Assembly: GCA_903871875.1 (NCBI GenBank)
Contig: CAIQIR010000019.1
Coordinates: forward strand, 1-64,000
Direction: 5' to 3'
Source of the DNA: an uncultured Schlesneria sp.
GTDB taxonomy: Bacteria; Planctomycetota; Planctomycetia; Planctomycetales; Planctomycetaceae
DNA: 64,000 nucleotides
The position numbers and the translations under genes are program-made. Shown piece by piece: positions 1-64,000 of the stretch. Within the stretch, counting starts at the first letter, position 1, and each line of letters starts with the position of its first letter. Under the pieces are notes generated by a model, which was not told the origin of the DNA, searched no databases, and was given only the letters and a program-made list of their open reading frames with translations.

Positions 1-146
1 GCTCTCGATCGGCGTTCAATTCCGTTATCAAAAAGCTGTAATCCAGAATGGGGAGGGGGAAATTCCGCCCTCACGGTCCCAAAACATCCATCATTCATGA
101 ATCGATCGTTCCGCGATCAGTTCATGAATAATCCGGGCTAGTCGCA

Positions 147-275
147 ATGCCAACTGCCAACGTCGTCGTGCGGCCTAGCTGTTCTGGTATCTGGAAGGTT
201 GTCATCAGTCCCAATGACAAAACCCTTGCTTCGGCCGACGAAGACGGCTCGGTCCGATTGTGGAATCTTCCGTAG
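147..275 (+). pseudogene. Orphan C-terminal WD40 repeat fragment
   Basis: The frame ending at TAG 273-275 encodes a textbook final WD40 blade: GIWKVVISPNDKTLASAD followed by EDGSVRLWNLP, with the hydrophobic strand, the SPNDKTLAS turn and the terminal RLW. The same frame is closed by stop codons at 129-131 and 39-41, so at most about 42 residues are readable from the ATG at 147, far less than a beta propeller. I read it as the surviving 3' end of a decayed or rearranged WD40 gene; a frameshift further upstream, outside the window, is possible. The neighbouring minus-strand TPR gene ends 21 bases away, so the two converge. The WD40 match is clear; that it is non-functional is inferred. Confidence 0.6.
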
Positions 276-296
276 CCAGAGACTATCGGTACACCG

Positions 297-3197
297 TTAC
301 TTCATCCGTTCGCGTAAACTCGCCGCTCGTTCGTTTTCCGAGTCCTTCTTCAGCACTTCTTCGAGGATCTTTCTGGCATCCTGTTGGCGTTCGGCGGCCC
401 AGTACGTTTCGGCGAGGCCCAGTTGAATATCAATGTCCTTCGGCTTCAAGTCGAGTGCGATTTCAAATTCATCGATGGCGCGTTTGTTGTCTTTCAAGCC
501 GTAACATGCTTCTGCAAGTTCTCGGTGGATTTCGGCATCGAGCACATCAATGTGCAATGCTAATTTGGCGAACTTGAGTGCGGACTCGAAATTCCCCTCA
601 GAAAGAGCAAGCTCGGCAAGAGCTTTTCTCGGTGCGGGATCATCGGCTTCCAATTGAACCAGCTTCTCCAAAGCTGTTCGGCGTTTTTCTGTCTCGCCAT
701 TCAGTTTTGCGGCGGCGGCGATTCCCTTCCACCAGTCGCTTTCGTAGGGAAAGTGCTGTTTTCCCAGTTCGCAGAGTTCCAGTGCGTCGTTCGCTCGCTT
801 TTGTTTGAGCCGCACCTTCATCAGCATGTCGATGACCCCCTTATTCGGATGGTCTTTGTCGTAGGCCGGTTCAAGGATCTTCGCGGCTTCGTCAAATTTC
901 TCGTCTCTGAGCAAGAGGTATCCCATCACCATGGCGGCCACCGGCTGCGTTGGGTCTTTCTTCAGGACACCTTCGGCGATTTTTTTCGCTTCGTCACGTT
1001 TCTTAATGAGCAACATCAGCTTCGCATAATTGGCGGCGGCTTTCGGATCGCTTTTGTTCTTCTCGTAGGCTTTTTCGATCTGCGCGGGTCGTTGTTCGAC
1101 TTCCTCTTCACTGTTCCGAATCCCCGAGACAACCTTGTCGAGATAGTCGCGATAACCCTTTTCAAAGTCGACTTTGTCCACGCCGAAAACTTCTGGTACG
1201 GCTTGGTCGGTCGTTTGATTTTGACGGTAGGCCTCAAGCAACTTGGCTAGGGAGGCTTCGCCAAATCGCTCCACCATGTATTCCGCGTATAGCACGCTTT
1301 GGCAGTAAGCGAAATTCCAATTCTCTTGATTCCCTGCCCGGATGAATCCCATGCTGAGATTGTCCAGATTTTTTAATTCCCCTTTGGGGACACGAGCGAG
1401 CAGCAGTTTGTTCCATTCCACTGGTCGAGGATATCCTTCGGATCGGACGGCGAGCGCCTCGGTGTACCAGTGGGGAATATTGAACCTTGTCTGCTGCAGA
1501 GTCAGGATATGTACGAATTCATGCTTCAGCACACGGGCCCAATTGAGCGGGTGGTCCATGGAGCCTGGACTTTGCATGGCGACGATGACGCCGGTAGAAG
1601 CCCCGATTGTCTGAACCCATGGTAATCCAATCATTCGAGCACTAAACCATTGGTGGCCGGACAATCCTTTGGCCGTATTGTAGATTTCGATTTGAGTTCG
1701 CGATTCGGGTTCGAATCCAAACAGGGCGGTTAATTCGGGATAAATTTCTTCCAAGTATTCGGCCATATATCGGGCGAGAAGTTTGTCGAGTTTGCCATCG
1801 GCTCGGATCACGAAATGTTCGGTTGCGATGGATTCGTAGTCGTCAAGAACCTTGATCACCTTCCGCATGTTGCTGACACGCACATGGTAAGGATCGGCCT
1901 TGAATGCTTCATCCAGCGTCTTTCGGGCTTCGTCGATCTGACCCGTCTGCATATACAGCTGTCCCAGGGCATTCTTCGGCTGGGATAATTGCGGCATGAG
2001 CAAGATGGCTTGCTTGAGCAGTGGTTCGGCGACGGTATGTTGTCGAAACATGTCGACAATTTCTGCCAGCGATGCCAGAAAAATGCCGGGGCGGGGATTG
2101 CGTGTGGCGACATTGATCAGAATTTGTTCGCAACGAGTGGGATCGTCGAGTTTGAGATCGGAGATGTGATCCAGATGACTGACCAGTTGTTTCCAACGCG
2201 CTGGCTCGGGCCAACCGTCCTGCAGCATTCGCAGCGCGGCCAGCAGCGCCAGCGATTTTGAGTCGACAGGATTCACTGCGAGCGCTTCGGTCAGCAACTT
2301 GTCCGCAGCCTGAAAATCGCGGAAATACAACTTTGCCGTGGCTAGCGCTTGCAAGGCCCCGCGAGCGTGGGGGCAAATTTGAAGGGCTCGTTTCGATTCC
2401 TCTTCCACTTCGTCCCAGTTGTATTCCCCGATGGCGGACCTGCCTAATTCGATGTGGGCATCGGCCGCATTCGGATTGATCGCCAAGGCGGCCTTTAATT
2501 CGGGGCCTCCCTGGGCTTTGTTGTATTTCTCGAGCAGTAAGTGGCCGGATACGAGATGGGCTTGCCAATAGGTCTTGTCAGCTTTCAATGCGTCGACAGC
2601 GACTGTGTTCACGCAGAAATCGAGGATTTGAGCGGAGCTGTGCCAGAGAGCATATTGTGACGCCCCCTGCGCGACGAGGACCAGCGATTCGGCGTCTTTT
2701 GGCTGCTGTTGGTTGTAATGCCGGACGAACCAGCGAAAGCCTTCATCCGCCTTTTTGAGCTCGCCGGTTTCGGTGAATAGCTGAGCTTGAACGAGCCGGG
2801 CCTGTAGCTGATCGGGTTCGAGCATCAATGCCTTGCCCACCTCGACACCGGCTTCGGCATATTGTCCTCGTTCAAACTGCAATCGGGCCAGCTGCCCGTG
2901 CAACGCGGCCGAATCATTTGTTTGTAACGCCTCGACGACAATCTGTTCTGCCGAGAGATATTCGCCCTGCGAAAGCTGTATCTCACTGCGCAGCAACGCC
3001 ACTTTGATTGGATCGAGGTCTTGCAGAGGCTCTTTGGCGAGGTTTACGAGCCGTTCGGTCGCTTCTTCGTAACGCCCCTTTTGGAAATCTTCGCGTGCTT
3101 TGGCGAATTGTTCGAGGTGTGAATCGGCAGCTGACAATTGATTCGTTCCGATAATCATCAGCAGAGCAGCTACGACAGAATGGAACAGTGACTTCAT
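297..3197 (-). CDS. Secreted TPR protein with peptidase MA-like HExxH domain
   Basis: About 966 residues. The start chosen is the ATG at 3197, because it opens directly into a signal peptide (MKSLFHSVVAALLMIIG) cut near SAADS; a longer reading frame exists upstream but begins with unlikely sequence. Tetratricopeptide-like helical repeats fill the N-terminal half and return in the C-terminal third. Between them lies a gluzincin-type metallopeptidase core: HEFVH at residues 559-563, followed about 20 residues later by WYTEALAV, whose Glu is the expected third zinc ligand, as in the peptidase MA-like family. It probably acts in the periplasm, with the TPRs presenting partners or substrates. The substrate is unknown. 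It stands alone, convergent with the WD40 remnant. Confidence 0.8.
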   Translation of the reverse strand: MKSLFHSVVAALLMIIGTNQLSAADSHLEQFAKAREDFQKGRYEEATERLVNLAKEPLQDLDPIKVALLRSEIQLSQGEYLSAEQIVVEALQTNDSAALHGQLARLQFERGQYAEAGVEVGKALMLEPDQLQARLVQAQLFTETGELKKADEGFRWFVRHYNQQQPKDAESLVLVAQGASQYALWHSSAQILDFCVNTVAVDALKADKTYWQAHLVSGHLLLEKYNKAQGGPELKAALAINPNAADAHIELGRSAIGEYNWDEVEEESKRALQICPHARGALQALATAKLYFRDFQAADKLLTEALAVNPVDSKSLALLAALRMLQDGWPEPARWKQLVSHLDHISDLKLDDPTRCEQILINVATRNPRPGIFLASLAEIVDMFRQHTVAEPLLKQAILLMPQLSQPKNALGQLYMQTGQIDEARKTLDEAFKADPYHVRVSNMRKVIKVLDDYESIATEHFVIRADGKLDKLLARYMAEYLEEIYPELTALFGFEPESRTQIEIYNTAKGLSGHQWFSARMIGLPWVQTIGASTGVIVAMQSPGSMDHPLNWARVLKHEFVHILTLQQTRFNIPHWYTEALAVRSEGYPRPVEWNKLLLARVPKGELKNLDNLSMGFIRAGNQENWNFAYCQSVLYAEYMVERFGEASLAKLLEAYRQNQTTDQAVPEVFGVDKVDFEKGYRDYLDKVVSGIRNSEEEVEQRPAQIEKAYEKNKSDPKAAANYAKLMLLIKKRDEAKKIAEGVLKKDPTQPVAAMVMGYLLLRDEKFDEAAKILEPAYDKDHPNKGVIDMLMKVRLKQKRANDALELCELGKQHFPYESDWWKGIAAAAKLNGETEKRRTALEKLVQLEADDPAPRKALAELALSEGNFESALKFAKLALHIDVLDAEIHRELAEACYGLKDNKRAIDEFEIALDLKPKDIDIQLGLAETYWAAERQQDARKILEEVLKKDSENERAASLRERMK

Positions 3198-3381
3198 ATT
3201 CGAAACCAGCAGCAGATAACGACGGAGTTGCAATCGATTGACGCTACTCCAACACGAGGCCTGACGCAACACGAGACCGATTTTGAAGAGGTCAAAATCG
3301 CCGTTCTCGAATAGCTTTTACGGGCCTCTGCTGAGTCGCGAATGGCGAATACGACAAATTCCACTGACTCGAAAAAACAAA

Positions 3382-3416
3382 AAAGTCCATCCGCCCCCAA
3401 GGGGCGAATGGACTTT
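3382..3416 (-). terminator. Rho-independent terminator of the OmpA-like lipoprotein gene
   Basis: A 16-base-pair stem with one mismatch (3382-3397 against 3401-3416) closes on a three-base loop. Read on the minus strand it is followed by a T-rich run (complement of gaaaaaacaaaaaa, 3371-3384). It lies 26 bases past the stop of the gene at 3442-4254, the normal position for an intrinsic terminator. Confidence 0.85.
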
Positions 3417-3441
3417 CTGTTGTGGTCATGCGACCGAGAAT

Positions 3442-4254
3442 CTATTGCAATTCTGGATCCCAGGCATTCGCCACCGAGGCATTTGGGGCCAGTACGAAGA
3501 TTTCTACTCGGCGGTTCTTCTGGCGAGATTTCTCGCTCGTATTCGGTTCCACTGGCTGGTAGGGGCCGTAACCTGATACACCCATCCGATTTTCTGCGAT
3601 ACCTGACTTCTTCAAGGCTCGTTCGACCGATAAGGCTCGGTGTGCTGCGAGACCCATGTTATCGTGGTGTCGATCAGCCGTTGTCCGATGTTTGATCGGT
3701 CGGTCGTCGGTATGGCCAGAGACCAGCACCTTCAAATCGCGAGCGTCACCTTGATTCATGATCTGGGCGAATTCATTCAAGATCTCTTTCGCTTTGGGAG
3801 TCAATTCGTCGCTACCCGACGCAAACATCAGGTCGGTCGAGAACTTGCTGACACCCGTTTGTGGGTCAAAGTCAAAGTCTTTGTATTTTCTTCGCAGTTC
3901 ATCGAGCCGGCGATTGGAATCCGCTGACAGCGGATTGTTGCCGGGTTTGTTGCTGGTGAGCATTGTCCGCATCCGCTCTTCCAACTGGTTGTTGGACGAG
4001 GCCAGATTATCCAACCGGGCATTCGCGGCGGCCAATTGCTGCTCCATGGCTGCTTTCTCGGCCGCCAGTTGATTGGCCGTGGATCCCAAGCCGTCTCGCT
4101 CCATCGCGAGCGCTTTACTTTGCTGATAAAGCTGTTGAGCGCGAAGTTGGCTTTGCTGCAGAGCGAACCTGGGCGGTCCGCTCTGGCAACCGACGGTCGG
4201 TAAAACGACCATCAGCAGGCCGGTGTAGGTACAGATACGGGTGCGACGAAGCAT
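3442..4254 (-). CDS. OmpA-family outer-membrane lipoprotein with coiled coil
   Basis: About 270 residues from the ATG at 4254, which is preceded by GAGGAG on the minus strand. The N-terminus is a hydrophobic signal (ICTYTGLLMVVLPTVGC) ending in a lipobox-like VGC, so lipidation is likely although Thr at -3 is not the commonest residue. A Gln/Ala-rich coiled coil follows (about residues 35-110), then an OmpA C-terminal peptidoglycan-binding domain with FASGSDEL, SGHTDDRPI and the terminal NRRVEIFVL. Unlike the MotB-like protein at 16498-17277, this domain keeps the canonical GHTD and NRR motifs. It should tether the outer membrane to the wall, in the Pal/OmpA manner. The gene is monocistronic with its own terminator. 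Confidence 0.88.
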   Translation of the reverse strand: MLRRTRICTYTGLLMVVLPTVGCQSGPPRFALQQSQLRAQQLYQQSKALAMERDGLGSTANQLAAEKAAMEQQLAAANARLDNLASSNNQLEERMRTMLTSNKPGNNPLSADSNRRLDELRRKYKDFDFDPQTGVSKFSTDLMFASGSDELTPKAKEILNEFAQIMNQGDARDLKVLVSGHTDDRPIKHRTTADRHHDNMGLAAHRALSVERALKKSGIAENRMGVSGYGPYQPVEPNTSEKSRQKNRRVEIFVLAPNASVANAWDPELQ

Positions 4255-5008
4255 CGAAGACTCCTCGGTGAAGTGTGCCGGCACGCACCTGCGAAGCGAA
4301 CATCGAAATGACGCGAGTCCCAATTGAGACGCGACAAGACAACATTTGCATCGCAAATCACGCAACGGTCACCGTGCGATGAGAGGCGAATTGAATTGAG
4401 TTTTGGTTTGAAATTCAGAGACGAGAAAGGAACGAATCGCTCGCTGATTGCCTGTTCACCGTTCCCGCGGTGGACAAGGCTGACGGACCATTCGGGACGG
4501 ATTTATAGTGACGAGGCAGTTGAGTGCCAAGAGGAACCTTGAGCGAATGTCCGGGTTTACACCCCGGAATCGCATGAGAATTTCGGTGCCATCCACGGAG
4601 TACGGCGGAAAATGCCGAAGAAATGGAGGAAAATGTGAGGATTCGCGTCAGAATCATCAATTCGAGGGCCCAATCGGACTCCTGAATCGCGGTCTCCAGC
4701 AACGGGTTCAGGATGTTGTTCATACATCGAAACAGGCCATTTTGCGAAAGTAGTGGTTTTTCCACGCATTTTTTCACCCACGAATAACGTGGATTCGGTG
4801 GGCTGCCGTCGGTCTCGCTTTTTGACACCGAAAAATCGTCAAAAATGTGCACTCTTGAGTAGCAACTCGGTGGCAAATGGACTGTGATTGCGGGTGGCCC
4901 GATATTCGGACTACCGATATAATTAGCCTCCAAATGATTTGAACACGATCATCTCTCTGCGTGTCAGGGATTGATACCTAAACCGCTTTCGAAGGCTAAA
5001 AGACCGAC
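4255..5008. other. 754-bp intergenic region, no supported gene
   Basis: This divergent gap lies between the OmpA-like lipoprotein gene (minus) and prfB (plus). The open frames here give compositionally odd proteins with no recognisable domain and no good ribosome binding site. It should hold the promoters of both flanking genes. A TATAAT hexamer at 4918-4923 is the only recognisable promoter element. Confidence 0.6.
4918..4923 (+). promoter_or_regulatory. Possible -10 box for prfB
   Basis: A perfect TATAAT stands 85 bases upstream of the prfB ATG. I do not see a good -35 hexamer 16-18 bases upstream of it (the closest, TTGCGG, is 24 bases away), so it could be chance. Confidence 0.3.
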
Positions 5009-6134
5009 ATGGACAACGAGCTGAAAGACCAGTGCCAGAAATTGATCGATCGTATCCTCCATTTGCGGGGGTCTCTTTGACTGCGATTCCAAGAATCGCC
5101 GCATTGCCGAGATCAACGAAGCGATGGGGAGTGCCGGCTTTTGGGATCATCAGGAAAAAGCTCAGAAGCAAGTCAATGAATTAAAAACGCTGACTGCTTC
5201 CCTCAAGCCGATCAATGAGCTGTTCTCGGGATCCGAAGATCTGGCGGTATTGCTCGAGTTCGCCGAAGCCGACGATGCTCCTGAAACCATTGACGAAATC
5301 AGGCAGACTCAGGAACGCCTCGAACATCAATTTGAGGAAGTTGAGCTGCAGGCCATGCTGTCGGCTCCCGAGGATGCGAATTCGGCCTATATTGCGGTGC
5401 AATCGGGCGAAGGTGGAACGGACGCTCAAGATTTTGCTGAGATGTTGGTCCGCATGTATCAGCGGTGGGCGGAACGACGCGGATTTGCATCGGAATTGTT
5501 GGAAGTATCTCCCGCTGAAGAAGCAGGAATCCACTCGGCAACGCTCGTGATTCGCGGAGCCTACGTATTTGGTCTGTTGAAAGGGGAAACCGGGATCCAC
5601 CGATTGATTCGTATGAGTCCATTTGATGCGGCCCATCGCCGGCAGACGTCGTTCGCAGCTGTCGATGTGACACCCGAGCTGGATGACAGCATTTCAATCG
5701 AGATTGAATGGGACGACCCAAAGACTATTCGTGAAGACATTTGTCGTGCCAGCGGTGCGGGAGGTCAGAAAGTAAATAAGACCGATTCCGCCATTCGCTT
5801 GACTCACTTGCCAACCAATGCGGTCGTGCAGTGCCAGAATGAACGCAGCCAACATCAGAACCGGGCATTGGCCCGTAAAATGATGATTGCCAAACTGTAC
5901 CAGATGGAAATGGATAAGCGAGAGGCGGAAAGCGCCGCGCGACGTGGAGAGAAATCACGTATTGGATTTGGAGGGGAAACGATCCGAAGTTACGTTTTGC
6001 ATCCCGAGTCCTACTGCAAGGACAATCGATCGGAATACAAAACCTCGCATCCCCAAGCTGCGCTCGATGGTGATCTGGATCCATGGATCGAAGCCTATTT
6101 GCGCTGGTGTCTGAAGATGACGCAAGCGAAATAA
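5009..6134 (+). CDS. prfB: Peptide chain release factor 2, with programmed +1 frameshift
   Basis: RF2 ends translation at UGA and UAA codons. The gene is read as 5009-5077 joined to 5079-6134, giving about 374 residues. Codons from ATG 5009 run in frame to CTT TGA C at 5075-5081, preceded by the purine-rich CGGGGG; this is the classic slippery site at which low RF2 lets the ribosome skip one base. After the shift the frame stays open to the stop at 6134. The stop-recognition motif SPF is at residues 203-205 and the catalytic GGQ at 251-253, in GAGGQKVNK. The frameshift makes the gene autoregulatory: abundant RF2 terminates at codon 24. The gene stands alone and converges with the next gene. 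Confidence 0.96.
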
Positions 6135-6243
6135 GGGTAGGTCATCCTGGTCTGAGGCATGTGCGAACGATCCGCTGATTTCCGTGCTTTGTCAAAATCG
6201 AGATGAAGAATACGGTGGGGCGGTCGGGTTATTGACTAACGAC

Positions 6244-7503
6244 TTATTCGGCTTCGATGATTGGTAGTGGTGGTCCATCAAGACGCCGCAGGTAACGGTC
6301 GCAGAATTCTGCAAATCGTGTTTTCGTCTCTTGTTGGGCGGCCATTGTGCCCGCCCCCATGCGTATCGCCTGTTGCATCGCAGCCGCGTCCATCAGGCCA
6401 AGTAATTTCAGTGTCTCAAGAGCTGACTTGATTCGAGGGTCTTGTTCGATTTGTGCTTCAAACTCGGGGCGGGCCGTTGTTCCCGCTTCGGTGGCAGACC
6501 ATTTCCAGACGGTCTGCCAAGTTCCGTCAGGTAATTGTACGACGAACCGCGATTCAACTGTCGTGTGTGAAAAGGTGGCGTCGATTTCGAGTCTGGTCAC
6601 ACGAAATCCCCGATATTTGGATAACTCGGCCTCTCGGGTTGCCGGTTTCAGCCACTCGCTGTCTCTTGACGGCTTTGTCTGCGGACGATTGCCGCTCGCC
6701 AAATCGTTAAGTAGAGCTCCCAATTGCTGTTGAAACAAGTTGGATAATACTTCACCAGGATTGACCGCTTTGCCTTCCTCAATTCGAGCAAGCGTCTGGC
6801 CCATTCCTTGAAAATCCAGGGGTTTTGACAATGCGTATTCGACTACTGCCATTCGAGCCTCCCATTCGCGATCCTCTTGTGGTCTGGCCGGTAAACGTAC
6901 CGACAAATCGGGAAGCGGTCCCTGAATTTTGATGCCCTTGTTGATCAGCTCTGTTTTCAGCGAAGCGGCATCCCGAGTTTCAACATGAGCCAGCCGTTCT
7001 TCCCAAGCAAATAACGCGATTCGCTGCTGATCTGGCGTCGCTTTTGCGACTTTCAGGATCGTTTTTGGGGAGACATCGAGCCAGACAAAATCAGGCTGCG
7101 TGGCATTCTGGTCACCGAGTAATTGATTTATGCGGTCTAATTCCTGTTTGAGAAAAAAGATCATTGGCGGCGGATCACTGGCAGATTTCAGCCGTTCAGT
7201 GATGCGATTGCGAGTCTGAATCCAGGCCATTTGACGCTGTTGAAGATTGTCGGCCAAAGTGCTAGTGGCCAGTTCCGCGTTGACGCCACGAAACCAGTCC
7301 AGGGAGAGGGCCATCGTCAGCGGACCCTTGGGATTTTGCCATGCAATTCCACCGCGCAGGGCGTGCCCGCCCCTCAATGTAACGACATCGACGGCGCTAC
7401 TTCCTCCGAGGCCCGGCTTTGGCTGAGCTGCGAGGGATGACACGAGGACTTCCACTAGCAGGAAGACCACTATGCAGCAATGTCGCACGTTTTGAACTGG
7501 CAT
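6244..7503 (-). CDS. Secreted protein of unknown function
   Basis: About 419 residues from the ATG at 7503; a GTG three codons upstream is the alternative. A signal peptide (CCIVVFLLVEVLVSSLAAQ) is clear and the mature protein has no further membrane segment. The first part contains VVTLRGGHALRGGIAWQNP, a pattern like the short SHD1/DUF-type domains seen in secreted planctomycete proteins, followed by mixed alpha/beta sequence with Gln/Glu-rich helices. I recognise no catalytic motif. It lies 24 bases downstream of the DUF420 gene on the same strand and may be cotranscribed with it. Confidence 0.75.
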   Translation of the reverse strand: MPVQNVRHCCIVVFLLVEVLVSSLAAQPKPGLGGSSAVDVVTLRGGHALRGGIAWQNPKGPLTMALSLDWFRGVNAELATSTLADNLQQRQMAWIQTRNRITERLKSASDPPPMIFFLKQELDRINQLLGDQNATQPDFVWLDVSPKTILKVAKATPDQQRIALFAWEERLAHVETRDAASLKTELINKGIKIQGPLPDLSVRLPARPQEDREWEARMAVVEYALSKPLDFQGMGQTLARIEEGKAVNPGEVLSNLFQQQLGALLNDLASGNRPQTKPSRDSEWLKPATREAELSKYRGFRVTRLEIDATFSHTTVESRFVVQLPDGTWQTVWKWSATEAGTTARPEFEAQIEQDPRIKSALETLKLLGLMDAAAMQQAIRMGAGTMAAQQETKTRFAEFCDRYLRRLDGPPLPIIEAE

Positions 7504-7527
7504 ATTCCGCACAAAATCGGAGATGAT

Positions 7528-8019
7528 TCAGCTGCGATTGATGAACGCCACATAATAGAATACGAGACCTGTCACGGATGTCAGCACCAAATCCACAGTG
7601 GATGTCCAGCCGAGTATTTTATGAAGTCGGCTGTGAGGTGAAGGCTGCGGAGGGCGAGGCATCCTGCGTAAGGCCAGAACAATCGTCGTCGCCCAAAGGA
7701 ACGGCGTACTTCCGGCGAAGATCAGATGAATTCGCAGCACTCGTTGGATGAAGGTCAATTGATCGGAAGAAACGGGTGGTCCCTTTTTTACGACATTTTC
7801 CCATCCGCCCTGGACCAAATGCAGATCGATCTCAAATGCCGTAACGGCAGTGAGCAGTGCCACGGCGAGTCCAATTTGAAGGTTGCGATGCAGCGTGTAT
7901 TGACGACGGAACTTGACGGAGTAAATGCTGAAGATCAATACCGGCACAACGAGGACCAGCGCCACGACCACAGCATCGAGCATGAACGAGGTGTGATAGC
8001 CAAGAAATCCATCTTTCAT
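7528..8019 (-). CDS. DUF420 family membrane protein
   Basis: 163 residues with about four or five hydrophobic helices. Conserved histidines lie at or near the helix ends: GYHTSFMLD, YTLHRNLQ, EIDLHLVQGG, LRIHLIFAG and RLHKILGW, which is the pattern of the DUF420 family. Members are often found near cytochrome oxidase or electron-transport genes, and a role in membrane respiratory chemistry is usually suspected but not proven. Start ATG 8019 follows a GGAGTGAAG stretch. It is the upstream member of a likely two-gene unit with the secreted unknown at 6244-7503, and the LutA-like gene lies just upstream on the same strand. Confidence 0.82.
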   Translation of the reverse strand: MKDGFLGYHTSFMLDAVVVALVLVVPVLIFSIYSVKFRRQYTLHRNLQIGLAVALLTAVTAFEIDLHLVQGGWENVVKKGPPVSSDQLTFIQRVLRIHLIFAGSTPFLWATTIVLALRRMPRPPQPSPHSRLHKILGWTSTVDLVLTSVTGLVFYYVAFINRS

Positions 8020-8076
8020 TAATTCTTCACTCCATGAATGAACCAGCGTTTGGCTATACCGCCGTGGGTTTGTCCG

Positions 8077-8835
8077 TCACTTCTTTTTTGAGTTCAGACT
8101 CTCAATCAGGATTTCAGCGATGTGCATGACTCGAAGTGGCGACTTCTGACGATGAATCAAGCCGGACATGTGCATCAGGCAGGACATATCGCCCGCCGTA
8201 AGTACCTGCGCATTAGCTTGTTCATGATCGTGGATTCGGTCAAGGCCCATCATGCATGAGACCGCTTCCTCGGCGACTGCAAACGTTCCGCCAAATCCAC
8301 AACATTCGTCCGGACGTTTCAAATTGACCAGTTCAATTCCATCCAGGCCGGCGAGAAGTTGTTCCGCTTTATTGAACTTTTCGACCCTCATTTCGCTGCT
8401 TGATGCTAATCGCAACTCTCGCAGCCCATGACAACTGTTATGGAGGCCGACTCGATAAGGAAAGTACCCTTCGATCGATTTGATCTTTAGAACGTCGGTC
8501 AGAAATTCACACAGTTCAAATGTTCGTGGTCCGACTCGAGCGTAACCGGGGTCATCGTGCAGCAACTCTCCATAGTGTTGACGGATCATGGCCGTGCAAC
8601 TGCCGGAGGGACAGACGACGTATTCGTAGTTTTGAAAGATCGAGACAAATTTCCTCGCGAGCGGCACAGCGTCGTCGACACAACCCGTATTAGCCATCGG
8701 CTGGCCACAACAGGTCTGGGCGGTTGGGAAATCGACTTCGCATCCGAAACGCTCGAGGATCTGCAATGTTGCCATCGCCACTTGAGGGTACAACTGATCA
8801 ACATAGCAAGGAATAAACAAACCGACTTGGGGCAT
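8077..8835 (-). CDS. LutA-like cysteine-rich (Fe-S) oxidoreductase subunit
   Basis: About 252 residues. Two CCG modules of the cysteine-rich domain are visible: FIPCYVDQ with TCCGQPMANTG in the first half, and GLHNSCHGLRELR with ECCGFGGTF in the second, as in LutA/YkgE and the GlcF C-terminus. In LutABC the complex oxidises L-lactate to pyruvate. No LutB or LutC partner is beside it, so the substrate is uncertain. Three in-frame ATGs (8862, 8841, 8835) precede the conserved part and none has a good ribosome binding site; 8835 is chosen because family members begin just before the FIPC motif. The neighbouring DUF420 gene lies downstream on the same strand. Confidence 0.85.
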   Translation of the reverse strand: MPQVGLFIPCYVDQLYPQVAMATLQILERFGCEVDFPTAQTCCGQPMANTGCVDDAVPLARKFVSIFQNYEYVVCPSGSCTAMIRQHYGELLHDDPGYARVGPRTFELCEFLTDVLKIKSIEGYFPYRVGLHNSCHGLRELRLASSSEMRVEKFNKAEQLLAGLDGIELVNLKRPDECCGFGGTFAVAEEAVSCMMGLDRIHDHEQANAQVLTAGDMSCLMHMSGLIHRQKSPLRVMHIAEILIESLNSKKK

Positions 8836-8951
8836 GGTCATCTTTGTACAAAGCCAGATCATGGTGATGGCGAGCTTTTACGCCCGGGCTTTTGGGCAAC
8901 GGACGCGACACCGCCGATTGTAGTCACCCAGATCAACCTCAGCGACCGTGA

Positions 8952-9374
8952 TCAGTCCGTGGGACTACCAAATCCGTCATCGACTGCGTAGGCTTCGACT
9001 TCGAAGGGATTGTCTAGATAGGCGTTTCCGCCACGAACTCGAATCCAAATGCTGGAAAGGACGTAAGCGGGAATGAAGAACGGGCCCCACCGTTCGTACT
9101 GCCTGACATGGACCCGTTCGTGCCGCCGTGTCCGCTTCAACGTCGGTCGATCACAACCGAGTACCACGTGCCCAAACGTAATGGCGGAAATCGGACCACT
9201 GATCCAAAAAGGTCGCTGGAGCAGGGCCGTCAACCAACCGCCGTAAGCTTCAAGTACACCCTCGACGATGTGCATTCTACCGCCGCTGAGCAATGCCAAG
9301 GGAATCAGGCCCAGTCCCACCAGCGAACCGGGCATTGCCCAGAAGTAACAAAAGAGACGCCTGTGGATCATCAT
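8952..9374 (-). CDS. Small membrane protein with HExxH motif
   Basis: About 140 residues from ATG 9374 (a GTG at 9392 and an ATG at 9371 are alternatives). Two hydrophobic segments are visible near the N-terminus (MPGSLVGLGLIPLALLSGG, then a second around ISAITFGHVVLG). HERVH follows at residues 85-89 in RHERVHVRQYERWG, then a hydrophobic stretch, then NPFEVEAYAVD. HExxH plus a downstream Glu in FEVEA is the minimal gluzincin zinc-protease pattern, and the arrangement HExxHxxQ is common in small peptidase-like families. Whether it is active is unknown. No partner gene is evident. Confidence 0.6.
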   Translation of the reverse strand: MMIHRRLFCYFWAMPGSLVGLGLIPLALLSGGRMHIVEGVLEAYGGWLTALLQRPFWISGPISAITFGHVVLGCDRPTLKRTRRHERVHVRQYERWGPFFIPAYVLSSIWIRVRGGNAYLDNPFEVEAYAVDDGFGSPTD

Positions 9375-9583
9375 GGCGGGACTCGAAAGCACCGTGCCAA
9401 ACCGGTGTCCATGAGGTAACTGGATTCATCTCACCGCAAAGTCAACCACCTCGACGAGAAGAGGCTAGCCTTTGTGCGGCAGCCCCCCGAATTCGGCCGG
9501 TGGAAGACTTCAGGAACGAGATCGAAGAACGCTGAGGTTGACGCACCCGCGACTAAAGTGGCTGGCCAACGTCACGAGTTGGC

Positions 9584-10861
9584 TTAACTTTCAAGCACCA
9601 ATCGAAACGAATCACTGAGAAGTTGTGTCAGCTTCACGACGAAGCGCGCTGCGTCGGCTCCATTGACGACACGATGGTCATACGAGAGCGACAACGGCAG
9701 CATCTGTCGTTCGACAACTTCACCCTTCTGCAATTGCAGTTGCTTTTGGGTGCGTGACATGCCGAGGATCGCCACTTCTGGATAGTTCACGATGGGGGTA
9801 AATGCCGTACCGCCCAGTCCACCGAGGTTCGTGATGGTGAACGTTCCGCCCTGCATTTCGCTGACCTGTAGCTTGCGATCGCGGGCCTTGCCCGCCAACT
9901 CCGTCAATTCAGCGGCCAGTTGCAAGACGGTTTTCTGATCGACATTACGAATCACTGGTACCACCAAGCCGTTCGGCGTATCGACCGCGACACCGATATG
10001 GAAATACCGCTTGAGCACCAGTTCCGCTTTCGCCGAGTCGTAGCTTGCGTTGAAATGCGGGAATTCTTTCAGACACGCGACAACGGCTTTCAGTGCCAGC
10101 GCGGTCATTGTGACTTTGGCTGTGCCTTTAGGAGCCGTCTCAACAAAGTGTTTACGAGCGGCTTCGGTTTCGGTGATATCAGCCAAATCATGCTGGGTGA
10201 CGTGGGGAATAATTTGCCAGGCAAGACCGAGATTGTTGGCTACGGTCTTTTGTAATTTGGAATACGGCTGACGATCCGTCGGTCCGAATTGGGAGAAGTC
10301 AGGCAACGGCGGTTCGACGAAGGCTCGGCCCCCTCCTCCACCGCCTCCGGAAACCGCTTTGGCAACATCTTCCAGCGTGATTCGTCCACCCGATCCAGTG
10401 CCGGGAATGCTTGCGAGATTCAGGCCAAGCGATCGAGCAAGGCGTCGAGTTGCGGGGCCAGCAGGCAAAGGCAGTTCTCGCCCCCCCAACACCACGGCCG
10501 AGGGAACAGCCTTCGCAATCGCGGCCTTGTCGCCACCGTTGCGATTTCCCGCGGTGCTAGTATTTTGAATCGGAGCCGATGCAGCCGTCGCGGCATTTGC
10601 TGCTTTGGCAGCGGGAACTGCATTCCCCGCTTCGATCGTTAAGATCGCCTGCCCAGGCTCGATCGTCTGCCCTTTTTTTACGAGGATTTTTGTCACTTGA
10701 CCACCATGAGGGCACGGCAGCGGAAGGACGGCCTTGTCGGTCTCAATTTCCATGACGACCTGATTTGGCTCAATCGTATCGCCCACGGCAACGAGAATCG
10801 CCGCAACGTCTCCACTTTTGACTCCGTCACCCAGGTTGTCGGCCTTGAATTCGATCGTCAT
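9584..10861 (-). CDS. aceF: Pyruvate dehydrogenase E2, dihydrolipoyllysine acetyltransferase
   Basis: 425 residues. A single N-terminal lipoyl domain carries the lipoylated Lys at residue 43 in EIETDKAVLP. An Ala-rich linker (about 85-130) leads to a peripheral-subunit-binding domain (ATRRLARSLG ... SGGRITLEDV, about 135-170), then a Gly-rich linker and the CoA acetyltransferase core ending in SYDHRVVNGADAARF, which holds the catalytic His and Asp-type residues. It transfers the acetyl group from E1 to CoA. It lies 53 bases downstream of aceE on the same strand, so the two form an operon. Enterobacterial AceF usually has more lipoyl domains; this one has one. No E3 gene is adjacent. Confidence 0.95.
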   Translation of the reverse strand: MTIEFKADNLGDGVKSGDVAAILVAVGDTIEPNQVVMEIETDKAVLPLPCPHGGQVTKILVKKGQTIEPGQAILTIEAGNAVPAAKAANAATAASAPIQNTSTAGNRNGGDKAAIAKAVPSAVVLGGRELPLPAGPATRRLARSLGLNLASIPGTGSGGRITLEDVAKAVSGGGGGGGRAFVEPPLPDFSQFGPTDRQPYSKLQKTVANNLGLAWQIIPHVTQHDLADITETEAARKHFVETAPKGTAKVTMTALALKAVVACLKEFPHFNASYDSAKAELVLKRYFHIGVAVDTPNGLVVPVIRNVDQKTVLQLAAELTELAGKARDRKLQVSEMQGGTFTITNLGGLGGTAFTPIVNYPEVAILGMSRTQKQLQLQKGEVVERQMLPLSLSYDHRVVNGADAARFVVKLTQLLSDSFRLVLES

Positions 10862-10914
10862 TCGTCAATCTTTCCCAAGCTGTTTTTCAGAGATGTTTCC
10901 AGATGCATCCAAAA

Positions 10915-13668
10915 TCAGGCGTTCGCAGGATCAACCTTCTCGGGGTCGATCCCAAGATCTTTCAATGCCTGAGGCAACTTTTTGGCGTCGAACTGGCCAT
11001 CCTTACTGAGTGCAACCAATGTGGTATAGGCCACCGATTCCGCATCGATCTCGAAGTGTCGACGGAGCGCTTCGCGAGTTTCGCTACGGCCAAATCCATC
11101 TGTTCCACAAACCACGTATTGTCCGGGAACGTAGGGACGAATCTGCTCAGCAACAAGTTGGACGTTGTCACTCGAGGAAATAAATGGCCCTTTGAGTCCG
11201 CTCAGCGATTGTTCGATGTGGCTCGTCTTCAGCTTCTTGTCAGGATGAAGTCGGTTCCAACGAGCAACGGACTGGGCTTCTCGCTTCATTTCATTGTAAC
11301 TCGTAACACTCCAGACATCGGCCGTTACGCTGTATTTTTCTGCAAGAAGCTTCTGGGCCCGAATCACTTCTTGCAGAATGGTGCCGCTACCGAGCAGTTG
11401 CGGTCGTTTGGCTCGTTGACTTGCCGAGACAGTCGGATCGAGCGGGTACATTCCCTTGACGATGCCTTTTTCGACACCTGCGGGCATGTTCGGCATGACA
11501 TAGTTTTCGTTGTAGACCGAAAGGTAGTAGAAGACGTCTTCCCCTTCGGAATACATTCGCCGCAGTCCGTCCTGCACAATCACACAAAGTTCATAGCCAT
11601 AGGCCGGATCGTAGGCGATCAGATTGGGAACTGTTCCGGCCATCAACTGGCTATGCCCATCCTCGTGTTGCAAGCCTTCGCCGTTCAACGTCGTTCGTCC
11701 CGATGTACCACCACACAAGAATCCCTTGCAGCGTGAATCGGCTGCCAGCCAAATCAAGTCACCAACTCGCTGGAAGCCGAACATCGAATAGTAGATGTAG
11801 AACGGGATCATGTTCAGGCCGACATTTGCGTAAGCCGTGCCCGCAGCAATGAACGAAGACATCGCACCGGCTTCATCAATCCCTTCCATCAAAATCTGTC
11901 CGGTTTTCGACTCTTTGTACGCCTTCGCTGTGCCGGCATCGACCGGCGTATAAAGCTGGCCTTTGCTCGAATAAATTCCGAACTGCGAAAACAAAGCTTC
12001 CATACCGAATGTTTGTGCTTCATCAGGAATGATGGGCACGATCCGCGTGCCGAGATTCGGGTCCCTGATCAAAGTCTTGATGGTTTCGGAAAGAACCGTT
12101 GTGGTAGAACGCGCTCGCGATGACGTGGCGGCTTCTTCAATCAAATGGGCGGTTGTCGGGATTTCAAGCCGTTCCGGCGTCGGAACTCGAATCGGCAGAT
12201 AGCCACCGAGTTTCTGGCGATGTTCGTGAAGATATTTCATTTCTGGACTATCGGCTGGCGGTCGGTAGAAAATTGCCGCCTTCGCCTGCTCGTCGGTCAA
12301 TGGCAGATCGAACCGGTCTCGGAAGTGAATCAGAGATGGTTCACCCATATCCTTTGTCTGATGCGCGGTATTCTTTCCTTCACCTGCTTCGCCCATACCG
12401 AAGCCCTTGACCGTGTGTGCAAGGACGACCGTCGGTGCCCCCTTGTGATCAGTGGCAGCTTTGTAGGCGGCATAGACTTTAATTGGATCGTGACCGCCGC
12501 GACGCAGATTTCGAATTTGATCGTCCGTCAGGTGCTCGACGAGTTTCAGCAAATCTGGGTGACGTCCGAAAAAGTCCTTCCGGATGTAAGCGCCTGTCTC
12601 AACGCTGTACTTCTGGAATTGACCATCGACGACTTCACCGAGTGTCTTTACCAGCAGACCGTTCTCATCAGCATCGAACAGTGGCTGCCAATCACTGCCC
12701 CAAACGATCTTGATGACGTTCCAACCGGCACCGCGGAAGATTCCTTCCAGTTCCTGAATGATCTTTCCGTTGCCGCGAACGGGACCATCAAGTCGTTGCA
12801 GGTTACAGTTGATGACCCAAGTCAAGTTGTCGAGTTTTTCTCGTGATGCCATCGAAATGGCACCCAGCGATTCGGGCTCATCAACTTCGCCATCGCCGAG
12901 AAACGCCCAGACACGGGACTTCGACGTGTCGATCAGATTTCGGTGTTGCAGGTAGCGAAGGAATCGGGCCTGGTAGATGGAACAAATCGGCCCCAGTCCC
13001 ATTGACACAGTTGGGAACTGCCAGAAGTCGGGCATCAACCATGGATGCGGATACGAGGAAAGCCCCTGGCCTCTTGGCAATTCTCGTCGGAAGTTCACCA
13101 AGTTCTCTTCCGTCAGCCGCCCTTCGAGGAATGCTCGTGAGTACATGCCTGGTGATGAGTGACCTTGAAAATAGATCATATCTCCCGTGTGATCGCTGGT
13201 TCGCGAGTGGAAGAAGTGATTGAATCCAGTCTCCACCAGAGTCGCTGACGACGCAAACGTGGAAATGTGTCCGCCAACCCCGGAGCCCGTTCTGTAAGCC
13301 CGCACGACCATGGCCATCGCATTCCAGCGAATGATACTGCGTAATTTACGTTCGACGGCACGGTCGCCGGGAAATGGCGGTTCGGCCTCGGCGGGAATCG
13401 TATTGACGTAAGGGGTTGTCACAGACGGGACAACGGGAACCGACTGAGCCTGTGCTCGCGAATAAAGTCGTGTCAGCATCTGGCCGAGGGCTTCCGGTCC
13501 ATAGCGATTCAACAGGTCGTCCACCGACTCCAACCATTCATCCATTTCTTGTGGATCAATGGTTGGTACGGTGACGTCGGTAATTTCTTCGGACGCAGTC
13601 GCTACGGGAGCCACCGAAGGGGTCTCCGTCCGTCGACTGACAGGAGCTGCTTGAAGGGTGCTTGCCAT
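10915..13668 (-). CDS. aceE: Pyruvate dehydrogenase E1, homodimeric type
   Basis: About 917 residues from ATG 13668; a GTG at 13701 would add 11 residues. The protein decarboxylates pyruvate with thiamine diphosphate and acetylates the E2 lipoyl group. The ThDP motif is clear: FLGDGEVDEPES followed by WVINCNLQRLDG. The C-terminal region GTDGFGRSETREALRRHFE is typical of AceE. The usual family start (DPQEMDEWLESVDDLL) begins about 37 residues in, so there is a short Ser/Thr/Ala/Pro-rich N-terminal extension of unknown use. It is the promoter-proximal gene of the aceE-aceF unit. Confidence 0.96.
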   Translation of the reverse strand: MASTLQAAPVSRRTETPSVAPVATASEEITDVTVPTIDPQEMDEWLESVDDLLNRYGPEALGQMLTRLYSRAQAQSVPVVPSVTTPYVNTIPAEAEPPFPGDRAVERKLRSIIRWNAMAMVVRAYRTGSGVGGHISTFASSATLVETGFNHFFHSRTSDHTGDMIYFQGHSSPGMYSRAFLEGRLTEENLVNFRRELPRGQGLSSYPHPWLMPDFWQFPTVSMGLGPICSIYQARFLRYLQHRNLIDTSKSRVWAFLGDGEVDEPESLGAISMASREKLDNLTWVINCNLQRLDGPVRGNGKIIQELEGIFRGAGWNVIKIVWGSDWQPLFDADENGLLVKTLGEVVDGQFQKYSVETGAYIRKDFFGRHPDLLKLVEHLTDDQIRNLRRGGHDPIKVYAAYKAATDHKGAPTVVLAHTVKGFGMGEAGEGKNTAHQTKDMGEPSLIHFRDRFDLPLTDEQAKAAIFYRPPADSPEMKYLHEHRQKLGGYLPIRVPTPERLEIPTTAHLIEEAATSSRARSTTTVLSETIKTLIRDPNLGTRIVPIIPDEAQTFGMEALFSQFGIYSSKGQLYTPVDAGTAKAYKESKTGQILMEGIDEAGAMSSFIAAGTAYANVGLNMIPFYIYYSMFGFQRVGDLIWLAADSRCKGFLCGGTSGRTTLNGEGLQHEDGHSQLMAGTVPNLIAYDPAYGYELCVIVQDGLRRMYSEGEDVFYYLSVYNENYVMPNMPAGVEKGIVKGMYPLDPTVSASQRAKRPQLLGSGTILQEVIRAQKLLAEKYSVTADVWSVTSYNEMKREAQSVARWNRLHPDKKLKTSHIEQSLSGLKGPFISSSDNVQLVAEQIRPYVPGQYVVCGTDGFGRSETREALRRHFEIDAESVAYTTLVALSKDGQFDAKKLPQALKDLGIDPEKVDPANA

Positions 13669-13783
13669 TATCTTCGCCAACCTCGTCTTAAATCCAGGCA
13701 CTGCGATCTTGAACGAACGAACCGCGCCCTACGGTTTACGCACTATCATCGTCCAGCCCGATAGCTGGTTGACTCTGTATCGC

Positions 13784-14023
13784 TCAATCCCATACGACGT
13801 CGCATGGTAGCAGTTCATTTCCGGTCTGCACAGATTGCGCCAGTCCAGATTGCCACGCCACAATTCTCCGCGCACAATTCAAGCAGAAAGTCTGGCCTGA
13901 TGCCATCCGGCATTTCCCGACTTGCACGTCGTTTTGGATTTGCGTGGGAATGCCCCACACCGTCTCATCCTTGATCACCCACCAATTATAGGCTGGACCG
14001 GTCAAATCTTGAAGATTTGCCAT
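13784..14023 (-). CDS. Small Cys-containing hypothetical protein
   Basis: 79 residues from ATG 14023, preceded on the minus strand by AGGG at a reasonable distance. It has the pattern C-x8-C-x2-C in KCRMASGQTFCLNCARR, which could bind a metal or be a degraded zinc ribbon. I recognise no family. It fills an otherwise empty stretch between aceE and the enolase-superfamily gene, which supports a real gene, but it is short and could be chance. Confidence 0.42.
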   Translation of the reverse strand: MANLQDLTGPAYNWWVIKDETVWGIPTQIQNDVQVGKCRMASGQTFCLNCARRIVAWQSGLAQSVQTGNELLPCDVVWD

Positions 14024-14109
14024 TTCGAGCCCTGATTAAAGGGTTTACAGACTTTTTTTGCCCGCTCAACGTTGTCATTTGTGAATGTGCGGTTCGAAGG
14101 GACTAACGG

Positions 14110-14121
14110 CCGTTCGAACGG
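14110..14121. repeat. Perfect 12-bp palindrome
   Basis: CCGTTCGAACGG lies 7 bases past the stop of the enolase-superfamily gene. It has no loop and no T run, so it is a poor terminator; it may be a protein-binding site or chance. Confidence 0.25.
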
Positions 14122-14127
14122 TTCTTG

Positions 14128-15261
14128 TTATCGGAACACGGTCCGTTTTCCCGCGAATCTGTCCAGTTTTTCAGGATCGATATCGATACCCAAGCCTGGG
14201 CTCGTGGGAATTTCCAAATATCCTTCAGAGTCAATTTTGAAGGGACTGATCGGCAATTCTTCGATATACGCACAGGGGGTCAGGTATTCGACATACCGTG
14301 CGACGGGGATCGCTGCTGAGAATTGCAGATCCGCCGCCAATCCCACTGCCGTGTTCCAGCCGTGTGGAACCACCGTGATATTGTGATCGAACGCAAGCCA
14401 AGCCAGACGTCTTGATTCTGAAAGTCCCCCATTTTTTGTGCAATCAGGTTGAATGATGTCGACGGCACGACGTTCCAGCCAAGGCAAAAACGATTGTCGA
14501 CGAGTCAGCACTTCACCTCCCGAGATGGGAACGGGCGAAACGCGGGTGAGTTCGATATACCCTTCAATGTCATCCGGCGGGAGAGGCTCTTCAAACCAGG
14601 TGATCCCGTAATCGGCCAGCATATTGGCCGTCTGACGAGCCCAGTTTGTGCCGTGCGGCCAGAATTGCTCGCTGCCTCCCGCATCAACCATCAATTCGAC
14701 GGAGTCTCCGACCGTTTCACGAGCGGTCCGAACAAGAAGTTCATCAAACTGGCGATCGCGTCGACCGAACGGTCGCCAACCCATCTTGATCGCTTTAAAT
14801 CCTCGCTCCACCACGCTCCGCAAAGTTGATTTTAATGCCGCCGGTTCGTCGAACAGAATAGAACCGTAAGGCTTGATTCGCTGCCGATAATTCCCCCCCA
14901 ACAAGCGAGAAACCGGTTGGGAGCAGGCTTTTCCCATGATGTCCCACAGCGCGATATCGATGCCGCTAATGGCATGCTCGACGGAACCACCACGTCCCTG
15001 CCAGAAGCTCGACTGTCGCAGCAATTCAGTCACGCGTTCGGGTTCGACGGCAGATTGGTGCTTCAGCAGAGGCCAAAGGAGGGCGACCGACCCTTCGACC
15101 AACGTTCCTGAAGTGAAACAGCTGCCCCAGCCGTAAAGGCCATCGTCTGTCCGAACTTGAACGAGTGTGTGTAGATTCTCTTGAGGTTCGTGTCCCTGCG
15201 GCCAACCTCCGTCGACGGTGGCTCCGGTTAAGGTGACGACTTCAATTTCCACGATTTTCAT
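14128..15261 (-). CDS. Mandelate racemase/muconate-lactonizing family enzyme
   Basis: About 377 residues from ATG 15261; a TTG at 15279 would add only six residues. It is an enolase-superfamily enzyme: an N-terminal capping domain (MKIVEIEVVTLTGATVDGG) and a TIM barrel with the catalytic Lys region FKAIKMGW, metal ligands in MVDAGG, WFEEPLPP and ISGGE, and the barrel-end His in VPHGWN. The family takes a proton from carbon next to a carboxylate, so an acid-sugar dehydratase or epimerase is likely. The exact substrate cannot be read from the sequence. No sugar-catabolic genes flank it. Confidence 0.88.
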   Translation of the reverse strand: MKIVEIEVVTLTGATVDGGWPQGHEPQENLHTLVQVRTDDGLYGWGSCFTSGTLVEGSVALLWPLLKHQSAVEPERVTELLRQSSFWQGRGGSVEHAISGIDIALWDIMGKACSQPVSRLLGGNYRQRIKPYGSILFDEPAALKSTLRSVVERGFKAIKMGWRPFGRRDRQFDELLVRTARETVGDSVELMVDAGGSEQFWPHGTNWARQTANMLADYGITWFEEPLPPDDIEGYIELTRVSPVPISGGEVLTRRQSFLPWLERRAVDIIQPDCTKNGGLSESRRLAWLAFDHNITVVPHGWNTAVGLAADLQFSAAIPVARYVEYLTPCAYIEELPISPFKIDSEGYLEIPTSPGLGIDIDPEKLDRFAGKRTVFR

Positions 15262-15621
15262 AGCGATCTTTTCGAGCAAAGGTGAAAATCCAGTTTCAGA
15301 GCCCCAAAAACAGTATCAGACGGTGGTCGAGTAGCATCTGAATCCGCCCACCATTCTCAGGAAAACTCTCCTGCAAGTTAGCGGTGTAACCGTGGAAAGG
15401 TATTCGACCAGAATGGAATCTGCCACCTTCAGCCGGATCGCATCTGGAAACGTCCTGAACCGTCTCGATGCCACCAACGTCAATCATTTCATGCGATTGA
15501 AGGGCACAGAAGTATCGTCGTGTTGTTCTCCGGTCGTCGTCGCGAAATAACAACGCCGGGACAAAATTGCTGGTCCGAAATCGACACCGTGTCGGGGTTT
15601 TCATCGGCCGCGCACCACAAC
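15262..15621. other. 360-bp intergenic region, no supported gene
   Basis: The region separates the enolase-superfamily gene from the end of the flagellar cluster. One minus-strand frame of about 100 codons (15296-15604) has an ATG but no ribosome binding site and no recognisable motif. I see no hairpin good enough to call a terminator. Confidence 0.5.
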
Positions 15622-16497
15622 TCAGGCCTGCGACTTATTTTTCTTCGTGGCAGCTCCGGTTTTTGGAGTCGCTTTTTTCATGCGCTGTTTGCGCATCTGC
15701 TCCAATTGAGATTCGCTTTGTTGGTGCCAGCGAATGTTTTCCAGCTGCCATTTCGCCAAATCTCGCAACACCGGATCTTGATTTGATTCGGCAACGATCT
15801 GGTATGCGTCCATTGAGGGCTTCCATTTCGATTGACGCCGCAGACAGGTAGCCAAGAGGTATTTGAGCGTCATCTCGTTATCGGCGGCGACAGTCGCTCT
15901 GCGAAACGCTTTTTCCGCACCGACGAAATCGCCAGTACGGAATAGGACTTTGCCCAAAGAGAACGGATCCGCAGCTTCCGCAGAAAAATCCAGGTTCTCT
16001 GTTCCGATCGGTGCCACCGCCGCAGAAGTTTGATCATCTGGTTTCGTGGTCAATTCGGGTTCGGTTGCCAGATCAGCCTCCGCCTCGTCTTCGGCAGGTG
16101 CGGCAGGAGGCAGGGCGGTCTTCCGTGTGACTCGATTTTTGGCGAGCTTCGTTAGCAGTTCTAACATTTCCTGTCGTTGCTGAAGGATCGAACGGTCGGT
16201 ATCGGCTTCAGCGGCCTTGGTATTGCGAGCGACTTCTTCCCGCATCGCTTGGAACTCACGAAGCTCGCTGCGGAATTGTCGTAATTCGGCTTCGATGTCA
16301 TTTGCTGAATCGGAACCAGAATTGACTGTGGCGGGATTCGGTGCGACTGGTAACGGAAGTGGTTCGTTATTGGGTGTACCAGGGATTCCGGGCGGGGGGG
16401 GGACGAACGTTTGACCAGAGGATGTCGAGCCGTTTTGAGCTGACAAGCTTTCCGAAAGTCCCAACAATCCAAGAAAGACCAATCCATGGAATTTCAT
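15622..16497 (-). CDS. Secreted coiled-coil/TPR protein at the end of the flagellar cluster
   Basis: 291 residues with a signal peptide (FHGLVFLGLLGLSESLSAQ). A Pro-rich stretch (about 30-55) precedes a charged coiled coil (about 65-120), an Ala/Glu/Pro-rich linker, then a TPR-like helical pair (DPFSLGKVLFRTGDFVGAEKAF) and a basic tail rich in Lys. The start codon directly abuts the stop of the MotB-like gene (16498), so translation is probably coupled. The position after motA-motB suggests a periplasmic stator or wall-anchoring accessory. I know no named homologue and the function is inferred only from context. Confidence 0.78.
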   Translation of the reverse strand: MKFHGLVFLGLLGLSESLSAQNGSTSSGQTFVPPPPGIPGTPNNEPLPLPVAPNPATVNSGSDSANDIEAELRQFRSELREFQAMREEVARNTKAAEADTDRSILQQRQEMLELLTKLAKNRVTRKTALPPAAPAEDEAEADLATEPELTTKPDDQTSAAVAPIGTENLDFSAEAADPFSLGKVLFRTGDFVGAEKAFRRATVAADNEMTLKYLLATCLRRQSKWKPSMDAYQIVAESNQDPVLRDLAKWQLENIRWHQQSESQLEQMRKQRMKKATPKTGAATKKNKSQA

Positions 16498-17277
16498 TTA
16501 GTGTCCGCCGTGACTTGAAGATTGTGGTGGTGTGTCATCGTTGATCGGCACCAAATTTCCCTCATCGATGACATCATTGTCCGTGGGGAGGAAATACGCG
16601 CCGAGGGTCACAATGACGAGTTGCCGATCCGGGGATTTGAGCGTTTTCAAGGTTTCGTGCGAGCTACACGAAACAATTCGCAGTCGTGATGCCGCGACGC
16701 CATGGTTGCGGAGTGCTGCTTTCACGGCAATCGCACGGCGAAACGCCAGGTCATCACCGTCCTGAGGATCATGTTCCGCTTCTTCTTGAGAGCAGTGTCC
16801 CTGAATTACGACCATACGGAAATGGTGTCTCACCACTTCCGCGATCTGTTCCAGGTTTTCAGACGACGATTTTGAAATCAACGCGGAATCGCGTGCGAAG
16901 CGAATTGGTTTGCCGACATTGGATTGAGCTTTTACCCAGTTGTCTCGTTCTTTGACTGCCTGACCTTTTACCGAAGGGGACAGCCAACGCTGTCCGCTGT
17001 GCATGAATCCGCCTTTTTGGCGTTGAGACAAAACCTGCAGTACTGCAATGTCCAAAGGGTCATTGGAATCCGGCTTGGGTGTGTACCCAAAGCCGACTTT
17101 GACGGAGGCCAGGATTCTCAGCAAGTCATCGTCAGTAGTGGTCTTTTGCGACCCTTGGCACAGCAGCAAAACGAAAAAGCTCATCAGCAGGATCACCATG
17201 TCCGCGAAACTGACGATCCACATGGGGGCATGGCCGCCGCCTTCTTCGTGCCCGCCTTTCTTGTGTGGACCAGACAT
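16498..17277 (-). CDS. motB: MotB-like flagellar stator protein
   Basis: 259 residues. A short His/Gly-rich N-terminus leads to a single transmembrane helix, PMWIVSFADMVILLMSFFVL, whose Asp (about residue 26) is the ion-binding residue of MotB/PomB. After a linker, the C-terminal half is OmpA-like (VVIQGHCSQEE ... FRRAIAVKAALRNHGV ... PDRQLVIV). The usual GHTD is GHCS and the usual NRRVEI is DRQLVI, so key peptidoglycan-binding positions are changed. The protein ends in SSSHGGH. It follows motA by 62 bases, the normal gene order. It couples ion flow to rotor torque together with MotA. Confidence 0.88.
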   Translation of the reverse strand: MSGPHKKGGHEEGGGHAPMWIVSFADMVILLMSFFVLLLCQGSQKTTTDDDLLRILASVKVGFGYTPKPDSNDPLDIAVLQVLSQRQKGGFMHSGQRWLSPSVKGQAVKERDNWVKAQSNVGKPIRFARDSALISKSSSENLEQIAEVVRHHFRMVVIQGHCSQEEAEHDPQDGDDLAFRRAIAVKAALRNHGVAASRLRIVSCSSHETLKTLKSPDRQLVIVTLGAYFLPTDNDVIDEGNLVPINDDTPPQSSSHGGH

Positions 17278-17339
17278 TTTTTTGAGACCCTGTCGGATAA
17301 TTGGGGATGGATGTCAGAAACACCGTCAACCGGTAACGA

Positions 17340-18119
17340 CTACTTCGTTTCTTCGACACGTGTGGCCGTGCGGCCGTCCAGAAAGCTCAGTAGACGCTGC
17401 TTTAAGGCTGTGGGCGAATCACCCGCGGCAATTCCCATGATTCCTTGGAGATAGAGTTCCTTTAATTGCATTTCTTGATTGGCCCGAATTCCCAATTTGT
17501 CGGCAAACGGCAAGCAGACAACGTTGGCGAATAGCGATCCGTACAGCGTTCCCAGCAACGCAACCTGAAGGCCTTTACCGATTTCCGTAATATCGCTACC
17601 CATGCTACCGAACATCACGACCTGGCCGATAATCGTGGCTGTCAACCCGTAGGCGGGAGCGTAGTTACCCATCAGGGCAAATGCCTTTTTGCCGACAGCA
17701 TGACGCTCACCCAGCGAGAACAGTTCCAGCCTCAACGTCGATTCGACATCGTGATGATCCTGACCATCGATCACCATGCGAAGTCCTTTGGCGAGAAATG
17801 GCTCTTGGACTTCTGCCATGCGGCCTTCGAGTGCCAACAGGCCATCTTTCCGTGCGACTGCGGCAAACTCGACCAATTTCAGGATCGCCTCACCCAGTGG
17901 CACGTCTTTGTAAAAGAAACATTTTTTCAGGACGCCAAAAATGCCCAGGAAATTGCGCATTGGCAAACTGATCATGGTCGCGCAAATCGCGCCGACCACC
18001 ACCAGCAACACGCCTTCTGTGCTGTAAAAGGCCCACAGATTTCCGTGCGTCTGATGGTACGCAGCACCGCCGATCATGCTGATTACTAAGATCAGACCCA
18101 GTATTGACGCGAAATCCAT
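17340..18119 (-). CDS. motA: MotA-like flagellar stator protein
   Basis: 259 residues, the usual MotA length. Four membrane helices are seen: ILGLILVISMIGGAAY and WAFYSTEGVLLVVVGAIC near the N-terminus, then a cytoplasmic domain with the FSLGERHAVGKKAF charged segment that contacts FliG, then NYAPAYGLTATIIGQVVMF and LLGTLYGSLFANVVCLPFADKL with the two channel prolines. The family motif is normally APALGMIGT; here it is APAYGLTAT. ATG 18119 follows GGAAG. With MotB it forms the ion-driven stator. The pair lies downstream of the flagellar export genes, in the same orientation. Confidence 0.9.
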   Translation of the reverse strand: MDFASILGLILVISMIGGAAYHQTHGNLWAFYSTEGVLLVVVGAICATMISLPMRNFLGIFGVLKKCFFYKDVPLGEAILKLVEFAAVARKDGLLALEGRMAEVQEPFLAKGLRMVIDGQDHHDVESTLRLELFSLGERHAVGKKAFALMGNYAPAYGLTATIIGQVVMFGSMGSDITEIGKGLQVALLGTLYGSLFANVVCLPFADKLGIRANQEMQLKELYLQGIMGIAAGDSPTALKQRLLSFLDGRTATRVEETK

Positions 18120-18300
18120 AGCGCTACTTCCGGTTCAAAATCGGTAGACGTACCTCTGACGATTGTCTTAGTCGAAGGAAATCCAACCTCCTTGCGGGGT
18201 CAAGGCGGTTCAGACTTTTAACCTCGAGATTCCGTGTCGGCAGTACCGTTCGTACAAAGTTGTCGGGGTGAAGTGTATTTTCGATCTGAATTGAGCGGAT

Positions 18301-19107
18301 TTACTGCATTTCTGGTGGAGGCGGAGGGAGAGGAGGAAGTTCACTGGCGTTTTGCGCCGTGCCGTCGATCGGCATCACCCCTCCTGTTGCCATGGTCCCC
18401 TGGGACGGAATCATCATCCCGGCGTTGTTTGGGAGGCTGGAAGGACCGATTGCTCCGGCAGGCGACGGGTTAAGCGACATGGCAATCTGTTGACCGACGA
18501 ACCGCTGGAAGACATCAGGCGATTCGAGCATTCGATCGGAACCCATCAGGCTTCGCGGCCAATTCAGTGTTTGCTTGAAATAAGCTTGTGCCTGTTTCGC
18601 GGTATTTCCTTCGCGCATGTCCCATAATCCGTTGATCGACGCGATCGCGATGCCTTCCGCGGGACCGATCAGCAACAGGGAAGCACCCAGTCGCGGTGGA
18701 GCATACGGGTGATACTGAGTCACGCTGGCAAACAGAACGGCATCCGCTTGATACTCGCGGGCGACTCTCAGTACTTCTAATTCGTTAAACTGACCGTTTG
18801 CGAAGATATCTTGAGCCCGGGCGCCGGGGTCATCGCGAGTTGCCACGACGATCTCAAACCGGCCGACCCGCTGGATTTCCGCCGCCAGATTGGCCTGGAA
18901 TTCGTCGTCCACTTTGGGATACGCGGTCTGATTGGCCACGGGCATCAGCACGATTCGTTGCACGCTTGGCCAATTGCAATTCGGAGCGATGAATTGCTGA
19001 AACGGTGAATCGATATGGTCGATCGGGGGAGATTTGTCCTTCTTCAGCTGCACGCAACCGAAAGTGAGACAAAACGCCAAGACGACAATGATACCGCGAA
19101 ACACCAT
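18301..19107 (-). CDS. Putative flagellar-cluster lipoprotein
   Basis: 268 residues with a lipobox LTFGC after IIVVLAFC, so it should be a lipoprotein. The central part (IVLMPVANQTAYPKV, FQANLAAEIQRVGRFEIVVA, EYQADAVLFASVTQY) resembles the alpha/beta fold of LpoB/CsgG/FlgO-like outer-membrane lipoproteins, though I cannot assign a family. The C-terminus is low complexity and ends in a Pro run (PPLPPPPPEMQ). ATG 19107 follows GGAGTGAG. The stop of the upstream coiled-coil gene is only three bases away, so the two are cotranscribed. A role in flagellar envelope assembly is inferred from position between fliA and motA. Confidence 0.75.
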   Translation of the reverse strand: MVFRGIIVVLAFCLTFGCVQLKKDKSPPIDHIDSPFQQFIAPNCNWPSVQRIVLMPVANQTAYPKVDDEFQANLAAEIQRVGRFEIVVATRDDPGARAQDIFANGQFNELEVLRVAREYQADAVLFASVTQYHPYAPPRLGASLLLIGPAEGIAIASINGLWDMREGNTAKQAQAYFKQTLNWPRSLMGSDRMLESPDVFQRFVGQQIAMSLNPSPAGAIGPSSLPNNAGMMIPSQGTMATGGVMPIDGTAQNASELPPLPPPPPEMQ

Positions 19108-19110
19108 TTC

Positions 19111-20019
19111 TCACTCCGTGGGATTCGGTGGTAGCGCGGTGACATCATTCGATTCGAGCAACTGCTGCAACAGCGGCCCCATCGACTGCAAAAACCCAGT
19201 GTGCTCTTTTTCGGCCATACGAACCTTTTCACGCAGGCTTTGCAAATCGGCTCGCAGACGATCGAGATCACCACGAGCCGCGGTGACTTCTTTGCGAGCC
19301 GATTGAATTTCCCGAGCGGCAGCCATCAATTGATCTTGGGTTTCTTTGACGCGAGTTTGTAATCCCGCATTCTGTTGACGCAGGATTTCATTTTCCTGTT
19401 CCAACTCCATTTTGAGCGTTTGGATTTGGATCGCTCGTTCGGTCGCAGTTTCGCCATTCAAACCTAGATAGGATCCACGAACCGGAGGGGGACTTCCTCG
19501 ATTCACTGGCGACGTCACGACGATTGGCGAATTTCGACGCTCACGTTGTTCCATTAACAATGGATCGAGGCCATCACGCGTGATGCCTTGATTGGAATCA
19601 TGATGCGCTACCGGTGTGATTGCCGGTCGTCCGCCAGTCTTTTGATAGGATTCGGCGACCGCCTGAGCAACTTTTTCTGTGGGAGTTGCGGCGGGAGCTG
19701 GATTCGCGGCGACTCGCTTCGGTTCGGTTCCTGGAATCGACTTACGAATATCATTGTTGTTGGACTTGATACTGCTGCGCTTGCTTAGGCTGGCCCGTCC
19801 GGCAGGCGATAGTGGGGACATCGTGGGTGTTGTCGGCGGTCTCGGAGAGCTGACATTGACAGACGGATTGGTGGCGGACTGATGTTTATCATTAATCAGT
19901 GGCGTTTCGAAGACCATGTCGTCGGAGTCGCGCTGTCCGCGTAGAACTGAGGTGTCGGCCGCGATGAGCGCGATCGCGATCACGAGCATCCGTGCTCGTT
20001 TATACGCTTGCGGTTTCAT
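19111..20019 (-). CDS. Coiled-coil envelope protein of the flagellar cluster
   Basis: About 302 residues from ATG 20019, which follows GGAGG; a longer upstream frame exists but lacks such a site. A basic N-terminus (MKPQAYKRARM) and a hydrophobic stretch (LVIAIALIAADTSVL) form a signal peptide or anchor. The middle is Pro/Ser/Thr-rich and probably disordered. From about residue 180 to 285 there is a long heptad-rich coiled coil (MELEQENEILRQQNAGLQTR and beyond). It lies immediately upstream of the lipoprotein gene. No family is recognised. It may form a complex with the lipoprotein. Confidence 0.75.
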   Translation of the reverse strand: MKPQAYKRARMLVIAIALIAADTSVLRGQRDSDDMVFETPLINDKHQSATNPSVNVSSPRPPTTPTMSPLSPAGRASLSKRSSIKSNNNDIRKSIPGTEPKRVAANPAPAATPTEKVAQAVAESYQKTGGRPAITPVAHHDSNQGITRDGLDPLLMEQRERRNSPIVVTSPVNRGSPPPVRGSYLGLNGETATERAIQIQTLKMELEQENEILRQQNAGLQTRVKETQDQLMAAAREIQSARKEVTAARGDLDRLRADLQSLREKVRMAEKEHTGFLQSMGPLLQQLLESNDVTALPPNPTE

Positions 20020-20110
20020 CGGTCGACCTCCATTTCCGTCGCAATTCTGTCGGATTTGATCCATCTCACCTTCCTCGTTTCCACTCACGGGCAGCGGTCG
20101 ATGGAATGCC

Positions 20111-20377
20111 TCAGGGTGTCTCGGTTGAATTTCGATGTTGATCGGCGTTCGTTTCGTAGGAACACCAAAGTCTCATTTTTTGTCCGCAGGCACAGGTCAC
20201 ATCGATGGCTCGCACGACATTCGCTTCCATGATCAACTCGATCGAGGCTGTGTCATCATGAGTAACGGGGCGTCCTCCCACGCGGGCCAGTTCAGCGGAC
20301 CGGACGACACGACTACTGGGCACGACAGCGGAATGGGCCACTTCCCGAGAGAAATTTTTGGCCATACGATCACTCAT
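20111..20377 (-). CDS. Small Cys-motif protein coupled to fliA
   Basis: 88 residues. Its ATG overlaps the fliA stop in the ATGA arrangement (20374-20377), which implies translational coupling and supports a real gene. The N-terminal half is polar. The C-terminal half contains ELIMEANVVRAIDVTCACGQ then KMRLWCSYE, giving C-A-C plus a later C, a possible small zinc or Fe-S site. It does not look like FlgM, which is helical and Cys-poor. Its position directly after sigma-28 makes a regulator of FliA or of flagellar gene expression a reasonable guess, but this is inference. Confidence 0.72.
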   Translation of the reverse strand: MSDRMAKNFSREVAHSAVVPSSRVVRSAELARVGGRPVTHDDTASIELIMEANVVRAIDVTCACGQKMRLWCSYETNADQHRNSTETP

Positions 20378-21126
20378 GGCTTGGATCCTTTCACGCTGGT
20401 GCCGACATGGGTTCTTAGCTGGAATTGGGCGGCGGCCAATAATCGCGACACACGGGATTCGGAAAGCTTCAAGACTTCACCGATTTCCTTCAGTCTCAAA
20501 TCTTCCATGTAGTAAAGCGTCACAACCAATCGTTCTCGTTCTGGAAGTGCGGCGATCGCATCAGCGAGCAATCGTTTCTGTTCTGCGCGTTCGGCACTGG
20601 CATCCGGTGACGATTCGGAATGTCGTGTCGGATCATCCAGAACCTGATCGAGTGACTGAACTCGAATCAACGGCATTGCGAGCAATGCGTCGACGACTTC
20701 GTCTTTACTCAGCCCCGTTTCCACAACCAGATCGTCGACGGTGCTTGGAGCGGTCAACTGATCCTGGGCCTTGGCGACCAGCATGACTCGCTGCATGACT
20801 TCCTGAGGCAAAGGGCAGTTTCGTCGTGCTTCGTCGTAAATTGCGCCGCGAATTCGCAACGCGGCAAATGATTTGAAATCAACACCCCGTGACGTGTCGA
20901 ATCGACGAGCCGCTTCGACGAGACCCAGCATTCCGGCCGATTCCAAGTTTTCCACATCGACGCCAGCCGGCAAACGGGCTGTCACTTTTCCCGTGAGATG
21001 TCTTACAAGCCAAAGATGACTGATAACAAGTTCGTCACGGGCCGTTTGTTCGGCCGTGCGAGAGTATTCCTGAAGTTTCCGACTCATGCTGACTGACATG
21101 CTGGCCCAACCATTCTTGTCATTCAT
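20374..21126 (-). CDS. fliA: Flagellar RNA polymerase sigma factor FliA (sigma-28)
   Basis: About 250 residues from the chosen ATG 21126; GTG 21186 and ATG 21099 are alternatives and none has a clear ribosome binding site. Region 2 is visible in VENLESAGMLGLVEAARRFD and VDFKSFAALRIRGAIYDEAR, close to the FliA pattern. Region 3 follows, and region 4 ends with LKEIGEVLKLSESRVSRLLA, the helix-turn-helix that reads the -35 element. It directs late flagellar genes. It lies downstream of flhA, with a 265-base gap in which flhF and flhG would often be found. Its stop overlaps the 88-residue gene. Confidence 0.92.
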   Translation of the reverse strand: MNDKNGWASMSVSMSRKLQEYSRTAEQTARDELVISHLWLVRHLTGKVTARLPAGVDVENLESAGMLGLVEAARRFDTSRGVDFKSFAALRIRGAIYDEARRNCPLPQEVMQRVMLVAKAQDQLTAPSTVDDLVVETGLSKDEVVDALLAMPLIRVQSLDQVLDDPTRHSESSPDASAERAEQKRLLADAIAALPERERLVVTLYYMEDLRLKEIGEVLKLSESRVSRLLAAAQFQLRTHVGTSVKGSKP

Positions 21127-21391
21127 CTGATTGAGTGACGACGTGAAACGGACGTCCGCGACCGGCAGGCCGTTTCGATGAATCACCAAACGAATTTAAA
21201 AGGGAGGTTTCGCCACGAGACGAACGTCGCGCGTGATGGGAGGTCTTTGAATTTGAATCAGTTGGGAGAGGCGTTTTTTTGTCGATCACCCGGTTTTTGT
21301 CAAGATGACGGAACCAGCGAATGCTGCAAGTTGACGACGGGAGGCCAATTTCGGCCGATTGAGTTTCGTGAATCGGCAACATCTGCGGATC

Positions 21392-23515
21392 CTATGCCAC
21401 TTTCTGGGCGAATCCGTTGTCGGCATTGGCGTCCACCGGTGTCTTGATTTTGTATATTTCGTCTCGCCGGATGATGAATTGGGCTTCGAGAAGGACGTCG
21501 TTCGGAACTTCGGTGAAGGCAATTACCGTTAAATCAGGAAGTCCGCGAAGCAGTAGGTTCTTCAATGGACGACGCAACTGCGAATCAACCAATAGTGTGA
21601 CTTCGATGCCCTTTTGGCCTGCTTCGCGCAGGGCCGTGGCTAGTCGTACGATGAGGGCTTCGAACGCGTCCGGTTGTATGGCCATTTTCTTGTCTTGCTG
21701 ACTGCGTCGAAGTTCGAGTTCCAACGACGGATCGAAAATGATCGCATGGATGCGGTTCTGTGCATCGATAAAGGGATCGCAGATCGCCCGGGATAGATAA
21801 ACTCTTGCACGCTCGGCCAATTCATCTGGATCTTTTGTTGTCGGAGCGTTGTGAGCCAGACTTTCGAGGATGCGGGTCAAGTTGGTAATCGGTACGCGTT
21901 CCTGCAACAACAGCGACAGCACTCGATGCACCGTCCCCATCGACAACATGTTGGGAATCAATTCATCGACGACGGCCGCAGCCGTCAGCTTGGCTTTGTC
22001 GATCAACTTGGCCAGGTCTTCGCGGCTAAGCAGCTCACCCGCGTGTCGGCGCAGTGCTTCTCGCAAGTGCGTTACCATCACTCCCGGCGCGTCGACGACA
22101 GTACAGCCGGTCATTTCGGCTTGAGCTCGATCGATTTCGGAGATCCATTTCGCGGGAAGTCCGAACGCGGGATCCTTGGCGTCCCGACCATTGAGGTGAA
22201 TTCTCGCTCCCTCAGGATGAATCGCCAGAACCTGACCAATGTGGATTTGTCCACGCCCCACCTCCTGGCCGCTGACCAGAATCCGATATTCTTCGTCGCC
22301 GAGTTGTCCATTGTCTCGCACGCGCACCAAGGGGATCCACAGTCCACATCGTTTGGCCAGATCTTTGCGTACCGTAGCAATGCGTTGGAGCAAGCCAAGG
22401 TCTCGCTTCGGATCGACCAGTGGGATTAACTGCCGGCCAATTTCGATGCACGCACGGTCTGTCTCGAGGAATTCGGCCAGATGTTCTTCCATGGGTGTGG
22501 GAACTGCCGCCGAATTGTTCGCACGTTCGGGTTCGGCTTTCTTAGCGGCAGCGGCGAGGTTCGCCGGAGATAGTCGATTGGAAACGTACCACAATGCCCC
22601 AGAGATGATGATAAAGGGGATCATCGGCATGCCGGGGGCCAGGGACAACAGTCCCAATAACCCCGCACCGATTTGCAATGGTTGGCGTTTGGTAAAAAAC
22701 TGAGTCCCGATTTCAGAACCCAGTCCCAGTTCATTCGAAGATTTGGTCACAAGGATACCGGCGGCGGTTGCGATGATCAGTGCGGGAATTTGCGATACGA
22801 GGCCGTCCCCCACTGTCAAAATCGAATAGACCTTCAAGGCTTGTACCAGAGGCATCCCGTTCATGAGTCCAATAACGACGCCACCCAGTAGGTTAATACC
22901 CGTGATGACCATCGCGGCGACGGCGTCACCACGGACGAATTTGCTCGCACCGTCCATGGCTCCGTAAAACTGGGCTTCTTGAAGCAAGAAAGATCGGCGT
23001 CGCTTGGCTTCGACGTCGTTGATGGCGCCTGCATTTAAATCGGCATCGATCGCCATCTGCTTGCCGGGCATTGCATCGAGCACAAATCTCGCACCGACTT
23101 CCGAAATACGTGTCGCACCTTTGGTGATGACCACAAATTGGATGACGACCAGAATCAAGAAGACAACCATCCCGACCACAAGATTCCCGCCGACGACATA
23201 ATTCCCGAACGTCTCGACGATGCGACCGGCGTCGGCCTGACCCAAAATCAACCGCGTGGTCGCGACGTTTAGCGATAGTCGCCCAAGCGTCAGCAACAAC
23301 AGTGCCGACGGAAATACCGACAATTCAAGCGGTTGTTCAACGCCGAGTGTGACGAGAAGCAAAAGAATCGTGACGCTGAGATTCAACGTTAACAGAACGT
23401 CGAGAAGTGCCGTAGGCAACGGCACGATCAAGACGATCAGCACCGCCATCACGACCAGCGGAAACACCAATTCACTGCGTTGATTGAGGCCCAGGGGGGC
23501 AGTGGTACTCGCCAT
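21392..23515 (-). CDS. flhA: Flagellar export gate protein FlhA
   Basis: 707 residues, the normal length. The N-terminal half has about eight membrane helices and the FHIPEP family signature RISEVGARFVLDAMPGKQMA followed by IDADLNAG; the C-terminal half is the cytoplasmic export-gate domain that forms a nonameric ring and docks chaperone-substrate complexes. ATG 23515 follows GAGGAAG. It is 22 bases downstream of flhB. Nothing looks truncated. Confidence 0.96.
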   Translation of the reverse strand: MASTTAPLGLNQRSELVFPLVVMAVLIVLIVPLPTALLDVLLTLNLSVTILLLLVTLGVEQPLELSVFPSALLLLTLGRLSLNVATTRLILGQADAGRIVETFGNYVVGGNLVVGMVVFLILVVIQFVVITKGATRISEVGARFVLDAMPGKQMAIDADLNAGAINDVEAKRRRSFLLQEAQFYGAMDGASKFVRGDAVAAMVITGINLLGGVVIGLMNGMPLVQALKVYSILTVGDGLVSQIPALIIATAAGILVTKSSNELGLGSEIGTQFFTKRQPLQIGAGLLGLLSLAPGMPMIPFIIISGALWYVSNRLSPANLAAAAKKAEPERANNSAAVPTPMEEHLAEFLETDRACIEIGRQLIPLVDPKRDLGLLQRIATVRKDLAKRCGLWIPLVRVRDNGQLGDEEYRILVSGQEVGRGQIHIGQVLAIHPEGARIHLNGRDAKDPAFGLPAKWISEIDRAQAEMTGCTVVDAPGVMVTHLREALRRHAGELLSREDLAKLIDKAKLTAAAVVDELIPNMLSMGTVHRVLSLLLQERVPITNLTRILESLAHNAPTTKDPDELAERARVYLSRAICDPFIDAQNRIHAIIFDPSLELELRRSQQDKKMAIQPDAFEALIVRLATALREAGQKGIEVTLLVDSQLRRPLKNLLLRGLPDLTVIAFTEVPNDVLLEAQFIIRRDEIYKIKTPVDANADNGFAQKVA

Positions 23516-23537
23516 GGATCGACTTCCTCATTCCCTC

Positions 23538-24605
23538 TCAGACATTGGATCCACGAAGACGGTAGACATACGCCAGGACTTCGCTGACTGCGACGAACAA
23601 TGTCTGTGGGATTTCCTGCCCGACTTTGACCGTTTTGTAGAGAGCTTGAGCGACAGGTTTGCGTTCCAGGACGGGAATGCCGTGTCGCCGAGCTTTGGAG
23701 GCAATTTGAAATGCAAACTGATCGTGTCCCTTGGCAATCACGACGGGAGCCGCGTCGACACCACGTTCGTAACGCAACGCGATGGCCAAGTGCGTGGGGT
23801 TGGTGATCACCACCGTGGCCTTGGGAACGTCTTGAATCATCCTTCGCTGACTGGCAATTTCGCGAGCACGTTGGCGGCGTCTGGCAATGACATGGGGATC
23901 CCCGTCATCGTCTTTTCGTTCTTGCTTGACCTCTTCACGGGTCATTCGCAGTTTCTGTTCATTTCGATACCACTGAAGTCCGTAGTCACCGGCACCCATG
24001 ATCAATAGTACGGCGGAGATATCGATTAATAATTCGATCGAAAGTCCCCACGCCGACGCGACGCTTCTTCCGAGCAATCCTTCGGACAGTGCGCCGACTT
24101 GCGAGCCGCGGTCGCTCAATACCCACCACGATACCACCGCCAGCACGATGATTTTTGCAAGTGAAATACCACCTCGCGTGGCGCCTTCCCATGAAATGAT
24201 CCGATGCCAATTTTCGGCCGGATTCAGACGTTCCCATTTAGGGCCGAGCGATTCGGAATTGATGTGGAACCCGGCCTGAGCGAGATTGGCAGCCAACCCG
24301 ATCGCGAACAAGCCCGCCAGGAACCATCCGGTCAACTGAAAGCCTTCTCCGAATATCGATGTGAGTTGCGAGTGTACCCCATCGATCGTGAGATCCTTGG
24401 CCAGACGGCCAAATTGAGTATGGAAATCGTTGCTCAATCCCTGGGCCAGTGTCATACCGATCCACGAGAGCCCGATAGTCCCACCAAATAGCAACAAACC
24501 GTTAATCAATTCATGACTGTACGCGAACTGTCCTTGGGCGCGGGCATCATCGCGCCTGCGCTGTGACGGGAGTTCTGTTTTGTCGGAATCTTGATCTTCG
24601 GCCAT
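23538..24605 (-). CDS. flhB: Flagellar export switch protein FlhB
   Basis: 355 residues. Four membrane helices lie in the N-terminal part. The autocleavage motif NPTH is at residues 269-272, the same numbering as in the enteric protein, within VVITNPTHLAIALRYE. The C-terminal domain then runs to AVSEVLAYVYRLRG. Cleavage at N|P switches the secretion apparatus from rod/hook to filament substrates. The start follows TAAGG and lies three bases from the end of fliR, so the genes are tightly coupled. Confidence 0.96.
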   Translation of the reverse strand: MAEDQDSDKTELPSQRRRDDARAQGQFAYSHELINGLLLFGGTIGLSWIGMTLAQGLSNDFHTQFGRLAKDLTIDGVHSQLTSIFGEGFQLTGWFLAGLFAIGLAANLAQAGFHINSESLGPKWERLNPAENWHRIISWEGATRGGISLAKIIVLAVVSWWVLSDRGSQVGALSEGLLGRSVASAWGLSIELLIDISAVLLIMGAGDYGLQWYRNEQKLRMTREEVKQERKDDDGDPHVIARRRQRAREIASQRRMIQDVPKATVVITNPTHLAIALRYERGVDAAPVVIAKGHDQFAFQIASKARRHGIPVLERKPVAQALYKTVKVGQEIPQTLFVAVSEVLAYVYRLRGSNV

Positions 24606-24608
24606 GCC

Positions 24609-25379
24609 TTACCAACCAACCAAAAGATTCGAAAAACGCTGTAAAACCGCACTCATTCGGGGTGTCATATCAGGCCAGAGGATGGATGTTGCCAGAACGC
24701 CCACAAGGATTCGTAGTCCGTATCCAAAAGACATCAAATTCAACTGAGGAGCCGCGCGAGCCATCAGGCCCAGCACGAGCGATGTGATGAATAGACAACA
24801 AGCCACTGGTGCGGCGAGAGTTAAGCCCCATTCTGTTGCCGCGGCCAACGCACCGAGTTGGGCCGCAACCGGAATGTTCAGTGTCGTGCCGCCAATCGGT
24901 TGTTGGGCGAACGATCGATGGAGCGCGGCCAGGAAAAGATGGTGAACGTCGAGCGTGAAGAATAGGAGCGCCCCAAACATTTCGAAAAACTCGCCGAACG
25001 TCGTCGTCATTTGAGGACGAGTGGGATCGGTAATCGTTCCCATCGTCAGGCCCATCTCCTGGGCGATGTATTCCCCCGCGACTTTGAAGGGCACCAGAAA
25101 TAAGCCGAATACAAACCCCAACGCCGCTCCGATGATGATCTCACGGCCGATGGCCATCGCGAATGCAAGCCAGGGAGTTTGTTCCATGGCGATGACGACA
25201 CGAACCGAAGTGGCTCCCGATTGGGCAAACCAGAAACACGTCAACGCCAACGCCGTTCCCGCCTTGATCGTTTTCGGCACGTTGGCACCGCCGAGATAGG
25301 GGATCGTTGCGATAAAAGTTGACACGCGAGCCAGGATCAGCCCGAAAGTCATCAGCCATGTGGTGAGAACGCCGTCCAT
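24609..25379 (-). CDS. fliR: Flagellar export apparatus protein FliR
   Basis: About 256 residues from ATG 25379, preceded by GGAA; a TTG at 25400 would add seven residues. About six membrane helices and the FliR-typical segments MGLTMGTITDPTRPQMTTTF and LLFFTLDVHHLFLAALHRSF are present. It forms the export pore with FliP and FliQ. It sits between fliQ and flhB in the conserved P-Q-R-flhB-flhA order. Confidence 0.94.
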   Translation of the reverse strand: MDGVLTTWLMTFGLILARVSTFIATIPYLGGANVPKTIKAGTALALTCFWFAQSGATSVRVVIAMEQTPWLAFAMAIGREIIIGAALGFVFGLFLVPFKVAGEYIAQEMGLTMGTITDPTRPQMTTTFGEFFEMFGALLFFTLDVHHLFLAALHRSFAQQPIGGTTLNIPVAAQLGALAAATEWGLTLAAPVACCLFITSLVLGLMARAAPQLNLMSFGYGLRILVGVLATSILWPDMTPRMSAVLQRFSNLLVGW

Positions 25380-25463
25380 TGCGTTTCCAAACAGTCGCAA
25401 CCAGTCCGGTTGCGTTTTTCTAACGGGGTTGAAGTGGCAAATTTGTGGTTTGCAGGGGAAGGA

Positions 25464-25733
25464 TCAATGTGCGACTTGAGCGGCTCGGGAAAACATCTGT
25501 ACGGTAAAATAAATTGACATTTGCAATAGCCAGGGCATGGTCAAGACGAGCAATGCGGACAGTGCCAGGATGCGCGGTGCGAAACTGAGCGTTTGTTCTT
25601 GGATGTTTGTCACTGCCTGAAAAATACTGACGATCAATCCGATGATCAGGCTGACCACCAGCGCGGGCGTCGTGAGAAGCACCGCGTGGTAGAAGAATTC
25701 GCGTCCCAGTGAAACGGCGTCAGCTTCTGTCAT
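25464..25733 (-). CDS. fliQ: Flagellar export apparatus protein FliQ
   Basis: 89 residues from ATG 25733, the usual size; an upstream in-frame extension lies partly in fliP and is unlikely. Two membrane helices are seen: VLLTTPALVVSLIIGLIVSI, then the family motif FQAVTNIQEQTLSFAPRI, then ALLVLTMPWLLQMSIYF. It packs around the FliP-FliR core of the export pore. Confidence 0.94.
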   Translation of the reverse strand: MTEADAVSLGREFFYHAVLLTTPALVVSLIIGLIVSIFQAVTNIQEQTLSFAPRILALSALLVLTMPWLLQMSIYFTVQMFSRAAQVAH

Positions 25734-25798
25734 AGCTTGATTCTCAGGATTTGCTTTTCCGAAAGGACTACGGAGCAATTGATGTTTTTCAAGATTTC

Positions 25799-26479
25799 CT
25801 ATCCGAAACTTTGACTGAGCGACAACGAAACGAGGTGCCAACCGTCCGCCAGAACGAAAAGCAAGATCTTGAAGGGCGTCGAAATAATCACCGGTGGCAT
25901 CATCATCATTCCCATGGACATCAAAACGGTCGAGACCACCAGATCCACGAGCAGAAAGGGAATATAGATACAGAACCCCATGACAAATGCGGTCTTCAAT
26001 TCGCTAATGATGAAGGCGGGGATGAGTACACTGATCGGCGTGTCCTTCGGAGTTTGAATCGGTCCAGCCTTGGACATGTGCGCGAACAGAGCCAAATCGT
26101 GCTTACGAGTCTGTCGTAACATGAAACCCTTGTGGATTTCGATCGAACGTCGAATTGCCTCCAGCCCCGTGATTTCTTCGTTGAGATAGGGCAAAACCGC
26201 GAGATCGTTCAATTTGGTCAACGTCGGCTCCATGATAAAGACCGTCAGGAACAGCGACAGACCGACAAGTACCGTGTTGGGCGGAATTTCCTGTGTCGAC
26301 AGTCCTCGGCGAACGAATGACATCACAATGGTGATTCGCGTGAAACAAGTCAGGCAGGACAGGGCTGCCGGTAACATAACCAGGCTCCCCAAAAAAATTG
26401 CCATCTGCAGCGGAGGCGACAAGTTCTGCATGAAGCCCGATTCGGCGATTCGTTCCGCCACGTTTTCAAAGTTCGACAT
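25799..26479 (-). CDS. fliP: Flagellar export apparatus protein FliP
   Basis: 226 residues. The family core is clear: LPAALSCLTCFTRITIVMSF, PPNTVLVGLSLFLTVFIMEP, TPISVLIPAFIISELKTAF and MGMMMMPPVIISTPFKILLF. The N-terminus lacks the cleavable signal peptide found in the enteric protein and starts instead just before the conserved NLSPPLQMAIF. The start follows AAAGGAA. It is the core of the export pore. Confidence 0.95.
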   Translation of the reverse strand: MSNFENVAERIAESGFMQNLSPPLQMAIFLGSLVMLPAALSCLTCFTRITIVMSFVRRGLSTQEIPPNTVLVGLSLFLTVFIMEPTLTKLNDLAVLPYLNEEITGLEAIRRSIEIHKGFMLRQTRKHDLALFAHMSKAGPIQTPKDTPISVLIPAFIISELKTAFVMGFCIYIPFLLVDLVVSTVLMSMGMMMMPPVIISTPFKILLFVLADGWHLVSLSLSQSFG

Positions 26480-26482
26480 GGC

Positions 26483-27052
26483 TTATTCCTTTGGGTCAGG
26501 TCTTCTGACAGCTCGGATATCGAACGGCAGGGGAGCGGGGGCAGGAGCTGGGGCCGGTTCGATCTCAGGCATCTGTTCCGCAAGCACATCCTTAAAGGAT
26601 TGCGGCAATGCGATCAGAGATTTCAGGCCTCCAGCGTCGGTGCCGGCCACAAGTTGCGTGTCGCCGACACGCACGAGGTAAAGCATGGCCCGATTTCCGA
26701 CGGAGACGCTGCCTTCGACATAAAACGAAGCGGTTCCCGTTCCAGCCACTTTCAGACGTCGTAACCATGGTTTACCGAACCAAAGAGAGACGACGCACAA
26801 CGCGAGGACAACCACCGTGCCCACGCCCAGTCGCATCAACATTGCGCCGGTATTTGGGGCCTCAGGTAGTTGTGGCGAATAGGTCAGTTCACCGTCTTGG
26901 AAACGATCAATCTCTTTGGGGATTTCTTTTGCGGCAGTCTCGTGTGACGCCCTGGTAATCTTTGGATCGGCACCCATTGTCGCGGACGAGAATGAAGCTG
27001 CCAACAGCGCAGCAAAGACGAAGATCCTTATTCCCGTTGAAAATGAGGACAT
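26483..27052 (-). CDS. fliO: FliO-like flagellar biosynthesis protein
   Basis: About 189 residues from ATG 27052 (a GTG at 27058 is the alternative), preceded by GGAAGG. A signal peptide, a periplasmic stretch, one membrane helix (LGVGTVVVLALCVVSLWF) and a cytoplasmic domain with VEGSVSVGNRAMLYLVRVGD and QLVAGTDAGGLKSL, the FliO pattern, are followed by a Pro/Ala-rich tail. FliO assists assembly of the FliP ring. Its stop lies three bases before the fliP start. FliO is poorly conserved, so the call rests partly on gene order. Confidence 0.85.
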   Translation of the reverse strand: MSSFSTGIRIFVFAALLAASFSSATMGADPKITRASHETAAKEIPKEIDRFQDGELTYSPQLPEAPNTGAMLMRLGVGTVVVLALCVVSLWFGKPWLRRLKVAGTGTASFYVEGSVSVGNRAMLYLVRVGDTQLVAGTDAGGLKSLIALPQSFKDVLAEQMPEIEPAPAPAPAPLPFDIRAVRRPDPKE

Positions 27053-27241
27053 GGACACCGCCTTCCCTGGCTGTCGTCTGGAATGAACATTGAATTGTTA
27101 ACGGAAGTGATTTTTGAAATGACTGGCTTGCGACGAGCGTCGCAGCAGCGATTGTGATTGGCGAGAAAGGCTTTTTGTCGAAGTGGTTTCCGGCTGTAAC
27201 TCGGTCGAGTTCCTTCAGGGTATCATATTTGGTTCAAGCGA

Positions 27242-27619
27242 TTACTTAGACCCGGTGATTTCTGTGATACGGATCGCGAATTGATCGTTGACGACAACCA
27301 CTTCGCCACGAGCCACTCGCACATTTTGTACGATCAAATCCACTGGATCGGAGACGAGTCGATCAAGTTCCACGACTGACCCGACACCAAGGTTTAACAT
27401 TTCTTCAACGGATAAATCAGCGCGTCCAAGCACGGCTTCGGCATCCAATCTAACAGCATACAAATGATCAAGCGACTTACCTGAAGCCGTTCTTGATGGT
27501 GTGAGATTCGCGAATGATGGAGCCTTAGCTGCAACTTCGACCGCAGTGGATGATTCCACGTTCGATCCCTTCAATTCCCGATCCACTTCTTCTAATACGG
27601 CGTCGAGTGATCCCGTCAT
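27242..27619 (-). CDS. fliN: Flagellar motor switch protein FliN
   Basis: 125 residues. A variable N-terminal half precedes the SpoA/FliN domain: LYAVRLDAEAVLGRADLSVE, LNLGVGSVVELDRLVSDPVD and GEVVVVNDQFAIRITEI. It forms the lower C-ring with FliM. The start follows a strong GGAGGAA. A gap of 189 bases with nothing recognisable separates it from fliO. Confidence 0.95.
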   Translation of the reverse strand: MTGSLDAVLEEVDRELKGSNVESSTAVEVAAKAPSFANLTPSRTASGKSLDHLYAVRLDAEAVLGRADLSVEEMLNLGVGSVVELDRLVSDPVDLIVQNVRVARGEVVVVNDQFAIRITEITGSK

Positions 27620-27685
27620 AGCATTCCTCCAGAAACTCCGAAAGCCCGATAAGTCGCAATTAGCCCGTTATCCTTCGACTTCCGC

Positions 27686-28594
27686 TCACCGGCTGGCTGT
27701 CGCCAAGGCTTCAGTCGCATTTTCTGCCGATCGATCGCGTCGTGGCCCCTCTGAGGCGAGTTCAAATGCCTGTCGACTACCGACGCGGCCAGGCCAGCCG
27801 AGATACCGTGGGCGCCCAGAAACCATTGCTCGCAGTGGCTCGGACGTCTTTTGATTGAGAACCACCAGGTCTCCAACACGCAACTCAGCCAATTGGGGGG
27901 CAGTCAATTGAACGGTACCCAACCTGACCGAAATCTGAGTTGTCATGTCCCGAGCCAGTGCCTCGAGTTGTTCGCGTGCGGAAACGATTGTTGTCGGTTC
28001 GGGCGTTCGAACGGGGCCGAAGAGTTCAATCAAGAATTCGTGCGGAAGAATCCAGGACCATTGCCCAGAACCGATTGACGTCTTAATCGTCGAGCTGCAC
28101 ACGATGAAAGGTGCTTTGAATTTGAAAATCTTGGTCCGCCGCAAGTTAGGTTCCGCTTCGTCGGGTTGAAGGCCGATCGGTGCATCGCCAGCCCACGACT
28201 CAACCAGGCTATTGACGATCGTCGAGATGAAAAACTCACCGATCGATTGTTCCGCGGGAGTCAGTTCTCGCTCTTCAGGCCATTCTGCGGGTTGCTCACC
28301 CAAGAGTGCCCCGACAAGAACCTGGGCCAAGGGACTCGGCAATGCAATCGCAGAAAGTGACGAGACGTTTGCCAACTTAACGCGGAAGGCGGTCACCTTT
28401 TCCGACCATGCCTGCAGGCAGTCAAGTGGCCAAGCCGTGATGCAATCGTCCAGATGAATCTCAACCTGCAATCCGAGCCCCGCAATCACCTCGGCCAGTT
28501 GCGAATTCGACCGTGTCAGCCACTGGACGAGATTCGCTCGGGTTTCGGGATGAAGCGAAGGAGGACGCGAAAAATCGTGAGGTTGAATCGTCAT
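27686..28594 (-). CDS. fliM: Flagellar motor switch protein FliM, short N-terminus
   Basis: 302 residues. The ATG overlaps the fliL stop as ATGA (28591-28594), fixing the start. It begins almost at the conserved HDFSRPPSLHPE segment (YDFxRPD in most FliMs). The usual first 30-40 residues, with the LSQDEIDALL motif that binds phosphorylated CheY, are absent. The middle CheC-like domain (about 20-190) and the C-terminal SpoA domain (LRVGDLVVLNQKTSEPLRA) are present, followed by a polar tail. It links FliG to FliN in the rotor. Confidence 0.9.
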   Translation of the reverse strand: MTIQPHDFSRPPSLHPETRANLVQWLTRSNSQLAEVIAGLGLQVEIHLDDCITAWPLDCLQAWSEKVTAFRVKLANVSSLSAIALPSPLAQVLVGALLGEQPAEWPEERELTPAEQSIGEFFISTIVNSLVESWAGDAPIGLQPDEAEPNLRRTKIFKFKAPFIVCSSTIKTSIGSGQWSWILPHEFLIELFGPVRTPEPTTIVSAREQLEALARDMTTQISVRLGTVQLTAPQLAELRVGDLVVLNQKTSEPLRAMVSGRPRYLGWPGRVGSRQAFELASEGPRRDRSAENATEALATASR

Positions 28595-29211
28595 TGCACG
28601 TGAAATTCTTCAAACAGGATGTCCTGCACTCGTTCGTGACCGTCTTTGAACATCAGCGAATTGAAATTGTCCTGAATTTCGCGACGCAGGCGGTTGACGC
28701 CCACTTTTCCGCGAATGTCTTCCATCGTTTTGTCGGCCAAGTGGCTGGTTAACCAGGTTTTCAGCTTTGGTTTTGTCGCTTCCAACGCGGCTTGGACTTC
28801 TGCTTCGTATTTGGCATCTGTCTGGAGCGAGATATCAATCGAGAGGAATTTGATCAATTGAGGTTCATTCAGATTGACGACCATTTGTCCGAAGTGCAGG
28901 AAACAGGGGCCTTCCTTCGGAAGATTTTGCGCGTCGTCCTTGGCGCCGTGGCCACCATGGTCTTTGCTCCCATGTCCCCCGTGGTCCGCAGCATGAGCGT
29001 CGGCTTTCGGTGCGGCCTCTTTTTTCGCGTCGTGTCCAGATTTTTCCTTGTCGTGCCCTGCTTTGGCGTCATGACTAGTAGCAGGCGCAGCCGTTTCAGG
29101 TGCGTGTCCGCCGCTCATCAGTGTGGGAATCAGGATACTCGGCAGCAGAATGCCCACAGCTGCTGAAGCGAGTCCGACACCGCCCAAAAGGATGATTTTC
29201 TTTAAATTCAT
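28591..29211 (-). CDS. fliL: FliL with His-rich periplasmic linker
   Basis: About 206 residues from ATG 29211, which follows GAGG. One membrane helix (ILLGGVGLASAAVGILLPSI) is followed by a long linker at about 35-95 that contains nine His residues (36-88), mostly in HD, HG and GGHG units, with Lys, Asp and Ala. The folded FliL domain follows (LHFGQMVVNLNEPQ, FLSIDISLQT, LKTWLTSHLADKTMEDIRG). FliL surrounds the stator and raises torque. The His-rich linker is longer and richer than in model species and could bind metal. Confidence 0.92.
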   Translation of the reverse strand: MNLKKIILLGGVGLASAAVGILLPSILIPTLMSGGHAPETAAPATSHDAKAGHDKEKSGHDAKKEAAPKADAHAADHGGHGSKDHGGHGAKDDAQNLPKEGPCFLHFGQMVVNLNEPQLIKFLSIDISLQTDAKYEAEVQAALEATKPKLKTWLTSHLADKTMEDIRGKVGVNRLRREIQDNFNSLMFKDGHERVQDILFEEFHVQ

Positions 29212-29590
29212 GATCGAAACCTCAAAATCGAGAACCACGCTTGCCCAAAGCCCCCCTTTGGCCACAGGCGCAATTCACCTATAGGGTTCACATCGACAAT
29301 GGGACAAACAACCTTGAGGGTTTCGGGGGATTTTCCTTAAAAATAGCTCACTAACTTTAGGAAAGATGTGCCGAAAAAGTAGATCCGCCGGAAACTGTGA
29401 ATCATTGGTGCGAACGGCGGAAAAAGTCGCATGGACGGATCGGCCAGTTCGTCTGGAACTGCTTGGGGCGGCATATCCGGACGCGTAGCGAGAGTTCCGG
29501 GAACATCTGAACAGTCTCATTCAATAGACGCAGTGAACTCCGACAGTGCCTCACCAAGTCCGGCAAGAGCAAAAATCGAAGGGATTGACG
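29212..29590. other. 379-bp gap between fliG and fliL, no supported gene
   Basis: Short frames on both strands have no motif or ribosome binding site. The stretch around 29335-29360 is A/T-rich and could contain a promoter for fliL and the genes after it, but I see no convincing -35/-10 pair or sigma-28 box. Confidence 0.5.
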
Positions 29591-30607
29591 TTACTCGATC
29601 CACATCAGGGTGCCATCTTTGTCTTGTTGCCGAATGACGTTCGCCATTTCGCGTCGGGCCTGCTCGACCTTCGAAGGTGAAACCGAGTTCAGTAGTTCCA
29701 TTTCCTCGGTCAACGTGGCTCGAACGCGTTCGGAAAGGTTTTTCATGACCTTTTCCACAATATCCTCTGGAGCCGTCTTCAGCGCCAAAGCAACCACTTT
29801 CAATTCGAGTTGAGTCAGGAGTTTTTGGACCGACCGATCCTGGATTCTGAGGATATCTGCGTAGTCATACAGGCTGTCGTCGATTTGGGCAGCCAGTTCT
29901 TCGTCCTGTTCGGTCAGCGCTTCCATCAATCGCAATCGTTCTTCTCGTTCGACCATCTGCAGAATACCGATCAGGGTCTTGAAGCGACTGTCCTGTTCGT
30001 TTCCCTTAGAAAGGTCGATTGTCTTGCATGCTTTGGCGACCGCTTGCATCACTTTTTGAACGACGACGGGGTGAACCGTCGATTTGACGGCTAGCAACAT
30101 GAAAATTTGTTGGCGCTGCTCGGGAGGAAGTTGTTCGAGCACGCTGCTCGTAAATTCCATCGGTAATTCCCGAAGGACTAGAGCTACCGAGCGCAATGTT
30201 TCGCGCTTAAGGGCCGCAGCCAAAACCACGGGGGGCAATTTCGTCAATTCTGCGACAACATCATTTTCAGCTGAAACGTCGTCGGAAGACTTGTCTTGGT
30301 TGGTGTTTGCGTCACTCTCTGTGGAATCAGATGCGGATTTGCCATGTGCGCCTTCGTGCATCCGTTCAAGCTGTGGGGATCCACGCAAAGACTCCTTCAC
30401 TTCCCGCTGCATTTCGCGAAACTCTTGAAGCACTTGCACGTCGAGTTCACTCAAGTCCGCGCGTTGAGAGACATTTCTAATGGCTGATTGCAACAGCGTT
30501 GCGGTCTCGACACCGACCATCTCCAATACCTTCGTCAAGGACGGCGGCGGTAGACGCCTAAGCAGGATCGCCGCCTTGTCGAGGTTTGTGGGAGGATTCA
30601 GTGCCAT
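29591..30607 (-). CDS. fliG: Flagellar motor switch protein FliG
   Basis: About 338 residues from ATG 30607. The N-terminal domain has NLDKAAILLRRLP. The middle domain reads LRSVALVLRELPMEFTSSVL where most FliGs have EHPQTIA just before; here the corresponding residues are KRET. The C-terminal torque domain is well preserved (IQDRSVQKLLTQLELKVVAL, MKNLSERVRATLTEEMELL, QARREMANVIRQ) and keeps the acidic pair and Arg that contact MotA. A polar linker at about 75-110 is long. It is the first gene of the flagellar unit as transcribed. Confidence 0.92.
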   Translation of the reverse strand: MALNPPTNLDKAAILLRRLPPPSLTKVLEMVGVETATLLQSAIRNVSQRADLSELDVQVLQEFREMQREVKESLRGSPQLERMHEGAHGKSASDSTESDANTNQDKSSDDVSAENDVVAELTKLPPVVLAAALKRETLRSVALVLRELPMEFTSSVLEQLPPEQRQQIFMLLAVKSTVHPVVVQKVMQAVAKACKTIDLSKGNEQDSRFKTLIGILQMVEREERLRLMEALTEQDEELAAQIDDSLYDYADILRIQDRSVQKLLTQLELKVVALALKTAPEDIVEKVMKNLSERVRATLTEEMELLNSVSPSKVEQARREMANVIRQQDKDGTLMWIE

Positions 30608-30790
30608 CTTCAACGGAGTTCCGTCCTTGAGGGATTGCCATTTTCGCTTGCGGGTGACAGAGAATGGTCCGCGCGCGAAGGCCCAACGATTCTGGCCAAC
30701 AGAGGTTTACCATTCCCCGCCGATTAGGGGAAGATCGTCTATGCCGATGGCAGATCCCGGGTTGCCGACTGTTTTTAATTTCACAATCGG

Positions 30791-30824
30791 AAAACAGCCG
30801 ACTCCGCAAGCTGAATCGGCTGTT
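30791..30824 (-). terminator. Probable terminator after the 30894-31967 gene
   Basis: A nine-base-pair perfect stem (30793-30801 against 30816-30824) with a 14-base loop is followed on the minus strand by TTTT. It lies 70 bases past the TPR gene stop and upstream of fliG, so it separates the TPR gene from the flagellar cluster. Confidence 0.6.
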
Positions 30825-30893
30825 CATGTAATTTCATTTGGGATCAACGCAAAGCCGGCTGGCCGTTTGGCCTCTCGGCCGAGTCCGTTCTGA

Positions 30894-31967
30894 TCAAGGC
30901 ATTGGTTGATTGAGTGCCAAAGGCTGCTGGTGTAGTTCTGGCAGTTTTGCTTGTTCCGGGGGATTGGGAGTGGGCCCCGGTGGAAGTAGCGGCATCGATT
31001 CGTTTGACTCGATGATCCGTGCGGCAGGTGTTAACAGCGCCATCAGATGATCCTTCTGATCCTTCGGGCCTGTCACTCGTAATGCCGCCTCCAGGATTTC
31101 GGTCGAACGCGGATCTTGATTGTACATCAACACCACACCCAGCAAGAACAAGTGATCTTGGTCTCGCAGATTTTCCTTAGTCCATTTCGCGACGTTTAGG
31201 ATAAGTTCTGTCTGGGCAGGCTGGTTTTCTGGTCCCAATATTGATCCCAGCGTTTCACCGGATTTTCCAATGGTCGGATCGAGTGTGACCGCCGTTTTAA
31301 ATTCGCGAACGGCTTCCGGAAACCGCTTCAGCATCAGACAAGCGAATCCTAACCGGAGATGAGCGTCGGCACGTTCGTCTGCGGTGATGACGGCATTGTG
31401 ATAATTGATGTAGGCTTGAGTCCATTGTTGATGTTTCAGATTCTCGTCACCGAATGATTCCATCTCGCGGCTGCGTTGAATTGACTCGAGGCGTACGGGC
31501 GAAACGAGCCGAAGTTTGGGAGCTACCGGGATGGTCGAGCCATAGGCCCCAGGATTCGGAGCAGGGGGCAGAGCGGTTCCTGCCATCTGTGAAATTGGCT
31601 GCCCCGTTTGCTGTGGACCAGCGTTCGGGTTCGGAGTTGACGACGCGAGACCGAAAGCCAATGGAGGGCCCGGCAACTGAGCGGAATAGGCAAACGGGTT
31701 GACATAAACACCCGCTCCGAGCGGCACGGGCATCGGACGTCCATAAAAGGAGGAGATTCCTTCGCGGCCTTTGGATGGCAAGCTGCCCCCCAACGACAAC
31801 CCCGGTCCAGGCCAGCCCCAAATGCGTGGGTAATAAAGCTGATACTGGTATTCAACATTCGGTGGTGCGGCAGACCAAACTTGCGTTTGCGACCAACCGC
31901 AAGACGGGTTGCCAAACGCAAGTCCGACCCCAATCGCGAAACACACGAGAAATTGGCGAATTAACAT
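30894..31967 (-). CDS. Secreted Pro/Gly-rich protein with TPR repeats
   Basis: About 357 residues from ATG 31967, which follows GGAGGG. After a signal peptide (LVCFAIGVGLAFGNPSCG) comes a Tyr/Gly/Pro-rich region (about 30-150). TPR-like helices follow (HQQWTQAYINYHNAVITADE, DAHLRLGFACLMLKRFPEAV), then a Pro-rich tail. TPR proteins of this shape are common in planctomycete envelopes. Its place just upstream of fliG may be coincidence because a terminator stands between them. Confidence 0.78.
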   Translation of the reverse strand: MLIRQFLVCFAIGVGLAFGNPSCGWSQTQVWSAAPPNVEYQYQLYYPRIWGWPGPGLSLGGSLPSKGREGISSFYGRPMPVPLGAGVYVNPFAYSAQLPGPPLAFGLASSTPNPNAGPQQTGQPISQMAGTALPPAPNPGAYGSTIPVAPKLRLVSPVRLESIQRSREMESFGDENLKHQQWTQAYINYHNAVITADERADAHLRLGFACLMLKRFPEAVREFKTAVTLDPTIGKSGETLGSILGPENQPAQTELILNVAKWTKENLRDQDHLFLLGVVLMYNQDPRSTEILEAALRVTGPKDQKDHLMALLTPAARIIESNESMPLLPPGPTPNPPEQAKLPELHQQPLALNQPMP

Positions 31968-32283
31968 GTTGCCCTCCGCTCTCATTCAAATCCGGTACGA
32001 TCATCATTCTCGGGATCGTGACTGGGCGCGGTCAACGAGCGATTGAGTTCCTGAACGAAAAGCCGATCATCTCACCTCAATTCGAAGGTAAATTAGCGAA
32101 AACAGCGGACGGTCGCAGATGTTTACTTTTCGCAACGCGGTTCCCTGAGACCGACCGCATCGAGAATCGTAGGGCCAGTCCATCGTGGGGTTCCCATAGG
32201 ATTGCTATTATTCGCGGCGGAAAATTGCGAAATCGCAATATTTGATCATCCTGTTGGTTTCGTTCCTTTTGTTTTGGTCTGTT
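31968..32283. other. 316-bp divergent gap between a TPR gene and hisA
   Basis: No gene is supported. It must hold promoters for both sides. TATTAT at 32206-32211 is a possible -10 element for hisA without a good -35, and an inverted repeat follows it. Confidence 0.5.
32224..32239 (+). promoter_or_regulatory. Inverted repeat upstream of hisA
   Basis: ATTGCG and CGCAAT flank a four-base AAAT spacer, 44 bases before the hisA ATG and just after the possible -10. It could be an operator or chance. Confidence 0.25.
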
Positions 32284-33021
32284 ATGGAAATCCTTCCCGC
32301 AATTGATCTTCGAGGTGGCTGCTGCGTGCGCTTACGGCAAGGCGACTATGCCCAGGAAACGGTATTTGGCGACGATCCCGCCGAAATGGCCCGGCGCTGG
32401 GAGGCGGAAGGGGCGACGCGACTTCATCTGGTGGATCTCGACGGGGCCAAGGCCGGGCGACCGGTGAACGTGGCCGCGATTAAGGCCATCGTCCACGCGA
32501 TCGCCATTCCGTGCGAATTGGGTGGTGGGCTTCGCGACCAGGAATCGATTCGCATGATGTTGGAAGATGTCGGGGTTGATCGAGTCATCGTCGGGACTCA
32601 AGCGCTGAAACAGCCCGATTGGTTTAAGGAAATAGTACGGCAGTTTCCCGGTCACGTTGCGCTCGGTTTAGACGCTCGCGACGGCATGGTAGCGACCGCC
32701 GGGTGGTTGGATGTCTCCCACACGAAGGCCCTGGATTTGGCCAAACAATTTGTCGGTATCGATCTGGCGGCTGTGATCTATACGAACATTGCCAACGATG
32801 GTATGATGCAAGGCGTTGATGAGGCGACGATCAACGACATGGTGACACTGGCAGAATTGGGGCTCCCCGTAATTGCTTCAGGGGGAGTGAGTACGATGGC
32901 CGACGTCGAACGTCTAGCCGCTGTCTCGCGGGAACAACCCCAGCTAGTCGGCGCCATCATCGGCCGAGCCATCTATGAAGGAACGATTCGCGTTGCTGAT
33001 GCAGTGCGGATTGCAGGATGA
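32284..33021 (+). CDS. hisA: Histidine biosynthesis isomerase HisA
   Basis: 245 residues from ATG 32284, which opens into the family start MEILPAIDLRGG; a TTG at 32242 would add a hydrophobic 14-residue stretch that HisA does not have. No clear ribosome binding site precedes either. It is a beta/alpha barrel that isomerises ProFAR to PRFAR, the fourth step of histidine synthesis. The two catalytic Asps lie in AIDLRGG and GLDARDG, and the phosphate-binding motifs are VIASGGVSTM and AIIGRAIYEG. No other his gene is near. Confidence 0.95.
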   Translation: MEILPAIDLRGGCCVRLRQGDYAQETVFGDDPAEMARRWEAEGATRLHLVDLDGAKAGRPVNVAAIKAIVHAIAIPCELGGGLRDQESIRMMLEDVGVDRVIVGTQALKQPDWFKEIVRQFPGHVALGLDARDGMVATAGWLDVSHTKALDLAKQFVGIDLAAVIYTNIANDGMMQGVDEATINDMVTLAELGLPVIASGGVSTMADVERLAAVSREQPQLVGAIIGRAIYEGTIRVADAVRIAG

Positions 33022-33175
33022 ATTCCCAGATGATTCACGTCGAATGTCGGGAGACTCAGGCTCATGTTGAAAACCAACTGCTTCGGACTCCGATTGCGGA
33101 AATGAGTATCTGGCAAACTCGTCGTCGATGGTCGCGGCCAGGTACGAACTGTTCCTCTACAGAAGTAGGACGCTG

Positions 33176-34660
33176 ATGCCGAATACGACATCCGATAGTA
33201 CGGTCGCTCCGAAGACGTTGCCTCGGGTGCTTGGACTGTTCGATGCGACGGCGATGGTGGTCGGTTCAATTATTGGGTCAGGCATCTTTCTGAAAGTTGG
33301 CAACGTCGATCAGGCATTGATGGCCTGGGGTTTTCTTCCCATCATCAGTGTCTGGGTGTTTGTCGGGGTTGTCACGTTGTGTGGATCGCTGGCGCTGGCG
33401 GAACTGGCTGCGATGTATCCGCATGCGGGTGGTCCGTATCTCTACTTGCGCGAAGCCTATGGACGTCTGTTTGCGTTCCTATGGGGGTGGACAGAATTCT
33501 GGGTGGTTCGTTCGGGTTCGGTCGGAGCATTAGCATGTGCGACTGTGATTTATCTGGACGAGTTTTTGCGACCGTCATTGGACGTGGTGTCACCTCTCGG
33601 CCATCTTGGTCAAATGATTGTCGCATTGACAATCGTGATCGGCTTGTCAGTGATCAACATGATCAGCACGCGGTGGGGGGCCGTGGTGCAGAACGTCGCG
33701 ACGGTTGCCAAGTTAGGCTTCCTGGGATTGCTGATTGGACTTCCGTTGATCATGGGGAAGATCGATGTTGATCATCTTTTTCCCCTTTGGATCCCTTCGC
33801 CGGAAACAATGATTGTCACCCCCGTGGTTGATGAGGTCACGTCACAAGCACCTCTGGCAGGAGCTCCCAGGTCGCTGTTTGCCGCGTTGGGTGTGGCACT
33901 GATTGCGGTGTTTTGGCCCTACGATGGTTGGATCAACATTGCTCCGGTCGCAGAAGAAATCCGTGAACCGCAGTTTAACATTCCCCGGGCGTTGGCCTTG
34001 GGCATTGGGATCGTCGCACTGGTCTATATCGGGGCGAATGTCAGTTATCACCTCGTTCTATCGATGCCCGCGGTCGCGAAGAGTGATCGATTGGCCGCCG
34101 ATGTGTTTCGTGTCTTGTTTGGCGAGTGGGGTAGCAAGTTTGCCGCATTGGGGGTGTTGTGTTCGACTTTTGGAGCTGCCAACTCGAATCTCATTGCTGG
34201 TCCGCGAATCTACTTTGCGGCGGCTCGCGATGGTCTGGTTCCCCATTTCATTCAGCGGATACACCCCCAGTTTCATACGCCTTCAAATTCGATTTTGATT
34301 CAGGGGGTTTGGACTTCCATTCTGATCATCGTCTTCTATTCGATCAGCCAGAACCCCAAGCAGGTCTTTGATTTGATTACCGACGCCGTCATTTGTGCAG
34401 GATTGATTTTTTATAGTCTGGCGGTTGGTGCCGTCTATGTGTTGCGACGGAAACTCCCGAACGCGGATCGGCCCTACAAAACCTGGGGGTATCCCTGGAC
34501 ACCTGCCTTGCTGATCGTGACCTACGGCATCGCTTTCGTCGGAACTCTGGTTGATCAAACGGATAAGATCGCCTGGGTGCTCGCATTGATTGCTGCCGGC
34601 GTCGTCTACTATGTGATTGTGACACGATCAACGAATCAGGATAAACTCGTTCGAGTTTAA
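33176..34660 (+). CDS. APC-family amino-acid permease
   Basis: About 494 residues from ATG 33176, preceded by AGTAGGA. The first helix carries the family motif VGSIIGSGIFLKVG, whose unwound GSGIF binds the substrate amine. About 12 helices can be counted, and helix 6 lies around FWPYDGWINIAPVAEEIREP, as in the LAT/YfnA-type APC subgroup. It imports or exchanges amino acids; the specific substrate is not readable. Its last 33 bases overlap the end of the convergent PSCyt2-PSD1 gene. Confidence 0.92.
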   Translation: MPNTTSDSTVAPKTLPRVLGLFDATAMVVGSIIGSGIFLKVGNVDQALMAWGFLPIISVWVFVGVVTLCGSLALAELAAMYPHAGGPYLYLREAYGRLFAFLWGWTEFWVVRSGSVGALACATVIYLDEFLRPSLDVVSPLGHLGQMIVALTIVIGLSVINMISTRWGAVVQNVATVAKLGFLGLLIGLPLIMGKIDVDHLFPLWIPSPETMIVTPVVDEVTSQAPLAGAPRSLFAALGVALIAVFWPYDGWINIAPVAEEIREPQFNIPRALALGIGIVALVYIGANVSYHLVLSMPAVAKSDRLAADVFRVLFGEWGSKFAALGVLCSTFGAANSNLIAGPRIYFAAARDGLVPHFIQRIHPQFHTPSNSILIQGVWTSILIIVFYSISQNPKQVFDLITDAVICAGLIFYSLAVGAVYVLRRKLPNADRPYKTWGYPWTPALLIVTYGIAFVGTLVDQTDKIAWVLALIAAGVVYYVIVTRSTNQDKLVRV

Positions 34661-36733
34661 AAAAGCCCAATAGAGATCCTGGTACGCCTCAGGGGAATAA
34701 CTTGATTGGCGTACATCCGTCCGGGCATGGGGAAGCAGGTTTTTCAGTCGAGACATCTCGTTGGCGTCAGGTGGTCGGGAGAACGACGCCAGCAAGAGAG
34801 TTCGTAGCTTTTCGTTGTCAGAAGTTCTCCGGCGGATGATTTCCCCCAAAAAACTTCCGGCGGAAAGGTCAAGTGCCTTACCGATCAGCGGGCCATTCAT
34901 TAGGGAAAGTGCATTTCCAATCGAGCCGTCGAACGACATTGTTTCGTCATTGTCGTCCGTGTGAAATGTGACGATAAATTGCTGCAGCCATTGCTGCCGG
35001 ATTTGTTCTGCCTGTGCCCAGTCGACCGCTCCGACTTGATGGGCCTTGGTCGCGGTGAGTAATGAATCATAAGTCTGCTCGGCCGACATCGATTTGACAT
35101 ACATCCGGCTGAACGACGGCAGCTCACCTTTCACAGGATCGTCCGACTGATTGGAGTCGGAGAAACGGCTGCTGAGGTGATAAGGCTCTGAAAGGCAAAT
35201 CCAGCGGATCAGTTGTTTGATGTCATAGTCATTTCGAATGAACTGTTGTGACAGCATGGCCAGCAGTTCAGGATGGCTGACCGGTTGGTGTGATCCCATA
35301 TCGTCGACGCTGCGTGTAAATCCCGCGCCGAAAAAGTGCTCCCACATTCGGTTGATGAAAGCGGCGGCCAGTTGTGGTTGTTCCCCTGCGGTCATGAGTC
35401 GAGCCAATTCACGTCGGCGATTTGTGTCAGGGCTTGGGTCAATCGCATGGCCATTAAATCGGGGATAGGCCACGCGCATCAATCCATTTTGGGTTTCAAA
35501 GTAGATCGGCCCTCCGGCATCTTGCGTGATGAGTTCGGTGATTGCGCGTGACAAGTGTTCGGGCCGGGAATCAGGTGACAATCGAGAAACGGACGCCGTT
35601 TGCTGGAAAAAACTGTTGAGTTCCCAAAAGGCGAGTTGCTTTGTCTCGTCGAACGGATTGTTATGACATTGATTGCACTGAACTTGTCGGCCCAGAAATA
35701 ACTTTGCCGCAACCGCGGTAGCCGGAGTGGCATCATTGTTCAGATGGGCAATTAGAAAATTCGTGGCTCCGTTCTCGCTATTGTTTCCTTCGGCCGAAAT
35801 CAAATCGGCCACAATCTGATTCCACGGTCGATTTCTTGCAAAGCTCAGCCGCAGGAACTTTTGAAATGCTTCACGGTCGACTTGGGGATGCGACGAACGG
35901 CCGATCAATAAATTGGTCCATTTGATTGTGAAATTCCGCACGTACCCCGAATCATCTAGCAATTGGTCGATCAATTTCGCACGCTTTTCCGCGTGCGGAT
36001 CGGTTAAGAATGCTTCCGCTTCAGGGACCGTGGGGATACGTCCACTCAGATTCAAGTAGGATCGTCGTAACCATTCTGAATCGTCGGCTATGGCGGAAGG
36101 GTGAAGGCCGGTCGCCGTCCATCGCGACTGAATCTCTAAGTTAATTTGAGTCACGATTTCTGATGTTGAGAGCGTCGGGATCGAAGGCCGCGTCTCGCTG
36201 GGATCCTGAACATCTGTTTGTGGTTCCGTGGCAGAAACATGAGTTGCGGGATTCTCTGAATCCTCTAAGGAAATCGGTGGGCCATAACTGCGCGGCGCCG
36301 ATCGTCGAACGGGATTTGTAACGGTGGTCCCGACAGCATGACCAGATTCATGGTTTGCGGTGACCGCGACAGTCGATTTCATGGGGCGAGATACTTGCCA
36401 TGCAACAAACATGGCCGAGATCAGACAGACTGTCACCGCTCCGACCATCTGAGGAACGTTCCGTGGGGAGGTACGATTCACTGGCTGGTATTCCCGTTTT
36501 TGTGAGAAATCAGTGAGTGAATCGGATGAAAGAGGCTCGGGAACTCCAACTCCCGCGGTATTCCAATAGAGAGTCCCATGCAGATCGAGATAGGCGAGAT
36601 ATCTCCAACGAGCTTCTGGCGACGAGATAATCAATTGCTCCAAGCGGGGCGCTTCATCGGCCGAAAGACGCTCCTCACAAAGCGCTTCGAGCAATCCGTC
36701 CAGATCTTCCGGAATGTGATTGGTTCGCGTCAT
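34628..36733 (-). CDS. Anti-sigma-like N-terminus fused to PSCyt2-PSD1 (DUF1549-DUF1553)
   Basis: 701 residues from ATG 36733, which follows GAGG and overlaps the ECF sigma stop as ATGA; a longer upstream frame runs back through the sigma gene. Residues 8-58 (LDGLLEALCEERLSADEAPR, then SSPEARWRYLAYLDLH) match the cytoplasmic segment of planctomycete FecR-type anti-sigma proteins. One membrane helix lies at about 96-114 (VGAVTVCLISAMFVAW), then a disordered linker, then PSCyt2 with the CxxCH motif CNQCH at 353-357, then PSD1 to the C-terminus. The architecture suggests a membrane anti-sigma factor whose outer domain is a cytochrome-like enzyme module. The last 33 bases overlap the permease gene tail to tail. 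Confidence 0.88.
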   Translation of the reverse strand: MTRTNHIPEDLDGLLEALCEERLSADEAPRLEQLIISSPEARWRYLAYLDLHGTLYWNTAGVGVPEPLSSDSLTDFSQKREYQPVNRTSPRNVPQMVGAVTVCLISAMFVAWQVSRPMKSTVAVTANHESGHAVGTTVTNPVRRSAPRSYGPPISLEDSENPATHVSATEPQTDVQDPSETRPSIPTLSTSEIVTQINLEIQSRWTATGLHPSAIADDSEWLRRSYLNLSGRIPTVPEAEAFLTDPHAEKRAKLIDQLLDDSGYVRNFTIKWTNLLIGRSSHPQVDREAFQKFLRLSFARNRPWNQIVADLISAEGNNSENGATNFLIAHLNNDATPATAVAAKLFLGRQVQCNQCHNNPFDETKQLAFWELNSFFQQTASVSRLSPDSRPEHLSRAITELITQDAGGPIYFETQNGLMRVAYPRFNGHAIDPSPDTNRRRELARLMTAGEQPQLAAAFINRMWEHFFGAGFTRSVDDMGSHQPVSHPELLAMLSQQFIRNDYDIKQLIRWICLSEPYHLSSRFSDSNQSDDPVKGELPSFSRMYVKSMSAEQTYDSLLTATKAHQVGAVDWAQAEQIRQQWLQQFIVTFHTDDNDETMSFDGSIGNALSLMNGPLIGKALDLSAGSFLGEIIRRRTSDNEKLRTLLLASFSRPPDANEMSRLKNLLPHARTDVRQSSYSPEAYQDLYWAFLNSNEFILIR

Positions 36734-37290
36734 GACGGCACCTCGGGTGTGATCTTCCGTTCGATGCATTCCATTAGCGTCCGGCGGATGCGGCTCAGCG
36801 ACTGATACACCGAATTTGCTGGTCGGCCAATTTGCTCGGCGAGATGTTTCCCACGATTGCCGGGGGCATAGCGCTGCTGAATTAACTCGCGATCTTTGGG
36901 CCGCAACTTTTGCAGGCAATCTGCGAGCGCTGTTCGCCGCGCTTCCAAGGATTCAGATCGCTCAAGAGCAGTTTCTGCGATGGCTTGCAGGAATTCATCA
37001 CTGAACAGAACTTTCTCACGCCGTTTTTGGGTTCGAAATTTCATTACTTCGAAATTGGCAATTTGACTGACCCAGGCCAGAAAGTTTGTTCCCGGTTGGA
37101 ACCGCGAAAACTTACTCCAGACGACCACGTTTGTTTCTTGCAGGATCTCTTCTGCTTCGACCGGATTGGGAACTTGCGACAAGATGTACAAGAACAGCCG
37201 CCGTTGATGGTGCGTGAACAACCGCACGAATTCGACGCTGGGCGAATTTCCCGACGGTTTTCCGGCAGAGTCGTCGATGTAGTGTTCCAT
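36730..37290 (-). CDS. ECF RNA polymerase sigma factor, planctomycete type
   Basis: About 186 residues from ATG 37290; the frame stays open upstream but that sequence is Arg/Trp-rich and unlike a sigma factor. Region 2 is seen in FVRLFTHHQRRLFLYILSQV, AEEILQETNVVVWSKFSRF and NFLAWVSQIANFEVMKFR. Region 4 is CLQKLRPKDRELIQQRYA with RPANSVYQSLSRIRRTL. It resembles the Rhodopirellula/Verrucomicrobium-type sigma-70 family. It lies 32 bases after the DUF1501 gene, and its TGA overlaps the ATG of the anti-sigma-like fusion, which points to a regulatory pair. Confidence 0.92.
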   Translation of the reverse strand: MEHYIDDSAGKPSGNSPSVEFVRLFTHHQRRLFLYILSQVPNPVEAEEILQETNVVVWSKFSRFQPGTNFLAWVSQIANFEVMKFRTQKRREKVLFSDEFLQAIAETALERSESLEARRTALADCLQKLRPKDRELIQQRYAPGNRGKHLAEQIGRPANSVYQSLSRIRRTLMECIERKITPEVPS

Positions 37291-37322
37291 CAAGGAAGTC
37301 CGAGGACAGAAAGCGAAGATGC

Positions 37323-38627
37323 TTAGCCGATCAGTTCCTGAATCGCGGTGCCACCATTTGCCAGCTTCATTGGTCGACCGTTTTTCGATTTGTGAACTGT
37401 GTCGAGAGGGATGCCCAATGCATGTGCGACTGTCGCCCAGACATCGCCAGGTTGATAAATCTTGCTGCTGACAACCGACAGCCCGTCTTTGTCCGTTTCG
37501 CCGATGGTCAAGCCTCCTTTCAGGCCACCGCCGCCCAACATGACAGACCAACTGTTCGCAAAATGGTCGCGACCCACATCTTGGTTGATTCGCGGAGTCC
37601 GCGCGAACTCACCCATCCAGACCAGTACAACATCGTTAAACATTCCTCGCTGCTTCAAGTCGGCGGTCAGTGCCGCGATACCGGCATCGAGTGCTGGCAG
37701 TCGTTGATTCTTCAGGGTGTCAAACACGTTGGCGTGCAAGTCCCAGCCACCAAAGTCCACTTCAACAAACGGCACCCCCGCTTCGACGAGACGTCGGGCC
37801 ATCAGCAGGCTGCGACCAAACTGACCGCCGCCACCCATTGCACCGCCTCGAGCCGGGTTGCCTGAATAGGCCTCGAGAACTTCTTTCTTTTCCTGGTCGA
37901 TCTTGAATGCTTCCATTTGCTTGGATTGCATCAGGTTGACTGCTTTTTTGTAGATATCCCGGTGGGCCGAGCCAAAGTCGCCACGATCCGATCGAATGAA
38001 ATTCTCTTCCACGGTGGCCAGCATCGACAGGCGTTGGTTCAGACGCTCTGAACTGACGTCGCCGAGTTCCGTATTGTTAATTCGGCCGCTCGCATCGACC
38101 AAAAACGGTGCGTGGGTCATGCCCAGATATCCCGGGCTGAGCCCTCCTCCACCGATGGAGATAAACGAAGGAATTTCAAGATTGTTCCGCTTTGACGCTA
38201 ATTCATAGCTGACAACGGATCCAAATGCGGGATGCACAACCGTCGGATTCGGGATGAAGGTGGTATGCATGTAGTATCGCCCACGGCCGTGATCAGCTTC
38301 GCGGGTGCTCATCGATCGAATCAGTGACAGGTTGTCCATGACCGCTGCCGTCTTCGGCATCTGATCGCTGATCTGCATACTTCCCCGAGTCTTGATGGGC
38401 TTGAATTCGCCGCCATTCTTAGACTCGGGTTTCAGATCCCAGATATCGATTGTCGGTGGACCACCGCTCATCCACATCAGAATACAGGCCTTCTGTTTTT
38501 TGTTCAGTTCGGCGGCGTGAGCCTTCACATGGGAAATAAAATTCATCGCGGGAATTGTCGCGGCACTGGCGGCCAAATGCGTCACGAAATGTCGCCGCGA
38601 CATACCGAATGGTGTGATGAGACTCAT
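37323..38627 (-). CDS. DUF1501 protein, Tat-exported
   Basis: About 434 residues. Two adjacent ATGs (38630, 38627) follow GAGGAG; the second has the better spacing. The Tat-like signal [20 protein letters not shown] is present. The body is the DUF1501 family, which has an alkaline-phosphatase/sulfatase-like fold: [19 protein letters not shown], the [20 protein letters not shown] segment, and [17 protein letters not shown] with [13 protein letters not shown]1501 genes normally sit next to PSCyt2-PSD1 genes, as here (33 bases downstream of one). The substrate and role are unknown. Confidence 0.92.
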
Positions 38628-38660
38628 CATCCGCTCCTCAGTGTTTCTGCTGCTCAGCCG

Positions 38661-40319
38661 TCAGTGGTTGAAAATGAACTCATTGCAATTGAGTAACGCC
38701 CAGAAAAGATCTTGAAAGACCGTTAAGGGGTCTGCATTTTCATTGAGAAATTTCTGGGTTGCCACCAGTTCTGGTTTGGTAGGCTGTCGGCCCAAGGCGG
38801 TCAGATACAGTCGTTGGATCTTCTGCACGTCGTTTCCTCGACCCGCCAGCAGGTCGTGTAGATGACTGCCCGGTTTGACGCTGACTGCGTCACGAACTAA
38901 CGCACCGTTCATCATCGTGAGGGCTTGTGGAATTGTGCCGTCAAATGACGTGGATTCACTGCCGTCGTCCGTACCGAAAGTTCGTACGAATTGCTCAAGC
39001 CATTCTTGTCGTTTGCTTTCCGATTTCTCCCAACCCGATCGGCCCGACTTGTGAGCGTTCGTGGCGACGATTAACGAGTCATACAATTGTTCGGCGGTCA
39101 GCGGTTTCACATAGACGTGTGTGAACAGCGCTGTCTCGCCAATCGCGGGGTTGTCTTGTGAATTCTTTTTCGCGCTACGGCTGGTCAAATTGTAGGGCTC
39201 GCTCAAGGCGATCCAGCGGATTAGTTGTTTGCCGTCATATCCACTTTTCACGAATTCATCGGACAATCGATCAAATAGCGCGGGATGCGTCACTGGCACA
39301 TGCGTGCTGATATCGTCGATCGGATTGGTAAATCCGAATCCAAAGAAATGAGCCCAGGTTCGATTGACGTATGCGACAGCGATCATTGGCCGGTCGCCCA
39401 ACGTCATCAAACGTGCCAATTCCTGACGGCGATTGGTCGAGCTGTCCGGTTCAACTTGAGTGCCGAGGTAATTGGGATAGGCCACCTTCATCAAGCCATT
39501 TCGCTTTTCAAAGTAAACCGGACCCGAGAATTCGCGTTGAACAATCTCGGAATAGTCATCAACCATGCGCCCTGCTTTCGTGTCAAATCTGCGATGGTCG
39601 ACCTTTCCGGTCTGGCGAAAGAAGCTATTGAATTGCCAAAACTGATCTTGTTTCCAGTCGTTATAAGGATGATCGTGGCATTGGGTGCATTGAACTTGCA
39701 TCCCCATAAACAACCGCGTCGTTTTGGCGGTAACTTGCACGCCGTCATCCTGATCCTGCATTTGAGCCAGAAGGTAATTGGTGGCACCATTCTCTTCGTA
39801 GTGGCCTTCGGCTGTCACCAGATCAAACACGATCTCATTCCAGGGACGGTTCTTTCCGAATGCTTCTCGAAAGAATTTTTGCATCCCTTCACGGCTCACT
39901 CGGCGAGGTGTCTGCTGGCCGATGCAGAGATTGGTCCAAATCGTTGTCCAGTTGCGGGTATAACCGGGGTCGTCGATCAACCGTTCGACCAGCTTTTTTC
40001 GTTTGGACTTGTCTTTATCGGCGAGAAATTTCTCGACGTCCTCAAGCGAAGGAATATGGCCGACAACATCCAAGTAGACGCGTCGCATCCATTCGGCGTC
40101 GTCAGCGACGGCAGAAGGCTCAACCTCGTTGTCCTTCCATGTCTGGCGAATCTGTGTATTGATTTCTTCAATGATCGCATCGGCTGGGCTGGGGCGAGAA
40201 TTCTCTCCTGTCGCGCGAGCGAACGTTGACCATACGAATCCGTCAAGCAATAGCATCAGAGTGATTGCCGCCAAGCGAATCCCGAAGGCGAGACTCGTTC
40301 GTTTCAGACTCCGCGACAT
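38661..40319 (-). CDS. PSCyt2-PSD1 (DUF1549-DUF1553) secreted protein
   Basis: 552 residues. A signal peptide (FGIRLAAITLMLLLDGFVWS) precedes PSCyt2 with DDAEWMRRVYLDVVGHIPSL, and a CxxCH motif (CTQCH, residues 211-215) in VQCTQCHDHPYNDWKQDQFW that could bind haem c. PSD1 follows with NRTWAHFFGFGFTNPIDDIS and ends in LLNCNEFIFNH. It has no N-terminal PSCyt1 cytochrome domain. ATG 40319 follows GAGGAG. It is the first gene of the DUF1501/ECF/anti-sigma operon and a paralogue of the last gene. Its biochemical role is unknown. Confidence 0.92.
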   Translation of the reverse strand: MSRSLKRTSLAFGIRLAAITLMLLLDGFVWSTFARATGENSRPSPADAIIEEINTQIRQTWKDNEVEPSAVADDAEWMRRVYLDVVGHIPSLEDVEKFLADKDKSKRKKLVERLIDDPGYTRNWTTIWTNLCIGQQTPRRVSREGMQKFFREAFGKNRPWNEIVFDLVTAEGHYEENGATNYLLAQMQDQDDGVQVTAKTTRLFMGMQVQCTQCHDHPYNDWKQDQFWQFNSFFRQTGKVDHRRFDTKAGRMVDDYSEIVQREFSGPVYFEKRNGLMKVAYPNYLGTQVEPDSSTNRRQELARLMTLGDRPMIAVAYVNRTWAHFFGFGFTNPIDDISTHVPVTHPALFDRLSDEFVKSGYDGKQLIRWIALSEPYNLTSRSAKKNSQDNPAIGETALFTHVYVKPLTAEQLYDSLIVATNAHKSGRSGWEKSESKRQEWLEQFVRTFGTDDGSESTSFDGTIPQALTMMNGALVRDAVSVKPGSHLHDLLAGRGNDVQKIQRLYLTALGRQPTKPELVATQKFLNENADPLTVFQDLFWALLNCNEFIFNH

Positions 40320-40657
40320 GGCCTAAACTCCTCAGTGCCGTCCAGTCAAAACACGCCAGTCAGGGGAGGGCTCACGTTTCGGCGCATCTTTCCATAGAAT
40401 AACAGCGGATTACTCGAAAACGTTCGTTTAAATAACGAAGAAAGTCGAGCAGACAACACGGCAATGCGTCGCAACCGTTGATTTGATCAAGGATTATGGC
40501 CAATCTTGTGCTGACTCGCGAGCCGGAACGGACTTTCCAAATTGAAGGAGACCAAAAATCTGCACGATTCGTAATCGCGAGGTCTAGGAAAGAGTAAATG
40601 TGAGAACGATGCTGGCGACTCGGTCCCTGCAGGTGCATCTAAGCCGAGTGAACACCA
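40320..40657. other. 338-bp gap upstream of the PSCyt2 operon, no gene seen
   Basis: The operon promoter should lie here on the minus strand; the A/T-rich part is around 40395-40440. No clear -35/-10 or ECF-type GGAAC element was found. A minus-strand frame of about 88 codons has no recognisable feature. Confidence 0.5.
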
Positions 40658-41989
40658 TCATTCACTGACGTAGATGGGATTCGAGAGGATCCAAATTCGA
40701 TCTTCGCCGACAATGTTCAGCCAGAGTTCAATCCGATAGTTGCCGGGCTCTTTGACTACGGATTCGAAGTTGAATCCATCGGATTCCTGGAGAAGTTTTC
40801 CATTGTGAATCAATTTCCAATGCGAAGAAAGCGGGGCTTGCCCCTTCAATTTCAGGTCCGCGGCAATTTTCGGACTACTACCCATTTCATATCGTTGACC
40901 GCTGGCGTACGCGGCAAAATCGAAACCGGTCGCGTCGGCAATCCAGTCGAATGCCACAAAGGCTCGGCCGTTATTCAGTGCCTGCCAGACAGCTGGCTGC
41001 GACAATTCGGTTAATAACAGGTGCGTGCCGACGTGACGCAGGCTGAATTCATAGGGATCCAGACGCATCTCGAATAGGACCGTTCCAGGTTTTGCATCGT
41101 CAGGGATCGGTTTGATCGCGGCGAACACGGTGGCCTCCAGCGTGAGCACTTCTTCGCCGAGGCCATCTTCGATTTTGACTTTCCCTTCCTCGGCTAACCG
41201 AACCGTCAGGCCGATGTTTTGGTGCGAATCGTTGGCAGAAACACCCGTATGCGGTGCTTGGGCGCATAGCACATCCCAGCGCTGGAGATAATCCGCGGGA
41301 TAATCATTCAATGCCGAGAACACCTCTTGCGGATATTGACGAATCAAGTCGGCGGTTTTCATCAGCCATAGCGGATTTTTCATCGAGGAAATCAGCCGCT
41401 TTTCATTTTTGAAATCAGCGTGCGTGTTGTAGATTTCGACACCGGTGATGCCGTGAATGTCCCAGTCCATTCGCTCTTCCAGGTGAGACAAGAACGTCAA
41501 TCCGTCACGTCCACGGACGAAATCGGATAAATCTTGCGGTCTCGCCGATTCGACTTCTTTGATGCTCTGCCGAGGATAGACCAGCATTCCGTTGGTTTCA
41601 GCGCCTGGTATCAGCAAGACTTCGTCACGGGTTCCTTTGTGCCCGTCGACAAATACGTCGTAGTGACTTGCCGGGTGCTCTGTGAACATGAGCACAGATG
41701 TACCGGCTGCTCTTGCCGCTGCGACGATCTCTTCGATTTTTCCACGACTGTCGTGAGAGAATGCCGAATGGACATGCAGGTTGGCGCGATATTCGTGGAG
41801 AGCTCCCTCGCGTGGAACATTTCGACGTTCGGCTGCTAATTTGAGAATGGTTTGATGAACCGCTTGCAATCGCTCAGCCGTCATCCGATCGATGGCATCA
41901 ATGGCTGATGCCGTCCCACCAATTGTGAAATAGAATGCGACAATCAGTGTTCGGATAATGAGTCGCGTGAAATCGAGTCCTCGCATCAT
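40658..41989 (-). CDS. PHP/CehA-type metal-dependent hydrolase
   Basis: About 443 residues; ATG 41989 (or the adjacent 41986) opens a signal peptide, LIIRTLIVAFYFTIGGTASA, while the longer frame upstream runs into the neighbouring gene. PHP-fold metal ligands are seen in ANLHVHSAFSHDS, LMFTEHPASHYD, LIPGAETNG, LSHLEE and ANDSHQN. The pattern is that of CehA/McbA-like and related PHP phosphoesterases. The substrate is unknown. A C-terminal beta-rich region (about 320-440) follows. It lies 64 bases downstream of the GH10-like gene and is probably cotranscribed. Confidence 0.82.
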   Translation of the reverse strand: MMRGLDFTRLIIRTLIVAFYFTIGGTASAIDAIDRMTAERLQAVHQTILKLAAERRNVPREGALHEYRANLHVHSAFSHDSRGKIEEIVAAARAAGTSVLMFTEHPASHYDVFVDGHKGTRDEVLLIPGAETNGMLVYPRQSIKEVESARPQDLSDFVRGRDGLTFLSHLEERMDWDIHGITGVEIYNTHADFKNEKRLISSMKNPLWLMKTADLIRQYPQEVFSALNDYPADYLQRWDVLCAQAPHTGVSANDSHQNIGLTVRLAEEGKVKIEDGLGEEVLTLEATVFAAIKPIPDDAKPGTVLFEMRLDPYEFSLRHVGTHLLLTELSQPAVWQALNNGRAFVAFDWIADATGFDFAAYASGQRYEMGSSPKIAADLKLKGQAPLSSHWKLIHNGKLLQESDGFNFESVVKEPGNYRIELWLNIVGEDRIWILSNPIYVSE

Positions 41990-42053
41990 TTGCAATCGTT
42001 GAAAAGGGATGACTGGGCGCCTCAAGTTCGTTGTGATCTGTTCAGAGATTGCT

Positions 42054-43553
42054 TCAGAGAGACTTGCCTCGGTGGCCCATCCGCTGGGCGATGATTCGAT
42101 TGATGACCGCTTTGGGAGAATTGTCGACACGCAACAGCCCCGCGTGAGGAAATTCGTGCCGTGCCCCATCAAGGAAATGAGGCAAGAAGACGCCCGCCAC
42201 GCGAGGTTTGGCGACGAGCAGTTCCAGCATCAAATCAATCCAGTTGGCCTGTCGCTCTTCGTCAGACGGCCCCGACCAGACGCGTGGATTGACTTTGATT
42301 TCGGGCGATGCCAAGGGGTCTTCTGCGATCGAGGACGGGCAAACCAGCGTGACGAACAGTGGAATGTCGAGGATTGTCCAGGCGTCGATCAATCGTGAAC
42401 AATCCAACAGATCGCGATGGGCCGATCCGTACGTACGAAAGCCCATGGCCACTTCCAAGTTGACACCCGACAATCCGACGCCCGAGCGAACGAGTGCGTC
42501 CACGACTTGCAAGGGTGACAGTCGGTGTTGACCACGCGATTGGTAATCACCCCACGGCTGGTCGATGCGAATGATGAGTTGTGCTTCTTCATCGACTTGC
42601 TGGGCAACATCAAGCACTCGAGCTGTCAGGGTCAGACGACTTTCCTCGCTCAACGAAAGGGCACCGCCTGTATTTGTTCGAGCGCAGATTTCCCAGACAC
42701 GAATGCGGCCGAGATATCGGGAAATCGCGGTTTCGACAAAATCGCACACAAAGCTTTGCAGATTGAGGATGTCATGTTCCCAGCGGGCCAGCCACGCGGG
42801 CAAACTGTTTAAGCCAAGGTCGAGCAACGGACCACCACGCACCATGACTTTTTGTGATTCACACCATTCCAGCTGCTTGTCGGTCGTCTCCCAGTTATAT
42901 TCCCCTTCGACAGCCTCGATGACCTTCCAGGGAACGGACACCGTCGAGGAATTAAACAGCTGTCCGTAGAGTTCATTGGTCTCGGGCGGAGGCAAAACCT
43001 CTTGAACATCGCACCCGATTGAAAGTGGCAAAGAACCAAATCGCTGCAGCCGACCGGCCAATGATTGAGCGGCATACGATCGAGTTAAGATATGGGCGGC
43101 TTCGCAAGCGTTTCGAATCGCGACGTTCGCCAATTGGCTGGCTTCATCCGGTCGATGTTGCGAGGATGCAGCTTGAGAAAACGATCTGTGCGCGGCTCGA
43201 TTTGGCTCCGCGAATTCGGTGGGAATCCTCAGTCCTGCAAGTTCCCATTGGGCGGCCTGATTGCGAACCTGAACAATCTTGCCGCGTGCCAACTCAACGG
43301 CCAGCAGGTACGGTTGATCGCGTTCGGGCAGCGAGGCAGTCGGGATGATCAGGCGGCCAAAGCCTTCGACCGGCCAGACAACATGAAATTTCGCACTTTC
43401 TGAGGACGTTCTGCGACAACCGATGATGTTATCGAAAATCTCAATTCGCGTCGGAAAGACTCGTCCGTCCGCGCCAGTCAAGTATCCGGCGTGAACCTCA
43501 GGCCAGTCGCTCAGCAACGTGGCGGGGTAGACGGCAAAGCGAATCAACCCCAT
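42054..43553 (-). CDS. GH10-like (endo-xylanase-type) protein
   Basis: About 499 residues from ATG 43553, which follows GGAG; a TTG at 43574 is the alternative. There is no signal peptide. Residues about 1-190 form an unassigned N-terminal domain. From about 200 the sequence resembles the GH10 barrel: STVSVPWKVIEAVEGEYNWE, TDKQLEWCESQKVMVRGGPL, then RIRVWEICARTN where GH10 has the acid/base Glu (VWEI), and SGVNLEVAMG near the position of the nucleophile strand. Sugar specificity is unknown and activity is unproven. It could be an intracellular glycan hydrolase or a binding-only relative. Confidence 0.75.
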   Translation of the reverse strand: MGLIRFAVYPATLLSDWPEVHAGYLTGADGRVFPTRIEIFDNIIGCRRTSSESAKFHVVWPVEGFGRLIIPTASLPERDQPYLLAVELARGKIVQVRNQAAQWELAGLRIPTEFAEPNRAAHRSFSQAASSQHRPDEASQLANVAIRNACEAAHILTRSYAAQSLAGRLQRFGSLPLSIGCDVQEVLPPPETNELYGQLFNSSTVSVPWKVIEAVEGEYNWETTDKQLEWCESQKVMVRGGPLLDLGLNSLPAWLARWEHDILNLQSFVCDFVETAISRYLGRIRVWEICARTNTGGALSLSEESRLTLTARVLDVAQQVDEEAQLIIRIDQPWGDYQSRGQHRLSPLQVVDALVRSGVGLSGVNLEVAMGFRTYGSAHRDLLDCSRLIDAWTILDIPLFVTLVCPSSIAEDPLASPEIKVNPRVWSGPSDEERQANWIDLMLELLVAKPRVAGVFLPHFLDGARHEFPHAGLLRVDNSPKAVINRIIAQRMGHRGKSL

Positions 43554-43783
43554 CGCAGCTCCGACGTGCTTCAAAAAGAGTGGAATCTGTATCGCGGGCT
43601 ACCGTGTGGCTTCCTATCCGCCGACAGCCACGCAAGGACCGAAAAAGGGAATTCTGTGAGAGAGAATCGACGTAGGTTGTCCAACCTGAACGTCTGTCGC
43701 CAGTGTAGTCCTGCCGGGCAGGTTGTTCAAGAAGCCCGCCTTCTGATAGTCTCGCGTCAGTTTATTGAGAAAGACAAGCCAAT

Positions 43784-44683
43784 ATGCCTTCACGATCAAA
43801 AACGTCTCTGTTGCAGAGCCAGATTCCAGGTCGAACTCCGTTCCGTGGGAAGGTTCGCGACGTCTACGATTTTGGGGATCGGCTGCTCTTTGTGGCGACC
43901 GATCGAATTAGCGCCTTTGATTGGATCCTTCCCACCGGGATTCCCGATAAGGGACGGATTCTGACCCAACTCAGCCGATTCTGGTTCGATATGCTCCAGG
44001 TGCCCCATCACTTGGTAAGTATGGACCCCCGTGAACTGCCGCTGCCTGCGGGAACCGCTGTGGACGAGTTGGATGGCCGCAGCATGGTTGTGCGGAAGAC
44101 GCGTGTTTTTCCGATCGAATGCGTCGTTCGCGGTTATCTTTCGGGGTCAGGCTGGAAGGAATACAAAACAGGCCAAACCGTGTGCGGTCTGAATCTGCCT
44201 GCGGGATTGGTCGAAAGTCAGCAGTTGCCTGAGCCGATTTTCACGCCCGCAACGAAGGCCGAAAGCGGACATGATGAAAACATCTCTTTCGAACAAACGG
44301 TCGCCACTATCGGTGCCAAAAATGCCGAACAATTGCGGCAATTCAGCCTGTCAGTGTACGGCAAGGCCGCTGAATTCGCCCGGACCCGTGGGATTATCAT
44401 TGCGGATACGAAATTCGAGTTCGGGATTGTGGACGATCAAATCATCTTGATTGACGAGGTCTTAACTCCTGACAGTTCACGATTCTGGCCTGCCGACCGA
44501 TATCAGGCAGGTGGGCCGCAACCAAGTTTTGACAAACAGTTTGTCAGAGACTGGTTGGAAACGGCCCATTGGGACAAAAATAGTCCGCCCCCAGCGCTTC
44601 CCGAAAGCATTGTCGATCAGACGCGAGACAAATACGTCGATGCTTACGAACGTCTCACGGGAACCACGTTTGCCTGGAAATAA
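43784..44683 (+). CDS. purC: SAICAR synthetase PurC
   Basis: 299 residues, the long single-chain form. It joins CAIR and aspartate with ATP in purine synthesis. Motifs seen are [54 protein letters not shown], and [19 protein letters not shown] near the C-terminus. The start has only a weak ribosome binding site. A membrane-protein gene follows after six bases on the same strand. No other pur gene is in the window. Confidence 0.95.
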
Positions 44684-44689
44684 ATTTCG

Positions 44690-45166
44690 ATGAAGCGTTT
44701 GTCCTGGTTTTTGGGATCGTTGCCTTGGGGTTCACGGCTTCAAATCTTGGCCGTCGCGCTGATTCTGATGTGGTACGCCTGGTTTGATTTCGAACGAGGG
44801 AATTCGGGTGTCACAATTGGCATTATTGCCGTCACTTGGCTAATCGGGTGGCTGCTTAAACCAATCATGACTGCGAATCCGCGATTAACGTACAAAATCT
44901 GGAGTACATTCGGGGTCGCTTTTCTACTGACGTTTGTGTTGGCGCGGGCGCAATGGTGGTGGCATACGATGTTGGCCCACTATGCACGCGAGTTCGTGAT
45001 GTGGCTCGATCTCAGTTGCGGCTATTGGTTCATCTCTGAACTGCGACTGCAACCGGAACGACAGCGAGAAATGGCAATTTGGCGAGATGACGGTTCGAAT
45101 AACCACTCTAACCAAGATCGCATGGATCTTGAAAACGACGATTCGAAAGAAGCACGCCCATTTTGA
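44690..45166 (+). CDS. Small membrane protein downstream of purC
   Basis: 158 residues with about three hydrophobic helices (LQILAVALILMWYAWFDF, GVTIGIIAVTWLIGWLLKPI, FGVAFLLTFVLARAQWW) and a polar acidic C-terminal tail of about 45 residues. It begins six bases after the purC stop, so it is cotranscribed. Trp is frequent. No family is recognised. The stop lies three bases from the convergent gene at 45170. Confidence 0.72.
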   Translation: MKRLSWFLGSLPWGSRLQILAVALILMWYAWFDFERGNSGVTIGIIAVTWLIGWLLKPIMTANPRLTYKIWSTFGVAFLLTFVLARAQWWWHTMLAHYAREFVMWLDLSCGYWFISELRLQPERQREMAIWRDDGSNNHSNQDRMDLENDDSKEARPF

Positions 45167-45169
45167 CGA

Positions 45170-45595
45170 TCAAGCGTCATAAAGACATCCGGCGCAGCTC
45201 ATTCTGTCCGACATGACTTCTCGCAACTCTTCCCGGATTTCGTTTGCCAGGTTGGAATGGCCTGCTCGATGAGCGACCCTGTCACGCAATCGGCGTAATT
45301 TCTCGATTAAATTGCCCGTTTCGAGGCAACTGGGACGATAGCGATCGTCGCCCGATTGGATTGGCAGAAAGACCGAAGGGCGAGCGATTGGACGACCGAC
45401 CAGAATCATATCGAGGATGGCCAGTAACCAACGTGATGTTTGCGGCCCGGCAGGCTCTTCGAGGATTTGTCTCAAATCGCCGAGCAGCAGGTACTCCAGT
45501 TCGCGATTTTCACCGGTCGTGGGTTGGTAATGTGGGGCGGCGGCAATCATCTGTTTCCTCACATCTGTCCGCGTAACGCGGCTCGCTCCGTCCAT
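45170..45595 (-). CDS. Conserved-looking hypothetical protein
   Basis: About 141 residues from ATG 45595. ATG 45550, preceded by GTGAGGA, is an equally good start and would remove 15 residues; a GTG at 45604 would add three. It is soluble and largely helical: NRELEYLLLGDLRQILEEPA, ETGNLIEKLRRLRDRVAH and EIREELREVMSDRM are amphipathic, with two Cys near the end (CAGC). No family is recognised. The composition and helix periodicity support a real gene. Confidence 0.6.
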   Translation of the reverse strand: MDGASRVTRTDVRKQMIAAAPHYQPTTGENRELEYLLLGDLRQILEEPAGPQTSRWLLAILDMILVGRPIARPSVFLPIQSGDDRYRPSCLETGNLIEKLRRLRDRVAHRAGHSNLANEIREELREVMSDRMSCAGCLYDA

Positions 45596-46511
45596 AAAAC
45601 TCACCCGCGCCGACCCGAAATCTCAGCACGTACAACCGTAAAACGACCAGCTTCTTGCAAACGTTCAAAAGAGCCCTCGCGATCAGCATTTTGAAATCGA
45701 TCTCGGTGCAAACGAGATTTGACTCAGAACCGATGGTCACGCGCACCCTTTTCTACCTCACTAATCACGCCATTTAGCAATCCGTGTGCCATCGTGAATT
45801 TCGCGGTGTTGTAAATACAAAACCATTCGAATCTTCGATTAAATGAGCCTTCCCGTCTTGAATCGCAGGCTTCGCGAAAGAATTTCTCGATGGCGATTTG
45901 CTTCAATCGCAGGCAGGGAATCACGAACGTTGGGCGAAAGCTGGGCGTTTCGCCACACAGGGATTCACCGCACGACATCCTTTTCAAGGAGGCTTCGGTG
46001 TTTGAGTTTTGGCAAAGCCGGTGTTTTGGGAATTGTCGTTAAGTTCCCGCAGACGACCACTTGCGCCGGATCAAAGAAGAAAATCGCCGTCGCAGAACCG
46101 AGGGGGTGGCTCAACGACGGCGACTAAGGATGGGGTCCAGCAGGCCAGTCAGATCATGCGGTTAGTAGCGACTTTTTAAGTGTTTATCTAGCTGCATGGG
46201 TTAAACCGGTCATCTTCCCGCAGATTGATCGCAAGTTGTGGGAAGCCTCGGGTGCCGTTGCGGAACCGACCGGCCTGCCGGGAATATTGACTCCCAGTGA
46301 GCAAATCGTTCTGGACGGCTGAACCTTTTCCTAAACCGGAGAAGTCTGTCGAAACACACTTATCCGGTGTCTGAGTTATCGGGTGAGACGCTCCGCCAGT
46401 TCACCTGTTCAGCCGAGATACGTGTGGGACGTTTTACGCGATGCAATCCTCAGGAACTCAACGGGGCGTTTGCGGTGACTTTTCCGCTGGTTCGAATCCC
46501 TTTTTCGCCGA
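45596..46511. other. 916-bp intergenic region with one strong hairpin
   Basis: No gene is supported. Frames of 87-94 codons on either strand lack motifs and ribosome binding sites. A hairpin is at 46084-46123. A tRNA T-arm-like string near 46483-46506 does not fold as a tRNA. Much of 46124-46511 could be a long 3' untranslated region of the DUF1501 gene at 46512. Confidence 0.5.
46084..46123 (-). terminator. Hairpin with T-rich tail, possible terminator
   Basis: TCGCCGTCG (46084-46092) pairs perfectly with CGACGGCGA (46115-46123). On the minus strand the stem is followed by TTTTCTTCTTT. The nearest minus-strand gene upstream is the DUF1501 gene, whose stop is 388 bases away, so the role is uncertain. 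Confidence 0.45.
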
Positions 46512-47939
46512 CTAACTAAATACTTCGCTGACAATTTCACCTTCGTTGACGGTGGCACGTTCCGGCCGGCCCTGCAATGAGTAGATTAGCTCGGTGTGAT
46601 CGAGGCCCAACGCGGCGAGAATCGTGGCATGCAGGCTGTGGACATGTACTCTTCGTTCGATCGCGTGCATGCCAAAATCATCGGTCGCGCCGACGATCCG
46701 ACCACCCTTTACACCACCACCCGCAAGCCACATGCTGAATCCATAGGGGTTATGATCTCGGCCATCCCCTTTTTCGCTCATCGGCGTGCGACCGAACTCG
46801 CCACCCCAGACGACCAGCGTTTCGTCCAATAGACCTCGCTGTTTGAGATCTTTCAGTAGCGCGGCGATGGGGCGATCGGTAGCACCGCAATGCTCCGCAT
46901 GATTCTGCTCAATCTTGGAATGCGCATCCCACTTGCTGCCCGATCCCGAATAAAGTTCGACAAATCGAACGCCACGTTCGACGAGTCGCCTTGCGAGCAA
47001 GCAATTTTGGCCGAACGTTTGAGTTCGCTTTTCTCCTAGACCATATGCTTCCTGTGTGGCTTGCGTCTCTTGTGTTAAATCGACTGCCTCCGGCGCATGT
47101 GACTGCATTTGATAGGCGAGTTCATACGACGCGATCCGTGCTTCGAGTTCGCTGTCGGCGGGACGCAGCAGCAAATGCTCACGATTCAGATGGTTGATGT
47201 AGTCGAGTTTACTTCGTTGTCGCTCGTCGCTGATGTCTGCAGTGGGGTTGAGGTGCAAGATGGGCTGTTTGCCCGGAAAGAATTTGGTCCCTTGATGGCC
47301 AGCCGGCATAAATCCAGAACCCCACGCACGGTTCCCCCCGGGAGGCTCTCGATCATTGTCGAGCAATACGACGAAACCCGGCAGGTTCCGGTTTTCTGAC
47401 CCCAAACCATAGTTGATCCACGCGCCTAAGCTGGGGCGACCCGCCAGAATACTGCCCGTATTCATTTGGGTGACGCCGCCGACATGATTCAGTGCGTCCG
47501 AAGTACATGACCGCACGATGCATAGATCATCCGCACATTCACCGACCAGCGGATACCAGTCGGAGACAGGTATCCCGCTTTGGCCATACTGTTTCCACTT
47601 TCTTTGCGATGCCAGCAATCCATTTTCACTGACACCCATCGGCGTGATGGCACGCTTGATCGACGGAGGCAGCGGTTGACCGGCGTACTCGTTGACCCGG
47701 GGTTTCGGATCAAACGTATCAAGATGGCTTGGTCCACCGTCCATGAATAAGAAGATGACATTCCGAGCCACGCCAAAAAAGTGCGGCCGATTCAAAGACG
47801 TTTGAGCGGCCCTCGCGAGGTGTCGGTCGCTGGCCATTAAGCCGGCCAAGGCGATCGCTCCGAATCCCCCGCCGGTCCGACACAGGAAGTCCCGGCGAGA
47901 AGTTGCCAGATGATGATGCGATGTTCGCATGCCGGCCAT
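46512..47939 (-). CDS. DUF1501 protein, Tat-exported, second copy
   Basis: 475 residues from ATG 47939 (ATG 47930 is an alternative). The Tat motif SRRDFL is in TSRRDFLCRTGGGFGAIALA. The DUF1501 body reads NVIFLFMDGGPSHLDTFDPK, RGVRFVELYSGSGSKWDAHS and LDETLVVWGGEFGRTPMSEK, followed by GRDHNPYGFSMWLAGGG. It is longer than the copy at 37323-38627 and of a different subgroup. The usual PSCyt2-PSD1 partner is absent on both sides. The role is unknown, probably periplasmic. Confidence 0.92.
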   Translation of the reverse strand: MAGMRTSHHHLATSRRDFLCRTGGGFGAIALAGLMASDRHLARAAQTSLNRPHFFGVARNVIFLFMDGGPSHLDTFDPKPRVNEYAGQPLPPSIKRAITPMGVSENGLLASQRKWKQYGQSGIPVSDWYPLVGECADDLCIVRSCTSDALNHVGGVTQMNTGSILAGRPSLGAWINYGLGSENRNLPGFVVLLDNDREPPGGNRAWGSGFMPAGHQGTKFFPGKQPILHLNPTADISDERQRSKLDYINHLNREHLLLRPADSELEARIASYELAYQMQSHAPEAVDLTQETQATQEAYGLGEKRTQTFGQNCLLARRLVERGVRFVELYSGSGSKWDAHSKIEQNHAEHCGATDRPIAALLKDLKQRGLLDETLVVWGGEFGRTPMSEKGDGRDHNPYGFSMWLAGGGVKGGRIVGATDDFGMHAIERRVHVHSLHATILAALGLDHTELIYSLQGRPERATVNEGEIVSEVFS

Positions 47940-48266
47940 GAGATGATTTCTTCTGAAGAACGATGTCGACTGCCTATCAGTGGGACAAGACTGATGCTGT
48001 GCGTCAAATTCCGTGCCGCAAACATCGTATCGTTATTTGCGTCGGACGCCACGATTGGACCTGTTCAGCGGGCGCTTCTACCTAAGTGAGTCCGCCGCCT
48101 GTTTCGAAGTTAGTCTAACCTCGCATCGAACTATCGTCATCGATAACTGGATTGGTCACGGGCGATTCCAACTGTTCCAGACAAGTCTGCGGTCAGGACG
48201 GGGCGCATCAGCCGTCTTCGGAAGCAGGACGCTCTGATTGTTCTTGCCTGATTCCAAGCGACGAAT
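47940..48266. other. 327-bp gap, nothing recognised
   Basis: It lies between the DUF1501 gene and the oxidase gene, both on the minus strand. I see no gene, terminator hairpin or clear promoter. Confidence 0.5.
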
Positions 48267-49364
48267 TCAGGCCTTACCAGAGCGATCCGGACAAATGACC
48301 AGGTTGCGGTGGATCTCCTGAATCGTCCTCAATCCCGACAGGGCCATGCACAAGTCTAACTCGGCTTTCAACAATTCCAGGACTCGCCGGACGCCCGCTT
48401 GGCCATCGATGGCCAGACCCCACAAATAGGGTCGGCCGATCAGGACTGCGCGAGCTCCCAAGGCGAGTGCTTTCAACACATCGCTGCCGCGACGAATGCC
48501 TCCGTCAACATAGATCTCTGCCATTTCTCCGATGGCTGCGACGATCTCACCAAGAGCCGCCGCCGTTGGAATCGCGCCGTCAAGCTGCCGTCCACCGTGG
48601 TTCGATACGACGATCCCTTGGGCTCCATGGGCCACCGCAAGTCGGGCGTCGTCCGGCGACAGAATGCCCTTCAGGACCAGAGGCAGCGGACTGAGCTGAC
48701 GCAGCCAATCGACGGTCTCCCATGTCGTGCTGGCGTCCCAATTGTTGTCGACGAAATTTCTCAGTGCGGTGGCCTCATCGTCTGAACCCATTTTGGCGTT
48801 CATGTACGGCACCAGGTTGTTCCAGCGAATGCCAAGGGGAAACTGAAATTGGTTGCGAAAATCTCGTTCGCGACGTCCAAGAATCGGCGTATCGACGGTT
48901 AGGCAAAGGGCGCTGTACCCCGCAGCGACGGCGCGATCAACTAATGCACGAGTCAACCCACGATCTCGAAAGCAGTACAACTGAAACCAGCGCAGCCCCG
49001 ACGGTGCCGCGTCGGCGATATCTTCAAGGCTGTAGGTGGCTACCGTACTGACGATTTGCAGGGTCTTCATCGCGGTCGTCGCTCGGGCAACTGCCAATTC
49101 CCCGTCGGGATGAGCCATCGCGTTGACGCCACAAGGGGCAGTCAGTATCGGAAAATCAACCGGCTGGCCTAAGATGGACGTCGATAAGTCTCGCTGGCTC
49201 ACATCAATCAAGACCCGCGGTCGCAGCATGATTCGCTGCCAGGCCAATCGGTTTTCTCGGATGGTCAGTTCGTCGTCGGATCCTCCTTCGAAATAATCGA
49301 AAACCATCGGTGGCAGTTTTTCCGCAGCCACTTTCGCGTACTCGTCGAGATTCAGCGGTTCCAT
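48267..49364 (-). CDS. FMN-dependent alpha-hydroxy-acid oxidase
   Basis: About 365 residues from ATG 49364, which follows AAGGGA; a longer frame to 49415 lacks such a site. The protein belongs to the glycolate/lactate oxidase family, a beta/alpha barrel with FMN. N-terminal FDYFEGGSDDELTIREN, the PVDFPILTAPCGVNAMAHPD flavin region, and the active-site signature VSNHGGRQLDGA with catalytic His and Arg are all present, then YVDGGIRRGSDVLKALALGA for phosphate binding. It oxidises a 2-hydroxy acid such as lactate or glycolate to the oxo acid. Which acid is used is not readable. Confidence 0.94.
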   Translation of the reverse strand: MEPLNLDEYAKVAAEKLPPMVFDYFEGGSDDELTIRENRLAWQRIMLRPRVLIDVSQRDLSTSILGQPVDFPILTAPCGVNAMAHPDGELAVARATTAMKTLQIVSTVATYSLEDIADAAPSGLRWFQLYCFRDRGLTRALVDRAVAAGYSALCLTVDTPILGRRERDFRNQFQFPLGIRWNNLVPYMNAKMGSDDEATALRNFVDNNWDASTTWETVDWLRQLSPLPLVLKGILSPDDARLAVAHGAQGIVVSNHGGRQLDGAIPTAAALGEIVAAIGEMAEIYVDGGIRRGSDVLKALALGARAVLIGRPYLWGLAIDGQAGVRRVLELLKAELDLCMALSGLRTIQEIHRNLVICPDRSGKA

Positions 49365-49436
49365 GAATTTCCCTTGATTTGTCTGAATCTGGCGGCCAAA
49401 AACGAAATTCGCCACAATTTTTGTAAGAAACGCCCG

Positions 49437-49447
49437 GTGACGGTCAC
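49437..49447. promoter_or_regulatory. Short palindrome in the oxidase/sigma divergent region
   Basis: GTGAC and GTCAC flank a single G. It lies in the 121-base divergent spacer between the oxidase and ECF sigma genes and could be an operator for either. No promoter hexamers were identified beside it. Confidence 0.25.
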
Positions 49448-49485
49448 TGATTTCATCGGAGATTTTGCGGACCGGAGAACAGCGA

Positions 49486-50010
49486 ATGAGGGCCGAGGAG
49501 CAAGAATCGCTCTTCCATCGTTGGTTACATGATCATATCGGCTTGATGCTGAAAGTGGTGCGGAGCAGTACGGAGACACCTCAGGATCGAGAAGATCTGT
49601 TTCAAGAAGTGTTAGTTCAACTCTGGTCATCGATTGCCAACTTTCGCGGCGATGCCAAAGAGACGACGTGGATTTATCGAGTCTCGTTCAATACCGCTCT
49701 GGCGTGGCGTCGCGGGGAGCGTCGGCGACGGGTACGCCACGCGGAATTCTTGAAATATGACACGACGGCCAAAGTTCAAATGGGTTCCACTGACGTGCCG
49801 GCACAACATGAAATGATCGACAAGCTGTACGGCGCCATTCGGCAACTGCCTCAAGTGGATTCCTCGCTGGCCATCATGCATTTGGATGGATTGAGCTATC
49901 AGGAAATGGCCGAGGTACTGGGTATCTCTGAGAACTACATTGGTGTGAAACTGAATCGTATTCGCAAACAACTTTCCGAAAAGCTTCAAGGAGTTTCGGA
50001 TGAGCTTTGA
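49486..50010 (+). CDS. ECF RNA polymerase sigma factor
   Basis: About 174 residues from ATG 49486, which follows GGAG; a TTG at 49465 is the alternative. Region 2 is EDLFQEVLVQLWSSIANFRG with TTWIYRVSFNTALAWRRG. Region 4 is IRQLPQVDSSLAIMHLDGLS with MAEVLGISENYIGVKLNRIR. Region 1.1 and 3 are absent, as in ECF factors. Its end overlaps the start of the four-helix membrane protein gene (50000), as usual for a sigma/anti-sigma pair. It probably activates its own operon. Confidence 0.93.
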   Translation: MRAEEQESLFHRWLHDHIGLMLKVVRSSTETPQDREDLFQEVLVQLWSSIANFRGDAKETTWIYRVSFNTALAWRRGERRRRVRHAEFLKYDTTAKVQMGSTDVPAQHEMIDKLYGAIRQLPQVDSSLAIMHLDGLSYQEMAEVLGISENYIGVKLNRIRKQLSEKLQGVSDEL

Positions 50011-50602
50011 CGAATTGCAATCGGAATGGCAAGCACACAATCACGAGATGCCACTCAATCTCACGACAGAACGATTGCTTAACGAGGTCCGGCGAAACCA
50101 TCGGTCATTGGAAACAACATTATTCTGGCGAGATGCTCGTGAAATTGTCGTCGCAGTGATCCTGACGGCCATCTTTGTGTATCTAGGACAGCAGGGTGGC
50201 AGTTGGTCATACTATGTCGTCGCGGTAGGCTGTTTTTGGGTGGGGGCCTTCATGTTGCTGGATCGCTGGTTCCAAAAACGTCATCGCTCGTCAAATGACG
50301 CGTCGTTACGGTCCAGCATTCAAGCGTCGTTGATTCAGGTTAATCACCAAATCTGGTTGTTGAAGAACATTTTCTGGTGGTACCTGTTGCCGATTGCCAT
50401 CGGAATGGTGGCCGTGATCGGTGATGAAATGTGGAAGAAACGCGCTGAAGGCCTGGTCTCTTACATGGGGCAGGCGGCCTACATTGTTTTCTGTTTTCTG
50501 TTGTTCTATGGAGGTTATTGGCTGAATCAGCGAGCTGTGGAAAAAGAACTTGAGCCACGCCGAAAGGAGTTACAGACGCTACTGGCGAGCTTGAGGTCGT
50601 GA
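50000..50602 (+). CDS. Four-helix membrane protein, putative anti-sigma factor
   Basis: 200 residues; ATG 50000 follows AAGGAG and lies inside the end of the sigma gene. A soluble N-terminal segment (ELQSEWQAHNHEMPLNLTTE, about 1-45) precedes four hydrophobic helices: EIVVAVILTAIFVYLG, YYVVAVGCFWVGAFMLL, WWYLLPIAIGMVAVIG and AAYIVFCFLLFYGGYWL. The tail is basic and acidic helix. No zinc-finger anti-sigma motif is seen. Overlap with the sigma gene suggests that its N-terminal segment binds the sigma factor; this is inferred from gene arrangement. Confidence 0.8.
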   Translation: MSFDELQSEWQAHNHEMPLNLTTERLLNEVRRNHRSLETTLFWRDAREIVVAVILTAIFVYLGQQGGSWSYYVVAVGCFWVGAFMLLDRWFQKRHRSSNDASLRSSIQASLIQVNHQIWLLKNIFWWYLLPIAIGMVAVIGDEMWKKRAEGLVSYMGQAAYIVFCFLLFYGGYWLNQRAVEKELEPRRKELQTLLASLRS

Positions 50603-50671
50603 TTCGCGAACGCTTGGAATCGGCTGCTCAGTGGCTGGTGGTGATCAAACTTGACGTCTGGAAGTTCACAA

Positions 50672-51844
50672 ATGTCGATCCGGTTCAAATTCATTGCGAT
50701 GTCATGCATTGTTTTGGTGCCACAGATGATCTGTCGCGCCGATCCAGATCCGGTTGTCGACCCGTCCGGGTTATCCAAATCCATCACGGCAGATCCCAAA
50801 ATCAACGAAAGATTGAGTGCCCTGATTAAGCGACATCAGGTTCCGGGAATGGTGGCAGGGCTCATTCAAGGCACCGAGTTGATTGCCGTGGGTGCGGCAG
50901 GAGTTCGAAAATCGAGTTTGCCGGAACCGATTACGGTCAACGACAAAATGCATCTTGGATCATGTACCAAAGCCATGACGGCCACCCGTGTCGCGATGTT
51001 GGTGGAAACGGGGAAACTGCAGTGGGGCTCGACCTTGGCCTCGGTATTCCCCGAGGAATGCAAAGATGTTCATCCCGATTTGTGGTTGGTCACGTTAGAA
51101 CAGCTTTTGACCCACCGTGCTGGCCTTCCCGCGAATGTCGCTTGGGAAAAATTGGGAACAACACTCTCGACAACTGAGCAGCGATTGACACTGCTTCGAA
51201 CCGCCTTGAAGTCCGCTCCGATGAAGAAACCCGGGACCGAGTTTCTCTATTCCAACGTCGGGTATGCTTTGGCGGGAGCCATGATTGAACGAGTGACGGA
51301 TCAATCGTGGGAACAGTTGATGGAAGAGGGGTTGTTTAAACCACTCGGCATGAGATCAGCCGGATTCGGTGCGCCGGGAACGGCAGGCGGGATCGACCAA
51401 CCTTGGGGACACATTTCTCTGGGGGGAATCCTCATACCAATGCAACAGGACAATCCTCCGGCACTCGGACCCGCCGGCATCGTGCATGCCTCGATTTCCG
51501 ATTGGGCCAAGTTTGCTGTCCTGCATTTACAGCAAGGACGTGGTGGGGCAACCATGCTTCGGCCGGAAAATTTTAACCGTCTGCAAACGCCACCTGAACA
51601 GGCAAGTTATGCCATGGGCTGGATTGTTGTCGAGCCGGATTGGGCCAAGTGCCGTGTGTTGGCGCACGATGGCAGCAACACGATGTGGTATGCCATGATC
51701 TGGCTGCTTCCTGAGCGAAACTTGGCAGTGCTGGTTGCCGCCAATCGAGCAGGTGATTCGGCACAGACGGCTTGTCACGAGGCGGTTCGATCATTACTCG
51801 ATGATTTCGAAACCATTGCTCCGATCTCGAACGCAAAGCATTAG
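50672..51844 (+). CDS. Secreted serine hydrolase of the class C beta-lactamase family
   Basis: About 390 residues from ATG 50672, preceded by GGAAG. A signal peptide (FIAMSCIVLVPQMICRA) is followed by the beta-lactamase/transpeptidase-like fold. The active-site motif SCTK is at residues 97-100 and the YxN motif (YSN) starts at Tyr193; the third motif probably lies in LAHDGSNTMW where KTG-type sequences occur. The family includes esterases, DD-peptidases and AmpC. True penicillin resistance is not implied. It follows the sigma pair after 69 bases. Confidence 0.88.
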   Translation: MSIRFKFIAMSCIVLVPQMICRADPDPVVDPSGLSKSITADPKINERLSALIKRHQVPGMVAGLIQGTELIAVGAAGVRKSSLPEPITVNDKMHLGSCTKAMTATRVAMLVETGKLQWGSTLASVFPEECKDVHPDLWLVTLEQLLTHRAGLPANVAWEKLGTTLSTTEQRLTLLRTALKSAPMKKPGTEFLYSNVGYALAGAMIERVTDQSWEQLMEEGLFKPLGMRSAGFGAPGTAGGIDQPWGHISLGGILIPMQQDNPPALGPAGIVHASISDWAKFAVLHLQQGRGGATMLRPENFNRLQTPPEQASYAMGWIVVEPDWAKCRVLAHDGSNTMWYAMIWLLPERNLAVLVAANRAGDSAQTACHEAVRSLLDDFETIAPISNAKH

Positions 51845-51868
51845 TCTTCACAATTGAAAGGGTCTAAG

Positions 51869-52777
51869 ATGCTCCGCAAACTCTGTTGCCTTGTGATTCC
51901 GTTTTTCTTGGGGACTGGGATCGCTTCTGCGCAGGTGACTCTGGAACTGAAGTATCCCGAAGGAACGAAGCATTTGGTCCATACCGAAGGAATGTCGAAT
52001 CAGAAAATGACCCTCGCGGGAATGGCGATTGACACCAAATCGACCTCGTTTGGCATCGCCACGACGACAATCGGTAAGAGAGACGCCGACGGGTTGCTGA
52101 AACTGGAAGAAAAAGTCGAGTCACTGCAAGTCGAACTTTCGCTGCCGGGGGGATTGTCGCTACGTTTTGATTCGACGAACCCCGGTAAAAAGGCAGACAT
52201 TCCGCAACTCGAACCGGTTCTCGACTCGTGTCGTTCGCAATGCTTACCCGTCACCGTCGAACTCGATGCGAAGAACAAAATTCAAAGTGCCAATTTGCCG
52301 GAAGGGGAGTATGAAAAACTGCCCGAATCCGTCCGTGAGGCATTCACGACCGAGGTACTGAAGAAAGGGTTGGAACGATCGTTGGCTTGTTTGCCCGACG
52401 AACCAGTCAAAAAGGGAGACCGGTGGGAACGTTCTACGGAACTCCATCTGGGTGAGGGGCAGGTGATGAGCTTTCGAACGAAATTTGAATATGCCGGAAC
52501 CCTTGAACAAGACGGCAAGACCCTCGACAAAATCACGGGTAAGGTGTTCGAAGTGAATTACTCGGCCAAAGCAAATCCGGCGTATCAGATCACAAAAAGT
52601 GATTTTAAGGTGATCGATTCGGATGGAACCTATTTGTTCGATCGAGAACAAGGCGCAGTCGTCTTGCGTTCGTCGAAGGTCCAAATCGGCGGTACGTTGA
52701 CCATGGTCATTAATGGAATGGAATTGCCTGGGGAAGTGGATCTCACGATGGAAGAGAAGGTCACTCGCCAGAAGTAG
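51869..52777 (+). CDS. Secreted protein, DUF6263-like
   Basis: About 302 residues from ATG 51869, preceded by AAGGG. A signal peptide (LCCLVIPFFLGTGIASAQ) leads to a beta-rich protein: VTLELKYPEGTKHLVHTEGM, then repeated strands, then KKGDRWERSTELHLGEGQVM and a C-terminal VDLTMEEKVTRQK. The pattern of regularly spaced strands with a GDxW motif resembles DUF6263-type secreted proteins; the assignment is tentative. It lies 24 bases after the serine hydrolase gene and is the last gene of the sigma-led operon. Confidence 0.8.
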   Translation: MLRKLCCLVIPFFLGTGIASAQVTLELKYPEGTKHLVHTEGMSNQKMTLAGMAIDTKSTSFGIATTTIGKRDADGLLKLEEKVESLQVELSLPGGLSLRFDSTNPGKKADIPQLEPVLDSCRSQCLPVTVELDAKNKIQSANLPEGEYEKLPESVREAFTTEVLKKGLERSLACLPDEPVKKGDRWERSTELHLGEGQVMSFRTKFEYAGTLEQDGKTLDKITGKVFEVNYSAKANPAYQITKSDFKVIDSDGTYLFDREQGAVVLRSSKVQIGGTLTMVINGMELPGEVDLTMEEKVTRQK

Positions 52778-52822
52778 TTCGCCACGCGGAGCAGTACTCT
52801 GGCCATTTCGTAACCGGGAGAT

Positions 52823-53932
52823 TCAGGACAGTTCGCGGATGACGCCAAGTTTGGCGAGCGCCCAGTTAACCGCTTCACGTACGAGTGGTGACGGGTCATT
52901 CGCGCAGACTGTCAACGCGGGAATGACTCCTGTATCGCCTGAGTTCCCCAGCACAATCGCCGCGTTACGACGCAGCGCTTCCCATCCAGGACGTTCTAAG
53001 GGCGTATGACGAAAACGAGTGATGAACGCGGATTCGCTGATGTTAAGGATCTCGACGGCGTTAGCCGGATTCAGGTCGGACTGCAATTGAAACGCGGGTT
53101 CCTTTGTGATCGGAGCTTTGCGATTCCACGGGCAGACGTCCTGGCAAAGATCGCAACCAAACAGCCAGTTGCCAATGCCCTCACGCAGGTCCGTCGGTAT
53201 CTGATTGCGCAGCTCAATCGTTAAATATGCGATGCAGCGCCTCGCATCCAAAACGTAAGGAGCTGTGAATGCATTCGTTGGACAGACGTCGAGGCATCGA
53301 GTGCACGTTCCGCAATGGGAACTCTCATGCGGCGAGTCTGGCTCCAGGTCGAGATCCGTCAGCAACGCAGCCAGCAGCAGCCAGCTGCCCGCTCGCTTAT
53401 TGATCAGCATCGTATTCTTGCCGAACCAACCAAGTCCCGCGAGTTTCGCGAAATCGCGTTCCAGTAATGGGGCCGTATCGACGACACCTCGCGTTCGACA
53501 GCCGGGGCGCATTTCGTGAATTGAATCAGCCAGCTGGCTCAACTTGGACCGCAGTAAATCATGATAGTCGACCGACCCTTGTGCATATCGTGCGACTCGG
53601 GCCGGCGCCCCCGATGAGTCACCGGAGTCGTCGGCAGTGCGACTATCTTTGGTATTGTAGTTGATGGCCAACATCACGACGCTGCGGACGCTCGGCATCA
53701 CATGCCGTGGATGTTCGTATGCAGCGGCGCGGCGCGGTAAATACTTCATTTCACCCGCGAAACCTTGTTCGAGCCAACTGGTCAGATGCCCGAATCCTAA
53801 CGGCGAAACTGCCGGGGCAATGCCGACAAGGTTGAATCCGACTTGCAGGGCGGTCGCTTTCACCGCGTCGGTCAATGTCTGACGCTCGGTGAGCGACCGA
53901 TTTGAATCGTCGTTTGACATTTCTTCCACCAT
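52823..53932 (-). CDS. queG: Epoxyqueuosine reductase QueG
   Basis: About 369 residues from ATG 53932, which has a strong AGGAGGG seven bases upstream. It performs the last step of queuosine synthesis, reducing epoxyqueuosine in tRNA with cobalamin and Fe-S clusters. Two 4Fe-4S motifs are seen: CGTCTRCLDVCP and CDLCQDVCPWN. The N-terminal cobalamin-binding domain contains MKYLPRRAAAYEHPRHVMPS and KLAGLGWFGKNTMLIN. The C-terminus carries HEAT-like helices (EALRRNAAIVLGNSGD). It converges with the secreted-protein gene at 51869-52777. Confidence 0.95.
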   Translation of the reverse strand: MVEEMSNDDSNRSLTERQTLTDAVKATALQVGFNLVGIAPAVSPLGFGHLTSWLEQGFAGEMKYLPRRAAAYEHPRHVMPSVRSVVMLAINYNTKDSRTADDSGDSSGAPARVARYAQGSVDYHDLLRSKLSQLADSIHEMRPGCRTRGVVDTAPLLERDFAKLAGLGWFGKNTMLINKRAGSWLLLAALLTDLDLEPDSPHESSHCGTCTRCLDVCPTNAFTAPYVLDARRCIAYLTIELRNQIPTDLREGIGNWLFGCDLCQDVCPWNRKAPITKEPAFQLQSDLNPANAVEILNISESAFITRFRHTPLERPGWEALRRNAAIVLGNSGDTGVIPALTVCANDPSPLVREAVNWALAKLGVIRELS

Positions 53933-54612
53933 CAACTTCCCTCCTCGACTTCATGGCCAATAAAGAAGCCTCGCGGTGACTTCGTTCGTGGTCCGCTCAA
54001 GTTTTCGGAGTTAATGTCACCCATCGGTTTCGATTGCATGGCGTCCAGTGGAGATCCTGATTGATGGTTTAGCGACCACGCTTGACGAGCATCGCCCCAA
54101 GTGGCCAGTGAAATCATAACGAATGATTGGGGTTGGTGGGTTCGGCACTTTCTGCCGGCTCTCATTGACAATGAAACAATGAGATTCGACGTCAGAATAG
54201 AGCACTGATCGCTGATGAGGGTCGGTGCCTTACTTAACCCAACAAATGGCTTGAGCAAGTTCCTCAAACTTCCCAACCGTTACGACGCTCACATATTCAT
54301 CTCCATCAGTTGACGCTGTCTCGCTGATCGTTGCGAACAGCCAACTCGACGTGATCTGTTAAATCCGAATGTTGAAGCAAGATTATTGCACGACTTTACT
54401 TCGGCAACTCTTGCCGATCCGTCCGGGTGATTGACCTCGCAGTACAATTCCCGCGAAGAAGGAGCTCTTGTGGTATGCGAATTGAACCTGTGTGACCAGA
54501 TAGTTGTCTGAACCAAAAGAATCTTGGGACGCATGGAGGCTCCCCCTGGATAACGTGCCAAGACGGCGCGGCCGACCGGTTTCGTTACCTAACCCGTGGA
54601 GACGAGGTGGCC
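53933..54612. other. 680-bp intergenic region, no supported gene
   Basis: Divergent region between queG and the large secreted-protein gene. Open frames of 90-114 codons on the minus strand start at TTG or lack ribosome binding sites and have no motifs. I see no repeat or RNA structure. Confidence 0.5.
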
Positions 54613-56472
54613 ATGTCGACAAAACACAAACTTGCTGATTGCCGGAACTGTGTTCCTTTGATCAATTGCAAACTCATGAAATGCGACGCATTGAATCGAC
54701 GAGAACGCTCGGTCTCGCGACCTTTTGTCTGGTTGGCGTGGTGTTTGGCATTATTTTCAGGCCAATTTTCCATCGTCACCGCCGAAGACAAGCCGGCGGA
54801 GAAACTCGCGGAGAAACCGTTCGAACGGGTGATCGAAAAGTTGACCGATGAACAGCGGCGATCTGCCGCGGTTGCGCTGAATTACAGTCGCGCATCGCTG
54901 CATCGAATCCGCCGGAATCCCTCTGTTCGTGTGATGATCGAAGAGCAGGAAAAAATCCTCAATCATCTTGACCTGGATGGGATCGCTGATGAAGAGGTGA
55001 TGAAACTGTACTCGGCCGTCCTGGACGAGATCTCGCAGATTCAAATCGCCGATCGCGAACGAATCATGTTGCGAGAACGCTATCAACTGGTCTTTCAACG
55101 CGATCTGGGGATTAATGCACTTGAGATCGCGGCCCAGACCGCGTCTGCTCAGTATGTTTCCGCGGTGCGTACCGGGGCCAACAGTTGGTGGGATTATCGG
55201 ACCCAGGTTGCAAACCGTGACCTGGACCTTTGGCAAGTCGACAAGAAGCGAATGACGATGGTCGTCGAAAAGTCGAGCCAATTCCTCGACGTTTCGTGGA
55301 AAATGGCTCGCTGCAAGCAGATTCCTGATCGCTGGTTGGTGCGGAACGACGATCTGGACAAACTTGAACTGGCCCAGCGCGAGCCAGATCCGGGCGTTCG
55401 TCTGCGCGTGTTGAAGCGGATGGAAGGCTTCATGGAATGCTATCCGCCATACCTTTATTACGTCGCCCGCACCCAGCAAGCTCTGGGGCAACTGTTCGCC
55501 GCCAGCGAAACCTATCAGAAACTTGTCGCGATCGGCGATGGTCATTTTCGGAAAGATGAGATGCTGGCGACAGGGCTGGCGAATCGCGCGCTGATTCAAG
55601 GTTTCTTGAGCCAACCGACCGCTCCCGAGACGGCACTCAAGGCGATGAGCTATTCTTCCGAAGCTTGGGAGGCCAATCTTGTCTGTGCCAATGTTTTGCA
55701 GAAATATGGCCGATTCGACGATGCCGAAGACGCCATCCTGCGTAATCTGGATGTGAATCTCGAACGTTCGCAAAGCCGGATCGCGCTGTTGAACCTGTAT
55801 TACGCGTCTGATGATAAAGCCAAATTAACCGCTCAGCTTCAGGATCCAGACTGGATCAAAGACATTCCCACGCGGCTGTTGTTGATGTATGCCTCGAAGA
55901 TCGGACAGCACAACCTGCCTCCAGAAGTAATCGATCAATTGACCTCATCGTTGCAAGGGACGCCACGGCTGAATCTTGGTCGTGATGATTTTGTGGTTGC
56001 CGTCAGTCCGACGTGGCAGATTCAGACCGCAGCGGTCACGTTGCACTGGGGAGATCGAACTTTTGCCAATCCGCGTGTGACGGGCGGGCATGATTCTGTA
56101 CTGCTTAGCTTCGATGGCATCGTCGAATTCGGCAATCCGTTGTCGTGGTCTCACGACCACAAGGACGTCTGGCTGTCGGTGAAATACCCCGATGCGGCGC
56201 CGTTGAAATTGGTGCTCAAGTCGAAGAGTGATTCGTCGCACAGTCTGGATATTACCAGCATCAAACTTGTCGGACGGCATCATCCCGTTTATCGGGTTGT
56301 CTCGCTGGAGCAAAACGATATTCGACTCTCGTTACTTTCTGAGGGATCGCCGAACGATTCGGTCGAGGCCATGGCACCTCTGTCTCGTCCAACGGCGAAA
56401 CCCGTTCACAACATTGAAGAAGATCCTTCGAACGACGATACCGTGTCGATATCGCCACTGCAGGAACACTGA
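54613..56472 (+). CDS. Large secreted protein of unknown function, TPR-like
   Basis: About 619 residues from ATG 54613, preceded by GAGG. The signal region (RPFVWLAWCLALFSGQFS) begins about 35 residues in; ATG 54676 would shorten this but has no ribosome binding site. The middle is helical with TPR-like spacing (YLYYVARTQQALGQLFAASE, EANLVCANVLQKYGRFDDAE). The C-terminal third (about 450-590) is beta-rich (VVAVSPTWQIQTAAVTLHWG, LKLVLKSKSDSSHSLDI). I recognise no catalytic motif. No operon partner is evident. Confidence 0.78.
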   Translation: MSTKHKLADCRNCVPLINCKLMKCDALNRRERSVSRPFVWLAWCLALFSGQFSIVTAEDKPAEKLAEKPFERVIEKLTDEQRRSAAVALNYSRASLHRIRRNPSVRVMIEEQEKILNHLDLDGIADEEVMKLYSAVLDEISQIQIADRERIMLRERYQLVFQRDLGINALEIAAQTASAQYVSAVRTGANSWWDYRTQVANRDLDLWQVDKKRMTMVVEKSSQFLDVSWKMARCKQIPDRWLVRNDDLDKLELAQREPDPGVRLRVLKRMEGFMECYPPYLYYVARTQQALGQLFAASETYQKLVAIGDGHFRKDEMLATGLANRALIQGFLSQPTAPETALKAMSYSSEAWEANLVCANVLQKYGRFDDAEDAILRNLDVNLERSQSRIALLNLYYASDDKAKLTAQLQDPDWIKDIPTRLLLMYASKIGQHNLPPEVIDQLTSSLQGTPRLNLGRDDFVVAVSPTWQIQTAAVTLHWGDRTFANPRVTGGHDSVLLSFDGIVEFGNPLSWSHDHKDVWLSVKYPDAAPLKLVLKSKSDSSHSLDITSIKLVGRHHPVYRVVSLEQNDIRLSLLSEGSPNDSVEAMAPLSRPTAKPVHNIEEDPSNDDTVSISPLQEH

Positions 56473-56578
56473 CCGATCTATGTGTACCGGTCAAAGCGTG
56501 TTCAGAAGGTCGATAAGCCGCTGTTAGCTCAAGAAGGCGTCGCTCAGTTCTTCTAGCACCACTGGGATCTGTCGAAGT

Positions 56579-59374
56579 TCACCTCCAAGATCGCCACGGC
56601 CACCACAGGCTGAAGTCGATTCGCCGTAAGGCCACGTCAAGCAGGAACAGCAACATTGCTACGGTGACCAGATAAGGCCACAGCGGCGTGGTCCGTTGTG
56701 CTGTTCGAGGAGCAGATAGCTGCTGTCCGGAACTTTGTGTTTCGGTGGGATCGGGGTCAGATTGGAACAGCGATTCGGGCGACGGATTGAAACGTCCGCC
56801 CGTGATGGAGGCGATTGTTTTCAAAAGTTCCGTATTGGTGGGGTGAAGTCGAAGTTCGTCAGGATAACCCACAATCAGTCCCCGAGTCTGCTGGTGAAGC
56901 AGAGTCCCCCCCGAAGTTTTTTGCGTCATGTTCATGTGGTACGCGCCGGATTGCGGCGTATCAAACTCGACGGTGTAACGGCCGGGAGCGGTTTGTTTCA
57001 TTTCCAGCTTACGCTGACTTAACTGCGGGTCGATGATCGTAACTTCCGTGTCGGCACGATTAAGAAAACGTCCCGCCGGATCGATTGCATCCAGGGTGAT
57101 TGTGGCCCGGCGGCGTTCTTGCTTCACATCGACGATGACACCCTTCACGTCACTTTTTCGCATCGAATGACGAATGACTTGTGCCCAGAATTTGCTAAAA
57201 CCGGGCCACGTCAGCCATTCCGCGCCCCAACGGCTTTTGGCGTCGGAAGTGAAGGCGACGGTCGTACCCAGGCCATATCTCCACCATGCCAGCAGCGGGT
57301 CTCCCGATTCCGTGGCGAGAATGAATTCCGATGTGGCCTTCGGTCGGGTGACGACATAGCCCAATAGGAATGGTGCCGTTTCGAAGTCGATACCGTCGAG
57401 TGCTTGGGTCGGACGAACAACTTGTGGGACGAACGGTTGTTCATTGATGGCTGATTTGCTGGCCGTCATCGTTTCTTTTGCAAAGATTTGCGGCAGCGAA
57501 CTCGCTTCCTGGGCTTCAAAAAAACGGCCTTGGCCGATTTCGGCGATTTCTTCCAGCAATTTGACGTCGCAGTCCTGGCCGACGGCGACGGTCGAACAAG
57601 TGATGTGGGACGACGCCATCGATTGCGCGATGCCCTCAAAATCGCCTGGTGACGAAATTCCATCCGTCAGCACGATGACATGTTTCAGTTTGGCGGTCGC
57701 ACCGAGCAACGAGTTGTAGGCTTCTTCCATGGCGGGATACATGGTTGTCCCACCGCCCGCTTCGATGCGGCTGATGTCATCAATGATACGGCCCTTGTTG
57801 GCGGCAGATTGAAGGTCGCTAACCCAAAAGAAATTTCCGTCAAAAGCAAGCACGCCCAGTTGATCCCGAGGCCCCAGCAATTCCGCGGCACTCTTGGCGG
57901 CTTCCTTGGCCATTTCGATCTTTTCACCGCCCATCGAGCCTGACTTGTCGATCACCAACACCATTCCCAGTGATGGTTTTTCCTTCTCTTTTTCGAAGTC
58001 CGATCGCACAGGCAGAATCTCTTCCAGAACCGTTTTGTAGTATCCTCCCAGGCCGAACGACTGATCACCGCCGAGCATCATGAATCCACCGCCCAGGTCT
58101 TGGACGTAGGTACGTGCCAATTCCATCTGTCGCTGCGACAGACTGGTTGCGGGGACGTTCGAAAGAATCAGCAATTCGTAGTTCTGCAGGTCCGCCAGTG
58201 ATTCCGGCATCCCTTCTGTCGGGCGAACATCGCATTCGATTTCTTCCTGCTGCAACGCCCAGACGAGTTGTTGGGCTAGCTTCGGCTCACTTTCGATCAG
58301 CAGAACGCGCGGTTTGCCCGTCGTAAAGACCAACCCTGATTCCGTGTTGTTGTCGAGTAGCGTGTCCTGCTTCAAGCCGTCGATTTTGACCGTGTATTGG
58401 GCCAGTCGCTCTCCTGTGATCGATTGCTGAAACCGAAATCGATTTTCTCCCGACTTCAATTGACGCGTTTCACTAAGCACTTTGTGAGCACCGCGAAACA
58501 CTTCCACCAATCCGGCGTCCTCGTGGTTCGAATTGATCACAACTTCGACATTGAATGGTTCCCCTTCACGGACCTGAGCCGGAACTTCGACTGAGACCAC
58601 TTGAACTTCATTGTCATCGCGAACTTTTAGCGGCACCGTGTCGATGGGAATCGGAGGTGACGAAGATGGTGAGGAACCTCCGGCTCCTGATTGTCGAGCG
58701 AAGGCGTCTCGAGTGGCCATTGAAGCGGTGCCCAGCGCGGCTTGCAGGGCGTTGCCCAGCGTTTGATTGCCGTCAGTCATCAGGACAATTCGCGGAACAA
58801 AATCAGGAGGCATCGCACCGGCGGCTGATCGAATCGCGGCCGCGATGTCGGTGGCATTGCGATCAATTGTGGTTTTGCGACCAGAAGTGGAACCTGCAAT
58901 CTCGCCGGTCGGCTGCTGATACCCGGGTTGTTGACGCCCCAATTCGGTTGGTCGTTCTGACATCAATGTTCCGGCTTGCGCCGCAAACGGCAGGAACATC
59001 ACTTTGTCTTCGCCGATTCGGCTGAAATTCGCCCTCGCCACGTCCAGAAACTCGTCGGTTTGCGATTTTTTCGCGGGGCTGTCGGTCGGATACTTAGACG
59101 GAACGTCGTCCGGTTCGTCCGAATCCACACTCAAGCTCTGATCAATGGCAACAATGATAAACTTTTGCAAAGTCGGCTTGAGCAGCGTTATCCCCGCGAG
59201 CGAAAGCGTCAGCAGGGCCACGATGACGCAACGGGTCAGCAGCGAAACGATCAGCTGCCTGGGGGGGAAGTCCGACAATGACCGCCAGAAAAAGTACATC
59301 AGCAGTGGCAGGACGAATCCCAACACAGCCATCCACCAGGGATGAGTCAGTTCCAGTGAGAATGAATCCAGCAT
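56579..59374 (-). CDS. Membrane protein with two VWA modules and a GATase-like segment
   Basis: About 931 residues from ATG 59374; a longer frame runs back into the upstream gene. N-terminal helices (WWMAVLGFVLPLLMYFFW, CVIVALLTLSLAGITLL) precede a first VWA-type module with MIDAS-like DQSLS at 78-82 and LMTDGNQTLG. A middle beta-rich region leads to a glutamine-amidotransferase-like segment (YELLILSNVPATSLSQ, GGGFMMLGGDQSFGLGG). A second VWA follows with MIDAS DKSGS at 476-480 and VLTDGISSPGD. A C-terminal helix (LWPYLVTVAMLLFLLDVAL) ends the protein. It starts 16 bases after the stop of the BatA-like gene and is probably cotranscribed. The partner and role are unknown. Confidence 0.85.
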   Translation of the reverse strand: MLDSFSLELTHPWWMAVLGFVLPLLMYFFWRSLSDFPPRQLIVSLLTRCVIVALLTLSLAGITLLKPTLQKFIIVAIDQSLSVDSDEPDDVPSKYPTDSPAKKSQTDEFLDVARANFSRIGEDKVMFLPFAAQAGTLMSERPTELGRQQPGYQQPTGEIAGSTSGRKTTIDRNATDIAAAIRSAAGAMPPDFVPRIVLMTDGNQTLGNALQAALGTASMATRDAFARQSGAGGSSPSSSPPIPIDTVPLKVRDDNEVQVVSVEVPAQVREGEPFNVEVVINSNHEDAGLVEVFRGAHKVLSETRQLKSGENRFRFQQSITGERLAQYTVKIDGLKQDTLLDNNTESGLVFTTGKPRVLLIESEPKLAQQLVWALQQEEIECDVRPTEGMPESLADLQNYELLILSNVPATSLSQRQMELARTYVQDLGGGFMMLGGDQSFGLGGYYKTVLEEILPVRSDFEKEKEKPSLGMVLVIDKSGSMGGEKIEMAKEAAKSAAELLGPRDQLGVLAFDGNFFWVSDLQSAANKGRIIDDISRIEAGGGTTMYPAMEEAYNSLLGATAKLKHVIVLTDGISSPGDFEGIAQSMASSHITCSTVAVGQDCDVKLLEEIAEIGQGRFFEAQEASSLPQIFAKETMTASKSAINEQPFVPQVVRPTQALDGIDFETAPFLLGYVVTRPKATSEFILATESGDPLLAWWRYGLGTTVAFTSDAKSRWGAEWLTWPGFSKFWAQVIRHSMRKSDVKGVIVDVKQERRRATITLDAIDPAGRFLNRADTEVTIIDPQLSQRKLEMKQTAPGRYTVEFDTPQSGAYHMNMTQKTSGGTLLHQQTRGLIVGYPDELRLHPTNTELLKTIASITGGRFNPSPESLFQSDPDPTETQSSGQQLSAPRTAQRTTPLWPYLVTVAMLLFLLDVALRRIDFSLWWPWRSWR

Positions 59375-59390
59375 AAAAGTCTCTATATTT

Positions 59391-61424
59391 TCAGCTAATA
59401 ACCCGCCGTTGATACAAACTCCATTCGATCGACGTGAGCCCCAATGCGAGTAGCAGCAACCAGAACCAAATGGGGCGTGAGCCGATTCCGGCCAGCGCCG
59501 GTGACGGTGTGGACTTGTCGGCAACGAGTTCTTGGGCAGGGCGAATGTCAGATTCGACTGAGTTCGCCAGGTTGCAGGCAATTTCCATCAGGGGGGCTGT
59601 CGAAGAACTTTTGTCGGTCGGTTGAGATCCTTTCTTTGCACTGGATTGGTCGATCTCAATTTTCCAGACACCGCATTGATCGAATGGCCCCAATGCCATT
59701 TTGTCTTCGTTGGCAGGAAGCGGCTTTGTCAGACCTGCCGGGCTGACCAGCATCAGCGGTTTGCCCTGCGGCGATGAGGTGAAATCGCTGCTGGTGACGC
59801 TTGTCATTGCGCCAGCCGATAACGATTCACGCAGGTCACTTTTATTTCCTGCAAACCAATGCAACGCGTTACCCACAGAGATTGGAAAAGCGGTTCGAAG
59901 AGGCAAGTCGCCCTTGTCGAGATTCACGGTGAGGACCAGAACCTTTCCCTCGGGACGCGTCACGGCGAAAAACAGCGGGTCGTTGGTGATGGCCGTGGCC
60001 AGAACCTGAACCTGCTCAGGTTGCGTTGGAACCAGTTTTCGCGCCTCGGGCATGACAACATTGTCAAGACGCACATGAGACATCAGTGGCGAGTCCTTGT
60101 CCTGTTTTGTAACAATGGCGTTCTCAAGTTGCTCACCGACTGTATAAACATCGCTCGAATTGGCGGGGTCGATCACGAACACGCTGCCTGCGGGCAATTT
60201 CTCTGGCGCAACGCGGTGGTAAACAATCAGCGTTCCCGCGGGAATCGTTTCGGGGGGAAAAGCCACGACAGTCAGTTTCACGAGCGGATTCGACTCAAAG
60301 GCCTTTTCCAAAAAGAGGTTTCCAGAAGTGACCAAAATCACCGGTTGAACTTCACGACGAGGCAACACGGCCCAGGCCGTGTTATCGAGGGTGAGTGAGT
60401 CTTCGATGTTCAGTTTTGCGACCAGATGCCCGCCGTCCGCAGACGTCTTTTCAAAGACCTGACTCCATTTTCCATTTGGTGCGAGTTTAAGAGGAATTAC
60501 ATCAATGGGATCGGACGTCTTGCGGGAGGGAGAAACCAGATCCACTTCGAATCGACACTCGGCAGGCTCGTCCGAGGCATTGGTGACTTCGGCAAGAATC
60601 TCATACCCGAGTGGGTCGATCAGGCTGCGTCGCACTTGGAATTGGGTAATTCCAAGATTATCTGATCGTTGACCGATGATGTGAAAGGTGACCTCGGCAT
60701 TCGCGGCGTCCGTCGTTTTTGATGTCGGATTCGTCTCCGTGGTTGTCGATTTCGAATCAACGGCTCCGGGTGTTCCTTCGACCCCTTTCGGTGTCGCGGA
60801 ATCGATAGCAAGATAATCACCGATTCCCTCAAAGCGGCCGTCGGTGAATACAATCACTTCTGGACGTTTTCCATCTTGTCGTTCGCCAAGCAACCTTCGC
60901 CCAAGTGCAATCGCCTCGGAAACGTGAGATGGACCGTCTGAAGAGGGAAGGGAGTTGACCGCATCCTTCAGCGTTCTTTGTCGTCCGGTAAATCCAACGA
61001 TGACCTGCGGCTGAGTTCCTGCGGCGACAAGGGCGAATTCGTCGCGAGGCCGCATGGCCTCGATCAATTGCTCCGCCTGCCGCCGAGCGTCAGCCAACCG
61101 AGATGGTTTGATATCGGTCGCATTCATACTGGCCGAGTGATCGATCACCAGCACGATCCGGCGAGCCGATCGGGTCTCCCAAAAGAAATACGGGTCGGCC
61201 AATGCGGTGACCAACAAGCACAACATGGCCAACTGCATTAGCAAGGAAACAAGATGTCGCAACCGTTGCCAGATCGAACGGGGATTTTGTTCATCAAGGA
61301 CCTGTGTCCAGAACATGACCGTAGAAACAGGCTGCCGCCGCAATCGAATCTTCAAAATGTAGAAGACCACGATGGGCACACAGAGTGCAAACCAGAGCAG
61401 GGAATTCGGCGAATCGAACAACAT
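59391..61424 (-). CDS. BatA-like membrane protein with VWA domain
   Basis: About 677 residues from ATG 61424, which opens into the BatA-type N-terminus (SLLWFALCVPIVVFYILKIR, then RQPVSTVMFW); the upstream frame extension is unlikely. A second helix (LVSLLMQLAMLCLLVTALAD) precedes the VWA domain with MIDAS DHSAS in RIVLVIDHSASMNATDI and VIVFTDGRFEG. A long beta-rich periplasmic region follows and a C-terminal helix (IWFWLLLLALGLTSIEWSL) ends the protein. Such proteins usually sit with MoxR and DUF58 genes, which are not in this window. It is the promoter-proximal gene of the VWA pair. Confidence 0.88.
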   Translation of the reverse strand: MLFDSPNSLLWFALCVPIVVFYILKIRLRRQPVSTVMFWTQVLDEQNPRSIWQRLRHLVSLLMQLAMLCLLVTALADPYFFWETRSARRIVLVIDHSASMNATDIKPSRLADARRQAEQLIEAMRPRDEFALVAAGTQPQVIVGFTGRQRTLKDAVNSLPSSDGPSHVSEAIALGRRLLGERQDGKRPEVIVFTDGRFEGIGDYLAIDSATPKGVEGTPGAVDSKSTTTETNPTSKTTDAANAEVTFHIIGQRSDNLGITQFQVRRSLIDPLGYEILAEVTNASDEPAECRFEVDLVSPSRKTSDPIDVIPLKLAPNGKWSQVFEKTSADGGHLVAKLNIEDSLTLDNTAWAVLPRREVQPVILVTSGNLFLEKAFESNPLVKLTVVAFPPETIPAGTLIVYHRVAPEKLPAGSVFVIDPANSSDVYTVGEQLENAIVTKQDKDSPLMSHVRLDNVVMPEARKLVPTQPEQVQVLATAITNDPLFFAVTRPEGKVLVLTVNLDKGDLPLRTAFPISVGNALHWFAGNKSDLRESLSAGAMTSVTSSDFTSSPQGKPLMLVSPAGLTKPLPANEDKMALGPFDQCGVWKIEIDQSSAKKGSQPTDKSSSTAPLMEIACNLANSVESDIRPAQELVADKSTPSPALAGIGSRPIWFWLLLLALGLTSIEWSLYQRRVIS

Positions 61425-61705
61425 GGCAAAGTCACATCTGCTGACAAGCTTTTTCCGCGTCGTAACCAAAACGCCGATCGAACTCGGCGACGGAGAAAAT
61501 CCTATCCGTACGCGGCGCACAAATCCAGACAGCATGTCATTGTTTTGCGATTTCTGGTAACGAGCGTGCGAGAATGCTTGGATGCCGTTGATTTCGAGAA
61601 AAATCAACGGTTGAGGCGTGATCGGGGCCGCGGTACGATCCGTGAAATCCTCTAGATTGTCGCTTCGTTCGTCCCATTCGTTGAGAATGCTCGAAAGAAA
61701 CAGCC

Positions 61706-62029
61706 ATGAAAAGCCGCTTCGTGATCGCTGCGTTCAAGCCAAAGCCAGGATGCCTGCCTGAATTGACGACCGTTGTCGAGAAGCATTGGCAGATTCTTAA
61801 GGATCAACATCTAGTCACGGACCGTCCCCGCTACGCCATGCAGTCCCAAGATGGCACGATCATCGAAGTTTTTGAATGGCGATCCCCTGAAGCGATCGAG
61901 CGAGCCCATCACAATCCCGCCGTCTTAGCGCTTTGGGCCGAGTTCGAGGCTGTCTGCCAATACGTCCCGATCGCGTCGTTGTCGGAATCTCTGCATCCGT
62001 TTTCTGAGTTTCAGCCGCTACCAGTCTAA
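61706..62029 (+). CDS. ABM-superfamily-like small protein
   Basis: 107 residues. The dimeric alpha/beta-barrel pattern is visible: FVIAAFKPKPGCLPELTTVV, then RPRYAMQSQDGTIIEVFEWR, then a helix EAIERAHHNPAVLALWAEFE. This resembles antibiotic-biosynthesis-monooxygenase (ABM)-type and related stress proteins. No catalytic residues are assignable. It is a single gene, divergent from the BatA-like gene; its start has a weak GAAAGAAA site. Confidence 0.75.
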   Translation: MKSRFVIAAFKPKPGCLPELTTVVEKHWQILKDQHLVTDRPRYAMQSQDGTIIEVFEWRSPEAIERAHHNPAVLALWAEFEAVCQYVPIASLSESLHPFSEFQPLPV

Positions 62030-62277
62030 GCCGGCCACGCTTCTCAGCGTCATTTCAATCAACTGCAGCCGGATGATTCGAACTCGATGACAGCGTTGCA
62101 GGCGTAAGGTTTTTGGCGTCTGGCCTTTTCTGTGGGTTCCATTGTTTGGAATCGGTCCAATACAGAGAACGTGGAGGACGTTCCGCGTGGTGAGGTCACG
62201 AGAAAAACTCAAACTGGCAATGAATCGCCAGCCAGTCCAGAAGTTGATCCCGTGTTGTCCCGAATCACGCAGATCAA

Positions 62278-63258
62278 TTATGCAATCTGGACAACGACTT
62301 TTCCGAACACGTTTCCCCTCAGTTTTTCAAACGCGGCAGGCACGTCTTCCAGTGAAAACCGATCGTCGATGATCGGTCGGACTTGAGAACTGTTCAGGAG
62401 TTCCACGATTCGTTTCCAAGCCGCTTGGGCCTTTGCGGGTGAATCGTCCGTTACGAGAACTCCGTGAATCGACGCACGTTTGAACATTAACGCCGGAATG
62501 GAGATGTTGCATTCGACTCCGGCCAGTACACCCAGGACGCTGACTCGACCGTGAATACCGAGTAAATGCAAAGCACTGGACAACAGCGGGCCGCCCACCG
62601 TCTCCACCACCAGCGAAACCCCCTTTACTTTGAGAGCTTCAAAAATCTGTTCTTTGAGGTGAGGGGCCTCAGGAGAGAAAACGAAGTGCGCCCCCAGTTC
62701 GAGTAGGCGCTGTTGTTTTTCGGTGGAACGCGACAGGGCAACGACGGTTGCTCCATAGGCTCGCGCCAATTGAACGGCGGCCAGACCGACACCGCCTGAA
62801 GCGCCGGTAATCACAACCGGTTGTCCCGGTTGCAGGCCGCCGATATCAACCAGGGCCTTCCATGCTGTCTGGTAGACAAGCGGTGCAGCAGCCGCTTCCG
62901 CGTCGCTCCAGCCCGCAGGTTTACGAGCGAGATTTTCTGCGGCGATCCACTGCTGATCGCAAAGCGTTCCATGTTCGAGATTTGTTGTAGACGACTGAAG
63001 AACCACGACCTCGTCGCCGGGTTTCCAGATTCCCTTTGCGTCACCTTGAACGACAACCCCAAAGGCGTCACGTCCGGCGATAAAAGGGGGCCGGGGGCCA
63101 CCCGGATAACGGCCTTCAATCTGATAATTGTCGGCAGGGTTCAGGCCGACCGCACGCACTTTGATGAGCACCTGTTCTGGCTGACCTGGCCGGAGTTCGA
63201 TGTCCGACAATTTCGTGTTCGGCCAACCGCCGGGAGAAGACGTGACGAGCGCTCGCAT
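62278..63258 (-). CDS. Zinc-type/quinone-oxidoreductase MDR family protein
   Basis: 326 residues. The medium-chain dehydrogenase/reductase fold is clear: N-terminal GroES-like part with GLNPADNYQIEGRYPGG and PPFIAGRDAFGVVVQG, then the NADPH-binding motif VVITGASGGVGLAAVQLARA. The Cys/His ligands of the structural zinc loop are absent, so it is closer to the quinone oxidoreductase branch than to true zinc alcohol dehydrogenases. It likely reduces quinones or enones with NADPH. It stands alone, downstream of a Gfo/Idh/MocA gene. Confidence 0.9.
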   Translation of the reverse strand: MRALVTSSPGGWPNTKLSDIELRPGQPEQVLIKVRAVGLNPADNYQIEGRYPGGPRPPFIAGRDAFGVVVQGDAKGIWKPGDEVVVLQSSTTNLEHGTLCDQQWIAAENLARKPAGWSDAEAAAAPLVYQTAWKALVDIGGLQPGQPVVITGASGGVGLAAVQLARAYGATVVALSRSTEKQQRLLELGAHFVFSPEAPHLKEQIFEALKVKGVSLVVETVGGPLLSSALHLLGIHGRVSVLGVLAGVECNISIPALMFKRASIHGVLVTDDSPAKAQAAWKRIVELLNSSQVRPIIDDRFSLEDVPAAFEKLRGNVFGKVVVQIA

Positions 63259-63305
63259 AATGATCGTCCACAGTAGTAAAAGTCATCGTCAACCAAACGC
63301 AACAA

Positions 63306-63331
63306 GGCCCGGTTTACCAAGAAACCGGGCC
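63306..63331 (-). terminator. Terminator hairpin of the Gfo/Idh/MocA gene
   Basis: A perfect ten-base-pair stem, GGCCCGGTTT against AAACCGGGCC, closes on a six-base loop. On the minus strand it is followed by TTGTTGCGTTT. It lies 34 bases past the stop at 63365. Confidence 0.65.
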
Positions 63332-63364
63332 CTGCGCCGACTTATTCAGTCAACCAGCTGTGTC

Positions 63365-64000
63365 TTACAACTCGAAACCCGCGCGGTATTCACGAGTGAT
63401 GTACTGATTGCTGGCTTCATCATTGGTGATCTTCATCTTTTCACCATCCCACATCACCTTTTTGCCGGCTCGCATGGCGACGTTGCCCAGCAGCACGGTT
63501 TCTGTCAAGCGGCCTGCGTAGGAGAAGTTCGACGCCGCCAATTCGGGCTTGTTTTGCTTGATGGCGTTGGCGAACTCGGTGAAATGGCCCGGTGAAACGA
63601 TGTATTCGGGCTTCTTCAGATCCTTGAAGTTGTCTTTCGGCAAAATCACGTATTCTTCGTGGTAATCCTTGGGAGAGAAAATCCGGCCTTTTTCTCCGAT
63701 GACCAGCGAACCGCTGGCTCCCATCGTTTCACCCAGCAATAGGGCTTCGTCCGGGCGGTTACCGCCGTCGTACCAGTTCAGCGTGCAGGGGCCGAACTTG
63801 CCGCGTGGTCCGAATTCGAACTTGATCATCGATCGTTTGGGGTACGATTCGTTACGGGCTTCGCCTTCCCAAGCGGGATCGGGGAACGCTTCGATGCTGA
63901 TGGGATTGAACAGCTCCAGGGCCTTCACCGACATATTCATCGTGTGACAAGCCATGTCGCCCAGCGCACCGGTTCCGAAGTCCAGCCAGCCGCGCCAAGC
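63365..64000 (-). CDS. Gfo/Idh/MocA family oxidoreductase, partial
   Basis: Only the C-terminal 211 residues lie in the window; the frame is open to the edge at 64000 and reads AWRGWLDFGTGALGDMACHT, the conserved WRxWxDFGTGALGDxGCH segment of planctomycete secreted Gfo/Idh/MocA proteins. The rest is the family C-terminal alpha/beta domain, with WYDGGNRPDE and SPGHFTEFANAIKQNKPELA. The NAD-binding Rossmann part is outside the window. The family oxidises or reduces sugars or related substrates with NAD(P). The gene is followed by a terminator. Confidence 0.93.
   Translation of the reverse strand, partial: AWRGWLDFGTGALGDMACHTMNMSVKALELFNPISIEAFPDPAWEGEARNESYPKRSMIKFEFGPRGKFGPCTLNWYDGGNRPDEALLLGETMGASGSLVIGEKGRIFSPKDYHEEYVILPKDNFKDLKKPEYIVSPGHFTEFANAIKQNKPELAASNFSYAGRLTETVLLGNVAMRAGKKVMWDGEKMKITNDEASNQYITREYRAGFEL

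Follow-up and report, generated by a model that had tools for sequence, protein, structure and literature searches.

The window, a stretch of 64,000 nucleotides of contig CAIQIR010000019.1 from an uncultured Schlesneria sp., carries on its minus strand four genes (A, B, C and D) that form a single tight unit (Table 1). A preliminary description had reported four tightly packed minus-strand genes here, and the open reading frames and the Pfam and NCBIfam families agree with it. The junction that it had described between C and D was also seen: the two genes overlap in the four bases ATGA, which hold the ATG of D (36733-36731) and the stop codon TGA of C.

Table 1. Genes, domains and other features of the A-B-C-D locus (positions in the window)
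Feature	Position	Strand	Evidence
A: PSCyt2-PSD1 protein, free, 552 aa	38661-40319	minus	Pfam PF07583, PF07587
B: DUF1501 protein, 435 aa	37323-38630	minus	Pfam PF07394, E 1.3e-97
C: ECF sigma factor, 186 aa	36730-37290	minus	TIGR02989 over cut-off
D: anti-sigma/PSCyt2-PSD1 fusion, predicted membrane-anchored, 701 aa	34628-36733	minus	ORF, Pfam, hydropathy, alignment, model
D residues 10-60: class I anti-sigma-like three-helix domain	36554-36706	minus	AlphaFold2 and structure comparison
D residues 96-114: single predicted membrane helix	36392-36448	minus	Hydropathy; helix in model
D residues 197-379: PSCyt2 domain	35597-36145	minus	Pfam PF07583, E 3.6e-38
D residues 353-357: CNQCH, c-type haem attachment motif	35663-35677	minus	Sequence; C, C and H invariant in alignment A2
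D residues 439-666: PSD1 domain	34736-35419	minus	Pfam PF07587, E 3.2e-35
Predicted ECF promoter, beginning 107 bases ahead of the ATG of A	40396-40426	minus	Motif conserved across species

Protein A carries a CTQCH motif and is probably exported, judging from a hydrophobic N-terminus read by eye. The N-terminus of B carries the residues SRRHF, which we take to be a Tat-like motif. Protein C scored 167.7 bits against TIGR02989 (NCBIfam curated cut-off 124.55) and has the ECF layout of sigma regions 2 and 4 only, the Pfam model of region 2 being over its cut-off and that of region 4 just under. A permease-like frame on the plus strand (33128-34660; family assigned by eye) converges on the operon, and its end overlaps that of D by 33 bases. 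Elsewhere in the same genome, another TIGR02989 sigma gene (L032; contig C58, 237533) is flanked upstream by a DUF1501-like frame and downstream by the gene of a prepilin-like (DUF1559-like) protein, both named by eye.

Protein D begins with a domain of about 60 residues, followed by a variable linker, the membrane helix, a second variable linker, the PSCyt2 domain with its CNQCH motif and finally PSD1. The bit scores of 132.1 (PF07583) and 122.1 (PF07587), both over cut-off, place it among the PSCyt2-PSD1 proteins, and each of the 28 D proteins in alignment A2 matched both families. Start codons were set by hand for 11 D genes. In the AlphaFold2 model, the N-terminal domain consists of helices 11-19, 27-37 and 39-59, and its mean pLDDT is for the most part about 80-90; the membrane stretch is helical, the C-terminal part is mostly well predicted and the linkers fall below 50. 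A Foldseek search of the PDB with the whole model gave nothing that reached E 0.001; phycobilisome linker domains (3pru, 3nph) showed weak similarity, at a Foldseek probability of 0.20-0.44 and E 1.8 or worse.

Gene order and predicted promoter

All of 59 genomes searched, the organism's own included, contain matches to D, as expected of a common domain family; the organism's own genome alone has 65 PSCyt2 matches. Matches reaching the N-terminus of D were found mainly within the family of the window. The four genes occur in the same order at 25 loci fetched from related genomes, D being cut by the contig end in two of them. Further, a scan of named genomes with the sigma alignment gave 148 ECF relatives, of which 80 were retained. 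These 80 loci comprise 56 with A-B-C-D, 16 with B-C-D, six with C-D, one with A-B-C and one with B-C, and come from Schlesneria, Gimesia, Planctomicrobium and Thalassoglobus neptunius KOR42, among others. Contig ends cut five of the 16 B-C-D loci and most of the six C-D loci. The D gene lies beside and downstream of its sigma gene, as is the case for class I anti-sigma factors, in 78 of the 80 loci; in the other two, D is interrupted by a stop codon (L164) or lost to the contig end (L184). The 25 fetched and 56 named loci overlap in part. The recurrence of order and fusion at both sets of loci indicates that the arrangement is more than chance, and the survey of planctomycete genomes that the preliminary description had called for thus disposes of the possibility, raised there, that the fusion occurs only here with no conserved gene order. 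Some genomes of the family have A and B with no C-D behind them.

The sequence CGAACGTTTTCGAGTAATCCGCTGTTATTCT upstream of A resembles an ECF promoter, with CGAAC at -35 (40426-40422), a spacer of 18 bases and GTTA at -10 (40403-40400), then TTCT. Among 53 upstream regions, 35 contain a motif of this form, CGAA[CT]-N17/18-G[GT]TA; the 200 simulated sets scored with the same two spacings gave 0.3 on average and never more than 3. The spacings had been chosen after seeing the data. Sites in the 80 loci fell on the operon strand 67 times and on the other strand 13 times. When near-copies were removed, 22 sites remained, and those of the 18-base class have a T two bases after the -10 element in 11 of 11 cases, at a position outside the pattern. 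The hallmarks of ECF promoters given in PMC8103513 are AAC at -35 and CGT at -10; the operon motif has the former, within CGAAC, but its -10 element is not of the CGT type.

The motif tracks the C-D pair. Within one fixed search window it precedes A in 36 of 56 four-gene operons, and it is absent from all 14 operons of the same family that have A and B without C-D (Fisher 7e-6). The 14 are what remained of 18 A-B loci scanned, after removal of L333, which is a four-gene operon (L359, itself without the motif), and of L351, L352 and L357, whose downstream regions are cut too short and in which the motif is likewise absent. At loci where no A was found upstream, it lies near the start of the B frame in nine of 11. 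Among unfused PSCyt2 genes outside the family, it was matched in one of 12 (L129). In the whole of the organism's own genome, one stricter pattern had no match besides the window site; this pattern was drawn in part from that site, so that only the absence elsewhere is informative. Overall, the claim of a sigma-controlled operon gains support from a conserved two-box ECF-type motif ahead of it, of the kind expected of an autoregulated ECF operon, and the motif is a candidate site for C.

The N-terminal domain of D

The N-terminal segment of D had been called FecR/anti-sigma-like, a reading by eye since no Pfam family passes its cut-off in residues 1-190. Pfam searches with the N-terminal domain of 27 D orthologs gave nothing meaningful, and a sequence search of the PDB with the domain profile returned 17 sequences (E 0.33-2.7), with no anti-sigma factor among them. 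Comparison with RseA, the sole classical anti-sigma factor so compared, revealed no sequence similarity. The FecR domain (PF04773) has no match in D, which places D outside the FecR family; the profile, synteny and fold tests support the reading by eye. The membrane helix placed after this segment was confirmed as a hydrophobic stretch that is helical in the model.

When the N-terminal domain was predicted alone and compared with 27 chains (VIA-align), the first five matches were all anti-sigma structures, namely RsiW, MucA twice, RslA and ChrR, and the modelled domain has the three-helix fold of an N-terminal cytoplasmic anti-sigma domain (ASD). The SigW-RsiW, AlgU-MucA and SigE-ChrR systems, whose anti-sigma factors we take to be those known as class I, share this three-helix cytoplasmic domain with D. 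Matches to a profile of the domain adjoin ECF genes at 30 of 30 loci examined; the 24 genomes used for these matches were hand-picked from those with strong matches. The same ASD was found on other outer parts, FecR and Laminin_G_3, and is joined to a FecR domain elsewhere in the organism's own genome (PF04773 was over cut-off in L224 and under it in L225). Genome G399, of another family (4.3 Mb), has 30 matches to this ASD. On the evidence of the profile beside ECF genes and of the modelled class I ASD-like fold, the adjacent ECF very probably has D as its anti-sigma factor. If the segment were a plain membrane anchor and C were regulated by something else, the lack of a Pfam match and of a PDB sequence match to an anti-sigma factor would be expected; the ASD-like fold, the ECF neighbours at 30 of 30 loci and the occurrence of the domain on FecR and Laminin_G_3 parts make this highly improbable.

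The planctomycete FecR-LamG proteins are close to D in this respect. They share its ASD (profile comparison 93.6%, E 2e-7), its membrane helix and a sigma gene of the TIGR02989 family just upstream, and their periplasmic part consists of FecR and Laminin_G_3 where D has PSCyt2-PSD1. No PSCyt2 or DUF1501 match was found in the 30 loci examined for ECF neighbours. D might instead act as a FecR-like co-activator, with a cytoplasmic domain needed for sigma activity and a PSCyt2-PSD1 part relaying the signal of a partner in the outer membrane or the periplasm. In E. coli FecR the ASD finds its alignment where expected, at the N-terminus, though only at E 0.11, and the ASD is joined to a FecR domain elsewhere in the organism's own genome; the 59 N-terminal residues of FecR are described as essential for ECF activity (PMC7406223), and E. 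coli fecI and fecR likewise overlap by four bases. However, the four-gene unit has no receptor gene, and the fold comparison puts RsiW, MucA, RslA and ChrR first among the 27 chains; we regard co-activation as rather unlikely.

A second fused lineage

When 397 genomes were searched with an aberrant D (L134) and the best 30 loci were examined, 18 proved to encode long proteins with a different N-terminal segment (of the kind DPLID..LLDEL...PPDLTARI), a membrane helix and a CxxCH motif. All 18 have directly upstream an ECF gene that is only distantly like C. The other 12 loci encode short proteins, with no ECF gene upstream in the 11 testable cases; L300, the remaining one, is truncated by a contig edge and in the tree belongs to the D2 clade. 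One second-type segment (L286) was compared with the first ASD and showed no similarity; only its position and topology therefore suggest an anti-sigma role for this segment.

In a tree of 78 hand-picked rows, the fused proteins of the window's lineage (D1) form one clade (99) that is sister to A1 (97), and those of the second type (D2) group with unfused genes from outside the family of the window (100). A single origin of the fusion was rejected: a tree holding D1 and D2 as one clade was 183 log units worse (AU p 1e-8; 71 rows, seven long-branch rows having been dropped). The simple reading of the tree is that PSCyt2-PSD1 genes were duplicated twice, each copy then being fused to an anti-sigma segment, and that the arrangement thus probably arose twice. 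Early gene conversion between A and D could mimic two origins.

The second type also appears to have its own promoter box. The sigma gene is preceded by the sequence GAGTAC at all 18 loci and by the fuller form GAGTAC-N16/17-CG[TC]T at 17 of them; the fuller form does not recur elsewhere in these loci. Of the two ECF hallmarks, this box has CGT at -10 but not AAC at -35. The CGAA[CT] motif occurs at one of these 18 loci (L291, about 400 bases before the sigma frame). GAGTAC followed at 16-17 bases by CGTT was found upstream of an unfused PSCyt2 gene at L125, L126, L135 and L136. GAGTAC was further present at four of 12 additional unfused PSCyt2 loci (one of the 12 having only 80 bases upstream) and at none of six in three further families, so that control in trans is not a general rule. 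In eight genomes of one genus, a strict second-type pattern gave three matches, two of them, judged by coordinates, just upstream of an unfused PSCyt2 gene, and the reversed control pattern gave five, so that only the places of the matches are informative; the sigma-gene boxes escaped the strict pattern, whose permitted spacers were too short for them. These boxes suggest that in part of the lineage the second-type sigma factor may act in trans on the free PSCyt2/DUF1501 pair.

Two further proteins were noticed. One second-type D (L298:1341-3611) has a weak match to DUF1800 (E 5e-4, under cut-off). DUF1800 is a usual partner of DUF1501 in other bacteria, and with this match in mind PSCyt2-PSD1 may be its planctomycete counterpart. 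The protein of L135:3298-5391, encoded directly after an ECF gene below a PSCyt2/DUF1501 pair, carries CARCH and has a weak match to the PSCyt2-PSD1 part of D (24%); it is possibly a third variant.

Proposed mechanism and related systems

We consider it likely that D is a membrane anti-sigma factor whose periplasmic sensor is a diverged duplicate of A. As a single-pass protein of the inner membrane, D would hold C through its cytoplasmic residues 10-60. When the PSCyt2-PSD1 part meets its signal, presumably something that A or B also handle, C would be freed, D being either proteolysed or altered in shape. Free C would then bind the CGAAC/GTTA promoter and transcribe A-B-C-D, yielding more A and B and more of the switch itself.

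What the sensor might detect, in the preliminary description the state of a PSCyt2 haem or substrate site, can be approached through the residues that it has kept. CNQCH at residue 353 has the CxxCH form of c-type cytochromes, which makes D a putative haem protein, and CxxCH is kept in 28 of 28 D proteins of A2, in 73 of 78 D frames of named loci (the contig end cuts four of the other five) and in 18 of 18 proteins of the second lineage. Loss of the motif was tried as a mark of a dead sensor and rejected, the motif being kept in nearly all. A set of 37 unfused proteins has 75 nearly fixed columns, and both fused lineages keep 44 of these in at least 90% of their members; C353, C356 and H357 are among the columns kept in fused and unfused proteins. 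Such conservation would suit a redox or gas sensor in which the c-type haem of PSCyt2 reports oxygen or redox state. We think this rather unlikely, as unfused proteins keep the motif just as well, which makes its conservation nothing peculiar to sensing, and D of L158 has lost both haem cysteines in an operon that keeps all four genes.

Alternatively, D may sense a partner, competing with A for the DUF1501 protein B or for the substrate of A, so that the switch would measure a shortage of B or an excess of substrate. In two separate lineages the fused proteins are kin of unfused ones, and in 23 of 23 operons the PSCyt2-PSD1 part of D is less like its counterpart in the window than that of A is. 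Moreover, 12 of the 75 columns are relaxed in D1 and 20 in D2, with seven shared, among them R295, N362, R415, F590 and P606; the overlap is modest (p 0.012), and the relaxed columns were looked for after the tree was seen. They may also be relaxed for any reason, and we hold partner sensing to be doubtful.

The proposed role of D as a membrane anti-sigma factor has described relatives, and the view in the preliminary description that no mechanism was known for such an arrangement was too strong. The RsgI anti-sigma factors of Clostridium thermocellum combine an intracellular domain, a transmembrane domain and an extracytoplasmic sensor, as does D, and the sigma factors of SigI-RsgI are usually autoregulated, as reported in PMC6056542; the title of a reference listed there names glycoside hydrolases as components of RsgI-type biosensors. 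SigI-RsgI differs in that its sigma factor is sigma-I, not ECF by sequence, and its sensors are polysaccharide modules, whereas the putative sensor of D bears a haem motif and is paralogous to the neighbouring gene under its proposed control. Moreover, a link between an ECF and a PSCyt2-PSD1 protein was suggested earlier: Studholme et al. (2004), as told in PMC2754498, proposed Rhodopirellula baltica ECF RB10049, which is up-regulated under heat, cold and salt, as the regulator of PSCyt2-PSD1 protein RB10051. The passages of PMC2754498 concerned do not mention an anti-sigma domain; that this pair might be of the second type is a guess. In the literature searched, no paper joined Planctomycetes, ECF sigma factors and DUF1501, and one joined Planctomycetes, ECF and DUF1549. 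The locus represents a real and conserved ECF/anti-sigma system with a putative PSCyt2-PSD1 sensor, the nearest analogues of which are FecR-LamG and RsgI.

A broader reading is offered tentatively, as possible but somewhat less than probable. Planctomycetes may twice independently have turned a duplicate of the regulated protein, PSCyt2-PSD1, into its own anti-sigma sensor, with a different segment, ECF and promoter each time. As a decoy, D would compete with A for ligand or DUF1501 and so set the amounts of A and B, within one operon in the family of the window and in trans, through a shared GAGTAC box, in the other lineage. One kind of protein would then have given rise to one regulatory idea on two occasions. 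The function of PSCyt2/PSD1 proteins is described as unknown (PMC5615132). A dedicated switch and a predicted promoter provide a handle on them, as PSCyt2/PSD1 proteins probably act on whatever releases the sigma factor.
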